Below, piece by piece: positions 1-64,000 of a stretch of 64,000 nucleotides of DNA (position 1 is the stretch's first letter; each line of letters opens with the position of its first letter). A model generated the notes under the pieces. That model saw nothing but the letters and a program-made list of their open reading frames with translations. It did not search any database and was not told the origin of the DNA. Position numbers and translations under genes: made by a program. This DNA comes from Homarus americanus (Eukaryota; Arthropoda; Malacostraca; Decapoda; Nephropidae): assembly GCF_018991925.1 (NCBI RefSeq), contig NW_024737068.1, forward strand, positions 6,327,001 to 6,391,000. The letters are read 5' to 3'.

Positions 1-480
1 AGTGTAAGGAACCGCTCAAGTTTTACTGTTTGAGGAAGAACTTGGTTGTAAGTACAATAAAACCATCGAAGTAGATTATCAAACATCCATAGGTTTAATT
101 TTCCCCTCTTAATCGGACCTCACAGTTGCTACGATAAATGGATAAATTTTCCGAAGTTCGTATCTGAAATTTTCACTTAAGTGGTTTACATTACGACACA
201 TTGCAAAGATGGGCTGTAGAAAGTTAGTATGCTAAATAATTATCTTAACTAACTCACTTAAACAGCGTTCATAGGTTAAACATCTACGTGACTCAGGCTA
301 CGAGGCATGAGTATGGATTTTGAGTAGCTCGTATATGTCAAATTTTCTCTTATGTAGTTTACTTAAATTGCATTTAAGGTTCTCATGTTAAACTGACCAT
401 ACTAACTGGAGATGCAAAACGTATCTGAGCGGCTGAGAATACATTCATGCTCGTATATAAAGATGGTGGTCAATGTGGAG
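1..480 (-). repeat. Decayed copies of the ~87-bp CTTAAG-type tandem repeat
   Basis: No gene is visible here. Motifs resembling CACTTAAGTGGTTTACAT recur near 165, 255 and 357, about 90-100 bases apart, with ACTGGAGATG nearby at about 407. These are the reverse-complement hallmarks of the repeat seen clearly at 11.7-12.1, 13.0-13.3, 27.2-27.5 and 56.8-57.1 kb. The copies are strongly diverged, so the assignment is tentative. Confidence 0.4.
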
Positions 481-1506
481 TCGAAATTTCCCCTAAACTC
501 GACTGTCAGGAATGAGTTCTCTTATACACAGCTATGAGGGAAAATTGACGTTAGGAGAGTTTAAGAATCCCGTCCAGTGTCCGGATTTACAATACTGCAT
601 AACGAAACTGAGTTCATAAAGCCTCATTGCTACAGGGAGGGGAGGGAAGAGGGGCACACGTTCGTCTGGCGGAGCTTCTATAAGAGGGTCTTTGTGAGGA
701 GAAGGGAAGGTTTATCTGGTTTAGCTTCCAAAGGTCCGCCCCTCTAAATCACGCGTGACGTCTTCAGAGAGTAAAGTATGGATATTAAACCCAACTGTGT
801 CTACTTTTGATAAGTGATTTGAGGCCAGACAACACATCCAGCACAACTCTGAGCCACTACCCGTACTAGTCCACAATCCAATGAGGAAATCTTCACGTGT
901 TTACTCACAAATGGACAGTGTTGTGTGATAATAAATTTGACATTAATTTATTATGTCCATTCACTATTAACAATATAAAACCCACATAGCATCACATACA
1001 GCCATACAGATACACATAAACACACATATAGATAACTAGAGGCGTATATCTCTCTGTACTTTTAATTGTCGATAACTAGTGTATATAATAACCTAAAATA
1101 CTCGCTTAAAACCTTAGTCGTTGGAGCGCAGTCATAACATTATATCATAAACACTTACAGACACCCGTGCATCGTAGACTTCATGCTGTACCGCCACATT
1201 GTCTAGCTCGGTACTTGCGGCCAGACTGTGTGTAGCTGCGAGTTATTAGTTCCCACAGAGACACTAGATCCTTGGTCACGAGCAGGGGCACCAGTCTGTC
1301 TCCCTCCGTGTACCTTTGACCACTGAGTTACTCCATATAAAGGTTTGATCATAAGCTCATTGGATACACAACATAAGGGTATCCTGGGTAGGTAGTTAGT
1401 ATTTAATATTTTGTGTATTTTGGTGAAATTATGTTCAACGAGGACACTACATACTGCATCTCATCGTATGTGTGGTATGTGACTGACATCTTAGGCTGAC
1501 CTGTAA
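480..1506. other. Non-coding stretch with no recognisable gene
   Basis: AT-rich sequence with stops in all frames and no RNA gene or tandem array that I can recognise, apart from the GTCTGGCG repeat copy at about 655-735. It ends with an in-frame TAA immediately before the RNase H-coding fragment. Confidence 0.5.
655..735 (+). repeat. Dispersed GTCTGGCG repeat, single copy
   Basis: The core TTCGTCTGGCGGAGCTTC (662-679) is followed by TATAAGAGGGTCTTTGTGAG. A second degenerate core, TTATCTGGTTTAGCTTCC, lies about 50 bases further on. The same motif with its AAGAG...GTGAG follow-on recurs at 31.48, 31.54, 31.60, 31.70, 42.90 and 42.97 kb. Confidence 0.65.
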
Positions 1507-2358
1507 ATGTGTTGTGATGTACTTGGCAAATCCCACAAGAATCTAGGTTTCTTCTCCCGTCCTCATGCCCCTGAGCCTATCAAACTGTCTCTCAGAGTTT
1601 CTGACGGGGCATCCTCCACTCAGGCTGAACTAATAGCCCTCCTTGCTGCCCTTCTCGCTGAGGAAGAAGCAGATGGTTTCTGCCCCTTGCTTGTCTGCTG
1701 CGATTCCAGGTCTGCTCTCGACGGGATCGCATTTGGATCTGGGGAAAATAAGGACCTCATCCTCCGAATACGAGGGTTAACATCCACACTTCAGGATGCA
1801 GGCCGCCCTGTGACATTCCTATGGATACCCAGTCATGTCGGTATCTTGGGGAATGAGGCAGCAGATGACCTTGCCAAGACTGGCTGCAACAAGGCCACAC
1901 CTGACTACGTTGTTCCTCGAACACTCTTACAGATTAGGACCCAAATCCGCCGCAAACAGAGAGAAGCTCGGGAAGCAGCCATCCCCCTGGACTCCCCGCC
2001 CACATGGTACGATGTCCTCCGTAAACTTCCTGACCTCTCGTACGTCTACGGGAAAGGGTCGCGGAAGGGGGACGTGATTGCTGCCCGTATCATCATTGGG
2101 TATGACTTTGCTTGGGAGATTGGTATCCCCGCATCCCCTGAGCAACGCTCTTGTGCGTTATGCAGAAGACCCGACAGCCGCACCCTTATTCACTACCTCC
2201 TAAGATGTCCCCACACACAACGCTTCCGTGACGCCTGCTGGACCACCACTCCACGACCCCCTGACGGAGACACGATGATCCTCCCAATACTGGCCAGATA
2301 TTTTGTAAATAATATTGATTATGTGTTAAAGGAATATCCTTCCTTCCTTAGGCTTTAG
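1507..2358 (+). pseudogene. LINE reverse transcriptase C-terminus: RNase H plus CCHC-like motif (283 codons)
   Basis: RNase H cleaves the RNA strand of RNA:DNA hybrids during retrotransposition. Visible features are the STQAEL motif with catalytic Glu41, the CCDSRSAL motif with Asp66, the WIPSHVGI..NEAADDLAK signature (residues 106-124, last acidic residue Asp120/121), and a C-terminal C-x2-C-x9-H-x4-C motif (Cys216, Cys219, His229, Cys234) typical of LINE ORF2 ends. The first catalytic aspartate (the usual DGS box) is absent because the element is 5' truncated. A TAA sits directly before the first ATG, so this ATG is only the first in the open stretch, not a real start. The frame is otherwise intact for 283 codons, which suggests a fairly young insertion. 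It cannot encode a working enzyme. Confidence 0.88.
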
Positions 2359-2474
2359 TAAGCCCCTTTATAATATTTATACTGTATATACTTGTCACAC
2401 CTGTCAGATGCTTCTGGTGTCATTGTACAGGGGTACCTAGTGACAGCACTAGGATCCCGCTTCCTCTATCAAGG

Positions 2475-2480
2475 AATAAA
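2475..2480 (+). terminator. Poly(A) signal AATAAA of the truncated LINE
   Basis: The hexamer lies 117 bases after the RNase H stop codon and is followed directly by the CAATTGAAATTGAAT tail that marks the element's 3' end. Confidence 0.6.
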
Positions 2481-2495
2481 CAATTGAAATTGAAT

Positions 2496-2880
2496 CTAGG
2501 TTACCCAGTCACGACACACGCTCTTGTTTACTTCCATTCAGTGTGGGAAAAAAAGGAAAAAATGCCTTCAATTGTTTTCAGTACTGTACATGAAAACGTT
2601 TTGGCGCTCAGCTTACAGGATCAAACCTCGACCTGTTTTCAGAAATTTGAAGCAATTACAGAACATTATTTTTATTTGACACATCATCGAGACACTGTTA
2701 TGCGAGTAAATACGTTTATTAAATGCTTTTGATTTATGTGTGGAATGTCTGTTTATGAATAATTAATTTGATGACTCAGTGAATAATTTAGCGTATGAGT
2801 CATTAAAACTCTATCCACACCTTCTCAGCCTCATCTATGGATTTCAATAGATTTGCCCAACAAATATCCAGTCAAAAGTT
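2496..2880. other. Non-coding stretch, nothing recognised
   Basis: Sequence between the LINE 3' end and the TAGGATAAG repeat. An 82-codon open frame is present but shows no recognisable motif. Confidence 0.4.
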
Positions 2881-3230
2881 TTTTTTTTGTTAGGATAAGG
2901 GGCCTTTACGACAGGATAAGTGGTTTTTAGGGTAATTTAAATAGATTCTAGGTTAGGAAGTTTTTTTAGTTGTATTAGGGATTTTTAGGGTAGGAAAAAG
3001 GGTTATTTTTCAGGATTATGTTTTTGGGGGGCGAGGATAAGCCTTTTTTTATGTAAGGATAAATGCTTTTCTGCCTAAGATAAGTTATTTTAGTAAATAG
3101 TCAATGGTTTTAGGACAGGATAGAGAGTTCTTAGAGCAGGATATGAAGGTCTTTTATAGCAGGATACGATGTTTTTTAGGGCAGGATAGAGCATTTTTAC
3201 GATAGGGTATTTTTTTAGGATGACAGACGT
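2880..3230. repeat. Degenerate tandem repeat built on TTTTAGGnCAGGATA
   Basis: The motif CAGGATA(A/G) with neighbouring TTTTTAG recurs about every 25-40 bases (for example 2911, 3117, 3136, 3160, 3182). The spacing is irregular, which suggests an old, decayed minisatellite. Confidence 0.55.
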
Positions 3231-3283
3231 GGTAAGGTAATGTAAGGTAAGGTAAGGTAAGGTAAGGTAGGTAAGGTAAGGTG
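3231..3283. repeat. (GGTAA)n tract
   Basis: About ten near-perfect GGTAA/GTAAG pentamers. The motif is one substitution away from the TTAGG telomere family and could derive from it. Confidence 0.75.
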
Positions 3284-3299
3284 TTTCGTAATTGGACTA

Positions 3300-3900
3300 A
3301 GATAATTTTAAGGGTGGAGAGAAAGAGAGAGAGAGAGAAAAAGAGAGAGGAAGAACACAAAGACCTCTCACTACACTCACCCACCCATCTAAGAAGAGAA
3401 ATCACCCCATCTATTTCTTCAACAGCCTATCTGCCATTTCTCTCTTTTTACCTGTTTCCTCGTTTATCTTCTCCTACGCTATGTCTCCTTCTGCCCACAC
3501 ACGCATTTGTCTCCTGGGAAATTCTCCTGAAGCATTCACTCTCTCTCTCTCTCTCTTCCTTTTTATCTCTGTTTATGTCTATCAATTTTTTTCTTTAACT
3601 ATAATGTTTTTTGCTTCTACAATCACTATATTTTTTCTTTCCTTCTTTATTCTCTCTCTCTTTCTCTCTGTCTCTCTATCTCTCGCTCTCTCTCTCTATC
3701 CTATTTTATCTTTTATTTCATTCATTCTTTACTCTTCTCTCTCTATCGTTCTCTCTTTTTTACACAATTAATTTACAATCTCGCCTTTTCTCTTTCTTTC
3801 TTTAATTTCTCTCTATCTATCTATCTTTATCTTTTTCAATTCCATCAACTTTTCCTCTATTCTCTCTGTTATTCTCTTTTTTACACAATTTATATATATA
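3300..3900. repeat. Purine tract then long (CT)-rich polypyrimidine region
   Basis: GA-rich sequence at 3315-3350 switches to CT-rich sequence from about 3410 to 3860. The Ser/Leu/Phe-rich open frames here are composition artefacts. Confidence 0.7.
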
Positions 3901-4515
3901 ACGTATAAAAATGTACATATCTGCTAATAGTTGATAAATTTGCCTTAATTTTTGTTTAATAAAAATTATATGTATTGTTTCGTGATTCCTATTATTATTT
4001 GGTATCTTTGTATTTTTCCCTCAATCTCTATATTATAGTTTTGATTATCTTTTTGTTCGTTTTTCTTCCATTTATTCTTTTTGTTTTTTGTTCTTTTATT
4101 TATCTTCGTCTTTTATCTAATAATTTCTTATAATCAACATATTTTCTCTTATTTTTATTCCCAATTTATTAATTTATTCTAATCATTAATATTATTTTTA
4201 TATTTAGCATTTTTTTAATAATTACTCATTATCTTTTATTTCTTCTTCTCATTACTTATTTTGGCATCTATCTTCATGATTTATTAATTGTTTACATTAT
4301 CATATTCTTCTGATAATTCTTATTACTCTGTGGTTCCATTTGTTAGTTTCCCTTTTTCGGTTTCTTTCTTCATTACGTTCTCATTTTCGAATTCTTTTTA
4401 AATGGATCTATTTTTCACCTTAGTGACACTTTTAAGAGTTCCGTGTTATGTGTCTCATCTCGTTGTGTCAGTAATTTATCTTCCTTCTCCGAGACATGCC
4501 ACCTGTTGTTTGTGC
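3900..4515. other. AT-rich spacer, nothing recognised
   Basis: Very T-rich, low-complexity sequence with no gene or structured repeat that I can support. Confidence 0.4.

Positions 4516-4583
<68 letters not shown>
4516..4583. repeat. (TG)n microsatellite
   Basis: About 33 uninterrupted TG units. Confidence 0.97.
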
Positions 4584-4585
<2 letters not shown>

Positions 4586-4599
4586 AAGCAGGAACTCGA

Positions 4600-5010
4600 C
4601 AAAATCATTTGAGGAAACGCCAGATCACTTTTACATGCATTTAGATAATTTTACATACGTAGGAATAGCTTAGACGCATCTGGGCACGTTTAGACGCGTT
4701 TGGATACATATAAACGTGTTTGAACATGTACTGTATATACAGGTTAGGGCACATTTAAATGCATTTCGAACCGTTTAAACGCATTTGGACACGTTTCTAC
4801 GTGTATGATCATTTTTAGACGCGTTTGGACACATTTACAGGAAAGAAGAGCGTTTCGACTCATTTGAACACTTGTAGACGTGCTTGAACACATTTTGACA
4901 CTTTAGACACGTTTGGAAACGTTTAGACGGACTTGGAACCATTTAGACGCATGTGAAAACGCTTAGACATTTTTAGACGTATTTTGACACACATGGACAA
5001 GTTTAGATTC
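4600..5010. repeat. Degenerate ~20-bp tandem repeat (GGACACGTTTAGACGCGTTT type)
   Basis: Alternating blocks resembling ACACGTTTAGACGC and ATTTGGACAC recur roughly 18-20 times. The half-motifs (C/A)ACGTTTAGACG and CGTTTGGACACA are partial reverse-complement-like (AAACG/CGTTT), so the array is rich in short palindromes. Confidence 0.65.
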
Positions 5011-5163
5011 ACACCTTTGTCACCTCTCTCTCATCTCCTACTTCACTCTCACCTGTGTTCCACTTAAGGGTCAGTTGTGTTTTTCAATTTTTCTCAACCA
5101 AGATTGTGGAATATTTTCAATACGTCATATATTTTTTTTAATATCTAGTTGGATTTTTTTGAA

Positions 5164-5292
5164 GATGATGATGATGATATTGATGATGATAATGATGATG
5201 ATGATGATAATGATGATGATGATAATGACGATGATCATCATCATGGTGATAATAATGTTGATTATGGCGATAATGATAGTAATAATAATGAT
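5164..5292. repeat. (GAT)n imperfect trinucleotide array
   Basis: GATGAT runs interrupted by AAT, GAC and CAT triplets over about 130 bases. Confidence 0.9.
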
Positions 5293-5299
5293 GCACATT

Positions 5300-5714
5300 A
5301 CTAACACATATTCATTTTAAATGTTTTGAAGAAAATAATTAAATAGTCTTATCAAACACACAGGTCAGGGCTTGTGTTTCCGTCTTTTTTAAAACCCTAA
5401 ATTGTTAACAATAACATATACTAAAACACTAAATTTGGGAGTATTACTTTACTAACGTTGTAAATTGTGTTGTAAACTGTTTATTTATCTTTAAGTAATT
5501 TAGCTTCGATATGTAATACATTCTGCAAAATATGTTATTATTTTTAGTAGCGAATTGTGAAATGTAGAATACAAACAGTCACCCTGAGGGAAAATCCTCA
5601 AATCCACCTTTTATTTTACATTTCGTTTTTTTTTATTCGTGATTTCTTTTCAGTTTTCATTTCAGGTTTCTTGCTACAAAGTATTACCGTGGGACACTTT
5701 TTCCCCGCGTGCTT
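5300..5714. other. AT-rich spacer, nothing recognised
   Basis: No gene, RNA or clear repeat could be supported. Confidence 0.4.
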
Positions 5715-6155
5715 TTAATCATCGGTGCGTGTCAGAGGTTATGTTAGAGGACACCTGTGCTTGCTGGCTGGATTTGCATTTTGTCACAGGAAAGAAATTA
5801 AATATGAGATGTTAAGTAAAAATGTTTCAGTTTCCAGTGTCTTAAATCACCGGGGCGTGACAGGTGACAGGGTATGGAGCCTCGTGATTGCAGGAATCAA
5901 CTGCTCTTGCAATATATGTCAACAGTGTGTTTTTCTCAACATCAATGAAAAAAATAAATGAAATATATAAGGTTCTAGTTTTTAAAGTTGGGAGTCTTCG
6001 TGCGTGACAACAGGTAGGTTGTGAGGCCTTGTACTCGCTGGGATTTACTGTGTTCGGTAATTTGTGTCGATAATATACACATAACTCACAGATGAGGAAA
6101 ACGCCAATGGTCGATGGTGTAGATCATTTGCCCGTGAGACACACACACATCCACT

Positions 6156-6264
<109 letters not shown>

Positions 6265-6359
6265 TTGTGTGAGATACAGTTTTCCGTGCTCGGAATCATC
6301 GTGCGTGACAATGGCTCGGTTATGGGGCCTTGTTCTGGGATCCTCTGTGCTTTGTATTA

Positions 6360-6376
6360 CCCACACACACACACAC

Positions 6377-6440
<64 letters not shown>
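6360..6440. repeat. Compound (CA)n-(AT)n microsatellite
   Basis: About eight CA units lead into about 28 AT units. Confidence 0.95.
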
Positions 6441-6599
6441 TGTATATATACAAAGTGCATATATTAGAACAAATAAAACTCGCCACAGTTTTAGTCGCCT
6501 GAGTCACATGAAGTCGTGACATAGAGCAGTGTTATGGAGGCTTGTGCTGCCAGGGACCGACTTAGCACTGTAATGTATTATATGTTTTCGTCGATACCA

Positions 6600-9137
6600 C
6601 TCCCCCCCCCCCCTCCTCCTTCACCACCATCCACTGCTCCTCCACCAAGTTTTAGGAGGCCTTGCCAACCCCCTCTCCCCTCTCCACTCCCTCCCTCTTA
6701 TAACTCTATCCATCTACCCTCCTCTCCCACCATCTCATTCCACCACCTACACATTATAATCAACCGCTCCTTCCTCCATTTGTTCCTCACCTCCACCATG
6801 CACCACCTTCTCTTCCACCATCACCACCACCATACCACCTTCTCTCCCACCATCACCACCACCATGCATCACCTTCTCTCCCACCACCACCTCCGTGCAC
6901 CACCTTCTCTCCACTATCACCACCACCATGCACCACCTTCTCTCCCACCATCACCACCACCATGCATCACCTTCTCTCCCACATCACCACCACCATACCA
7001 CCTTCTCTCCCACCATCCACCACCATGCACCACCTTCTCTCCCCTCCATCACCACCACCATACCACCTTCTCTTCACCATCACCACCACCATCCACCTTC
7101 TCTCCCACCATCACCTCCACCATGCACCACCTTCTCTCCCACCATCACCTCCACCATGCACCACCTTCTCTTCCACCATCCTACCACCATGCACCACCTT
7201 CTCTCCCACCATCACCACCACCATGCATCACCTTCTCTCCCACCATCACCTCCACCATGCACCACCTTCTCTTCCACATCACCTCCACCATGCCACCTTC
7301 TCTCCCCACCATCACCACCACCATGCATCACCTTCTCTCCCACCATCACCACCATGCACCACCTTCTCCCACCATCACCTCCACCATGCCACCTTCTCTT
7401 CACCATCCCTCCACTGCACCACCTTCTCTCCCCCATCACCACCATGCATCATCTTCTCTCCCACCATCACCACCACCATGCATCACCTTCTCCCACCATC
7501 ACCACCACCATACCTTCTCTCCCACCATCACCACCACCATGCCACCTTCTCCTCACATCACCACCACCATGCACCTTCTCTCCCACCATCACCACCACCA
7601 TGCACCACCTTCTCTCCCACCATCACCTCCACCATGCACCACCTTCTCTTCCACCATCCCTCCACCATGCATCACCTTCTCTCACCATCCACACCACCAT
7701 GCATCACCTTCTCCCCATCACCACCACCATGCCACCTTCTCTCCACCATCACCACCACCATGCACACCTTCTCTCCCACCATCACCTCCACCATGCCACC
7801 TTCTCTTCCACCATCACCACCACCATGCATCACCTTCTCTCCCCCATCACCTCCACCATGCCACCTTCTCTCCCACCATCACCTCCACCATGCACCACCT
7901 TTTCCCACCATCACCACCACCATGCACCTTCTCCTCCACCATCACCTCCACCATGCCCCTCTTCCCATCCACCACCATGCACCACCTTCTCCCACCATCA
8001 CCTCCACCATGCACCACCTTCTCTCCACCATCACCTCCACCATACCACCTTCTCTTCCACCATCACCACCACCATGCATCACCTTCTCTCCCCATCACCA
8101 CCACCATGCATCACCTTCTCTCCCACCATCACCACCACCATGCCACCTTCTCTCCCACCATCACCACCACCATGCATCACCTTCTCTCCCACCATCACCA
8201 CCACCATGCACCACCTTCTCTCCCACCATCACCTCCACCATGCCACCTTCTCTTCCACCATCCTCCACCATGCATCACCTTCTCTCCCACCATCCACCAC
8301 CACCATGCATCACTTCTCCCCATCACCACCACCATGCCACCTTCTCTCCCCACCATCACCTCCACCATGCCACCTTCTCTTCCACCATCACCACCACCAT
8401 GCCACCTTCTCTCCACCATCACCTCCACCATGCACCTTCTCTCCCACCATCACCTCCACCATGCACCACCTTCTCTTCCACCATCACCACCATGCATCAC
8501 CTTCTCTCCCACCATCACCACCACCATGCATCACCTTCTCTCCCATCACCACTAAGCACCACCTTCTCCACACCACCACCATGCTATTCTCTCCCACCAT
8601 CACCACCACCATGCAACCTTCTCTCCCCACCATCACCACCACCATGCATCACCTTCTCTCCACCATCACCACCACCATGCATCACCTTCTCTCCCACCAT
8701 CACCACCACCATGCACCACCTTCTCTCCCACCATCACCACCACCATGCATCATCTTCTCTCCCACCATCCTCCACCATGCACCACCTTCTCTCCCACCAT
8801 CACCACCACCGCACATCTTCTCTCCCACCATCACCACCACCATGCATCACCTTCTCTCCCACCATCACCACCACCATGCACCACCTTCTCTCCCACCATC
8901 ACCACCACCATGCACCACCTTCTCTCCCACCCACCACCACCATGCATCACCTTCTCCCCACCATCACCACCACCATCACCACCACCATGCACCACCTTCT
9001 CTCCCACATCACCTCACCATACCACCTTCTCTTCCACCATCCCACCACCATGCATCATTCTCTCCCACCATCACCTCCACCATGCATCACCTTCTCTCCC
9101 ACGACCACCACCATGCACCACCACCATCTCTCCCTAT
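6600..9137. repeat. 34-bp minisatellite, ~2.5 kb
   Basis: The unit combines CACCTTCTCTCCCACCATC with ACCACCACCATGCAT, about 34 bases, repeated roughly 70 times with many small indels. Two sub-types alternate: CACCACCACCATGCATCACC and CACCTCCACCATGCACCACC. Because 34 is one more than a multiple of three and the unit holds no stop codon, all three forward frames stay open for up to 749 codons and cycle through His-, Pro- and Ser-rich blocks. This is an artefact, not a gene. The first ~180 bases (6600-6780) are less regular C-rich sequence. Confidence 0.95.
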
Positions 9138-9247
9138 AACATAACATTCCATTCTCCCCTTCTGAAACCTCCCCCCTCCTCTCTCTATTACATACCAGAA
9201 CAATTCTCAATTCCGGGCTAAATTATTTAAACTTAGCATTGTGACTC

Positions 9248-9251
9248 AGTG

Positions 9252-9289
<38 letters not shown>

Positions 9290-9293
9290 GAGG
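9248..9293. repeat. (GA)n microsatellite
   Basis: GA units with two GGA interruptions. Confidence 0.93.
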
Positions 9294-9299
9294 GTAGAA

Positions 9300-9895
9300 T
9301 ACGCATTAAGTTTCGATAAAAATAAATTGAAGGAACAACTAGAAAAGAGACAATTCACACAAATACAATTGAAAGAATAAACAAGTTTGAACACACAAAA
9401 ACGGGATTTAAAACACAAACATAGAAATAAACACACAAGAACAGAATATATAAAAAAAATAACAAAAAGATGAGATAAAAATACGGATAAAATATAAATT
9501 CAAAAATAAAAAACAAAAACCGAGATAAAACTCAAGTAAATATAAAACAAAGGAACAGATAAGAAACAATAGCTTAAAAAACAAATAAATAATAAAGAAA
9601 AAATGACGGATAAGAACTTTAATATAAACAGAAAAAAAAACAATATTAAAACAATAAAAACAAAGAAAAATGGAGTTAAAACACAAACAGATGAAATAAA
9701 AGGTAAGTAAAAAAAATAAATAAAAAAGCATAGGAGACATTTGGTCAGATTTACAGACCTGGTCACACAGTAACTAACAAAACAAACAAACAGACACACA
9801 AATGCGATAAATACAAAAACAAAGTGAAGAAAACGACTTAAAACAAAGGCAAATTACGAAATAAAACATCAACAGAAAAGAAATAAAAACACGAG
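9300..9895. repeat. A-rich degenerate repeat region
   Basis: Recurrent blocks such as AAAACACAAACA and AATAAACACACAAGAAC over about 600 bases. Strong A/T strand asymmetry gives long Phe/Leu-rich reverse frames that look like membrane proteins but are composition artefacts. Confidence 0.55.
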
Positions 9896-9898
9896 AAA

Positions 9899-9899
9899 C

Positions 9900-9963
<64 letters not shown>
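9899..9963. repeat. (CA)n microsatellite
   Basis: About 32 uninterrupted CA units. Confidence 0.97.
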
Positions 9964-9964
<1 letters not shown>

Positions 9965-11351
9965 CCAGGAAGATTTAGACATACCGGCGCAGGAAAGGTT
10001 GGCTGGTCTGTGTCGAATCTAGAATCTAATATTTATGGCCGATCAGTTTTCACTTAAGCCATCTGAACGAGCCCCTCCGAGTGTTTTGTTTTGCTGGGGA
10101 GTCCATGATCCTTGGCCTATATCTCTTACGTAGGAACCTTGTGAGTTTATTTTACGTTTTTCAATAAGTTTTCGAGAGTTGTTTGAGGCATATACAGTAG
10201 GAATTTTTTATACGTTTTCAGTTGATAGATGATTCTGGCCAGTGTCTCTTGTATAGAAAACTTAAGGATTTTCTATGCGTTTTTAAGAATACATGGAAAC
10301 CATTCTTAGGTGTTTTCTTATATTTTAATACTGTTATTTGATACTTTTAGATGATTCATATTTGTTTTTCATATATTCTTTTGTGTATACTAAAATCTCC
10401 ATCTAAGGGATTATAAAAATGATAAATTCTCAAAACTCGAAAAACAAAATTACAGAAATTATCTATAGAAATTTTATCCCCTTTTTTGGGAGTGGGATTT
10501 CTTTAAGACTTCGATATATTCTTTAGTTGTGTCTTACTGAAGCTCCAAAATATTACAGTGAGATTCCAAAATAATTTACAGGCATTTTAAAAATCAATTA
10601 TGTATCGTCGTCACGTAACAAACAAAACGTTGATAATTATTTTACAGATTATTTATTTATTTTCTTATGTATTATGTATTTACTGTAAACTTAAGGGAAT
10701 TATAGACTCAAATATAATAATATAAAAAAATACGGTAATGTTAAGATCAATTTTGTATCACTGTCAGCACAAATAAAAAATAAATAAAAATAAATAAATA
10801 AATAAATCTATGGGCATTATTTCACGTCAATTTAATTCTCTTTTCAATATATATTTCATTTTACTAAAATCACGAGGAAAATTAAAGACAAAAATAATCT
10901 TAAGGTCATGAAATGTTTTACAGAAATGTTATGAAATAGTTTTGTGTTGGGTGTGAGGTCATAGCGAGGAGTTTACTGTCATAATAGTTTGTTGTCGCTT
11001 GTGTTGGAATTTCATAAAGATTTTTTTTTTTGTAAGCTGAGGCTCCAAAATGCTTTACGGAAATTGTTGTTTTTTCCGTCTTTTTACTTTTAATTTCACG
11101 TTTAATAATATAAAAAAATATATTATTTTTTTGTTTCATATACTTACTAATCCTTAATGATTTTTTATATACATATATTTTTGTTACAGCTACGTTTTCA
11201 TATTATATAAAATGATGCTGTTGTATTATGGAAAGTGTCTCGTGGGTCTGTTTATCTTTTACGAAATTGAATTATCCAAAGAACAGCAATATGAATAAAT
11301 TATTTACTCTATGATATATTATGTTCACATCTTTCTTTTTAATTGCTAAAT

Positions 11352-11355
<4 letters not shown>
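9965..11355. other. AT-rich spacer, no gene seen
   Basis: Old AT-rich DNA. Weak internal repetition is visible (a ~100-base echo around CAGTGTCTCTTGTATAG at 10240 and CCTATATCTCTTACGTAG at 10117, and GCTCCAAAAT at 10540 and 11042), but nothing codes or folds convincingly. Confidence 0.4.

Positions 11356-11411
<56 letters not shown>
11356..11411. repeat. (GA)n microsatellite
   Basis: About 28 GA units. Confidence 0.97.
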
Positions 11412-11415
<4 letters not shown>

Positions 11416-11689
11416 CGTACTTACTAGATATTCTTTTTACTAATTACCAAAGTAAATAAATTCAAAGACTTTTTCTGGTTGAATCACAGGACAAACACGG
11501 CTCACGGCTGGACTGATCTATTGGACCGTCGGGTGCCTGTAAGAAGACGGTCGAGTAATTCTTTCATCAGGTGAGTGAATGTTCTCCTCACTCAGTCAAC
11601 GGGACAGGTGGCTTGAAGAGTTAATGCACACCCCAGAGAGCTTAACTTCTTCTACTCTTAACTTTCTGTGAGGAAATTCCCTAGTTACG

Positions 11690-12060
11690 AGAGTCTCAAT
11701 GTAATTTCAACATCATCCTAGAGAATTTTATATCGTAATTTAAGTGAGTCAAGTAAATACGTTATAAAATTTTCAGTTCTTGTGGAAAGTTTATTTACGA
11801 AGTCTTAAGAAACGAATCTCTGTGTTTTAGCTTAAGTAAGTGAGTTAGATGTGCTCTCGTATATCCAATAAGGAGGTAAACTTAGGAATTTTCAAGAATC
11901 CATTACTGTGTTTTAGCTTAAGTGAGGTAGATACGTTCTCATACCTATAGTTACGAGGGAAAAAAGTAACTAATGTATATTTAAGAATCAATTCCAATCT
12001 TTAGTTCAAGTGATTTAGATGCATTCTTACTTACTCAAATATAAAGAAAATCTAACTTAC
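11690..12060 (+). repeat. Four-copy cluster of an ~86-bp tandem repeat (CTTAAG type)
   Basis: The motif TAGCTTAAGTGAGTTAGAT or a variant recurs at about 11744, 11829, 11914 and 12001, spaced 85-87 bases. Each copy is followed by (A/G)TACGTTCTCATACCT and GTTACGAGG, and preceded by AAGAATC. Related clusters lie at 13.0-13.3 and 56.8-57.1 kb (plus) and 27.2-27.5 kb (minus). Confidence 0.75.
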
Positions 12061-12300
12061 TAGCATTTGAGACTAGCTTATCTAAGCTGAAACAAACGTA
12101 AAATCAATCCATCAAACACAGGAATGATATTAAGCTGTGACATAAACCCTCGCTAAGAGCTTAATTCTTTAAGTTGTGGACCGCGACCATCTTGTCGTAA
12201 ACCATCAGTGTCTTACGGAATGTGTGGCTGTGAAGATGATTGAAGGGGTTAGTGGCCTTAATATCTGGACCACAGCTTAAGTGAGAATAACGTAATGCAT

Positions 12301-12384
12301 GGGAGTAACATCTGACATCGAGGTTTCTGAAGTAACACGTGACATCAAGGCTTGTGAAGTAACAGCTGGCATTCGAGGCTTCAA
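12301..12384. repeat. 27-bp repeat, three copies
   Basis: Three units each contain a version of GAAGTAACAnnTGACATC followed by GAGGCTT. Because 27 is divisible by three, the forward frame stays open and looks like a short repetitive peptide. Confidence 0.65.
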
Positions 12385-12674
12385 TGAAAAACAAATGGTA
12401 AATAAAAGACAAAAAACAAAAGAAAATCGCCTGGAAATGACAATATTACCTAGAGTCAGATTCTTAAGCGATCTTAAGGTATTTTTTTATCAGTTGGATG
12501 TATGAAAAAAGATTCTAATTGTCTCATTGTATCATACGTTAACTTTTTCTGCCAATAGTATTAGAAGAATTTATTTAACCCTGCATTTAACCTACATCAC
12601 AAAGGTAGATTCTTAAAGGTTTCTAAAGGTAGATTATCCCTCAAATAGAGAATTGAGTTATTCTCTACAACACA

Positions 12675-12682
12675 CGAGAGAG

Positions 12683-12753
<71 letters not shown>
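12675..12753. repeat. (GA)n microsatellite, ~78 bp
   Basis: Uninterrupted GA units. Confidence 0.97.
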
Positions 12754-12754
<1 letters not shown>

Positions 12755-12999
12755 GTGCGTACTAATCTTTGAGAATTCGGGGACCTGCAAATGGACAGGG
12801 GAGGTGGTGGACGTCGGCCAGAGATAAATGAGGGGAGGAGAGACAAATGAGACCAAGAGAAAACTGCGATCACAAGGGAATGTGCGATAAGTCTTTCCTG
12901 CTCAGGGTACAGTTCCTGAGGGTCGTAAGTTATATAGCTCTCTCTCTCTCTCTTTCTCTCTCTCTCTAATTGGAGAGAAGAAAGATAATCTAGTTACGA

Positions 13000-13335
13000 G
13001 TGTCATGAGTGATATTCCGAAATCACTTTGGCTGTCGGCTTTGTATCAGAGCGTATATGAATTAGTCAGAGACGTTCCCGTGTCTCCAGTGACGAGAAAA
13101 AAAAATGAAAATACGTTTCTTTATAAATCCATCTTTGTTTCGTAAGTTAAGGAAACCAGTTAAATACGTTCTTACACCTCCAGTTAAGAAAAAAAAATAA
13201 TATACATCTTTGAGAATTTATTTTTGTCTCGTAACTGGGACAATTAAAATACTTCGCACATCTTCAGTTAAGGAGGAAAAAAATACGAACGTGGCTCTAA
13301 GAATCCGTCTTTGCGTGGCAGCTTAAGTGAGTCTT
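13000..13335 (+). repeat. Second cluster of the ~87-bp CTTAAG-type repeat
   Basis: Homologous positions at about 13141 (CGTAAGTTAAGGAAACCAGT), 13230 and 13318 (CAGCTTAAGTGAGTC) are spaced 88-89 bases, with TACGTTCTTACACCTCCAGT between them. An earlier, weaker unit begins near 13050. Confidence 0.7.
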
Positions 13336-13339
13336 CTTA

Positions 13340-13680
13340 TATATGCAGTGGTCTGGAATGGGAGGGACCGTAAGTGCCTGTGGTGTAAGATATGAACAAG
13401 AAATGAGAGGATGGGTGGCACTGAGAGAAGAAAGACGTGGGTGGGAGGGCACTCTAGGTGAGGGTAAGGTAGGAGACAATTTCGAAGAAGATGCAACGTA
13501 GATGAGGAGGAGGAAGAAGAAAGAGGATAAAAAAGGCAAAGATGAAGATAAAGAAAGAAGTAGTAGAGGACGATAAAGAAGGTTGAAGAAGATATAGAAG
13601 GAGGAAAGCAAATGAGTACGAAGAAGACGAAGAAGATAAAGAAAGAGGCGATGAAGGAAAATACAAAGAGGAAGAATATA
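13340..13680. repeat. Purine-rich (GAA/GGA) tract
   Basis: Extended A/G-rich strand, degenerate GAAGAAGAT/GGAGGA repeats. Open frames over it are compositional. Confidence 0.6.
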
Positions 13681-13805
13681 ATAACCACCATCACCATCAT
13701 TCCCACCGTCACCACCATCACCACCACCATCACCAACATCAACACCACCATCAACACCACCACCACCATCACCACATCGCCACCACCACCACCATCACCA
13801 ACAGC
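13681..13805. repeat. (CAC/CAT)n trinucleotide array
   Basis: ACCATCACC and ACCACC triplets with AAC interruptions over about 125 bases. Confidence 0.9.
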
Positions 13806-14010
13806 ATCATCCCCCACCTTCAACAGAGTAAATATCGTATTACTCAAGTATAATCATTTAAAATATCTTTAATTGTTACTCCACCTTGTAACGCGAACCA
13901 CCACTTAAGTGATTAACTTCCTCGTCTGCCGCCACTTGCTCACACCATAATTCTCACACACCTGTCTCCTCTTAATTCCTCCACGTTGAGAGGCTCTATG
14001 ATGCAGTAGG

Positions 14011-14121
<111 letters not shown>

Positions 14122-14325
14122 AAGGAAGAGGAGAGTGGGAAAGACATAGAGTGGAAAAGAGTGAAGGAAAGAGAAAAAAGTTAGTGAGAGAGAGATTGAA
14201 GGAAGAGAAAAAGAGTGTGAAGACTGAGTAAAAAAGAGAGAAAGAAAGAGAGAGTGAGTGAGTGAGTGAGTGAATGAGAGAGAAAGAGTAAGAGACAGAT
14301 AGACATACAGAAAGAAAGATATAAA

Positions 14326-14327
<2 letters not shown>

Positions 14328-14378
<51 letters not shown>
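14328..14378. repeat. (CA)n microsatellite
   Basis: About 25 CA units. Confidence 0.97.
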
Positions 14379-14379
<1 letters not shown>

Positions 14380-14880
14380 ACAACATTAACATTAGCAAAA
14401 TTTAAATCGTCAACAACAACAGTAATATAAGTTAAAACACAATTTCCATAACAATAACAACTACATCAACACCAACAATCATAACGAGCCAGTTCCTAAC
14501 AACATCAACTTTACAACAAGGACAGAAAAGATCACTATTTACTCAAAATTCTCTGCACTAACTGCCAATTAATTCGCACGAGGCAATTCGCAGATAGTGA
14601 AAGATATGCACCTTGGATATTTTATGTTTTTAAAGGGCGTTTCAGTATGTACGTCTAGATATATATATTGATTAGTCAGTGTAAATTTGACTACAGTTAA
14701 TAAGATCATAACTCTTTGTCGTATCTTTAGTGAGATATTTACATACATCTCACATTTTTACCTCTTAGAAAAGTTAACGTACGACTCGAATAACATATCG
14801 TCGTTTACTCATATTACCCACAAACGGGGTAAATACATTCAAAATTTAGCTTAAATGTGAAAAATAATAATGGAACGGAA
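14380..14880. other. Spacer, nothing recognised
   Basis: AT-rich sequence without support for a gene or repeat. Confidence 0.4.
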
Positions 14881-14883
14881 GGC

Positions 14884-15035
14884 AGGTGACGTCATATGGG
14901 TTTTCGCGTCCTATTTTCTGCAACCTCATTGGTAGAGAAAATTGACGCCATTAGAATTTTAGGGACCTCATTGTTAGAGATATGTGACGTCATCAGTAAT
15001 GCGACCAATGATGTCACAATACGTCATCACCTAAT
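14884..15035. promoter_or_regulatory. Cluster of CRE-like TGACGTCA sites
   Basis: Two perfect palindromic cAMP-response elements (TGACGTCA at about 14887 and 14985) sit with partial versions TGACGCCA (about 14943), TGATGTCA (about 15009) and TACGTCAT (about 15021), and one CCAAT (about 15004). The block contains a tandem duplication: ACCTCATTGGTAGAGA and ACCTCATTGTTAGAGA, each followed by a site, about 50 bases apart. CREB/ATF bZIP proteins bind this palindrome in animals. No transcript start or gene is visible nearby, so the regulatory role is only inferred. Confidence 0.4.
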
Positions 15036-15129
15036 AGACAGACAGACACTTATCACCTGTAATCCCCATGTATGGCGCCTCACAGTCTCGCACACCTACC
15101 TGGGGATAAAATGTTCTTTATTAGATGGT

Positions 15130-15365
15130 TTGATTATGTAGGTACACGCACATATACGGTCTACATACACACACACACACATACCTACAAACATGAATAA
15201 TAATACGCACACAGTCATATAACACGCGATACACACACACATTTGCACACATATTATCTCAAACACACGTAAATTCCCCTCAAAATTACAGGTATACTCC
15301 CTTAGACACACACCTACACACGCACCCCAGAAATACATACATACGCCGTCAAGACCTTCACACAC
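15130..15365. repeat. Diffuse CA-rich region
   Basis: Short ACACAC runs interspersed with ACATA; degenerate. Confidence 0.6.
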
Positions 15366-15740
15366 ACTGAATTAGTGTACATGTGTGCTCTTAAGTGTAC
15401 ATTTGCTGTATGTAATCATGTAAACATATTGAGAGATTTATATCAATAATTATAAATGACAGACAAAGGCGACAGGCCTCGGAGGGTCTCGTTATGCCTG
15501 GCACTATGTTGGCACATGACGTCGGTACGATTCGTTAACATTAAATAATAACACTTTCTTCTGGTACTCTGTTGTCACAGTCGCTTGTAACATTCTGTTG
15601 ACATTCTCCGCTGACCTTGTCTGTTGGTAATGTTTATATGGCACGGACTGTTAGTAGTGGACGTGACAATATCAGTTGACAGATTTTCCTTCGCTGGGTC
15701 ATGACTGCGCCAGTTGTATCAAATTTCAAAATAAATTATT
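15366..15740. other. Spacer, nothing recognised
   Basis: No gene or repeat supported. Confidence 0.4.
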
Positions 15741-15745
15741 TTTTT

Positions 15746-15746
<1 letters not shown>

Positions 15747-15802
<56 letters not shown>
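15747..15802. repeat. (CA)n microsatellite
   Basis: About 28 CA units. Confidence 0.97.
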
Positions 15803-15804
<2 letters not shown>

Positions 15805-15886
15805 CTACCGATTTTTCCCAAATTTTCCACAACTCTGAACAAACAAAGAGTGTTACACGATTTCATCCCCCCTGGTAGCTTGTGCA

Positions 15887-15891
<5 letters not shown>

Positions 15892-15980
<89 letters not shown>
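15892..15980. repeat. (TA)n microsatellite, ~89 bp
   Basis: Uninterrupted TA units; self-complementary and able to extrude a hairpin. Confidence 0.97.
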
Positions 15981-15983
<3 letters not shown>

Positions 15984-16019
15984 AGAAGGAGACTATGTAC
16001 AGTATGATCATATCTTTCA

Positions 16020-16380
16020 TCGCACTAATTTTCCATCTCTCCTCTCCTACTCATTAATTTCTCTTCTATATTTTCCTACATCTATTAAACCCTCAATTCT
16101 CTCTCTTACCATGTCCTCCCATCTTTCTATATTTTTTTAACTTCCTTTTTTATTCTCCCTTAGTCACCCCTTCCTTTCTCTCACATTCCCACAGTATTTT
16201 CAAACTGTTCTTCACCCTCTCTCCCTTCTTCTTATCCATTCTCTTTCTCTTCTTCGCCTCTCTCCATGGCCCTTTCAACTTCTCATTCAAAACACCCTTC
16301 CCTAGATTTCCTCCCTCTCTCCTTCCCTCCCTCCGTTCGTCCTCTCTCCTCCATTCCCTCTTTTTCTGTAACACACTATT
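16020..16380. repeat. CT-rich polypyrimidine region
   Basis: TCTCTCCT-type degenerate pyrimidine sequence. Confidence 0.6.
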
Positions 16381-16389
16381 TCATCCGTA

Positions 16390-16770
16390 GTTATTAAATA
16401 TATTTCTACTGATAATTTAGTCATTAAATTCACATGCAAACAATAAATTTACCTGTAAAAAATTCACCTATTCTCCTTAAATTCACCTGCAATCGTTAAA
16501 CTCACCTGTATTCTGTATATTCTAATGGAATTAATCAACGTCATTTGTATTCATGAAATTCGACTGAAATTAATTAATGTCACCTGTATTCATTAATCTC
16601 CTGTGCTCGTTGTTAAAAGCTTCCGTAATTCATGTTTACCTATGACCAACACCTGTTATACATGTTTACCTATAGTCAATATGTAATTTATGCTTAGTTC
16701 CACCCATTTGCAATTTATGTTCATCTCTAACGTGTTGACCTGTGACAGACACCTGTAATACGTGTCTAAT
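16390..16770. repeat. Degenerate TTAAATTCACCTG repeat
   Basis: Variants of AAATTCACCTGnAATC recur about every 25-40 bases (for example near 16449, 16479 and 16500). This is an old, irregular tandem array. Confidence 0.5.
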
Positions 16771-16992
16771 TCTGACCTTCGCTTTCCTATCAATTTCCAT
16801 CTCTTTGTGTGTGTGTAAGTTCTTATTGAAGATTAAATATATAGTATTTATTGGGTTTCACTCCAAGAACTTGAGAATATAGAATATTGTATATTGTTGT
16901 GTTGAATTGTATAATGGAGTTGATATATTTATATTTATTTATTGCCTACGATATTGATCTGAATCTTTATACAATAAGAGAGACGGAGATGA

Positions 16993-16994
16993 TG

Positions 16995-17030
<36 letters not shown>

Positions 17031-17055
17031 TTAATAATAATATTATTATTATTAA

Positions 17056-17089
<34 letters not shown>

Positions 17090-17092
17090 AAA
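16993..17092. repeat. (AAT)n/(ATT)n inverted repeat
   Basis: About 50 bases of (AAT)n followed by about 50 bases of (ATT)n make a near-perfect 100-base palindrome that can form a long AT hairpin. Confidence 0.92.
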
Positions 17093-17099
17093 CTTTCTA

Positions 17100-17657
17100 A
17101 CGTCATCGCACTTTCAAGAATATTAATTGTATATGTGATAATACAATATTCCCTCCAAAATATAAAAAAATCCAACATTTACAGAACATTTTTTGATCAG
17201 TGTGATAAAAATATTACGTGTGTGTTAAAATATGATATATATATTTTGAATATTATTTCTCGATTGCTGTAGAAATATTACCGTCTTATTAATATGTTGG
17301 AAATATTAATGAAGTTGGTGCTTAAGAAATGCTGTTATGTTAAATTATGAGAAATATTACAAATATTACCTTTTTATGTGAATTAATAAACACATAACAT
17401 TTCCACAATATTAATAAACATAATGATTCACATACAATATCTTTGTATGATGATTCGTGATATAATGATGAACTTTTGAACTTATAACATTACGAAAGAC
17501 TCAGCTGTTACAATGTTGGTTGAGTGTTTTGTGTCGATTGTAAGTTTATATTGTTGCTACAGTTACATGAAGCAATAAACTCATACTGTCGAGCTTCACT
17601 TATATCTAATTCATTTTGTTGTGTTGTGAGGAGATTTGTGTACGTCAATGTGTGTTT

Positions 17658-17660
<3 letters not shown>
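17100..17660. other. AT-rich spacer with GAAATATTA echoes
   Basis: The motif (A/G)AAATATTA recurs several times between 17200 and 17400, suggesting a decayed repeat. No gene seen. Confidence 0.4.

Positions 17661-17664
<4 letters not shown>

Positions 17665-17703
<39 letters not shown>
17665..17703. repeat. (CA)n microsatellite
   Basis: About 19 CA units. Confidence 0.96.
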
Positions 17704-17706
<3 letters not shown>

Positions 17707-17789
17707 CCATATAGCATAATGAACTCTGCCAAAGGGGAGTTATCAAGTACTAATTTACTCGACATAACATAAAACATAATTTAATTTTA

Positions 17790-17960
17790 GTACTAGGTAG
17801 CTCATTGGTTACTCTCCTGATTGTTACCTCGTGTGTTGGGGGTTCGATTCCCACTGCTCGATACCACAACCCACTCCAGCCCATACGACCATATTCTGAT
17901 CGTTACATAAACAGTTCAGTTCCAATTATTGTGATAAAAATCATCATCATCTCATAGTTA
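17790..17960 (+). mobile_element. tRNA-derived SINE (candidate)
   Basis: An internal RNA polymerase III promoter is visible: an A box TAGCTCATTGG at 17798-17808 and a perfect B box GGTTCGATTCC at 17841-17851, 32 bases apart. The B box sits in a recognisable T-arm (TGGG ... CCCA). The anticodon stem and acceptor stem do not form, so it is not a functional tRNA. Unrelated body sequence follows (CACAACCCACTCCAGCCC), then an AT-rich end with ATCATCATCATC near 17940. This is the plan of a short interspersed element. Target-site duplications were not evident by eye. Confidence 0.62.
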
Positions 17961-18285
17961 ACTTGAGTGGTCATTTCTTGCTAATGTTCCTTTTCTACTG
18001 AGGTGAAATTCCTTGTAAAATTACCTTCTATCCATGCCATTATATATCATCTATGTATCATTTATATATTATATATATTTACAACTTAAGGCTGCTATAT
18101 TTTTCGATAAACCATTAATTGTTATTATTATGATATATATATTTTATACTTGCCCGTGTGCGTGTGGATGTGTCACGCTAAATAAGGATAATTGTGAAAT
18201 AGCGATAATTTCCTCATCTTACCTCTGGATAATTCATGTAGATAATCATAACCGAATACAAAATATAAATAAATACCATCATTAG

Positions 18286-18315
18286 TAACCTAACCTAACC
18301 TAACCTAACCTAACC
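18286..18315. repeat. Interstitial telomere-like (TAACC)6
   Basis: Six perfect TAACC units (TTAGG/GGTTA complement), the common arthropod telomere repeat. It lies inside ordinary sequence, so it is interstitial. Confidence 0.85.
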
Positions 18316-18329
18316 CTATCTTACCAAAA

Positions 18330-18780
18330 CTAACGCGTATAAGGTTTGATTAGTATAGTAAACGACGTATGAAATGAAACAGATCAAATTTGAAATCATG
18401 TGAGTTAATCTTCCATAAGTTCAAGCAATAAAAGCCAAAGGAAAACGTTATCACCGAAGCGAAAAAGTTTTCACCGAAGCAAATCTTTCAGCTGTGATTT
18501 AAAACAAAATCAATTTGCTATGTTATATTACAGGCTTCACAATATAAACAAACGTATGCGCCATCTAACTGTTCACACAAAAACAAGATAGATCATTCAT
18601 AGTCATATCAGATTTACAAAGCACTTCAGTGTATGAGGCCAACAGCAGTGGCTCCGTCCGTTCACCTGTCTAGTGGGAGGACAGGTAGGCTTGATTATGA
18701 TTGGCGGATAATAGACTCCATGGTAATTAGGCCAAGTCACGCAGGCAATAGAGTAAAAGCAATAATTGGCCCATGGCAAC
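18330..18780. other. Spacer, nothing recognised
   Basis: A short direct echo (TTATCACCGAAGCGAAAAAG / TTTTCACCGAAGCAAATC near 18449-18487) is the only visible structure. Confidence 0.4.
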
Positions 18781-18785
18781 CTGTG

Positions 18786-18835
18786 CGGGGGGGGGGGAGA
18801 GGAGGAGGAGGAGAAGGAGGAAGGGTTATGGCAAG
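18786..18835. repeat. Poly(G) and GGA tract
   Basis: A run of about 12 G (18786-18797) followed by GAGGAGGAGG. Confidence 0.85.
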
Positions 18836-18843
18836 GAAGGGGA

Positions 18844-18976
18844 ATTGGCATAGTGGAATGACATAGTAGGTGGGCATTGTGGAGTAACGGAGTAAATAGG
18901 CAGAGTGGAGTGACATAGTAAGTAGGCATAGTGGAGTAACAGAGTAGGTGGGCATAGTGGAGTGACATAGTAGGGG
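18844..18976. repeat. 26-bp minisatellite, five copies
   Basis: The unit GGCATAGTGGAGTGACATAG plus TAGGTG repeats five times with alternating GTGACATAG and GTAACAGAG variants, which suggests a 52-bp higher-order unit. Confidence 0.8.
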
Positions 18977-19019
18977 GAAGCGGAATACCATGTTAGCCTC
19001 AAGGAAACATCAAACCAAA

Positions 19020-19180
19020 AAAGCTAAAAATATAAAACACATTGTGCCATATTGTAGAGCATTACAGTGGTTGCCATACTAGGTTACAGGAAGTCTAAGG
19101 TATTTTACCGTTAGTCTAGCTAGCATAAGGATTCCCAGAAAACCCATTAGCGAGATGTATTGAGATCCTGTACGGTAAAA
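19020..19180. other. Short spacer, nothing recognised
   Basis: No feature supported. Confidence 0.35.
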
Positions 19181-19184
19181 CACA

Positions 19185-19186
<2 letters not shown>

Positions 19187-19271
<85 letters not shown>
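19187..19271. repeat. (CA)n microsatellite, ~85 bp
   Basis: About 42 CA units after a short CACACGCGCA start. Confidence 0.97.
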
Positions 19272-19274
<3 letters not shown>

Positions 19275-19507
19275 CGTTCATATACTCTAAGAACCGCAAA
19301 AAGACCAAAAAATACACAACTCGTGTATCAAAACCAAAACAATAATATTACAGTGGATACAGTGTGAAATGAAGCGACCTCTAGCGAACCAAGACGAGCC
19401 AAGACTGGATGACACGAGTTAAGAAAAGATTTAAGTAAGGTTGAAGTCTCAGGTGGTTGAGTGGCCAAGATGGTGAAGGTAGGTAAGAGAGAGATAGAGG
19501 ATGACGG

Positions 19508-19690
<183 letters not shown>

Positions 19691-19874
19691 CGTTCATAAT
19701 GATAATACTTAAACAAGTCGACTATGAATACATCCAACAAAATACTAAATTATGTTGATGATATTCTAAATATATGGCTATAATATTATGTATAGTTAAA
19801 CACCAGATCCAAGTTAAAAACAAATGTTTGACACACATGTTGGAGAGTAATCACCCTAATGCATGAGGTACATT

Positions 19875-20035
19875 GCCTTGGGGCGCCAGTGTATGATGGC
19901 GGTAGTGCTGGTGGAGGTAGTGGTTAGTGGTGGTGGTGGTGTAAGGGTTAATTAATAGTGGTGGTGGTGGTGGTAACAGCATGTAATAGTGGTAGTTGTG
20001 GTAATAGTGGTGGTTATGTATAGTGACGGTGTGTA
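19875..20035. repeat. GGT-rich degenerate trinucleotide region
   Basis: TGGTGGTGG and TAGTGGTGG triplets over about 160 bases. Confidence 0.75.
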
Positions 20036-20093
20036 GTAGTAGTAGTAGTAGTAGTAGCAGCAGTAGCAGTAGTAGTAGTAGTACAAGTTGACA
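20036..20093. repeat. (TAG)n microsatellite interrupted by a MITE
   Basis: TAG triplets run up to the TA that borders the pogo-like element. TAGTAG-type sequence resumes after the element at 20636, so the MITE appears to have inserted within a TAG-rich tract. Confidence 0.85.
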
Positions 20094-20635
20094 ATCCCTT
20101 ATCCGAAATCCTTGGGGCCAGAGGAATTTCGGATTTCGGAATTTTTCGGTTTTCAGAATGGTTAGTTTTTTTTTTAATGTGTATTAGCCCACCCGGGGGG
20201 GGCGAAAATATAATAATAAAAATAATAATAATAATAATTCATAGGTCTAGGTCGTGTTTCTCACTTTTGATCTTTTTTTCATTCATGTATTTATTATTAT
20301 TAATATTATTTTATTATTACAGTACTGTATTATTGTTATTTTTATTAATTTTATTATTACATATTATTATTACATATTATTATTATTATTATTAATGTTA
20401 TCATATTATTTTATTTTGGTGCATTTTTATTAAAAAAATTATTCACTATGAATAATTATTATTATTATAATTATTATTACTATTACATTTTCGCCCCCCA
20501 GGCCCTGATGTGAGTCAGTGATCTATGCCCGGGTGGGCTAATCCCTGTTTAAAAAAAAAAAAAGACCCACAAAATTACTTTCGGTTTTCAGAGCTTTTCG
20601 GTTTTTGGAATTTCGGATAAAGGGTTGTCAACCTG
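20094..20635. mobile_element. pogo/Tigger-like foldback MITE, copy 1 (542 bp)
   Basis: Terminal inverted repeats start CAAGTTGACAATCCCTTATC on the left and, read inward from the right, CAGGTTGACAACCCTTTATC. Both ends are bordered by TA, the target-site duplication of Tc1/mariner/pogo elements. The TIR resembles what I recall of vertebrate Tigger-group MITEs. The interior is an (AAT/ATT)-rich core with no transposase. The right arm carries a GCCCCCCAGGCCCTGATGTG...GCCCGGGTGGGCTAATCC module (20487-20548). The left arm carries its inverse but lacks about 28 bases between CCCGGG and GGGGCG, relative to the copy at 49 kb. Confidence 0.85.
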
Positions 20636-20765
20636 TAGTAGAAATGGTAGTAATGGTGGTAGTATGCAACAATTCTCAGTACTACCACAACAACTACCAC
20701 CACCACCACCACAATCACCATCTCTATCACAACTAAAACAAATACCTCAGGAACTACAATAATAC

Positions 20766-20802
<37 letters not shown>
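20766..20802. repeat. (CTA)n microsatellite
   Basis: About 12 CTA triplets, the reverse complement of the nearby TAG tracts. Confidence 0.93.
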
Positions 20803-20837
20803 AACCATCCAAGAGACCCTGAAGATATACAAATACG

Positions 20838-21290
20838 GTATTGGTAGGTGGAGGAGGCAAGGATGGTAGGTGGGTGGATGGAGGAGGCAAGGATGATGGT
20901 AGGTGGAGGAGGCAAGGATGGTGGTAGGTGGAAGAGGCGATGGTGGTAGGTGGAGGAGGCATGGATGGTAGGTGGGTGGATGGAGGCGACAGGGAAGGTG
21001 GTAGGTGGAGGAGGCAAGGGATGGTGGTAGGTGGAGGAGGCAAGGATGGTGGTAGGTGGAGGAGGCAAGGATGGTGGTAGGTGGAAGAGGCAAGGATGGT
21101 GGTAGGTGGAGGAGGCATGGATGGTAGGTGGGTGGATGGAGGCGACAGGGAAGGTGGTAGGTGGAGGAGGCAAGGATGGTGGTAGGTGGAGGAGGCAAGG
21201 ATGGTGGTAGGTGGAGGAGGCAAGGATGGTGGTAGGTGGAGGAGGCAAGGATGGTGGTAAGTGGAGGCAAGGATAGTGGTAGGTGGAGAG
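20838..21290. repeat. 25-bp minisatellite (GGATGGTGGTAGGTGGAGGA type)
   Basis: The unit is GGATGGTGGTAGGTGGAGGA plus GGCAA, about 18 copies. Some units are replaced by a longer GGTAGGTGGGTGGATGGAGG variant that occurs in a regular pattern (20868, 20967, 21121), giving a higher-order structure. It is followed by (GGTA)n/(GGGT)n to about 21330. Reverse frames give Pro/Ser/His-rich open stretches that are artefacts. Confidence 0.92.
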
Positions 21291-21339
21291 GGTAGGAATG
21301 GTAGGTAGGTAGGTGGGTGGGTGGGTGGAGGCAGCTGAT

Positions 21340-22440
21340 AGTGGTGCAGTATAGGTGTAGGTGGAATACAAAATTAGGGTCAACGGGAACTGCCTGTTGT
21401 CTAGTACAAGTAATCCACGGAGAGGGAAGGAGGGAGGGAGGGAGGGAGACACCGCTGGACCATGCAAATTGGAAAACAGCAGATTACGAGAGCAAGAAAA
21501 TTGGAACTTGGTAGCATGGCCGGGGTTATGTGAGGCCGGATACTTATGACCAAAAACTTTACTTGTACGATGTAAAGTTTTTTAGGATAAAGTGTGTAGA
21601 CTGTTGTATTTTGGGTACTTAAACGAAATACAACTTTTGATTATGGTGTGAGATGTTGTATATTTTGGGAAGTATGATATAAAGTTTATACTGACATGAA
21701 GTAAACCATAGTATTTTATTGCGTATACGATAAAAGAAAAAAATTCTTTCTTATGAAAACTTTTGTATTATTTTAACTTCATGAAACAGTGCATAGAACA
21801 AACTTTGTGATCAAAATATTTACACTAAAATATTAGAGTATTTATCTTATTTAGTTTACAAAACATTCAGCAACAGAAAAGATATTATTATACCCAAATA
21901 TTTATGACTGGCTGATACGATTTCGCGTAAATTATAATATCTCCCGTATCAGTGTAAATGTCAATACAGAAATATTATAAAATATCTTCCTAATCTACAA
22001 ATCTAAACACATATAAATTTTAGAAGAAAAAAATTATTAGAAACATTTGTATTAAAGAAAAACAGGGAAATCGGTTACATAATCGCCAGACGAAGCAGAA
22101 AGCCAAGGTTTGCAATCTACGCAACAGTCAGCGCTGATTACTACCAATACAACGTTGCAAGGAAAATCAGCAACAGTGCATGAGTGTAACGAAGGGAAAA
22201 CTTGCAGAATCAATTTGGTGTTGCAGACTGTAATTTCGCGTTACATAAAGTCAAGCAACTTTGATTTATGGAATATGCATATGAGTGTGCGTATATGTGT
22301 GTGTGTGTATATATGTATGTATATATATTGTATATGTGTATGTGTATGTATATATCAGTATATGTACGTAATATGTTTATCATTCATGTAATAAGATTAT
22401 TTAAAGGTACTGTAAGTCTCCTGTCAGTATAACCTGATTA
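21340..22440. other. Spacer, no gene recognised
   Basis: Includes a GGGA-rich patch (21420-21450) and AT-rich DNA. A 93-codon open frame at 22110-22391 ends in TATATG microsatellite sequence and has no recognisable motif. Confidence 0.4.
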
Positions 22441-22449
22441 AAATTTTCT

Positions 22450-22905
22450 TAAAGTGTGAAATCACCAACTGCTATTACCACTTCCTCTCTCCCTCTTCTT
22501 CTTATTATTCTTTTTCTTATTCTTCTCCTTTTTCCTCATCTCCTCCGTCTCTTCTTCTTCGTCACCCTTTTCCTTCTCCTTTTCCACCCTTTCCTCTTTT
22601 TCTCTTCGGCTTTTTCTTCTTTATTTACTCTCCCTTACTCACTCTCTTATTATCCTCCTCTTCTTCCTCTTCTTCCTCTCCTGTCCCCTACTCTCTCTCT
22701 TATCTTCCTGTTTACCTTCCTCTCCTCTCCCTTATCCCCTCTATCATCCTCTTCTTCTTCCTGTTCCTCCTCTCCTCTCCCTTACTCTGCCTTATCTTCC
22801 TCCACTTCTTCCTGTTCCTCCTCCCTTCATCCCTTACTCTCCCTCTTATCTTGCTCTTCTTCCTCTCCTCTCCTATATTCCCCCTTTTATTTTCCTCAAA
22901 TGAAT
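22450..22905. repeat. CT-rich (CCTCTTCTT)n polypyrimidine region
   Basis: About 450 bases of TCTTCCTC-type sequence with weak ~50-base periodicity around TTACTCTCCCTCTTATC and TTCCTGTTCCTCC. Confidence 0.75.
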
Positions 22906-23178
22906 ATAAACTGATAAGAGACGAACGCAATAATACACGAATTTACGAATAGGGGAATAGGATAGACGAAAAAACAAGCAAATGAATTGAGAAGACAGAG
23001 GGCAATAAATGGAAGAGAACTGTACAGGCATGATGATAGGAGTTAATGAAGTGTGGAGGGATGATGGTGTGTGAGTGAGGAGTGAGATAATTACCTGAGA
23101 GATACTTAGTTAGAGAAGAATGGAGATATTTATTTTTATCTCAAGGAAGAAAATAAGAGAATTTCAGGGGTCATTGCA

Positions 23179-23355
23179 TTGTCTCTATCTTTCCTCTCTT
23201 TGACTCTGTATCCTATATTTCTTTATCTCTCATTATTTCCTTTTTATTTTTGTATTTCATTTATTTATCCTCTCTTTCTCTTGTCACCTATATATTCATA
23301 TGATTCTTCTTTCTGCCATCTCTCTCTCTCTCTCTCCCCCTCTCTCTTTTTTCCC

Positions 23356-23394
<39 letters not shown>

Positions 23395-23560
23395 GCTCTC
23401 TATTACGCGTTTCTTTCTCTTCTAATAACTCGCGAAGGAGAAAGAAAATATAAAAACTTTGAGAGATTCAGCGGAGAGAATATTACGTTTTCTTTCTCTC
23501 TCTCTCTTTCTCTCTCTTTCTCTTTTTCTCTCTCTTTCTCTTTCAGTCAATTTATCAGTA
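23179..23560. repeat. CT-rich region with (CT)n runs
   Basis: Two (CT)n runs at 23358-23398 and 23493-23560 within pyrimidine-rich sequence. Confidence 0.75.
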
Positions 23561-23649
23561 TCTCTCTTTACATTGAAAACAAAAAGAGATAATTAAAATT
23601 ATCATTATTTCCATTCTCATTTTTCTTTCTATCTCACATTACGTTGACA

Positions 23650-23655
<6 letters not shown>

Positions 23656-23682
<27 letters not shown>
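23656..23682. repeat. (GA)n microsatellite
   Basis: About 13 GA units. Confidence 0.93.
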
Positions 23683-23783
23683 GTAAGTATCTTCAAAGTT
23701 TGGAAAAGTTTTAATCCAGTGGGACAGTTTACGGAGGCCAAAAGAATACAAGAATGATATTGTGGTAGAGAGAGAGACCTTAT

Positions 23784-23786
<3 letters not shown>

Positions 23787-23841
<55 letters not shown>
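23787..23841. repeat. (CA)n microsatellite
   Basis: About 27 CA units. Confidence 0.97.
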
Positions 23842-23842
<1 letters not shown>

Positions 23843-23844
23843 CC

Positions 23845-24560
23845 AACACGTGAGAAAAACCCGTGTGATTAAGATAAGAAATATGATAACGTAGAAGACA
23901 TTATCAGGCTCGATAAACCAGGGAGATAAGAGAAGACTAATAACCCTTAGACACGAGACAAGGTGAAGAGAAGATGAGAAAACACCCAGAGAGATAGAGA
24001 AGAGAAATGGGAGTAAATAAGACATAAATAAAAGGAGAAACAGGAGATAAAGATAACCCACAAAGGAACATAGAAGAGGAAGACAAATAGAACTAAACAG
24101 AAAGAAAACAAAGACACGAATTAATGTACAATAACGAAACGTAAAAAAAGTAATCGATGGATAAAAAAATAAAAGGGAAGATTAAATAAACCCACAGACG
24201 GACATAGAGAAAGATGATAAACAAATGAATGAGGAAAGAAGCGAGTTAAGGACCTGAATTAAGATACTACGAACAGAGATATAACTTGTTGTCCTTAAGA
24301 TAAGATAAAGAAATATACACTGGAGTGAGTTTTAAGCAAGGAATTATGGCCCCAATGTTATATAATGAAGCATCAAATTATAATAACACACAAAGTAATT
24401 ACAAATCTTAATTTATAATGATACGATTAGTTGTAATTATATAACAAGTTAGAACGATACATTGATTTATGATTATACATTAAGCTATAATAATACTACG
24501 AAACATTATGCTGCAGATATTATATTAATCCTTTGTTAATATAATAGATTATGTTAATAT
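23845..24560. other. A-rich spacer with repeated AAATAA/GAGATAAAG blocks
   Basis: Low-complexity purine-rich sequence. An echo of CCACAAAGGAACATAGA and CCACAGACGGACATAGA (24058, 24191) suggests an old tandem duplication of about 133 bases. Confidence 0.45.
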
Positions 24561-24565
24561 ATTAC

Positions 24566-24567
<2 letters not shown>

Positions 24568-24600
<33 letters not shown>

Positions 24601-24636
24601 TATAATAATAATGGTAATCATAATCATAAGAAGAAT

Positions 24637-24729
<93 letters not shown>

Positions 24730-24790
24730 ATATTATAATATATAATATAGTATAATAATAATATAATAATAATAATAATAATAATAATCA
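24568..24790. repeat. Compound (AAT)n-(AT)n-(AAT)n microsatellite
   Basis: AAT (24568-24600), about 90 bases of AT (24643-24731), then AAT again (24755-24790). Confidence 0.95.
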
Positions 24791-24799
24791 TAAATATAA

Positions 24800-25615
24800 T
24801 ACAACCTACAAGTTACAGTAAAAATACCTTACAAAAATACAACACCGAGAAACAGTTTACAGTACTTCACTGACGTCAGGCAAGAAAAATTTTTTTTTTT
24901 TTTCATATCATCGTGTTGGGAATAAAGAGACAACAGGTGAATAGCAACAACAACGCTGTAATTCTGAGTGAAGACATTTTTTGTAATGTAGGTTATCATT
25001 TTGACGTAAAAAATATGACATTTGGCGTAAAAAAATTAGAATAATTTTAAATTAAGGCCATTTTTTGTAACCTGTATTTATAGTTTCAGTGAAAAATTAT
25101 AGGATCTTTTGTACAGACTGACTATTGTAGAATGTAGATCGTTATTCAGGTAATTATGAATGAAAATCGTGAAAGGGAAATGTTCATAAATATATTATTC
25201 ATAATCTAGTTCATAATTTTTACTTCATAATATCGTAAATGAAGGAAAAATAAATATGTAGAATAAAGGCAATTTTTTTGTCATCAGATCTTACCTTATA
25301 ACGAAAAAGAAACATAATTAGCCTTTTAAATGTCCATAAATCTGATATTCATCCGTTATCATCACAACAAAAAGTTTAAATAATAAAAACAAACTATGGA
25401 GCAAAAATGGTTTAGGATAAAGATTGATTTTTAATTATTTTTTACCTTCAAACTGTAAGGAAATGTTGTAGTAAGAGTCGACAGCGTGGAAAGCTCATTA
25501 TCTCTTATGTGGCCAACACTGATAATGGTGTCAACTTTTCATTTCATTCAAGAGTAATATTTTGACTACGAGGGGACAATACCTACTGATACACATAAGA
25601 ATATTTTTTTTTACA
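24800..25615. other. AT-rich spacer, nothing recognised
   Basis: One further TGACGTCA is present at about 24871. GTAAAAAATATGACATTTGG-like echoes occur near 25005-25040. No gene. Confidence 0.4.
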
Positions 25616-25620
25616 ATCAA

Positions 25621-25654
<34 letters not shown>
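25621..25654. repeat. (CA)n microsatellite
   Basis: About 17 CA units. Confidence 0.95.
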
Positions 25655-25656
<2 letters not shown>

Positions 25657-25701
25657 CATTGGAAATATGCAGACAAAATATGGTTTGCAAGGAAGAAAAT
25701 A

Positions 25702-25827
<126 letters not shown>

Positions 25828-25829
25828 TA

Positions 25830-26690
25830 CCATTAATTAATATAATAAAATATTAATATTAATAATCATAAAATTAATGGGTGTAATATTTATGACATCT
25901 GTGTAGCACGAAAATTGCATTTCCAATTACCAAACTATAAATTGTCCCGCAGATTAACATGGTAATTGAGATTTACAAGTTAGTTAAAAATAATCGTAAT
26001 TTTGTCACCAATGATAAACTCATTCAGCGTATCAGTGATTGCGATTCACACACAGGCCAAATTTATTTTACAAATGTATATTGGTGAAGTACTTATTGTA
26101 GTTACTGGTTCCACTGTACAATTGGCATATTAATTAACTTTATGATACAATATGACAGACATTACCGTACTCTATTTACATATATATATTTATCTATTTT
26201 TATTTGTTTTATAATTTAACATATTTTTAAAGATTATACATACAGTACGTGTGTATGTGTCATTCTTCTCTCTCTGTCTCCTACCCGCTCTGTCTTATTT
26301 TATGTCACTTCTTTGTATCTGTCTGTCTGTGTATCTGTCTGTCTCTAAACAGACACACGGGTTTTCTAGTGTAGGTTCAGTTCTCGGAGATAACAAGTTT
26401 TACACTATTACTACAATCTCTCTCACTAAGTAGACATGCTTCTCCTGTTTCTGTTTCTCATTCTTTCTATCTCTATGTTTCTCATCTTTCTGTCTCTCTG
26501 CTTTTCATTCTTTCCTCCTCTCTGTTTCCCATTCTTTCTATCTCTCTGTTTTTCATTTTTCCAGTCTCTCTCTCTCTCTGTTCCGTCTCGTTTCCCAAGG
26601 ACGGCGGAACAGACGGGGAAGGATAAGCAGAATGGATTACTGTGTGTATCCAAAACATTGTATGGCGGATTAGTGAAAACATTCTCCCTT
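25830..26690. other. Spacer with CT-rich patch, no gene
   Basis: 26440-26585 is a TTTCTCATTCTTTC-type pyrimidine repeat with ~33-base periodicity. The remainder is unremarkable. Confidence 0.4.
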
Positions 26691-26694
26691 ATTG

Positions 26695-26696
<2 letters not shown>

Positions 26697-26762
<66 letters not shown>
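26697..26762. repeat. (ATT)n microsatellite
   Basis: About 22 ATT units. Confidence 0.97.
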
Positions 26763-26769
26763 CCTAGTT

Positions 26770-27010
26770 ATTTCACCATCACTAGTACAACCCATCACCA
26801 CTACAATCCTACACCATTCATCACCATCATCACCACAATCCTCCATCTCTCACCATCATCATCACCACAATCCTCCATCTCTCACCATCATCACCACCAC
26901 AATCCTCCACCACTCACAACCATCACCACCACAATCCTCCATCTTTTACCATCATCACCACCACAATCCACCATCACTCACAACCATTATCACCACAACC
27001 CACCACCACA
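26770..27010. repeat. ~32-bp minisatellite (CACAATCCTCCATCTCTCAC type)
   Basis: The unit combines CACAATCCTCCATCTCTCAC and CATCATCACCA; about seven copies with small changes. Confidence 0.8.
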
Positions 27011-27179
27011 CTCCAATGTTTTCATCACTTTACTCAGACAGGTCAAAGGTCAACAGGTAAGGTGGTCAAGCAATGTGGCTGGGAGCATCACCCCCAGATG
27101 AGATAATAATGAATTTTTATAAGGAAAATTGAATCAGATAATATTCCATGTTATGTCAAACTCTAATCAGGATTCCTAA

Positions 27180-27480
27180 CTTTGTCGACGTGACTGGAGA
27201 TGTGGGAGTATATCCTAGCTATGAGGCAAAGGCCGATCCTTAAAGCTTAGCACGTTTAATTTCCGCTAACTAGTGATGTGAGACAATATCTAACAGGTAT
27301 TGTACGTACACTTAAGCCACAACATAACGGTAGATAGATTTCTAGGCTCTGATATTTTTTTCTGATTGGTGAAGTGGGAACACATCTGACAAACTCACTT
27401 TAAGATATTGCCTAATGATGGATTCTGAGAGCGTCGTCAGTCATCCTTTTACCCTTCATTGTTGAGGTGAAGTCACATGC
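27180..27480 (-). repeat. Minus-strand cluster of the ~87-bp CTTAAG-type repeat
   Basis: On the minus strand, GTGGCTTAAGTGTACGTACA, GTTAGATATTGTCTCACATC and ACTAGTTAGCGG match the plus-strand hallmarks (GTAGCTTAAGTGA, GTTAGATCCGTTCTCACATC) at 56.9 kb. About three diverged units. Confidence 0.6.
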
Positions 27481-27690
27481 ATCTTACCTTCCAATTAAAC
27501 TGCGAAACAAACCAACATACGTTAATTTTTTCTCCCCCGTATAACTTGTGATCTGTGAAACTATGTAATTAATTCAGTAACTGTGCGGCATACAGGAGAG
27601 AATTCTAAAGTTAAGATCTAATTTAAACTTACGAATCTCTGAGAATCCCGAGCCTGACCTCTCCACCCACAACAATATGAAACATAAACT

Positions 27691-27692
<2 letters not shown>

Positions 27693-27745
<53 letters not shown>
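27693..27745. repeat. (GA)n microsatellite
   Basis: About 26 GA units. Confidence 0.97.
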
Positions 27746-27747
<2 letters not shown>

Positions 27748-27749
27748 TA

Positions 27750-28330
27750 CGAGAAGTGTTGGTAGTTTGAGACGTCATAGTTACTTATTAAATATCTGAC
27801 TGTCGAGACACCAAGGATCACATAACGTTCCTCACACAAGATACACAATGACTGAGTAATTAACACAACCATTATTTCAGGTGGTTTTACAATATTGACA
27901 CAGAATCGCTGCTGTTCATTATTATTCCCCCCTCATTATTAACATTAGTTCAACATTATCATTATATCAGCATTACCTATCGACTTTTAAAACATAATTA
28001 ACAAATTCCCTAAAATCAAACCGTAAAGTAGGCTTTTGTTTTTTATAAGTATACTATTGAAGAAAAAAAAATCTGCACCTTTGAACATTTTAATCCGATA
28101 GTCCATTGACGTGTATGAAGAAATATACATAATATTTATACTTTACATTTAATTAATTTTATATAATGGCGCTGACAAGTAAAGGCGTAGTGGACGGGTA
28201 AACGGACAGATGGACGGACGGATGGATGGACAGGTAGACGTATAGACGGACAGACAGATCAAAGAGGTGTCGCGGTGGAATGTGTTAACCTACCACCATG
28301 GACACTGTTTCAAGGAGATCCACCAGGAAG
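27750..28330. other. Spacer, no gene
   Basis: A short (GGACAGAC)-type patch (28190-28260) is the only repeat. Confidence 0.4.
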
Positions 28331-28345
28331 GAAGGGGTGAGGTGT

Positions 28346-28575
28346 GGAATTCTCTCTCTCTCTCTCTACTTCCCTTCTGCCTCCCCTCCCCTCCCTCTTC
28401 GTCCCTCCCCCCTTCACATATTTCCTTGTCTCCCTCTCTCATTTCCTACTTCATTCCCTTCCCCTCTCCGTCAATCACTCTCCCTCCCTCTGACACACTT
28501 TCCCTCCCTCTCACCCACTCTCCCTCCCTCTCACCCACTCCCTCCCTCTCTCCCACTCCCTCCCTCTCTCCTCGT
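28346..28575. repeat. CT-rich region ending in a ~20-bp repeat
   Basis: CTCCCTCCCTCTCACCCACT-type units repeat four times at 28490-28570. Confidence 0.75.
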
Positions 28576-28689
28576 CAACTCCACATCAACATCACGCATC
28601 GGTTGTCAAAACACAGAGAATTAAACACTTATTTGCCGAGGTCTAATTAGGACTCAGGTATTACTGTTGTGTTTCTGGGGCCGTGGCTA

Positions 28690-28910
28690 TACCTGTATAA
28701 TTTGTTTGTTAACTTGTTTGTCTGTTTTGATTGTATGTCGGTCTGTGTTTTGTTTATAGTTGCTTGTCTGTTTTGATTGTCTGTCTGTCTATTTGTCTGT
28801 TTTGTTTATGTCTGTCTTTTTGTTTGTATGTTTGCCTGTCTGTTTTGTTTGTATGTCTGCCTGTCCGTTTTGTTTGTATATCTACCTGTCTGTCTGTCTG
28901 TCTGCGCTTA
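28690..28910. repeat. TGTCTG-based repeat (GTCTGTTTTGTTTGTATGTC type)
   Basis: GCCTGTCTGTTTTGTTTGTA recurs three times from 28833 on, with looser TGTTTGTCTG units before it. All forward frames read as Cys/Leu/Val-rich artefacts. Confidence 0.75.
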
Positions 28911-29096
28911 AGAGTCATAGAGACAAGAAGGTTTAATTTTAAGAAGTAGCTGTGTTGTTAATGTGGGAGGTGAATCAGCTGCTGTTTCCTGTTGGTTAAC
29001 TTAGAAGAAAGAGTTGAGAATGGTGATGAATGATTATGGAAGAATGTACAATAGGAGAATGTTACTAGTGAATGAGAAAGAGAGATAATTAAAGAG

Positions 29097-29196
<100 letters not shown>

Positions 29197-29281
29197 TACT
29201 GGTGATTAAATAACATTTCCCCGGATAGCCTCCAATCACATTGTCCCCATGGCTAACGATACTTTTTGCGGGGGACTGTAC

Positions 29282-29530
29282 ATCCATCCAACCATCCATT
29301 CATCCATCTACCCTGCTATATATCTTTCTATCCAACTATGTATCCAACCATTCAGCCATCAATGTAACCAAATATCTATCTCTCCGTCAATGCATGCATC
29401 CATCCATCCCTCCATCCATCCCTCCATCCATCCCTCCATCCATCCATCCATCCATCCACCCATCCCTCCATCCATCCATCCCTCCCTCCATCCATCCATC
29501 CATCCCTCCATCCAACCATCCATCCCTCAG
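29282..29530. repeat. (CCAT)n tetranucleotide array with CCCT interruptions
   Basis: ATCCATCC units, densest at 29394-29530, with regular CATCCCTC inserts. Confidence 0.92.
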
Positions 29531-29804
29531 CCCTGTGTTGGATTTTGCGGGAGAATAAAAGAGGAAAAATAGTTGGTTTAACTTGATTGTTTTTGCCGGG
29601 ATTGTCACCATGGTAACAGTACTCCCCTGAGGCACTCCCCTACACGGCAGCCATCGTATGTCAAGCGTGTACCAGAGACCCGGACTCCCCAAGGGTTGGT
29701 GATACTGCAGTAGGATGTTGTTAGCCTTACGAGGGATGGAGTCGAGTACTGCGTCACGTAGTGTAATTCAGTTTGTTTCAATGGGATTAGTCTTGAGAAG
29801 GGTG

Positions 29805-29870
29805 ATGGGTAGAGGGGGGGTGAGAGGGGGGGGAGGAGGGGGAATGTGGGGGGAAGGGGGTGTAGGTGTA
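29805..29870. repeat. G-run cluster
   Basis: Multiple GGGG runs separated by 1-8 bases, a candidate G-quadruplex-forming stretch on the plus strand. Confidence 0.6.
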
Positions 29871-29935
29871 CTTCTTAGTCGTCCCACTATTAGTCCGGTA
29901 GTCTCACTCAGTCCTGGCTTGACCACCAACCTCTC

Positions 29936-30072
29936 TAATCTAATTTAACCTAACTTAACATAGGTTAACCAAACTTGAGCTAACCTAATCTAACATAACC
30001 TAACCAAAATTGACCAAATCCTAACCTAACTAAACCTAATGTAACGCAACGTAACGTAACGTAACCTAAACA
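29936..30072. repeat. Degenerate telomere-like (CCTAA/AACGT)n tract
   Basis: TAACCTAA-type pentamers with substitutions, ending in (ACGTA)n at 30045-30065. It is a decayed relative of the clean (TAACC)6 at 18.3 kb. Confidence 0.6.
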
Positions 30073-30261
30073 AACGTCCTCTCTGTAGTTGGTAGAGTCA
30101 TCAAGGTATTATGCCGCCATTTTGGTTGTCATCTTTGTCTCATCAAGTCGTAAGTTTGATCTAACATATGGAGAAAATGAATGTTGCTAGGTACAATAAA
30201 ATCTTATTGTCGCCATGTTTGTGTGATAGTAAGTTAATCAAACACATATTTCCATCAACAG

Positions 30262-30632
30262 GTATGGATGAAAGTCTACCATACGTTCTTGAAGTTCAAA
30301 TGGTCGTAAGGTTAATTCTTCACCTACCTGGAGACGTGATAACACCTGATTTATTACCTGAAACTAAGACCAAAAATGTTCAGGTGCGTTGGAAGACATA
30401 TACAGGGTGGGGCATAAGTTACTTTACCAAGGACTCTGTACAGTGTGGAGAAAAATGAAAAAATGATCAACTCGCCACAATGGAATTTCTGGAAAACCGC
30501 AAGAGGTGAAGCGGTTAACCTTTTTTCCATGTTTTACCATATTGCACAGTGTCCTCGGTGAAGTGACTCATGCCTCACATGGTGTATCTCCACCACACAG
30601 GTGAACTCTTGTGCATGCATAAGTTGGCACCA

Positions 30633-30634
<2 letters not shown>
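30262..30634 (+). repeat. ~372-bp dispersed repeat, copy A (inverse of 40717-41088)
   Basis: The reverse complement of 40717-41088 aligns along this whole block, including AATTCTTCACCTACCTGGAG, TCAGGTG(C/T)GTT and GGTGCCAACTT on the other strand. Identity looks roughly 85-90 percent by eye. It holds the mariner-like MITE at 30401-30586 plus about 140 bases on the left and 48 on the right, so the repeated unit is larger than the MITE. It runs into a (CT)n array on its right; the other copy is bounded by (GT)n on both sides. Confidence 0.85.
30401..30586 (+). mobile_element. mariner-like MITE, copy A (186 bp)
   Basis: The ends are imperfect inverted repeats of about 55 bases: left TACAGGGTGGGGCATAAGTT and right (inward) TACACCATGTGAGGCATGAG. 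They share GGCATAAGTTACTTTACC / GGCATGAGTCACTTCACC and GGACTCTGTACAGTG / GGACACTGTGCAATATGG. TA dinucleotides border both ends. ACAGGGTG openings are typical of Tc1/mariner elements. No transposase inside. Confidence 0.75.

Positions 30635-30674
<40 letters not shown>
30635..30674. repeat. (CT)n microsatellite
   Basis: About 20 CT units directly at the edge of the 372-bp repeat. Confidence 0.96.
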
Positions 30675-30676
<2 letters not shown>

Positions 30677-30689
30677 TCAGATGGCACGT

Positions 30690-31375
30690 GCTTGTCTCTG
30701 AAACCAGACACAATATGCGTGTACCTTATTGACGGGGATGTCTGGCTCAAGCTGCTGTGCATCCCCTCTCACATAGGCTTCACTGAACATGATAGAGTTG
30801 ATGCCTTAGCTAAACTCGTGTCTAACAAAGATACTGTTAAATTCAATCTAGGTCTGTCAAACAGAAGCCCAAAAATTGTAATCTGTAAAAGACTTCCTGT
30901 TGAATTTTTAGGCAAGTAGACAAAATGCAAACAGGCACTAGCTAAACATGTAGGGTATTTGGAACAAGGTACAAATAACACACGTAATCAAAACAAATAT
31001 AAAGTGTGTGGCCATACCAATCGCCACACACTCGAGCACTATGTCATAGACTGTGAGAAAATATAAGTTTTGGGGGGCAGGTCCAAGCATACTGTGTATG
31101 TGCAATGGTACAACACTTAATATCTGATGGCAAGAAAGCTGACACAGTGTGTTAAAACTGATTCTATATATTACACCTAGTAGCTAAGTTAACTCCAATG
31201 TACAGAATTAAACCACCAATGTACTGGACATACTTTGTAAGAGTCAATGCCGTAGTCTGGCCTCTGTGGTCTGTTATACACACCTTTGTGGCCTGTACAC
31301 TATAATTCTTTTTGATCTACCGCTCCCAGGATGAGCACGGGAACGAACAATAAACTTGTTGTCTGCGGCAACATT
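30690..31375 (+). mobile_element. Second LINE 3'-end relic
   Basis: RNase H tail remnant, zinc motif, 3' UTR and a terminal CAATAAACTT (about 31348). The zinc motif (H-x7-C tail) and the linker differ from those of the element at 1.5 kb, so it is a different family and considerably older. Confidence 0.7.
30692..31066 (+). pseudogene. Decayed RNase H / CCHC end of a LINE reverse transcriptase
   Basis: Reading through one in-frame TAG (30917-30919), the frame gives CIPSHIGFTEHDRVDALAK, the decayed form of the W(I/V)PSHVGI..NE..AD.LAK signature of LINE RNase H domains (Trp replaced by Cys, Asn-Glu replaced by His-Asp). About 75 codons further on, a VCGHTNRHTLEHYVIDC motif ends the frame before TAA at about 31064. 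It preserves the terminal H-x4-C half of the LINE zinc motif; in the first half only one Cys remains. The upstream RNase H catalytic residues are missing, so it is 5' truncated and non-functional. Confidence 0.78.
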
Positions 31376-31424
31376 CAGTTCACCCACACGTTCAAAAAAT
31401 AGCAATGTGTCAACCCTGAATCCC

Positions 31425-31745
31425 TGATCTGACCCCTTAAAGGAGAGCCACTATAGGCAAAAGGCAAGCAAATGTTAGTCTGGCGTAGCTTCCATAAGAG
31501 TATCAATGTAAGTTGAAGGGAAATTGGACGAACATTCGTCTGGCGTAACTCTCATGAGAGTATCAATGTGAGATGAAAAATAAAGCAGGCGAACGTTCGT
31601 CTGGAGTACCTTCCAGAGCAGGAACAGTGTAGTATGGACCCCTGACAACACCTCTTAACGGAGCGCCACTGTAGGCGCAAGGCGAGCTAATATCCGCCTG
31701 GCGTAGCTTCCACAAGAGTGTCAGTGAGAGGAGAAACCTGACAGG
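31425..31745 (+). repeat. Tandem array of the GTCTGGCG repeat
   Basis: Cores GTCTGGCGTAGCTTCC or variants start at 31478, 31538, 31599 and 31696, each followed by (A/C)TAAGAGTATCAATGTGAG. The longer block GAGAGCCACTATAGGC (31444) recurs as GAGCGCCACTGTAGGC (about 31661), so there is a ~217-base higher-order unit. Single or double cores also occur at 0.66 and 42.90-42.98 kb. It contains no ORF and no pol III boxes. Confidence 0.8.
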
Positions 31746-31854
31746 ATCCCTCGAGGCGGGCGGGAGGAGACGCGGGTCTAGCACTTACTGTGAACTTTGT
31801 CTCTCACTTATACTGATGATGCTAATTACGTCTACCTGTGTCGCTAGTGCTGCC

Positions 31855-31857
<3 letters not shown>

Positions 31858-31921
<64 letters not shown>
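31858..31921. repeat. (GA)n microsatellite
   Basis: About 32 GA units, followed at 31966-31987 by (GATA)n. Confidence 0.97.
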
Positions 31922-31924
<3 letters not shown>

Positions 31925-31999
31925 GCAGAAAGTTAATCATACAGATAAAGAAGTAGGGGAGAAAAGATAGATAGATAGATAGATAGACAGTAGTTTAGA

Positions 32000-32310
32000 G
32001 AGAGACACAGAGAGATAATACATTCTGTCAGTTTGTATGTCATAGCATCTCTCTTTCATTCTGTAATAACAAGATAAAAGTAACAATAAAGATAAGACTT
32101 ATAATGTTACGACGCTTTGTATTACTAAGTTATTATTTGCAATTAAAATTTAGTGAGTGATGAAGGTAATATTCTTTTTTTTTAATTAACGTCTGTCTGT
32201 CTACGTGTCTCTCTGCCAGTCTGTTAAGTCATTATCTCTCGCTCAGTTTCTTTCGATCTTTCTTTCTCTTTATGTTTCGTGCTGTTGTTTTTATCGCACT
32301 TTCTTTTACA
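32000..32310. other. Spacer, nothing recognised
   Basis: No feature supported. Confidence 0.35.
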
Positions 32311-32311
32311 C

Positions 32312-32312
<1 letters not shown>

Positions 32313-32358
<46 letters not shown>
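32313..32358. repeat. (CT)n microsatellite
   Basis: About 22 CT units. Confidence 0.97.
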
Positions 32359-32359
<1 letters not shown>

Positions 32360-33957
32360 CGTAATACAACAGTAAACACTCGCCTGTCAATGTTCGATTA
32401 TCATAAACAAGACAACGAGAAAACAATGGAAAAAAAAGAGAGTATTTATTTATATTTTCTTATTGAGGTAAATTGGTGTAGTTTCTCTTCCTCACTCCAT
32501 GTATTATTCCTAACCTACACCATGTGATATAGAGGAGGGCATTGTAATCGTTTCGTCTATGGGTGAGTCGTGGGTGAATCTGTCAAAGAAAATCTGAAAA
32601 AAAGGGATTTACCGATTTGACTTGTATTTGGTATTTAGGTCGAGTGACATGTAAGAGGTTTAAATGTAGATAAATGTTAAAATGTCAGGGATAAATCAAA
32701 GTTATTCCAGGTTCAGTATAATTGGGTGTAAATCATAAGAAAGGTCAAAGAAAGGTCACGTTATGTTGAAGGTTATTTTTATATCTGAGGTTTGGTGAAA
32801 ACGACCCACCACATCATTTTTTCAGACTGTGTTTACCAATACTCCCTGGATGTAACACCCAAAAGGTCAAGTCCTATTAAGTTAATTCTTCCACCATAGT
32901 TTTTTCTGCCTTCACCTTGCCTTTTTACCCTCACCTTTTTCCATTAATATTTCTACCATTATCCATTCATTTGTAATCACTGTATAACACCCTATTTAAG
33001 TCTGTGTTATCCTTTAATCCTCTTGCCATCAGTTTTATCCATTATCTTGCCTGTCCTTATTTATATGGCCTAAGCTTTTATTTTTCTTATTATATATATT
33101 TCCAGTATCCGCACGTTATAAGATCATAGTGAAAGGTCAAGACGATTCTGTCCATATGGTGTAGATAGGGTCAAAGGTCACGACACATTGAGCTATTACC
33201 AGGTGGCAACGTGGACCTTCGCCTCGTGTGTACGTTATGTGTGTCATGATTTTCTCCTTACCTTTGTCATTTAACCTAGCTTACGCCATTACCCTCCCCC
33301 CTCTCACCTTATTAACCCACCCCCTCTCTCATACCCCACCCCTCACATCCCACTCACCCCATTACCCCACCCCCCTCTCTAACCCCTTCCCCCTCATGAC
33401 CCGCCAGAGACCAGAATAAGACGAAAAGAAACTCACAATATATCACAGCTTTTGAAGACAGAAAAGTGAAGAAATATATAAACAAGGAAATGAATAAATA
33501 AATAGATAAGTAAATGAATAACAGACAAGCATATGAATGTACGATTTTTTACATAATATATATTAAGAAAAGAAATAAGAATTTGTCGATTTCTTATGGA
33601 TTCAAAAGACTCCAGTATCTCGTTTCCAAATTGTCTCTTATCTGTTGGTATAGGACAAGACTGCCGCACCATCCTCACTACCAACACCTTCTACCTCCCT
33701 GGAGTTCCCCGCCCACGTGTTGCTGTTAGTCACCATCAACACCTCTAACACCACCTCACACAGAACGCTACAAGACCAGCCCCTTCCCAACCATTGTAAA
33801 AATCATCAATGAATCATAGACAACTTGCATGTTCACTCAATGTTCCTTCTACTTTTTCGTACTGAGAGCTTTTGTTCAACAACTCAGTATCCGACTTCAC
33901 TCTTACATATACCCGTACACCATATATGTCTTTTGTGTATATTCATCTTATGGCTAT

Positions 33958-33960
<3 letters not shown>
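32360..33960. other. Long spacer without gene
   Basis: GGTCAAAGGTCA-like half-sites (AGGTCA direct repeats, 33171-33180 and nearby) and a CCCCACCCC-rich patch (33295-33405) are visible. No coding potential that I trust. Confidence 0.4.

Positions 33961-33990
<30 letters not shown>
33961..33990. repeat. (CA)n microsatellite
   Basis: About 14 CA units. Confidence 0.94.
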
Positions 33991-33991
<1 letters not shown>

Positions 33992-34019
33992 TTAATAATT
34001 ATCTATCCTTTCCACGTTG

Positions 34020-35575
34020 ACAGTCAGTCATATAACACAATTTAAAAAACAATCCTTCAAATAAATGACAACACCAAGCCTCCTCTAACACTCTAGTCTG
34101 GCTCTAGTTCATCGTCTATGTACCGAGGGGAGGGAGCACAGGAAAGTGGTTAAAAGGGAGGAAGAGGAAGAGGAGAAGGAGAGGAGAGGAGAGGGAAAGG
34201 ATTGATGATTGCCGTTGAGAGAATGACGAGGCGTACCGGAAGAGTTGTAGAAGAGGCAAAATGGGATAGTTCTCTCTCTTTCTCTCTCTTTTTCTCGAGG
34301 TTTTGTGAGATAGTTATCTCTCTCTCTCCCTTTTGTTTACACGCCAACATATGACAGGAGGGCGATACAGGGATGAGAATACGACTTCCTACCCTCTCCT
34401 TTCATTAACACACACCCGCTATATCTTAACTCAATACAAGGGAAAGCTTTATCCTACAAAACAATTAAGCTTTGTAGCTGATTTTGTTGAAACATCTGTC
34501 AACTAGAATGCTTTAGGTGATCGCCATACATTATTTTCCTCAATGCATGCGTGACTTGTTAAAGTGTCTATCTGATGAACTGTTCTTTTGTCATAAGCTT
34601 CGTGTTTTGCATTTTCTGAGGAGTGAGTCAAGAATATAATAGCCTTAACATGACCAGACACGACCTGACATGACATTAATACCTTCGTGGTGTTTAATTC
34701 TGTGATAATGTTAGGTCTTACTAGTTTAGGTAAAGTTAAAGAGACGTGTTTAATCTGCCAGCCTACACTTCTCTCTCTTATCCAGGAGACGATGATCACG
34801 ACAGAGAAACAGACAACCCAGGAGAATTGTTATGATGTTTACAATGATTAATCATGTGTGGATACATAGTGCAGGTAAACAAACAATGTACAGTCAGCAA
34901 AAGAAGGATCTGCCCCTTATGCTCTAATGGCTTTCAAAATGATCACTAAGAGGTTGTGTTTAATTGATAGTGTTGGTTGAAATGATTGTGTGAAGCATTG
35001 TGTAACCAATATGATATATCCTGTATATCACGGACAGATAAAATAGAGAAATTAACCGCAATACATAGAAGACCTTAACGAAAAACAGACACGATTATAA
35101 TTATTATATACTACGTTGTGTTACCCACATAAGAAGTCGCTTCCATCATAGGAAATGAGTTGCCGTATAGCAATATCACATATTATAACTTATAATATAA
35201 CTTATATTTGATTTAAAATAACATTATTGGATGATATAGAATAACTAACAACTGGACGTAGGGAATGCTGAGCTACCAACATACACCACAAATCAGAGCA
35301 TTTGTCAGGTTTTCTTGGTCCAGTGTGTCATATTGAAGAACACTGAAAAGGCATAGATACTTTTTTACTAACATAATCTGGACACCATTATACTTGTAGC
35401 TGGTACAGATTTTTGTGCATCTTCGTGTCTAGTCTGGTTCTTTAATCTCCTCACCGCTTTACCTGCAAGATTCTAAGGTGGGTCGTCATTGTAATCTCTG
35501 AGTCAAGTTTCATGTCAGGGATACCTACACCTTGCTTGTTTACTGACGCACCTATGATGCATCTCTCTCTCTTGT
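34020..35575. other. Long spacer without gene
   Basis: GA-rich patch at 34150-34200; otherwise nothing repetitive or coding. Confidence 0.4.
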
Positions 35576-35579
35576 TTTA

Positions 35580-35700
35580 ATTGTTGTTGTTTAATGTAAG
35601 ATAATCTCTTTTATAATGTATAATAGTTGTTGTTCTATGTAGGATAATTTGTGTTATGTGTAATAGTTGTTGTCTAAAGAACGATCATTTGTGTTATTCA
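35580..35700. repeat. Short direct repeats around AATAGTTGTTGT
   Basis: GTGTAATAGTTGTTGTCTA and TGTATAATAGTTGTTGTTCT recur about 42 bases apart. Confidence 0.5.
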
Positions 35701-35702
35701 TT

Positions 35703-35990
35703 AAAGACAGATATTAGCCAACGATGGACAGATATTAGCTAACGATAGACAGGTATTAGCCAAGATAGACAGATATTAACCAACGATGGACACATATTAG
35801 CAAACGATAGATAGTTATTAGCCAACGATGGACAGATAACATCAAACGATAGACAGTTATTAACCAACGATAGACAGTTATTAACCAACAATAGACATAT
35901 ATTAGCCAACGATAAACAGGTTTTAGCCAAGATAGACAGATATTAACCAACAATAGACATATATTCGTGAACGACTGACAGACATTTGAA
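35703..35990. repeat. 21-bp minisatellite (GATAGACAGATATTAGCCAA type)
   Basis: About 13 copies of GATAGACAGATATTAGCCAA plus C, with variation. Because 21 is divisible by three, the reverse strand reads as seven-residue repeats (NICLSLA type), which can be mistaken for a repeat protein. Confidence 0.85.
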
Positions 35991-36169
35991 AGCGGAAGAC
36001 TAAAAATGTACCAACAATAAACAAACATCTGCGACTGACTGCAATATCTCCCCTCCTTCCATCCATCCATCCACCTTATCTACCCTCCGTTGACCTTTGA
36101 ACTCTGACCTCTCTAAAAAATCGAGGGAAGTGGGAGTTTCATATCACTCTTCTGGTTTGGTTGACAAGT

Positions 36170-36515
36170 GGAGAGAAGGAGGGAGGAAGGGTGTGTGGAT
36201 GGAAGGAAGGAGGGAGGGAGAGTAAGTGGAAGAATGTGGAAGAAGGAATGGGAGTGGAGTAATGGAAGAATGAGAAGAAAGTGAAGGAAAGTGAACGGAA
36301 GGAGGATTGAGGGAAGTGGAGAAGGAAGAGGGGAGGAAGAAGTGGAAGAAGGAAGAGGAGATAGAACAGAGGATGGAAGGAGGAGAGAATTAAGGGAAGG
36401 AAGAAAGAAGGGGAGGAAGAACAGAGGATGGAAGGAGGGGAGAACTGAGAGAAGGAAAATAAGGAAAATGGAAAGGAGATGGACAGGAAGAGAGATGGAG
36501 GGAGGAAGGATATAT
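36170..36515. repeat. Purine-rich GGAAGGAG region
   Basis: About 340 bases of A/G sequence. An internal duplication of AACAGAGGATGGAAGGAGG (36364, 36420) is visible. Confidence 0.75.
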
Positions 36516-36529
36516 TATAATACATATAT

Positions 36530-36814
36530 AAAATAAACATCAAATAACCTGAGCTTAACCTTATATCACTAATCCCTTATACTGACCTTTAGATACCATA
36601 CAGTACGTAACTCCTATAATACATTACAGTGTCATAAATGTCATGAAATACAGCAAACTACAGTAATGAATTTATTAAGGGTGAATCACTATTTAATTCA
36701 GCAAAGATCAGATACCTAATGATTGGTAACTAATCACAGTTCAGAGAGGTAATGATTGGTAGTTAATCATGTTAGAGATTAAATTGTCCACCGCATCATC
36801 ATTACCTGAGGGAT

Positions 36815-36815
<1 letters not shown>
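36530..36815. other. Spacer, nothing recognised
   Basis: A short echo AATGATTGGTAACTAATCA / AATGATTGGTAGTTAATCA (36718, 36751) is the only structure. Confidence 0.35.

Positions 36816-36817
<2 letters not shown>

Positions 36818-36880
<63 letters not shown>
36818..36880. repeat. (GT)n microsatellite
   Basis: About 31 GT units. Confidence 0.97.
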
Positions 36881-36881
<1 letters not shown>

Positions 36882-37088
36882 TCTGAATAACTCGGTGTGT
36901 CTGTCTGTCTTCCACGTATTTTGAATAAATTTAACCCTATCACTATCATTAACTGAATAATTAAGTCTGTAGGTCTATCATGTCTGTCACTTTTTTCTCT
37001 CTGACACACAAACATACGAATACACAAATCATTTCTCTTTCTCACAATAATTAACACACACACAAATGAGTGCAAAACAAAGTACATG

Positions 37089-37092
<4 letters not shown>

Positions 37093-37142
<50 letters not shown>
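37093..37142. repeat. (CT)n microsatellite
   Basis: About 25 CT units. Confidence 0.97.
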
Positions 37143-37144
<2 letters not shown>

Positions 37145-37333
37145 GGCTAGGTAGGAACTAATGAGAAACTGTCACTTACAAGGGGGCAATGAACTATCGC
37201 TTCAGTGAACACAGAAAAAATTATATAACGTGGGTTTATTTTTTTGAGAAGAGAATTTACCAGGAACACGTTTAAGAAAAATATGATCCTCAGTTATATA
37301 GTGATTAGCAGACATAAAAATATTGATTCTATG

Positions 37334-37336
<3 letters not shown>

Positions 37337-37428
<92 letters not shown>

Positions 37429-37430
37429 GT
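37337..37430. repeat. (AAT)n microsatellite
   Basis: About 31 AAT units. Confidence 0.98.
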
Positions 37431-37695
37431 AAAAATCCTAGTAACTCATATATATTTTTCTGAAACAAACAATATATATATTTTACTATGAATACTGATA
37501 TTTGAACATAAAAAATTAAACTTAATATATTCCAAATTAATGTATTCGACATCCGTTTTTTTTTTAATTTTTCACCTTTACTGTTTGATGTTAATAAAGG
37601 TTTGTGGTTAATGATAAGTCAGAACTATGTGTGCATTATATGTTGTGTTAATAGTGTTGTGAATAATGTAGAGTATTAATGATAACTTCGATACA

Positions 37696-37760
<65 letters not shown>
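37696..37760. repeat. (CT)n microsatellite
   Basis: About 32 CT units with one TTT interruption. Confidence 0.96.
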
Positions 37761-37761
<1 letters not shown>

Positions 37762-37764
37762 ATA

Positions 37765-38160
37765 TATATATTCACTTTCCTTTCTCTCTCTTTTTTTCGT
37801 TCTGTCTGTTTGTATATATGTGTCTTACCCAATAATTTCTGTCTATTAACCGTTTAATTATTTATTTTATCTCTAGATTAAGCTGTCTGTCTTTCTCGGT
37901 CTCTGTCTATTTTCCATCCCTCTCTCTCTCTCTCCAACTCTCTCTATCTCTTCCTCCATCTCAGTTTGTCTATTATTCTTATCCCCCTTTCTTTCTCTCT
38001 TCCTTTACGCTTGTTACGTTTGTTTGTTTGTGTATTTGAGTTTCTGTTCGTTTGCGTGTCTGTCTGTCTGCCTGTCTAAATGTGTCTATGTGTAAGTTTT
38101 CTAATCTTTCAACCTGTCCTTAAATCTATCTATCTATCTATCTATCTATCTACCAGTCGT
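37765..38160. other. Pyrimidine/TGTCTG-rich spacer with (ATCT)n
   Basis: Includes (ATCT)n at about 38126-38152 and TGTTTGTTTG runs. No gene. Confidence 0.5.
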
Positions 38161-38167
38161 TGAATCG

Positions 38168-38168
<1 letters not shown>

Positions 38169-38202
<34 letters not shown>
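38169..38202. repeat. (GT)n microsatellite
   Basis: About 16 GT units. Confidence 0.94.
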
Positions 38203-38203
<1 letters not shown>

Positions 38204-38254
38204 TCGACATTACAGCATCATTTGGTATATATACTCAGCCTCTCTCACAGGTCT

Positions 38255-38765
38255 TGGAGGAGGGAGGAAGGGAGGGAGGGGGAGAGGGAGGGGAGGGGAG
38301 GGAGAGGGAGGAGGGGAAGAGGGGGTCTTCTTAGCGCTTAGCACGTTTTTCCCTTAATTGGCGGGTGAGAGAAGTGGTAGAGATGAGGAGTATGGAGAGG
38401 GCGGTGGGTGGGTGGGGTTGGGTGGCGGGGGTGGGGTGGGGTGGCGTGGGGGGGTGGGGTAAGCAGGAAAGACGAGGGAATGGAGAGAGGAAGAAGGTGA
38501 ATGGATGATGGAAGGAAAACGCGGAGAGGGAAAGGGAGGAAGGGGAGGTGAGAGGTAGAGGAAGAGAAAGAAGTGGGAAATAGAGGGAGAGGAAGGGGAA
38601 GAGAGATAAAGTGGGGTAGGTGAAGGGCTTGGATAAGGAGGGGGAGAGAGAGGAAGCAGGGAAGTAGAGAGGGAAGAGAAGAGAGACAGAGTGGAGTAGG
38701 TGAAGGGAAGAGGAAAGGGAGAGAGAGAGAAAGCAGAGAAGGAGAGAGGGAGGGAGAGGAGATGA
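38255..38765. repeat. G/A-rich region with GGGG runs
   Basis: GGAGGGAGGGG sequence (38255-38320), a GGTGGGGTGG block (38400-38465) and AGGGAGAGAG blocks to 38760. Dense G-runs make quadruplex formation plausible. Reverse-strand Pro/Ser/Leu frames are artefacts. Confidence 0.75.
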
Positions 38766-38819
38766 GAAGCAGCGTTGTGGAAATCACCAATTTTATTCAT
38801 TTTTATTTTATTCACAACC

Positions 38820-38960
38820 ACACTATCACCACCACCACTACCACCATCACAGCCATCACCACCGCCACAGCCACCACTACCACCATCACAGCCATCACCA
38901 CCGCCACAGCCACCACTACCACCATAACAACCACTATTACCACTATCACCACCCTACCAC
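38820..38960. repeat. CAC-rich array with a 39-bp tandem duplication
   Basis: CCACCACTACCACCATCACA followed by GCCATCACCACCGCCACAG is repeated twice exactly, then decays. Confidence 0.85.
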
Positions 38961-39125
38961 CAACAAATCACCAAGCTGTCCTCTAATGAAAAAGACCAAT
39001 TATCGCTCTGGCTTTGGTAGTACGGCCCCCACGCCCCCATAAGCTGGCTGGAGCCGAATTAACCCCTGATAATTACTGGTGCAGCCGGCTGAGTCAGCTT
39101 TGTTCAGGTTCAAGTCGTACAATAA

Positions 39126-39371
39126 GAGGTTCACTGGTTCATGCCATATATTTATGGGTCTACTGATTCATACCATTCATTGTAAGGTTCACTGGTTCAT
39201 ACTACACACTGAGGGTTCACAGGTTCATACCACACATAAAGGGTTTCACTAATCCATCTTCACACTGAGGGGTTCACTGATTCATACCATCCATTGTAAG
39301 GTTCACTGGTTCATACTACACATTGAAGGATTCACTGATTCGTAACACACATACAGAGGTTCACTGATCCA
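39126..39371. repeat. ~32-bp minisatellite (GGTTCACTGGTTCATACCAC type)
   Basis: About eight units: GGTTCACTGGTTCATAC(C/T)A plus CACATTGAAG, with variants. Note that GGTTCACTGGTTC superficially resembles a pol III B box but recurs as a minisatellite. Confidence 0.85.
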
Positions 39372-39374
39372 CAA

Positions 39375-40180
39375 AAAAAAAATCTATTGACAAGAGACTG
39401 CAAACTCAACACGATATACCAAAACCATCAATTTCTTTTAAAACCACATACCAGTGTTCCATGAAAGGGTTTAACATTAAGGAAACACAAAAGCTGGATA
39501 GTTCTTAATAGTCGTGAAAGTAAAGAAAAAAAAAGACCTATTCACCGCCCTTAAATCTGGCGTTGGTGGCTCTGAGTGATGATCGAAAGTTAAATGGGGT
39601 TTGTAGGGATCTCCCTGAAGAACGCGACTTGATGTTAGGGAAGTCATCTGTATTTATTTTGGTGGGTTGGTGACCTATACACACCCACCATCTCGGAGTC
39701 TAGTTGAGGGATTTTCTTGGGATTTTTGCCAGTGGGGATTGAGGGATTTATCCAAACATTATTATACTAACTACTACTACTATTACTACTACTATGGCTA
39801 CCACTAACACTACAACAACTAATAATACCACAATTATCATCATCATCAGAGCTACTACCATCACAACAACCCTACTACCAACACTTGACCAACCTCAACT
39901 ACTACCACCATTACTACAATTATATTTAACTCCACAACCACAAGATGTTGACACTATCAGGTGACTCGTCTTTAATCAAGTGAGAAAAAAAAATGTGGTA
40001 GCTGAGGCATCTACGAACAAATACAGTACAGTGTTTTTTCTCTTAAGGGAATACATTATTTGTTATGTTACAGTTTCAAAGATTCGTTTCTAGGTAAGGT
40101 ATAGTCTCAGTACAATTTCGAAACCATTTGCAGGAGCCATCAGTGTGTCGTAGTTGAAAAGTGTATTTACTTCGTGTGTG
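39375..40180. other. Spacer, no gene
   Basis: CTACTACTA/ACCACCA triplets at 39770-39920. Otherwise nothing. Confidence 0.4.
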
Positions 40181-40181
40181 T

Positions 40182-40182
<1 letters not shown>

Positions 40183-40257
<75 letters not shown>

Positions 40258-40274
40258 TAATAATAATAATAATT
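40183..40274. repeat. (AAT)n microsatellite
   Basis: About 30 AAT units. Confidence 0.98.
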
Positions 40275-40451
40275 AACGGTTTATTGAAAAAGTTCTGCAG
40301 CCCGAAGGCTGAAAATATACACTGGACATAAATGACTTATTACATACATTGGTGGTTTAACAAAAGCCTTCATTAGAGAAAGGTAAAGGAACATACAGTG
40401 AACATGCAGATTAATGTAGGTGTTGAACAGCAAACACGTAGTATAGTGACT

Positions 40452-40659
40452 CCCTCCCAGATGGTGTTAGGAGGGACCTCACGTGGTGCAGTAGTTCCCT
40501 CACAGGTGGTGTTATGAGGGACCTGACGTGGTGTAATAATTCCCTCACAGATGGTGTTATGAAGGACCTGACGTGGTGTACTAATTCCCTCACAGATGGT
40601 GTTATGAGGGACCTCACGTGGTGTAGTAATTCCCTCACAGATGGTGTCATGAGGGGCCT

Positions 40660-40666
<7 letters not shown>
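40452..40666. repeat. 45-bp minisatellite, ~4.8 copies
   Basis: Units begin at 40452, 40497, 40542, 40587 and 40632. Each contains CCCTCACAGATGGTGTTATG and AGGGACCTGACGTGGTG. Because 45 is divisible by three, a 15-residue repeat peptide appears in frame; I regard it as an artefact. The array ends directly at a (GT)n microsatellite. Confidence 0.95.

Positions 40667-40719
<53 letters not shown>
40666..40719. repeat. (GT)n microsatellite
   Basis: About 27 GT units joining the 45-bp array to the 372-bp repeat. Confidence 0.97.
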
Positions 40720-40720
<1 letters not shown>

Positions 40721-41088
40721 TGCCAACTTATGCATGCACAAGAGTTCACCTGTGTGGTGGAGATACACCATGTGAGGCATGAGTCACTTCACCGAGGACA
40801 CTGTGCAATATGGTAAAACATGGAAAAAAGGTTAACCGCTTCACCTCTTGCGGTTTTCCAGAAATTCCATTGTGGCGAGTTGACCATTTTTCCATTTTTC
40901 TCCACACTGTACAGAGTCCTTGGTAAAGTAACTTATGCCCCACCCTGTATATGTCTTCAAACACACCTGAACATTTTTGGTCTTAGTTTCAGGTAATAAA
41001 TCAGGTGTTATCACGTCTCCAGGTAGGTGAAGAATTTACCTAACGAACATTTAAACATTAAGAATGTGTATTAAAGTTTTATCCACAA
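40717..41088 (-). repeat. ~372-bp dispersed repeat, copy B (inverted)
   Basis: Reverse complement of 30262-30634 along its full length. It is bounded by (GT)n arrays on both sides (40666-40719 and 41090-41143). Contains the MITE copy at 40764-40949. Confidence 0.85.
40764..40949 (-). mobile_element. mariner-like MITE, copy B (186 bp)
   Basis: Same length as copy A and inverted. It begins TACACCATGTGAGGCATGAG and ends with GCCCCACCCTGTA. TIRs and internal sequence correspond base by base with few differences. TA borders are conserved. Confidence 0.75.

Positions 41089-41089
<1 letters not shown>

Positions 41090-41143
<54 letters not shown>
41090..41143. repeat. (GT)n microsatellite
   Basis: About 26 GT units. 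Confidence 0.97.
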
Positions 41144-41145
<2 letters not shown>

Positions 41146-41149
41146 TTCA

Positions 41150-41430
41150 AAGTGTTTTTATTTGCCTCCATAATAAGGCCAACTTTGAACTCCTACAGGA
41201 AGCTGTTAAAAAAATCCCATAAATTCATTAAAAGAAATTATAACCGGAAACACAAATATATTTTATTCAGACAGTTCTGGTGAATCGGTTTATTTTAGAG
41301 TACTGTTCATGCAAATTATCTGCATTACCATATTGGAAATATATATATTTTGTTAAGGCTTTATGGAGGAATTATAATTTCATTAATATAATTTATTCGT
41401 TTCAATTTTGAAAAAAATAAATGATCTGGT
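41150..41430. other. AT-rich spacer, nothing recognised
   Basis: A 62-codon open frame continues out of the (GT)n array; no recognisable motif. Confidence 0.35.
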
Positions 41431-41432
41431 TT

Positions 41433-41435
<3 letters not shown>

Positions 41436-41509
<74 letters not shown>

Positions 41510-41590
41510 TATTACACATACATAAATACATACATACATATGTACATAGATACATACATACATACACACATACATACATACATAGGTACA
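41436..41590. repeat. (AT)n followed by (ACAT)n
   Basis: About 35 AT units (41436-41505), then degenerate ACATACAT to 41590. Confidence 0.95.
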
Positions 41591-41823
41591 CACATGATGT
41601 AGACGAAGCGAGATAGATAGATCAACAGATAGACAAAGAGACAAAGAGACAGACACATACATAACTACGTAGAAGAAGGAGAGACAGAGGTAAGCAAGGG
41701 TGGTCTCTGTACCTCCGTCTTGGGCCATTAATTCCCCCTTGAGTATAATGAAGCTCTTATTCCTTACTACTTTATTAAGGCTAACAAGATAGAGTGAGTC
41801 ACCTTCTCCCTCATACTGTTACC

Positions 41824-41826
<3 letters not shown>

Positions 41827-41869
<43 letters not shown>

Positions 41870-42125
41870 GATATTGGGATAGAGCGAGAAAAGAGGGAGA
41901 TAGAGGAGAGAGAGATTGAGAGAGCCAGAAAGACAGAGGAGGCGATAGTGAGAGAGATAGAGAAAGGGACATTTGGATAACGAGAAAGAAGAGAGAGATA
42001 AAGGAGAGAGAGATTTAAAAAGAATGAACCAGACAGACAGAGGAGGGGAAATAGTGAGAGGAATAAAGAAAGGGGCACTGAGAGAGAGAGAAAGACAGGA
42101 TAGCGGAACAAAGAGAGAGAAAAAG
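41827..42125. repeat. (GA)n and purine-rich region
   Basis: (GA)n at 41827-41865 followed by degenerate GAGAGATAGAG sequence. A ~110-base duplication is visible (GGGATATTGGGATAGAGCGA at 41868 and GGGACATTTGGATAACGAGA at 41966). Confidence 0.8.
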
Positions 42126-42303
42126 AGATACTTCCCTAGTTTGGATTGTGTTGTCTGGAATTACAATCTTGTTTCCGTGTCTGTGTCTGAATTTTTGTCT
42201 GTCATTTTTTTCTGTTTCTGTTCTACCTATTTCTCTCTGTCTTTCTCGGTGTGATTGTCAGTCTGTCTTTTTATTTTTAGTGGTTTCTATTTTGGCATTT
42301 CTT

Positions 42304-42306
<3 letters not shown>

Positions 42307-42362
<56 letters not shown>
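42307..42362. repeat. (CT)n microsatellite
   Basis: About 28 CT units. Confidence 0.97.
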
Positions 42363-42364
<2 letters not shown>

Positions 42365-42444
42365 GACATAATATCAACATCCTCCGATAAATCTTTCCCC
42401 AGAAGACAAAAGCCTCAGTGACCTTGATTACCTTTGTCTCGTCT

Positions 42445-42670
42445 CAGATGAAAGTTTCCCTCGGAGGATATGAAAGTTTACCCCTGAACAGTGAGTGAAA
42501 GTTTCCTTAAGATAAAGTGAAAGTAATATCCCTTATGATCAAGTGAAATGTTATCCCTTAAAATAAAAGGAAAGTTTGTCTCTAAGTTTCCTTCAAAGTA
42601 GAGAAAATTTATCTCAATATCATATGAAAGTTTCCTGGTGAACAAGTAATAAATTTATCTCTTTAGCTCA
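42445..42670. repeat. Degenerate ~32-bp repeat (GTGAAAGTTTCCCTTAAGAT type)
   Basis: GAAAGTTT(C/A)C recurs at about 42449, 42472, 42497, 42570 and 42627 with AT-rich linkers. Confidence 0.55.
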
Positions 42671-42674
42671 AATG

Positions 42675-42885
42675 ATTGTGGGTTTTTTTTTCAAAGTTCA
42701 CAGGGAAATGTTTTGGGGAAGTAAAGAGAGAGGACACAAAAATCGTCCCAGGGTAGAACAGGCAGTTATGGTCACAGAACTGTCCTGACACCATGTTGGC
42801 AGCGCCCTCTGTGTTGTAGTTACCGGTAGAAAGTTAGAAAGCTTTCTGCTGAATTCTGTTTGGGGAAAATGTGACGAACAGCTCA
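42675..42885. other. Short spacer, nothing recognised
   Basis: No feature supported. Confidence 0.3.
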
Positions 42886-42889
42886 AGAA

Positions 42890-43005
42890 ACCTGGCGAAC
42901 TTTCGTCTGGCGTAGCTTCCTAAAGCATCTTAAATTTATCTTGTGCGGAGGGAAGGTGAGCGCACGTCCGTCTGGCGTAATGGTGCCACAAGTCCTCGTT
43001 AGAGG
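42890..43005 (+). repeat. Dispersed GTCTGGCG repeat, two cores
   Basis: GTCTGGCGTAGCTTCC at 42905 and GTCTGGCGTAATGGTG at 42970, 65 bases apart, as in the 31.4-kb array. Confidence 0.75.
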
Positions 43006-43076
43006 AGGTCAGTGAACCGGGGGTGTGTTGACCACTCTAGGCTGAGCTAACGACCGTGTTGGCTTTCTGTCGCTGT

Positions 43077-43222
<146 letters not shown>

Positions 43223-43605
43223 GAAATGTGTGTTTATATACCAATGCGTAAGTGTGTATAACAAATAACTTTCTAATTTCATATTTTTACAGTCATCTGA
43301 GTTTTATTATCAAATTTCTAAATAAGTGAAGGAAAAATACAGTAGCAGCCAGGTGTGGTGCAGAGACCTGATACCCGCAGCCACTTTTCTCAACGTCGTT
43401 TCCATTTACGAAGAAAATGAATCACAACTGGTATAAGTTTTTTTCCTGGCCAATTTTTTCCCGAAAACCGAACATTTCTTTTTCCAGGAATTTTCAAACG
43501 GTGTCATTTTTGTTGCCGTCGTTTTTCTACAATATATTTTTGTTAAGATCGTCATCACATTATAATTTGCTTATTAATATCTCTCAAGTAGCAGTAATAG
43601 TTTAA

Positions 43606-43619
43606 GTAGTAGTAGCAGC

Positions 43620-43682
<63 letters not shown>
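43606..43682. repeat. (TAG)n microsatellite, left flank of the retroelement
   Basis: About 25 AGT/TAG triplets with two AGC interruptions, ending where non-repetitive GGGAGCGAGAATTTC begins. It is in the same register and strand as the (GTA)n that follows the element at 47515. Confidence 0.95.
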
Positions 43683-43683
<1 letters not shown>

Positions 43684-43684
<1 letters not shown>

Positions 43685-43760
43685 GAGCGAGAATTTCACA
43701 GTGTGTCGATGAACGTTTGATGTCACCTTGAGCATCATCGCCGACGGCTCTTCTCATTCC
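43684..43760 (+). other. Possible structured 5' end of the retroelement RNA
   Basis: GGAGCGAGAA (43684-43693) can pair with TTCTCATTCC (43751-43760) with one mismatch and one G-U pair. Inside it, GTCGATGA (43705-43712) pairs with TCATCG..GAC (43735-43745) with a two-base bulge. The stem starts within a base or two of the element boundary. R2-group elements carry self-cleaving HDV-like ribozymes in this position. I could not fit the full HDV double pseudoknot here, so only the nested stems are claimed. Confidence 0.35.
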
Positions 43761-44035
43761 TTACGACATTAAACGCAAATATTGATCGTGTTCACCGGCG
43801 ATCTACAAGTAAGCCAGTGAGTGTTTGAATGGTGGGTGGCTGGAGTTGCCAAGTGTCAGTGCCAGTGTGTCGATAGGCCTACCCTAGCAAGGGTGGCATC
43901 GCGACTCTCGCCCCTATGGGGCCAAGTGCCTCAAGTAACGGCCACTCCATGTAATGTCGGCCGACCCAGTGAGTATATATAACTAATGTTACATCAGCGA
44001 GACCATAGAAATGGTGGCTATCTCTACCAAAGTGA

Positions 44036-44206
44036 CATAATCAAGTGTTAGGTGTGACAATTCTTGCTCCCAGTGGATTATTCTCATGTGTGGATTATCG
44101 TCCACATGGGGGGTGCCCGACACAACCACACGCGCGCGTATGCCCTTACTGTACGGACACCACAGGCCAGGCCGTCACTTCTGTGCCTCATACGCATAAG
44201 ATCTAG
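44036..44206 (+). other. Leader segment with CPYC...HTH in frame with the ORF
   Basis: In the same frame as the main ORF, and separated from it by one TAG (44204-44206), an open stretch encodes SCVDYRPHGGC and VCPYCTDTT...PHTH, a C-x2-C...H-x-H arrangement. R2-group proteins begin with zinc fingers. This may be a lost N-terminal extension, a separate leader peptide or chance. Confidence 0.3.
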
Positions 44207-44278
44207 TTTCTTCGTCCGTATGGGCCCAATAGCAGAGGTCGGAGGCGGAAATATCTGTCGCCCAAGGTGCTGGTCACT

Positions 44279-46069
44279 ATGCCTGGCAACAGTCTTTGCT
44301 GCGTCTGTGCTAGCCCGAACCAAAACTGCACAAACTGTCGTTGTGCGAGAAACAATCGATCATGTGTGGATTGCAGGAAGCTAGACCAGTGTCGGAACCC
44401 ACGTGGCAGGGAGCCGACACAGGCGGCCACAGTGGATATCGCCGGGACCCAACCACCCGATGATATCCGAAATGATAGCAGTGAGTCTACTCAACTCGAA
44501 AATGTAGTACTAATAAATGCTGCTCCCTCAGTAGCAGGTGTCCAGGAGGAGAATGAGAGACAGCCGCCTCAGTGGAAAGGCATGTCGATGGAAAATGCAG
44601 GCGTATGGGTCAAAGAAACCTACTCAGAAATTGTTAAGTGGTCGCCCGTTAACTTATTTGAACCACCCAAGTGTGCGGCCACCAAAGAAATGATTCGGGA
44701 GATGACTTTCTTCATGACTGATTACACTCAGGACCGCTTCCTCGCCCCCCTAGCTCTTCAAATACTGGCAATAATACCACATCTATTTTGTCAGAGGACA
44801 CACACAAAGGCTAAGCACAAAGAAAATGTGGCAGCAATGAAGAGAAGATCGACAATGTGGCGGACTGGGGCCCTAGATGATCTCCTATGTGAAGCAAGAA
44901 CACTGCAGGAGAGACTAAAATCTACGGGTGACGGAAAGCAAAACACCGATGACGTGGCAAGAAAATTTGGAAACAAAATGCGTGTGGGAAAAGTGTCTCT
45001 CGCGGTAAGATCTCTCACTCAGGAATCTTCCGGTGGGGTGATGCCAATAAACAGAGCGACATTAGATCTATTGAAAGAGAAACATCCCCCTGCAAGTGAA
45101 GTTGAAGGCATCAGGCTCCATGGTGACTATATCCCACCAAATGCTGTCCTGTTCGAGAAAATAACAGGAAAGATGGTGTGGAAAAAGGCACTGAAGACTC
45201 GTGGAGGAGCCGGCCCTTCAGGTCTGGATGCAAACGGTTGGAGAGTAATCCTCAGCACAAACAAGTTTGGCCCTGTAGCAAGCGATCTCTGCACTGCCAT
45301 TGCCGCCCTTGCAAGAAAGCTTGCATCCTCTTGCTGCCATCACCTCCAGGCCCTGACGGCCTGCTGCCTTATTCCTCTGGAAAAGAAACCAGGATGTAGA
45401 CCTATAGGGGTGGGGGAAGTGCTGAGGCGGATTATCGGAAAGTGCATAATGGAGGTGGTAAAGGACGATGTCAGGGCAGCAGCAGGGAACCTACAAGTGT
45501 GTGCTGGCCACCAGGCTGGTGGGGAGGCGGCCATTCACGCTATGAGATTGATATTCGAGCAGCGTGATTGTGAGGCCGTTCTCCTGGTGGATGCTTCAAA
45601 CGCATTCAACATACTTAACCGCAAGGCTGCACTGCACAACATCAAGATCAAGTGTCCTAGCTTTGCGATGTATGTTGAAAATTCGTATAGGAATCCATCA
45701 GACCTCTACATAGTAAACAATAAGGCTCTACGAGGTGATACCATCCTACAGTCGACTGAGGGAACAACACAGGGGGACCCCGTTGCAATGGCAATGTATG
45801 CAATAGGCCTATCAGTGCTCCAACAAGAAATAAAGTTTGAAACAACTGGGGTCAAACAAGTGGCATATGCTGATGACCTCACAGGAGCAGGAAAAGTGGA
45901 GGACATCAAAAAGTGGTGGGACCTGGTAACATCGCGAGGTCCACAAATAGGGTACCACCCAAACGCCAGCAAATCCTTCCTCATCGTGAAGCCAGATCAT
46001 TATGATCGGGCTTTGGAGGTTTTCGGCGAAAGTGAGGTCAAAATAATAAGGACGGCCAAAGACATCTAG
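44279..46069 (+). pseudogene. Retroelement ORF, part 1: Cys-rich N-terminus and reverse transcriptase
   Basis: 596 codons from the first ATG in the frame. Residues 7-38 form a Cys-rich knot (Cys7, 8, 10, 17, 20, 22, 29, 32, 38), probably for nucleic-acid binding. The reverse transcriptase follows: GGAGPSGLDANGW (about 309-321), PLEKKPGCRPIGVGEVLRR (fingers), motif A LLVDASNAFNILN with Asp438, the TTQGDPVAMAMYA block (motif B), and motif C YADD at residues 530-533 (45866-45877). A GYHPNASKS block follows in motif D/E position. All catalytic aspartates are present. The frame ends at TAG 46067-46069, but homologous sequence (LGAVIGTTDF) continues at once in another frame, so a single-base shift near 46058-46064 broke the ORF. 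There is no apurinic endonuclease domain upstream, which fits an RLE-type element. Confidence 0.88.
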
Positions 46070-46764
46070 GCGCAGTAATTGGCACTACGGACTTCAAGAC
46101 CCAGTACGTATCGGGAAAGGTGAATGAGTGGGTTAGCGAAATCCAAGCTCTATCGGAGATCGCTAACACAGAGCCACATGCGGCCTTTGCAGCATTCACC
46201 CATGGAGTCAAGCATCGTTGGAACTACCTGATGCGTACCATCCCTGAGATCGGACCCCTCCTCCACCCTTTGGAAGAAGCAATCAGGGTCAAGTTCATTC
46301 CCAAACTAGTGAAACACCCTGACTTAACCCGAGCAGAAAGAACACTTCTTGCACTTCCACCAAGACTGGGAGGGATGGGACTAACTAATCCAGAGGAGAT
46401 TGCTGACTCTGAACATCAAAATTCACTTAAGCTCACGGCAGCCCTCACTGACCACATAATAGCCCAGAATGCAACAGGGGAAGTGGACACCAGCGAAGTT
46501 AATAAGATCCGTAGGTCCATTACAACAGATCGGCAGCACTGCCAAAATGACATGTTGCAGCAACTATTGCTGCATGTTCCAGAAAATTTGACAAAAAAAG
46601 TAGCTATAGCGCAGGAGGTGGGCGCCTCGAACTGGTTAACTACGTTACCGATAAGGGCAAATGGTTTCAGCCTTAACAAACAAGAATTTACAGATGCCAT
46701 TGCTCTAAGGTACGGTTGGCCAGTAGATGGTTTGCCCTCCCAATGTGTGTGGCTCTCCCTATGA
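46061..46764 (+). pseudogene. Retroelement ORF, part 2: thumb/connector region
   Basis: Continues the polyprotein after the first frameshift. It starts with LGAVIGTTDF, then a helix-rich segment including HRWNYLMRTIPEI and ERTLLALPPRLGGMGLTNP, the usual thumb-to-endonuclease linker of R2-like proteins (the P-R-x-G-G-x-G-L motif is shared by many LINE reverse transcriptases). The frame is lost at about 46747 in a GTGTGTG run, two bases short of continuity with the next Cys. The stop at 46764 is a product of that shift. An internal ATG at 46120 is not a start. Confidence 0.8.
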
Positions 46765-47400
46765 TGGCGATCACGCCATGGTCTGCAAGAAGGGGGCTTC
46801 ATATGCATGAGGCATGACGAGGTAAGGGATCTCACAGCAAATATGTTGAAGGAAATCTGCCGGGACGTCATGGTAGAACCGACCCTCCTTCCACTGGATG
46901 GCGAGATCTTCCAACACAGGACTTCAAACACATCTAACGAAGCCCGTGTGGACGTCAGTGCTCGAGGATTCTGGACGCGGGGACAGCGAGCCTTCTTCGA
47001 CATCAGGATTTTTGATCCCATGGCCGTTTGTCACCGTAACCTAGCTCTCGATGCTGCACATAGGAGGAACGAGAACGACAAGAGAAGGGCATATGGGGAG
47101 AGAATTCAAAATGTCGATCAAGGCAGCTTCACTCCGCTAGTGTTCACAACCTCTGGTGGGATGGGCCCAAGCGCAAGATGTTTCTACGCCAGACTCGCGG
47201 AGCTGATCTCCGAACAGAAGCAGCAGCCCAGAAGTTATGTCACAGCCTGGATGAGATGTCGACTGTCCTTCTCTCTCCTTCGGTCGGCTTTGCTCTGCCT
47301 CAGGGGAACGAGAGCTTCTGCCCCTACTCCGACAACTGCTGCAGATATTGACTATGAGGCTACAGTCACTGAATGCCGCATAGATCTGCGGCTCAACTAA
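46741..47400 (+). pseudogene. Retroelement ORF, part 3: CCHC-like knuckle and PD-(D/E)XK endonuclease
   Basis: 46744-46786 encodes Cys-x-Cys-x7-His-x3-Cys (the first Cys lies across the GTGTG frameshift), then KKGGF and, after a one-base loss in a G run near 46792, ICMRHDEVRD. The order knuckle, RHD, endonuclease matches R2-superclade C-termini. Counting from the ATG at 46807, the nuclease core is ARVDVSARGFW (Asp49) and QRAFFDIRIFDP (Asp65, followed by Ile-Arg where the family usually has x-Lys), with Y96GERI and GSFTPLVFTTSGGMG after it. Such domains nick the target DNA for target-primed reverse transcription. The Arg in place of Lys may be a family feature. The stop is at 47398-47400. Confidence 0.75.
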
Positions 47401-47453
47401 TTTAACACAGATAGGATAGCTTCTTATGTATTAGGATATTTAATATTAAGGTA

Positions 47454-47459
47454 AATAAA
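47454..47459 (+). terminator. Poly(A) signal of the retroelement
   Basis: AATAAA 54 bases after the stop codon and about 46 bases before the A10 tract at the element's 3' end. The downstream truncated copy has an AATAAA at the matching position (about 47770). Confidence 0.6.
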
Positions 47460-47512
47460 TGGCGGCGAAGGTGTGGCTATTGGGGGAGGCTGGAGGCCAC
47501 GATTAAAAAAAA

Positions 47513-47514
<2 letters not shown>

Positions 47515-47544
<30 letters not shown>

Positions 47545-47610
47545 ATACCAGTAGCGGCAATAGAAGCAGTAGTAATAGTAGTAATAGTAGTAGTAGTTGT
47601 AGTAATAGCA
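47515..47610. repeat. (TAG)n tract between the two retroelement copies
   Basis: Clean GTA triplets directly after the poly(A), decaying into TAGTAATAGTAG and GCAG variants before the second copy. Confidence 0.93.
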
Positions 47611-47827
47611 GGTCTGCATTGCTTTGCCTCAGGGGAACAAAATCACCAGCCCCTCAGCCAACAACAGTCGCAGACAGGGAATGTGAGGCAATAGTCACTG
47701 AATGCGGCATAGATCTGCGGCTTAACGAACTCGGCGACGGTAGCTACTTTTGTATCACGATAGTTAGGTAATAAAGAGTGTGGGGAAGGTATGGCTATAA
47801 GGGGAGGTTGGAGGCCACGTTAAAAAA
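47611..47827 (+). mobile_element. 5'-truncated second copy of the retroelement 3' end
   Basis: 217 bases homologous to 47285-47514: TGCCTCAGGGGAAC, GTCACTGAATGC, GGCATAGATCTGCGGCT, AGGTTGGAGGCCACG, then an A run. It differs by many substitutions and lacks the stop codon at the homologous position, so it is a separate insertion of a related subfamily and not a recent duplication. It is also embedded in TAG triplets on both sides. Confidence 0.85.
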
Positions 47828-47970
47828 GTAGTAGTAGTGGTAGTAGTATTGAAAGCAGGTAGTAAAAGTAATAATAGTAGCAATATTCGTAGTAACAGTA
47901 GTAGTTGTAATTAAAGTAATAGTGGTAGTAGTAGTATTTCGATATACTACTACTACTACTACTACTACTT
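47828..47970. repeat. (TAG)n tract switching to (CTA)n
   Basis: Degenerate TAGTAG with AAT/GGT interruptions to about 47938, then (CTA)n at 47946-47969, forming an inverted TAG/CTA pair. Confidence 0.88.
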
Positions 47971-47984
47971 TGTCACATCGAGGT

Positions 47985-48110
47985 ACAGGTTGCAGTTATT
48001 CCATTTCACGGGACCAACTGGTGAGTAACGGGGTTCAGTTCCCGGTAGGCGGGCAGCCGGGGGGTCGTGGTGGGAACCTGAGCACACAACTGGATTCTAC
48101 CTTTTGTGTT
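47985..48110 (+). other. Sequence with a B-box-like motif
   Basis: GGTTCAGTTCC (about 48031) differs by one base from the pol III B box and is followed by GGTAGGCGGGCAGCCGGG. A clear A box upstream is not evident, so a SINE origin is only possible. Confidence 0.25.
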
Positions 48111-48149
48111 TCGTTATTTTACCCGGGAGGAAAAAACTAAACAAAAACA

Positions 48150-48640
48150 AATAAAAGACAGAGTAGTCACAAAATCTTTTAGTTGGGAGGTGAACTAGGG
48201 AGGAGAAAGAGGTGACCAAAATGTTGATAACGATGAGAGATGGAGAGATAACGAGACTGACATAATGAGAGAGAGAGAGAGAGAGAGAGAGTAACAGGTA
48301 CAGACAAACAGACAAAACGGGGAAAATAAAGAGATAAAAAGTGAAAGAAAAGGGAAAAAGAAGAGATATAAAATCACACACAATTAAAATAAAATATAAT
48401 AATAGAAAGCAAAATAGAGAAAAACAACTGACTTTAAAACACAAAAGATGAAAAAAAAGGGAACTAGTGAAATAAAAGGTATAAAAAGAAAGATTAAGAC
48501 AGAAAGAGAGAGAGAGAAAAAGAGAGAGAATTTGCTCCAAATTAAAGAAAGAGAATTTTAAATCCGGCCACATTGTTCTTGTCTTTATTGAGTCAACAGT
48601 ATGATTTAGCTCTCTGTTCCTCTCCCTTCCTTCCTCCACG
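48150..48640. repeat. Purine-rich region with (GA)n
   Basis: (GA)n at 48268-48291 inside about 400 bases of A/G-rich sequence. The reverse Phe/Leu/Ser open frame is compositional. Confidence 0.65.
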
Positions 48641-48672
48641 AGACGTCTTTATCCTCTCACAGAAACAGAGAA

Positions 48673-48890
48673 AGTATGAAAGTTAAAGAAAGTATGATAG
48701 TTAAAGAAAGTATGAAAGTTAAAGAAAGTATGAAAGTTAAAGAAAGTATGAAAGTTAAAGAAAGTGTGAGAATTAAAGAAAGTGTGAAAATTAAACAGTG
48801 TGAAAATTAAACAAAGTGTGAAAATTAAAGAAAGTGTGAAAATTAAAGAAAATGTGAAAGTTAAAAAAGTGAAAATTAAAGAAAGTGTAA
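48673..48890. repeat. 18-bp minisatellite (AAAGAAAGTATGAAAGTT)
   Basis: About 12 copies. Early units carry TATGAAAGTT, later ones TGTGAAAATT, giving a left-to-right sequence gradient. Confidence 0.92.
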
Positions 48891-48988
48891 AATTTGTGAG
48901 CTATATCATCTACTATCTTTACTCCCCCTAAAACATAGAGACTCATAATTGTGAGCTAACTCTCATCTACTGTTACTGTTATTAACTA

Positions 48989-49550
48989 CAGGTTGATAAT
49001 CCCTTATCCGAAATCCTTGGGGCCAGAGGCATTTCGGATTTCGGAATTTTTCGGTTTTCAGAATGGTTAGTTTTTTTTTTTATGTGTATTAGCCCACCCG
49101 GGCATAGAACACTGACCCACATCAGGGCCTGGGGGGCAAAAATATATAAAAAATTATAATAATAATAATAATAAAAATAATTCATAGGTCTAGGTCGTTT
49201 CTCACTTTTGATCTTTTTTTCATTCTTGTATTTCTTTATTATTATTATTATTTTATTATTACAGTACAGTATTTTTATTACTTTTATTATTATATATTAC
49301 TATTATTAATGTTATCATATTATTTTATTTTGGTGTATTTTTATTAAAATTTGTATTTACTATGAATAAGTATTATTATTATAATTATTATTACTATTAC
49401 ATTTTCGCCCCCCAGGCCCTGATGTGGGTCAGTGATCTATGCCCGGGTGGGCTAATCCCTGTTAAAAAAAAAAAAAATGCCCCACAAAGAAAAATTCGGT
49501 TTTCAGAGCTTTTCGGTTTTCGGAATTTCGGATAAAGGATTGTCAACCTG
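48989..49550. mobile_element. pogo/Tigger-like foldback MITE, copy 2 (562 bp)
   Basis: The left end is CAGGTTGATAATCCCTTATC; the right end, read inward, is CAGGTTGACAATCCTTTATC. TA duplications are present on both sides (48987-48988, 49551-49552). Both inner arms keep the full GCCCACCCGGGCATAGA...CAGGGCCTGGGGGGC module (49088-49140 and inverted 49402-49463), so the element is a long palindrome with an AT-rich centre. It is in the same orientation as copy 1. No coding capacity. Confidence 0.88.
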
Positions 49551-49696
49551 TACAAGAGTAAAGATAGAGCGAAAAATTTGACCTACCTTTATTTTTCTTC
49601 CTCCTCCTCTCTTTACTGTCTCATAAAAGCTAAATAAATTGTGTCAATTCAATTCAATTTAATAGCTGAACGTTGCGAGTTATATATCTGTCCATA

Positions 49697-50060
49697 CTCT
49701 ATTGACCCAATAGAGTAAAGATAGAGTCAACAGTGTGAGCTAATTATTTTTCTTACTCTATTGCTGAACTAAAGTCAATATTATGAGCTAGTTCTATTTT
49801 CTCACGATATTGACCCACTAGTAAAGATAGAGTCAGCAATGTGAGCTAGTTCTCTTCTCTTTATTGCCCCACTAGAGTAAAGATAGAGTCAACAGTATGA
49901 GCTAGTTCTATTCTCTTTATTCCCTCACTAGAGTAAAGATAGAGTCAATTATGTGAGTTAGTTATATTTTATCACTACATTGAGCCATTAAAGATAGTCA
50001 ACAATGTGAGCTAGTTCTCTTCTCTTACTTTCTTTATTACCCCCATAAAAGCAAGAGTCA
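49697..50060. repeat. ~63-bp minisatellite (AGTAAAGATAGAGTCAACAG type)
   Basis: About six units of TTGACCCACTAGAGTAAAGA, TAGAGTCAACAGTATGAGCT and AGTTCTATTCTCT. A related GTGAGCTA...CTCATCTACTG fragment lies at 48895-48975, so the pogo-like MITE may have inserted into this array. Confidence 0.8.
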
Positions 50061-50156
50061 ACATTTGAACACTCTCAAGGCCATCAGAGTGAAAGCCTTA
50101 GTGAACTTTGGTGGCATTGGAAATATTGCATTTACAGTGAATTATTTGAGAGATAG

Positions 50157-50206
50157 ACAGACAGACAGACAGACAGACAGGCCGACAGATAATTAGAGTT
50201 AAATAT

Positions 50207-50238
<32 letters not shown>
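50157..50238. repeat. (ACAG)n and (GA)n microsatellites
   Basis: ACAG tetranucleotides at 50157-50181 and about 14 GA units at 50211-50238. Confidence 0.92.
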
Positions 50239-50243
<5 letters not shown>

Positions 50244-50400
50244 TCTTGAGATACACTGAAAATGGAGATAGAGAGAGAAATAAAGAGTTAGGAAGAGAAG
50301 CCATTATTTCGGTAAAAAGAAAAAAAAGAGAAATACTCGAAAAACGGATATAAAGAGAAAGAAAGAAAGGCAAAGAAAATAGAGCGAAAGAAAGTAGGTC

Positions 50401-50640
50401 AGGGTGTGGCAGCTGAGTGGATATAGAACTCGCCTCCTGTCCTAAGAATCCCTGGTTCGTTGTTTCGCTCCCGGGACACTCCAAGTCCACCTAACTGTGA
50501 ATAAGTACTGAGCTTTATTGTTGGGGTAGTCAAGGCGGTCGAGTGCAGTACCGGCCACCCTTGTGTACCGAGGGCTTAATACTGTACCTAATGGGCCGTT
50601 ACGCCTATGGAATACACTTTCAATTTCGACTAAAGGGTTG
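50401..50640 (+). mobile_element. tRNA-derived SINE-like sequence (candidate)
   Basis: Begins with GTGTGGCAGCTGAGTGGATA, a good A box (TGGCAGCTGAGTGG, 50407-50420), and has a disrupted B box GGTTCGTTGTTTCGCTCCC (50454 on) flanked by CTGG/CCGGGAC as in a T-arm. A ~170-base body (GGTCGAGTGCAGTACCGGCC, GGGCCGTTACGCC) follows, ending in AT-rich TTTCAATTTCGAC. The head is clearly tRNA-like but differs from the candidate at 17.8 kb, so these are two families. Confidence 0.55.
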
Positions 50641-50699
50641 CTGAATAGGGGAGGCTGGAAGAGGAAACAACGGGAAAAGAAGTCGGCGAATATTTACTA

Positions 50700-53600
50700 A
50701 TGAGGGGTGAGGTTAGTGGGGTGAGGCAGGTATAGAAAGCAAGGGTGAGGGGGACAGGTGAGGTTAGTGGGGTGAGGCAGGTATAGAAGGCTAGGGTGAG
50801 GGAGACAGGAGGTTAGTGGGTGAGGCAGGTATAGAAGTAGGGTGAGGGAGACAGGTGAGGCTAGTGGGGTGAGGCAGGTATAGAAGGCTAGGGTGAGGGG
50901 GAGCAGGTGAGGTTAGTAGGTGAGGCAGGTAGAAGGGCTAGGGGTGAGGAGACAGGAGGTTAGTGGGGTGAGGCAGGTATAGAAGGCTAGGGGTGAGGGG
51001 GACAGGTGAGGTTGGGTAGGTGAGGCAGGTATAGAAGGCTAGGGGTGGAGACAGGTGAGGCTAGTGGGGTGGAGCAGGTATAGAAGACTAGGTGAGGGGA
51101 CAGGTGGAGTTAGTAGGGTGAGGCAGGTATAGAAGGCTAGGTGAGGGGGACAGAGGTTAGTAGGGTGAGGCAGGTATAGAAGGCTAGGGTGAGGGAGACA
51201 GGTGAGGTTAGTGGGTGAGGCAGGTATAGAAGGCTAGGGTGAGGGGACAGGTGAGGTTAGTAGGGTGAGAGGCAGGTATAGAAGGCTAGGTGAGGAGAGA
51301 CAGGTGAGGTTAGTGGGTGAGGCAGGTATAGAAGGCTAGGGGTGAGGGGACAGGAGGCTAGTAGGGTGAGGCAGGTATAGAAGACTAGGGTGGGGAGACA
51401 GGTGAGGCCAGGTGGAGGTGAGAGGTAAGACTAGGGTGAGGGAGACAGGTGAGGTTGGTGGGTGAGGCAGAAGGCTAGGTGAGGGAGACAGAGGTTAGTG
51501 TGGGTGAGGCAGGCATGAAGACTAGGTGAGGGGACAGGTGGAGGTTAGGTGGGGTGAGGCATAGAAGGCTAGTGTGAGGGAGACAGGTGAGGTTAGGTGG
51601 GTGAGGAGGGGAGAAGGCTAGGGTGAGGGGACAGGTGAGGTTAGTGGGGTGAGGCAGGAAAAGGAAGACTAGTGAGGGACAGGTGAGGCTAGTAGGGTGA
51701 GGCAGGTATAGAAGGCTAGGGTGAGGGACAGGTGAGGCTAGTGGGGTGAGGCAGGTATAGAAAGCAAGGGGTGAGGAGACAGGTGAGGTTAGGGGTGGGT
51801 GAGGCATATAAAAAAGACCAGGGGTGAGGGGACAGGTGAGGTTAGTGGGGTGAGGTAAGGGGTATAGAAGACTAGGTGGACAGGTGGAGAGGCTGGTGGG
51901 TGAGGCAGGTATAGAAGACTAGGTGAGGGAGACAGGTGAGGTTAGGTGAGGCAGGTATAGTAGACTAGGTGAGGGGAGACAGGTGAGGTTAGTGGGTGAG
52001 GCAGGTATAGAAGACTAGGGTGAGGGAGACAGGTGAGGCTAGTAGGTGAGGCAGGCATAGGGGAAGACCAGGGGTGAGGGAGACAGTGGAGGCTAGTAGG
52101 TGAGGCAGGTATAGGAAGACTAGGGGTGAGGGGGATAGGAGGCTAGGTGGGGGTGAGGAGGAGAAGACTAGGCGAGGGAGACAGGTGAGGCTAGTGGGTG
52201 AGGCAGGTATAGAAGACTAGGGTGAGGGAGACAGGCGGAGGGCAGGGTGAGGCAGGTATAGAAGGCTAGGGTGAGGAGACAGGTGAGGTTAGTGGGTGAG
52301 GGGTAGAGAAGACTCAGTGAGGGACAGGTGAGGTTAGGTGGGGGTGAGGCAGGTATAGAAGGCTAGTGAGTATACAGGTGAGGTTAGTGGGGTGAGGTGC
52401 AGGTATAGAAGACTAGGGTGAGGAGACAGGTGAGGTTAGTGGGTGAGGCAGGTATAGAATACTTAGTAGTAGGGGATAGGTGGGAGGTTAGTGGGGTGAG
52501 GTGGTAGAAGGCTAGGGGAGGGAGACAGGTGGAGGTTAGTGGGGTGAGGCAGGTATAGAAGACTAGGTGAGGGAGACAGGAGGCATAGGTGGGTGAGGCA
52601 GGTATAGAAGACTAGGGGTGAGGGGAGGAAGAGGTTAGTAAGGAGGCATAAGTAAAAGACTAGGGTGAGGGGACAGGTGAGGCTAGTGGGTGAGGCAGGT
52701 ATAGAAGGCTAGTGAGGGGGATAGGTGAGGTTAGTGGGTGAGCAGGTATAGAAGACTAGGTGGGGAGACAGGTGAGGTTGGTGGGTGAGGCAGGCATAGA
52801 AGACTAGGGTGAGGGAGACAGGTGAGGCTAGGTGAGGCAGGCATAGACTAGGGGTGAGGGAGACAGGTGAGGCTGGTGGGTGAGGCAGGTATAGAAGACT
52901 AGGGTGAGGGAGACAGGTGAGGTTAGTGGGGTGAGGCAGGTATAGAAGACTAGGGGAGGGAGACAGGTGAGGTTAGGGTGAGGCAGGTATAGAAGACTAG
53001 GGTGAGGGAAAGGTAAGGTTAGTGTGGGTGAGGCAGGAAGGGAAGACCAGGTGAGGGGTCAGTGAGGTTAGTGTGGAGGCAGGTATAGAAGACTAGGGGT
53101 GAGGGGAGACAGGTGAGGTTAGTGGGGTGAGGCAGGTATAGGAAGACTAGGGTGAGGGGAGACAGGTGAGGTTAGGTGGGTGAGGCAGGCAGAAGACTAG
53201 GGTGAGGGACAGGTGAGGCTGGTAAGTGAGGCAGGCATAGAAGACTAGGGGTGAGGGAGACAGGAGGCTGGTGGGTGAGGCAGGCATAGACGACTAGGGG
53301 TGAGGGAGACAGGTGAGGTTAGTGGGTGAGGCAGGTATAGAAGACTAGGGTGAGGGGGGACAGGAGGTTGGTGGGTGAGGCAGGTATAGAAGACTAGGGT
53401 GAGGGAGACAGGGAGGTTGGTAAGTGAGGCAGGCAGAAGACTGAGGGAGGGAGACAGGTGAGGTTAGTAGGGTGAGGCAGGTATAGGAAGGCTAGTGAGG
53501 GGATAGGTGAGGTTAGTGGGTGAGGCAGGTATAGAAGACTAGGGGTGAGGGGGACAGGTGAGGCTAGGTGAGGCAGCATAGAAGACTAGGGTGAGGGAGA

Positions 53601-54890
53601 CAGGTGAGGTTGTGGGTGAGGCAGGTATAGAAGACTAGGTGAGGAGACAGGTGAGGCTATGGGGTGGAGGCAAGGTATAGGAAGACTAGTGAGGGAGGGA
53701 CAGGTGAGGTTAGTGGGTGAGGCAGGAGCAAGACAGGAGGGGGATAGGTGAGGTTAGTGGGGTGAGGCAGGTATAGAAGACTAGGTGAGGGGACAGTGAG
53801 GTTAGGTGGTGAGTAAGTAGGTATAGAAGACTAGGGTGAGGGGAGACAGGTGAGGTTAGTGGGTGAGGCAGGTATAGAAGACTAGGTGAGGGGGACAGGC
53901 AGTTAGGTGGGTGATGCAGGTATAGAAGACTATTAGGTGAGGGGACAGGTAAGGTTAGTGGGTGAGGCAGGTATATAAGACTAGGTGAGGGGACAGGTAA
54001 GTAGGTGGGGTGAGGCAGGTATAGAAGACTAGGGTGAGGGGACAGGTAAGGTTAGTGGGGTGAGGCAGGTATAGAAGACTAGGGTGAGGGAGACAGGTGG
54101 GAGGTTAGTAAGTGAGGCAGGTATAGAAGACTAGGTGAGGGAGACAGGTGAGGTTAGTGGGGTGAGGCAGGCATAGAAGACTAGGTGAGGGAGACAGGTG
54201 GAGGTTAGTGGGCAGGCAGGTATAGAAGACTAGGGGTGAGGGAGACAGGTGAGGCTAGTAGGGGTGAGGCAAGGCATAGAAGACTAGGTGAGAGACAGGT
54301 GAGGCTAGTGGGGTGAGGCAGGCATAGAAGACTAGGGTGAGGAGACAGGTGAGGTTAGTGGGGCAGGTATAGAAGACTAGGTGAGGGAGAGACAGGGTGA
54401 GGTTAGGTGGGGTGAGGCAGGTATAGAAGACTAGGGTGAGGGATAGTGGAGGCGAGTGGGTGAGGCAGGTATAGAAGACTAGGGTGAGGGAGACAGGTGA
54501 GGTTAGTGGTGAGGCAGGTATAGAAGACTAGGTGAGGGGGGTAGGGTGAGGTTAGTGGGTGAGGCAGGTATAGAAGACTAGGGTGAGGGGACAGGTATGT
54601 TAGTTGGGTGAGGCAGGTAGAAGACTAGGGTGAGGGAGACAGGTGAGGTTAGTGGGTGAGGCAGGTATAGAAGACTAGGTGAGGGAGACAGGTGAGGTTG
54701 GGGTGGGTGAGGCAGGTATAAAAGACTAGGGTGAGGGAGACAGGAGGTTAGTGGGTGAGGCAGGTATAGAAGACTAGGGTGAGGGAGACAGGAGTGAAGG
54801 GGTGAGGCAGGCATAAAAGACCAGGTGAGGGAGACAGGTGAGGTTAGTGGGTGGAGTAAGGTATAGAAGACCAGGGTGAGGGAGACAACA
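50700..54890. repeat. ~50-bp minisatellite, ~4.2 kb, about 84 copies
   Basis: The unit combines GTGAGGTTAGTGGGTGAGGC, AGGTATAGAAGACTAG and GGTGAGGGAGACAG, 48-52 bases. The central AGGTATAGAAG block is well conserved, whereas most variation is in the length of G runs. GAAGGCTAG dominates before about 51.8 kb and GAAGACTAG after it. Stops are frequent and no frame persists. Confidence 0.95.
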
Positions 54891-54899
54891 AAGATTTGT

Positions 54900-55714
54900 T
54901 TAGGTGAAGCCTGGCAGAAAATGGAGAGTTAAGGAAGGAGAATCTCAAAGATGTACCACACAAAGAGAGGAAGGGACAAATATGCTACACCTGTATAATA
55001 TATTAGTGATGCAGCTCTCAAGATTGATTTTTCAGGTCTCGCTCTCGGATTTTTGCTTCAGGCCTCGAGAGCCGAAAATTTATTCATTGATTTTAGGTGT
55101 ATTGGTTGGGGGATCAAAGGTCAAGTGGTTAAAGATTGGGCTCAGGTAGAGAGATTTACCTCACCTCAGGTCACTCGCCCGTGGCTGTGACCCTCAGCTA
55201 CAGACATGATGGCGACAGGTGGGAAGATTTATATAGCCCGGCAGTCTTCACCAGCCAGGATATATAGCTACCCGAACAAGTGTTTTTAAGAACTACTATT
55301 ATCATTATCAATATCATTATAACAAACATTATCACCATTATTACCGAAACGATCATCATCATCACCATCACCATACGTAACCAACAAAACATTAAACTTC
55401 ATAGGTACCAAATCTTAATAGGCGACCGTAATTAAGATATGGGAAGGGGGAGAAGCACGAAAGACTTTTAAACACCTCATTAGTTATATCACAAAACATC
55501 ATTAAAAAAATTTATCGTTAATTACACTTAGGCGTTTATATGGTTTAAACTATGAAAAGTAAGGGGCTAAATTCTCCTAATTATCTCTAGACCAGGTGAG
55601 GCCCAGGTGAATAGGAGTTTGTGTCATTAATGCAGATAACTTAATTGGGTGTTATGTGGGACCAAGTTAGGTGGTATATGGTTGGATTTGATTCTGGGTT
55701 TAATGACATCAAAG

Positions 55715-55715
<1 letters not shown>
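54900..55715. other. Spacer, no gene
   Basis: An 81-codon frame at 54904-55149 has no recognisable motif. Some ATTATCAT triplets at 55295-55370. Confidence 0.4.

Positions 55716-55717
<2 letters not shown>

Positions 55718-55763
<46 letters not shown>
55718..55763. repeat. (GT)n microsatellite
   Basis: About 22 GT units. Confidence 0.97.
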
Positions 55764-55764
<1 letters not shown>

Positions 55765-56200
55765 AACTATATGAAGTCTGCCTATACCACTTTTAACAGT
55801 GAATTTAACACAATCCAACCCTTCAAAATATTAACTACTTCTTATGAAAATTAAATAGCGTTTTCTCTCAATTCTATATTTGACAATTAAATAATATCTA
55901 ACCTAATCATATGTGAACTAAAATTTGTAAGAAAACCAAAGAAAATCTCACGTAGCTAAACCATTTTAACCTTTAATTTAACACAATCATTAAAAATATA
56001 CCAATTCTTTAAAAAAAATGCATCTTACAGGACATATTCCAACGTCTACAATTAACTTAATTTAACTCCTTTAACATGTAAATTAGTCTTTGTCCTGTAT
56101 CTTTAAGAGGCAGTCTTCCCCTTTACCTAAGTCCACACATAACGAAGACCTGACACTTGGAGTAAATCTTTTGTTTCATGATTATAATGTGTTAACACTG
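55765..56200. other. AT-rich spacer, nothing recognised
   Basis: No feature supported. Confidence 0.35.
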
Positions 56201-56207
56201 AGTAATG

Positions 56208-56267
56208 TTTTGTGTGTGTGTGTGTGTGTGTGTATTTGGAGTGTTTGTTTGGGTGGGTGGAGAGAGA

Positions 56268-56324
<57 letters not shown>

Positions 56325-56368
56325 ATAATAAACATACTACTACTATTACTACAACTACTACTACTACT

Positions 56369-56402
<34 letters not shown>

Positions 56403-56410
56403 AATAATAA

Positions 56411-56449
<39 letters not shown>

Positions 56450-56475
56450 TAATAATAATAATAATAAAAAATAAC
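56208..56475. repeat. Compound (GT)n-(GA)n-(CTA)n-(AAT)n block
   Basis: GT 56211-56233, GA 56272-56321, CTA 56336-56402, AAT 56405-56470. Four different microsatellites within 270 bases. Confidence 0.95.
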
Positions 56476-56749
56476 AACAATAAATAACAATAACCCCAAC
56501 AAATCTGACAAACATAAAACAGCACAACAGCAAGTAAACAAACTACACAGACCTTATATATAAAATAACACGGTTTTTTATAAAATAACTGAGGGTCTGT
56601 AATTCTAAAACACCTTTACTCTCTACGACGTGAGAGAACAATGCCATTGACTTAATTATATAGCAAAATCAGGGGTTTTCAGGAGATATAAAGCTTTAGT
56701 AGTGCAATTTATTACTCATTATGTAGCTCAGTATTGTTGGTACTTTGGA

Positions 56750-56751
<2 letters not shown>

Positions 56752-56780
<29 letters not shown>
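56752..56780. repeat. (GA)n microsatellite
   Basis: About 14 GA units. Confidence 0.94.
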
Positions 56781-56782
<2 letters not shown>

Positions 56783-56829
56783 ATAACCTTTTCTGCCTCT
56801 AGATTTTCAACAATTAGTGAGTATATTAT

Positions 56830-57105
56830 ATTCCCCATTAACTAAAAAATAACGACTCCATTAAGTTAAGTTAGAGTCTCAAGTATTATTTCATATGACA
56901 TTCTAACCATAAATTTTGTGTCGTAGCTTAAGTGAACCAGTTAGATCCGTTCTCACATCACCAATTAGAGAGGATATTTACCTTATGCTCCCATTGGAAT
57001 TCACTTGTGTTATATCTAAAGTTAACTAAATAGAACAGTTGTTACATATCCATCTCAGGGTAGAATCGTCTTATGAACTTTGATTATGGAATTTAAATAG
57101 GCTAG
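56830..57105 (+). repeat. Three-copy cluster of the ~87-bp CTTAAG-type repeat
   Basis: GTCGTAGCTTAAGTGAACCA (about 56932) is the clearest unit. Degenerate units lie 86 bases before (TTAAGTTAAGTTAGAGTCTC) and after (CTAAAGTTAACTAAATAGAA). Confidence 0.65.
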
Positions 57106-57129
57106 GGGAACCATATCACCCAAAAGTTA

Positions 57130-57560
57130 ATTATAAAAAGCGTAAACCACACAGAACGTCATTAATGAAAATGGTAGCAATACTCAGAAGTCAATCCTAA
57201 AATATAGGAACATCGCACAGAATCTAATTTGAGAAAATGGGAACATCACTCCGAAAATTATCAAAGAAAACATGACATAACCCAGAAGTTAATCAAAGAA
57301 AGCGGGATCAAAGATAAATGACCTATAAAACTGACCAAAAAAAACGTGATTCATAAAGGTTTGTCTACGGAAAACAATAACAAAACAATAATCAAAGAAA
57401 AATGAATTGTAGAAATTTGGAGTAAAAACCGTAAATACTAAATGCTGTTCAAAGAAAATATAAAGTAGTAAAAAATACACAAAGAAAACGAAGAGTAGTA
57501 TCAATGGTTAAAGAAAACGAAAAGAAGGAAAACTAGTCAAAGAAAACGTGCTGGTGATAG
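57130..57560. repeat. Degenerate repeat around AATCAAAGAAAACG
   Basis: CAAAGAAAAnG recurs about ten times at 30-50 base intervals with CAGAA(G/T)TTAAT in the earlier units. Confidence 0.5.
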
Positions 57561-57564
57561 AAGT

Positions 57565-58115
57565 AATACGGATAGACTGGAAATAAACCTACCTACATGG
57601 ATCGTCAATATAAAGGTGTGAAGCTCATAAGTTTGGTGCACCACAGTAGGGAGAGTTAAACAAACACCACGACTCTCTTAATGACCAGGTAAAAACTTAA
57701 ATAATGGGTGTAATTCTCGCCACTTTCTGATAATTACAGGTATTTGATAATGTTACCTAATTAACCCTCTGGAAACTGTAAGAGTAGAATTTACATAGTA
57801 CACAGTCAAAGATAATGAAGGCCTATATATTAAATAATTATAAAGATCTCGGCATTATTTTCCGATGGATTTAAATACACATACAATATAACTCATTTAA
57901 ACAGCTCAAATTAAAAAAAAAACATCAGATAAAAAAAATCAAATTCTCGGTAAAATCACCAGGAAAAACAACAACACAATGAACGGGAGAATAGCCTAAA
58001 AGTCATACACACGTAACCTTTTTAAATTCCATACACAAGAGGTCCTTCAGAATGTATTATCGTCTCCCACTACAATACTAAAAACATTCTCGACATATTT
58101 CTCCTTATAATAGAT
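57565..58115. other. AT-rich spacer, nothing recognised
   Basis: No feature supported. Confidence 0.35.
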
Positions 58116-58119
58116 GGGG

Positions 58120-58343
58120 TCTGAAGGAGGAGGTGAGGGAGGGGGGGGCAGATGCTATTGAAGGGAGAGTGGTGAATAATGTTGAGGGGAGGGAGGAGTG
58201 GGATGGAGAGTGGAGTGGAGAAGGAAAGGTGGAGAGAGAAATGAAAGAATAAAGGAGGGAGTTAGGGAGACAAGAATGGAGGGAGGAAAGATGGAGAGAG
58301 GGAAGGGGGCTCAAGGAGAGAGGAATGGAAGGAGGGCGGAGGA

Positions 58344-58375
<32 letters not shown>

Positions 58376-58400
58376 AGGGAGAACGACAGGAGAGGGAGGC
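58120..58400. repeat. G/A-rich region
   Basis: GGAGGGAGG-type sequence with a short (GA)n at 58350-58373. Confidence 0.65.
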
Positions 58401-58554
58401 CTTATTGAAGTTTCATCAATTCAACAATAAATTCTCCCAAAATAATATCTATTGGCAGATTAAGTCCGGCTTCACTTGCCTCTCTCTCCACCACATCTCC
58501 TCCGGTAATATTCAGGTTTAAGTCAAGCAAAGCCCCAACAATCACACTTCACAG

Positions 58555-58752
58555 TGGGGTAGGTGAGGGTGGGGGTGAGGGGAGGGGGTGACGGGAGGGG
58601 AGGTGAGGGAGGGGTGAGGGAGGGGGGACGGAGGATGGGTGGAGGGAGGGGGGGACGGGAGGGAGGGGTGAGGGGAGGGGGGGTGAGGGGAGGGGGGTGA
58701 GGGGAGGGGGGTGACGGGAGGGGTGAGGGGGAGGGAAGGGAGGGAGGGGGGA
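58555..58752. repeat. G-run array (GGGGTGAGGGGAGGGGGG type)
   Basis: About 200 bases in which nearly every six bases contain a GGG or longer run (GGGAGGGGTGAGGGAGGGGG). Strong G-quadruplex candidate on the plus strand. Confidence 0.85.
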
Positions 58753-58838
58753 ACTCTACCTCCCCCAATAGTTCATTTTCCTGTCGGCTGAACGAGTGAG
58801 CTTAGACCTCATAATAAACGACGTGTTTGTATCTCACA

Positions 58839-58912
58839 TACATACATACATACATACATACATACATACATACATCATACATGCATACATATGGGTTTAG
58901 GATTACCCATTC

Positions 58913-58953
<41 letters not shown>
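58839..58953. repeat. (ACAT)n and (GT)n microsatellites
   Basis: ACAT at 58839-58873 and GT at 58915-58953, separated by unique sequence. Confidence 0.93.
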
Positions 58954-58954
58954 A

Positions 58955-59580
58955 TAAGGAACAAGGATGAAGGTAATACATATGTGACTGTTAAATCATT
59001 CGTAGCAGCAATAGAGAGAGAGAGAGAGAGGAGAGAGAGGGAGAGAGACATAGCATGTATCAGTAAATAGTGGTGTTAATTCTGAAGGAGGGAGTAATGG
59101 AGAGAAACAGTAAAATACAGGGCTGTTGTTGTCTCTTTTACTGTTAGTCTGTATTCGTCTCTCTCTATTGTACTTCACTTCATATTTACCTTTTTCATTA
59201 TGTCCGTTTTTATATATTTGTTTATCTCTGTCATTCTCTTTCTTCCTCTCTTTCATTTTATCTCTCTGTTTTAAATACTAGTATAAACTATCTATCTATC
59301 TATCTATGCTATCCCGATTGCTCCATTAAACTCGCCTGTTACACAAGGAGACGCGGGAACGATCCGTCTTTGACTGTTCAGGTGTGTGTGTGTGAAAGAG
59401 AAGAGCATCCGTTATACACACATACACCCACACACACACACAAACACACACATACATACACACGAGCACACATTCTGCCATTATTCAATCTCCATGCGTT
59501 ATTGTCTGCCTTTGTTGGATGCATCAGCAGCTATATACTTGACACGGTCACCGATGTAGAATTACACAATTAATGTAACA
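58955..59580. other. Spacer with short simple repeats
   Basis: Short (GA)n near 59010-59048, (CTAT)n near 59288-59306 and CA-rich 59416-59470. No gene. Confidence 0.4.
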
Positions 59581-59616
59581 CAATGCTGCATCAGCTTACT
59601 GTGACCAGTACTGCTG

Positions 59617-59627
59617 TATATACTGGG

Positions 59628-59723
<96 letters not shown>

Positions 59724-59734
59724 CCCAGTATATA
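59617..59734. repeat. 118-bp near-perfect palindrome: (AT)n capped by TATACTGGGTATATAA
   Basis: The left arm TATATACTGGGTATATAA (59617 on) and right arm TTATATACCCAGTATATA (ending 59734) are exact reverse complements flanking about 70 bases of AT. The non-AT caps show this is a palindromic element and not only a microsatellite. Confidence 0.88.
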
Positions 59735-59741
59735 ATACCTA

Positions 59742-59795
59742 ACTTAACCTTATGGTTGAGATGGTTGAGTAAGGTTGGGTTAGGTTAGGTTGGCC
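59742..59795. repeat. Telomere-like (GGTTA)n remnant
   Basis: CCTAACTTAACC then GGTTGGGTTAGGTTAGGTTGG, a degenerate TTAGG-type tract next to the palindrome. Confidence 0.6.
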
Positions 59796-59901
59796 TTTGC
59801 AAGTTATTTTTTCAAAATTATCAACATCCTTGCCGGTCATTTACAAAAATAGCCGATTTCGCAAAAAAAAAAAAATAATAATAATAATTAAATAAATAAA
59901 C

Positions 59902-60407
59902 CAGGGTGTTTCGGAAAACGTTTCATAATTCTGGGTAGGTAGTAGGCAGCTATCAAACAGGAGGTACTACCGCCTGGGAAGATATTGAACATAATGTGTT
60001 GTCTAATGGTAGACCCTGCTGCCATATGGCATCACGAAAATTGTGACCAAGTTCCAGGTTGTTGATATGACTTTCTGCCTCATTTACATACAATTGCAGG
60101 TCTCAATTGTTTCTTTACTTAACAACACAACATAAATAATGTATATCATTTCTCATTCTTGATTTATTTTTCTCGTTTTTGTATTTATTTATGATTATTA
60201 TTATTTTTAGTATATTATTTTTATTTAGTATAGGTATTTTGTTATTATTTTTTGAATTATTATAATAATAATAAAATAATAATGTTATATTATCATTATC
60301 ATATTTTCGCCCCCCAGGCCTGATGTGGGTCAGTGACCTGTGCCCGGGTGGGCTAATCCCCGTAAAAAATACAAACTAGGATTATGAAACATATTTCCGA
60401 AACACTG
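59902..60407. mobile_element. mariner-like MITE with shared internal module (506 bp)
   Basis: The left end CAGGGTGTTTCGGAAAACG plus TTTCATAATTCTGG matches the right end read inward (CAGTGTTTCGGAAATATG plus TTTCATAATCCTAG). TA follows on the right; the left border has decayed. The TIR is unrelated to the pogo-like elements at 20.1 and 49.0 kb, yet the right interior (60303-60363) carries the same GCCCCCCAGGCC...GCCCGGGTGGGCTAATCC module plus the adjoining ATT-rich stretch. Confidence 0.75.
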
Positions 60408-60654
60408 TAATGAAAATTTACACCTAGGAATCTTATTTTGATGACAGGCACTGGAATCAAAGCTGTGATGAAAGGTATGTAATGTTGCATTTATATTTGT
60501 GATAACATTTTAAATATCAAATATGAGCACTGCCTCGGAGTCACACACACACACACACACACAAACGCACGTAGGATGAATAACAGCACCAAAGAATTAT
60601 GACATTTAGATAATATTTACTCTTTGATGACGAGACATATTGTCGAAACGATTC

Positions 60655-60840
60655 AAAATAAATATGTTTCTGCTCTGCCATAATATCTACATTCATACAT
60701 CCAATTATGTCTACGCTCCCAGCGATCTTTGGCTGTATCCAAAAATGAAATCCTCTCTCAAAGGAAGAAGATTTGCGACCACTGAGGCTCTGAAGGGAAG
60801 ACCCAAAGTGGAATTCCTAAATTGTTTTGAAGAATGACAC
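60655..60840 (+). pseudogene. mariner transposase C-terminal relic
   Basis: Reads YAPSDLWLYPKMKSSLKGRRF then TTEALKG and VEFLNCFEE before a TGA at 60835-60837. Mariner transposases end with a (Y)SPDLAP(C/S)D(F/L)(W/F)LFPK(L/M)K...LKGRRF block, in which the Asp is the third catalytic residue of the D,D34D triad; it is preserved here (GAT at 60724-60726). Upstream transposase sequence is unrecognisable, and no in-frame ATG marks a start. It lies about 250 bases downstream of a mariner-like MITE, but their ends do not obviously belong to one element. Confidence 0.75.
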
Positions 60841-60884
60841 CTACTGATATACCCTGTTTAGTCTGGGTAACCTTTCTTATAATA

Positions 60885-61105
60885 TTTAAGAGAGAAAGAA
60901 TGAGAGAGACAGACTGAAGGAAAGAAAGAGAAGGAAATAAAGAGAAATAAAGAAAGAGAAAGAGAAAGAATGAGAAATGGATAGACAAAGAGAGAGAGAT
61001 AGAAAGAGAAAGAGAATGAGAGAAAGAAAAAAGAGAGAGAGAGAGATGGAAAGAGAAAGAGAATGAGAGAAAGAAAAGAGAGAGAGAGGGAGAGAATGTT
61101 GACTC
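60885..61105. repeat. GA-rich degenerate region
   Basis: AGAGAAAGAGAATGAGAGAA recurs at about 60955, 61007 and 61055. Confidence 0.75.
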
Positions 61106-61324
61106 TCTCCTTCGTGTTCAGGTTTTACAATATCCATCCTTTATACTGCCCCTCACCGCCTTCCACATCTGGGAGATATAATCACACCAACTACCTCGTC
61201 TGAGACAACACTATGCCTGTGTATAGTCTGGCCATTAAAATAAGTCTTAATAATAAAAAAGTTATTCCATCTGCAGATTTAGTTCTTACCTGCGTCAATT
61301 AACAATGGCTAGAGAGCTTGGGGA

Positions 61325-61470
61325 GTGAGGAGTGAGTGAGTGAGTGAATTTTTGTCTGACTGACTTACTGACTGACTACCTGACTGAATGATTGATTGAT
61401 TCAAGTGTTGTCTAACTTACTGACTGAGCAATTTAAGACTAAGTAACTCATAGATTGATTACCTGACTGT
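61325..61470. repeat. (GAGT)n/(GACT)n/(GATT)n tetranucleotide patch
   Basis: GTGAGTGAGTGA, TGACTGACTTACTGACTGAC and TGATTGATTGATT in succession. Confidence 0.7.
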
Positions 61471-61479
61471 ATAAAGAAA

Positions 61480-61740
61480 AACAAAGATTGGAAAAAAATA
61501 GAAATATTAAGAAACGTAAGAGGAGAAGAACAACAAGAACAAGAAAAACAAAACAAGAACAACAAGACCAGTAAGAAAAACAAGAATAAAAATAATAAAC
61601 GTAAAAAAGATGAAAAATAGAAAGCATTAGAACAAGTAAGAGAAGCGAAAGAAGAAACAGAAGAAAAGAGAAGAGGAACAACAGCAGGAAAATGACGATA
61701 ATCAAGGGAGCAAGAAGCCAGAAGGCGTATATTATTTGAT
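61480..61740. repeat. A-rich AAGAACAAC region
   Basis: AACAAGAACAAGAA-type degenerate sequence. The reverse Leu/Phe/Ser frame is compositional. Confidence 0.6.
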
Positions 61741-61744
61741 GTAT

Positions 61745-62295
61745 TCAGAGACGTGTGTGTGTGTGATGCGGGTTACCATGGAGACCTCCCAGACCGCGTT
61801 TACAACACAGTAGGGTCATGTCCTCGAAGCTGTTAAGAAGATTAAAAAAGAAAAAGAGAAAAATATGGTATTGTGAAGGCAGAAGTTGGCGTGTCTCTTG
61901 TAGCGGGGTGTTTGGTAGACGGGAGATTAAAGTGAGTGAGTGAGTGAATGAGTGAGTGTGTTTAACGGGTGATGAATATTTCGGGATCAAGGTTAGATTT
62001 TCTGTCATTGTTAATATAATTCCTAGTGATAAATTGTATGTATATTTTTCTATAATCAAATATAATGTGTATATAGGGTGGATAATGTAGTTACTCACAA
62101 CACGAACTATAATTGAGAAGTATCATTACTAACTTCACCGAACCTAACCTTGGTAAACGTCGTCTAAAATAAAAGAGAAAAATGTTACCGTACATGAATT
62201 AATTTCCATCAGGTTGTAGCAATAAAAACAAAAAGTTATCCCTATATGGAAAAACGGCAGTTACGTTATTGCAATTGGCGATTATCCATATTTTG
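61745..62295. other. Spacer, no gene
   Basis: Short (GTGA)n at 61932-61960; nothing else recognised. Confidence 0.4.
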
Positions 62296-62299
62296 CGCG

Positions 62300-62301
<2 letters not shown>

Positions 62302-62346
<45 letters not shown>
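62302..62346. repeat. (CA)n microsatellite
   Basis: About 22 CA units. Confidence 0.97.
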
Positions 62347-62348
<2 letters not shown>

Positions 62349-62639
62349 GTTTGCATCAAATTCTTTAGTGTCCATAAAAAACCTAATGTTCACTAATTTC
62401 TAAACAAAAGTAAACCTAATCCATTAAATCACCGCTCAATTTCTATCGCCTCAACAACAATAAATAATATTCTAAACTTAATCACTGGTTACTATCAAAC
62501 ACCTTTAAAATAAACAAAGTACTCAGTGATCAGCAGTAGTGGACGCTGTACTGTTGACCCGTCCTTCACCACACACTCAGACCACCAATCAATAGTCTGC
62601 GGCGGTGAAGCTCAGGCAGTAACTCTCGACATGGACCAA

Positions 62640-63115
62640 GTTTACCCAACATTTAATATAGTATCGATTCTTGCCTGAAAATTACCTCCAGTGACCTTTC
62701 TATCTTTAATCCCTTTAATTCTTTTCGTTTGTTTTTTGGGGTAACCACCTCTCCGCTGTGCTTTTGTCTGACTATCTCTTTATCAACACCAAAGTTACTC
62801 AGGTTTCCGTCCTAACACCAACTTTTTTTTCTCATTGCGCATTAATGATTTCGCCGTAACAAAACACTCTGGTTCATTCTTTAGGTGACGATACAAAACA
62901 CCTCCATTGTAAGGTGTAATATATTATCTACAAGAAGATCTTGTATACTCTGCTGATAAAAGTAGAACCAACTTAATTCACGTGGATGCTACATAATATT
63001 CAGTAACAAAAAATATATTATGTACTACAGATCTTTAATAACGTTTTCATTAAGAGTTTAGGCGTCTCCCTTCATATATTATCCTGGTACAGCTCGTATA
63101 GGTAACCCTTTGACG
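62640..63115 (+). pseudogene. Heavily decayed LINE reverse transcriptase fragment
   Basis: Reading across frames gives FINTKVTQVSVLTPTFF (62788-62838), a decayed form of the INxGVPQGSVLxPxLF box; INDFA just after it (INDL box); SLGDDTKHLHC (about 62879-62910), a decayed FADDTxxH catalytic box with one of its residues changed; and SLGVSLHILSWYSSYR (about 63053-63105), matching the LGI..S.LSW.xHI block of Jockey-type LINEs. The order and spacing are correct for motifs B, C and E. At least two frameshifts and several stops separate them. Upstream sequence to about 62640 probably belongs but is unreadable. Confidence 0.65.
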
Positions 63116-63284
63116 ACGATGTTTTAACTCTTTGAAGACTATGATTTAAATTAGTCAAAAAGGATTCAATGAAACTTAGATTCATGTTCAGAGACAAGTG
63201 TTATTTCACATATAATAGTTATCAATCATAAGTAGCTATTGTATGTAAGTCCTGTGTGCTCCCATGTGTAATAATGGTGTCATC
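63116..63284. other. Short spacer, nothing recognised
   Basis: No feature supported. Confidence 0.3.
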
Positions 63285-63285
63285 T

Positions 63286-64000
63286 ATGGGTTAGGTGTGG
63301 TGTTGGAGCACTGTGGGCTGGGTGTGGTGTTGGAGCACTGTGGGCTGGGTGTGGTGTTGGGGTACTGTGGGCTGGGTGTGGTGTTGGAGTACTGTGGGCT
63401 GGGTGTGGTGTTGGAGTACTGTGGGCTGGGTGTGGTGTTGGGGTACTGTGGGCTGGGTGTGGTGTTGGGGTACTGTGGGCTGGGTGTGGTGTTGGGGTAC
63501 TGTGGGCTGGGTGGTGTTGGGGTACTGTGGGCTGGGTGTGGTGTTGGGGTACTGTGGGCTGTGGTGTTGGGGTACTGTGGGCTGGGTGTGGTGTTGGGGT
63601 ACTGTGGGCTGGGTGTGGGTGTTGGGGTACTGTGGGCTGGGTGTGGTGTTGGGGTACTGTGGGCTGGGTGTGTGGTGTTGAGCACTGTGGTGGGTGTGGT
63701 GTTAGTACTGTGGGCTGGGTGTGGTGTTGGGGTACTGTGGGCTGGGTGTGGTGTTGGGGTACTGTGGGCTGGGTGTGGTGTTGGGGTACTGTGGGCTGGG
63801 TGTGGTGTTGGGGCACTGTGGGCTGGGTGTGGTGTTGGGGTACTGTGGGCTGGGTGTGGTGTTGGGGCACTGTGGGCTGGGTGGTGTTGGGGTACTGTGG
63901 GCTGGGTGTGGTGTTGGGGTACTGTGGGCTGGGTGTGTGTTGAGCAGTGTGTTCTGGGTGGTATTGGGGCACTGTGGGTGTGGTGTTGGGGTACTGTGGG
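63286..64000. repeat. G-rich 27-bp minisatellite running off the window end
   Basis: The unit is GGGCTGGGTGTGGTGTTGGG plus GTACTGT, about 26 copies, with GAGCACTGT and GGGCACTGT variants. Because 27 is divisible by three, both strands stay open for up to 230 codons as nine-residue repeats (GWVWCWGTV on plus, QPTVPQHHT on minus). These are artefacts. Each unit holds two GGG and one GGGG run on the plus strand. Confidence 0.95.

Follow-up and report, generated by a model that had tools for sequence, protein, structure and literature searches.

The window analysed here, a 64,000-nucleotide stretch of Homarus americanus contig NW_024737068.1, contains a TAG-rich tract holding two copies of a retrotransposon, and all features of the locus given below lie on the forward (+) strand. 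A TAG array at 43588–43682, degenerate and then pure, is the upstream part of the target that received copy 1, which spans 43683–47514, lacks about 77 nt of its 5′ end and closes with a poly(A) stretch at 47505–47514. GTAG follows directly after this poly(A) and opens the inter-copy TAG array (47515–47610), behind which are located copy 2 (47611–47827), a 5′-truncated copy of a diverged subfamily, and a partly degenerate TAG array on its 3′ side (47828–47945). The arrangement reported in an earlier note on this DNA, namely two copies in the same orientation with (TAG)n before and poly(A) then (GTA)n after, is present in the sequence. Copy 1, called near full length in the same note, is not quite complete, because longer relatives begin about 77 nt further 5′. 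With both element bodies removed in silico, 178 of 59,922 window positions (0.3%) have TAG-like sequence on both sides, and outside this tract only 33 of 59,572 (0.06%) do. At 47914–47969 the TAG tract meets an inverted CTA array, and the region 47895–47980, taken as single-stranded DNA, folds into a long hairpin (z −3.85). Elsewhere in the window we identified an ORF fragment with an RNase H domain (1507–2358; Pfam E 4e-7), perhaps the 3′ part of another LINE, and a minisatellite (6787–9134) that is about 2.3 kb long and built from units of 34 and 65 bp.

The first open stretch of the copy 1 ORF (44207–46069) encodes an N-terminal nine-cysteine motif, CCxCx6Cx2CxCx6Cx2Cx5CxN (44279–44428), and a reverse transcriptase (Pfam RVT_1, approximately 45386–45985). 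The second stretch (46036–46764) continues past a frameshift between 46045 and 46051 and ends at a TGA (46762–46764), the stop of an out-of-frame stretch over the zinc knuckle region (46742–46795, limits approximate; family pattern CX1CX7HX3C), so that the frame of copy 1 is broken. Downstream are located a probable restriction-like endonuclease (RLE) with RHD ... RxD ... DxR motifs (46765–47400) and a 3′ UTR (47401–47504) that ends with GGAGGCCACG and a few further bases. Folding of the 5′ region of the window copy showed nothing unusual, and searches for an HDV-like ribozyme at the 5′ end gave no Rfam match of this kind at E ≤5 in 43600–44400, none at the gathering threshold in the whole window, and none at E ≤1 in four other genomic copies (L030, L038, L044, and L051).

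Copy 2 and the end of copy 1 agree at 167 of 228 positions (73% identity). Over the 38 codons that they share, dS is 0.60 and dN is 0.17 (Fisher p = 0.008), with 4, 6, and 15 differences at the first, second, and third codon positions. This pattern suggests that most of the divergence arose in coding lineages before insertion and that the two copies were probably inserted separately, which agrees with the argument of the earlier note against a simple duplication.

The window copy is a broken member of an abundant and young non-LTR retrotransposon family. In the 2.206-Gb assembly (34,269 contigs), the best 150 of 16,796 first-look candidates were scored, and these matches are 99–100% identical over the endonuclease query; with 150 scored from so many candidates, this number of copies is a minimum. 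By a count from the table of matches, 32 of these best 150 lie in open frames of 1000 aa or more, which indicates that intact relatives exist. The closest named proteins among the matches listed are from Eriocheir sinensis, Chionoecetes opilio, Scylla paramamosain, Penaeus monodon, and Penaeus indicus, as fits a decapod host. A closer, separate family was sought in the same genome with the relative P0169 as query and was not found, the 150 scored of 13,599 candidates being only 58–62% identical to P0169 and some of them lying at the same places as the 99–100% set. A search of the genome with RVT_1 gave 80,434 first-look candidates. Of the 150 matches that were scored, many fall within long open frames, and further reverse transcriptase families with open frames are therefore present in the genome. 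No relative was confirmed by protein pattern in the viral_contigs and genome_contigs collections. The sole match to the 3′ UTR pattern in viral_contigs was rejected because of its unrelated surroundings (L001), the junction pattern had 0 matches in viral_contigs, and its single match in genome_contigs was judged to be due to chance (L002). C-terminal protein fragments with repeat-coded N termini were found neither among the 120 listed of 267 nor in a further set (0/3), a result that is uninformative since most fragments begin at an internal methionine.

Twenty-two relatives of 960–1085 aa (alignment A1) encode the reverse transcriptase, the knuckle, and the C-terminal domain in this order in a single ORF, except P0020, which stops inside the C-terminal domain. 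RVT_1 was detected by Pfam in 21 of the 22, and the CX1CX7HX3C knuckle was found in 68 of 71 long relatives, supporting the reverse transcriptase and CCHC-like knuckle claimed earlier. The C-terminal domain, which may have a PD-(D/E)XK-type fold, is probably an R2-type restriction-like endonuclease, as suggested by its RHD ... RxD ... DxR motifs and by weak but R2-led fold matches. Ten columns of the N-terminal motif are invariant in 16 sequences, and all ten are kept in the window copy, a search of which gave no significant Pfam match for this motif. The motif resembled a tesmin-type CXC domain, but this reading was dropped because neither Pfam nor PDB supported it. In A1 and a further alignment, A3, Pfam returned only single weak C2H2 matches and no Myb domain. 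Our guess is that the cysteine motif is the part of the protein that reads TAG.

The junction tabulation proposed by the earlier note was run on a sample of 50 loci from the 150 scored matches, comprising L011–L040 (30 loci, L011 being the window copy) and L041–L060 (20 loci). Under a strict classifier of the 21-nt flank, for which L057 fell below the identity cut, 37 of 49 three-prime flanks were TAG, nine were unclassified, and one each was TTA, TGG, and CTA; some of the unclassified flanks carry interrupted TAG (L013, L022, L027, and L059). A loose rule, demanding 7 nt of array within 30 nt after the poly(A), identified TAG arrays at 43 of 50 copies, or 42 of 49 without the window copy. Another 20 copies formed a second set, in which TAG was called at 16 of the 17 flanks that were parsed; three unparsed ones were TAG by eye (L068, L072, and L076), and L080 was a miss. 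The corresponding background was 10/8497 in the window outside the locus and 0/5920 in 20 windows at fixed coordinates (strict), and 5 of 2940 30-mers (loose). Binomial p is below 1e-100 for the 3′ flanks, a value that is indicative only because the copies are not all independent. Most sampled copies thus have TAG arrays on their flanks, and not the unrelated sequence that would have spoken against the proposal. Four copies (L015, L039, L045, and L059) have similar sequence (GGATGATCGTCATAC...) before the insertion, as though the TAG arrays of some other host repeat had been struck repeatedly.

Tandem repeats make up 29% of the window and a few copies lie beside TTA or TGG repeats (L029 and L020), as would be expected if the element entered simple repeats or readily melting DNA of any kind, with TAG just happening to be common here. 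We consider this very improbable, since TAA (27) and TTA (28) are commoner than TAG (5) among the same 2940 background 30-mers, whereas TAG accounts for 43 of the 50 three-prime flanks, and since register and orientation are nearly fixed. GTA begins 28 of the 37 strict TAG flanks after the poly(A) and 11 of 17 flanks in the second set, so that the fixed register anticipated by the earlier note mostly holds, and L049 is the only primary copy in a CTA array, i.e., in the opposite orientation. Because the last A of the tail may belong to the target, the nick would be at either TA/G or T/A.

The 5′ end could be examined in 32 primary copies, 29 of which are truncated; L011–L040 hold little upstream sequence, and the 5′ sample therefore leans to shorter copies. 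TAG lies directly upstream of 21 of the 29 truncated copies under both rules, and by the strict rule TAG occurs on both sides of 19/29 and on at least one side of 25/29. The truncated copies start at 28 distinct element positions, ranging from 192 to 3011. With truncation points that differ and TAG abutting 21 of 29, the triplets are the target and not part of the element, which excludes the carriage of TAG within the element ends considered in the earlier note. Arrays directly after the poly(A) are often pure, and slippage could lengthen them; nevertheless, there is only a slight chance that the triplets as a whole are tails added by slippage at insertion, given that TAG stands directly 5′ of 21/29 break points, where no element end exists, and that the 5′ arrays of L047, L048, and L060 run on into TAA or TTA. 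Similarly slight is the chance that segmental duplication or amplification of the tract multiplied a single insertion together with its TAG flanks: L025 and L045, with a common break point and similar flanks, do look like one duplicated insertion, but 28 different 5′ ends among 29 truncated copies and outer flanks that differ between copies argue against such spread.

Among the copies for which upstream sequence is available, eight extend back to position 1 or 2 of the element. L013, L030, L038, and L048 extend about 77 nt further 5′ and then adjoin TAG arrays, and L044 reaches the element start with a short TAG stretch only. The shorter L057 is preceded by a short GTAGTAG, L051 stands directly after the poly(A) of an older copy without an array, and L054 adjoins older element-like sequence. 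At 30 truncated junctions (primaries and neighbouring copies with a pure TAG 9-mer upstream), the array continues into the element for a mean of 2.03 nt, compared with 0.64 nt expected.

More than one element 3′ end was identified in 24 of 50 loci, the neighbours being on the same strand in 30 cases and on the opposite strand in three. Neighbouring copies are less often TAG-flanked than the primaries (23/33 at the 3′ side and 22/50 at the 5′ side, strict). Among diverged copies from the P0169 list, which are 84–96% identical in the 3′ end, TAG runs were seen by eye beside six of eight; L105 and L106 have mixed TAG/TGG. Because TAG occurs beside these six and beside copy 2 at 73% identity, the TAG preference appears, from such sequence comparison, to be older than the youngest burst.

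Several known systems are similar in part, as judged from their published descriptions. Dong is likewise a non-LTR element with an RLE that occupies a triplet microsatellite, its (TAA)n target being described for most insects, molluscs, and cnidarians as well as for the ostracod Darwinula (PMC7998251), and microsatellite targeting is also described for DongAg and DongBg (PMC3636483). By these descriptions, the present family is set apart by its TAG target, which is neither the (TAA)n nor the rDNA of R4/Dong, and perhaps also by nine conserved N-terminal cysteines, in contrast to the Myb-like domain without zinc finger reported for R4/Dong (PMC7998251). Togen, a fish element near NeSL/HERO, shares an RLE and a microsatellite target, but is described as specific for the dinucleotide repeat (TG)n (PMC4640811). 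In the HERO clade, also of RLE elements, some families target microsatellites, as here, and many are described as non-specific (PMC4640811). R2 elements (R2Bm and R2Tg) have the same order of reverse transcriptase, linker, knuckle, and RLE, give the best PDB profile matches, and are among the best folds. R2 is described as targeting 28S rDNA (PMC5035012), in place of which TAG arrays are found here, and as having N-terminal zinc fingers with Myb (PMC5678591); its knuckle spacing is given as CX2-3CX7-8HX4C (PMC5678591), compared with CX1CX7HX3C in 68 of 71 long relatives here. A specific repeated target with variable 5′ truncation, common but not universal in the RLE group, is found in this family. 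None of the literature matches listed describes a TAG-targeting element, and one may be described in Repbase or in the subscription journals, most of which, like Repbase, lay outside the scope of the search.

Sampled copies are thus mostly located in TAG arrays, nearly always in one orientation and mostly with (A)GTAGTAG after the poly(A); their 5′ ends are variable and meet the array at short stretches of matching sequence, and copies pile up head to tail. We conclude, with a probability of roughly 93%, that this non-LTR family with a probable RLE uses target-primed reverse transcription to insert into (TAG)n microsatellites. In the mechanism that we propose, the endonuclease would nick the CTA strand and leave a 3′ end reading ...CTAC(T), this end would serve as the primer on the poly(A) RNA, and the ends of truncated cDNAs would use microhomology to pair with the opposite side of the array. 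Since array sequence is left on either side of an insertion, a single tract can receive several. More tentatively, and with the odds rather against it, the family may be a distinct RLE lineage specialised on TAG, with a nine-cysteine N-terminal module that reads the triplet and a shortened knuckle, building one-direction chains of copies on a surviving target.

TAG would thus join TAA and TG, the short-repeat targets of RLE retrotransposons for which we found descriptions. Since the family has many open frames and its young copies number at least 150, the rule by which its protein reads a 3-bp repeat could be tested against that of Dong. The microhomology at the 5′ junctions is relevant to the second half of LINE integration, which is poorly understood, and the clustering of copies in repeats would be explained if insertion leaves the target usable.
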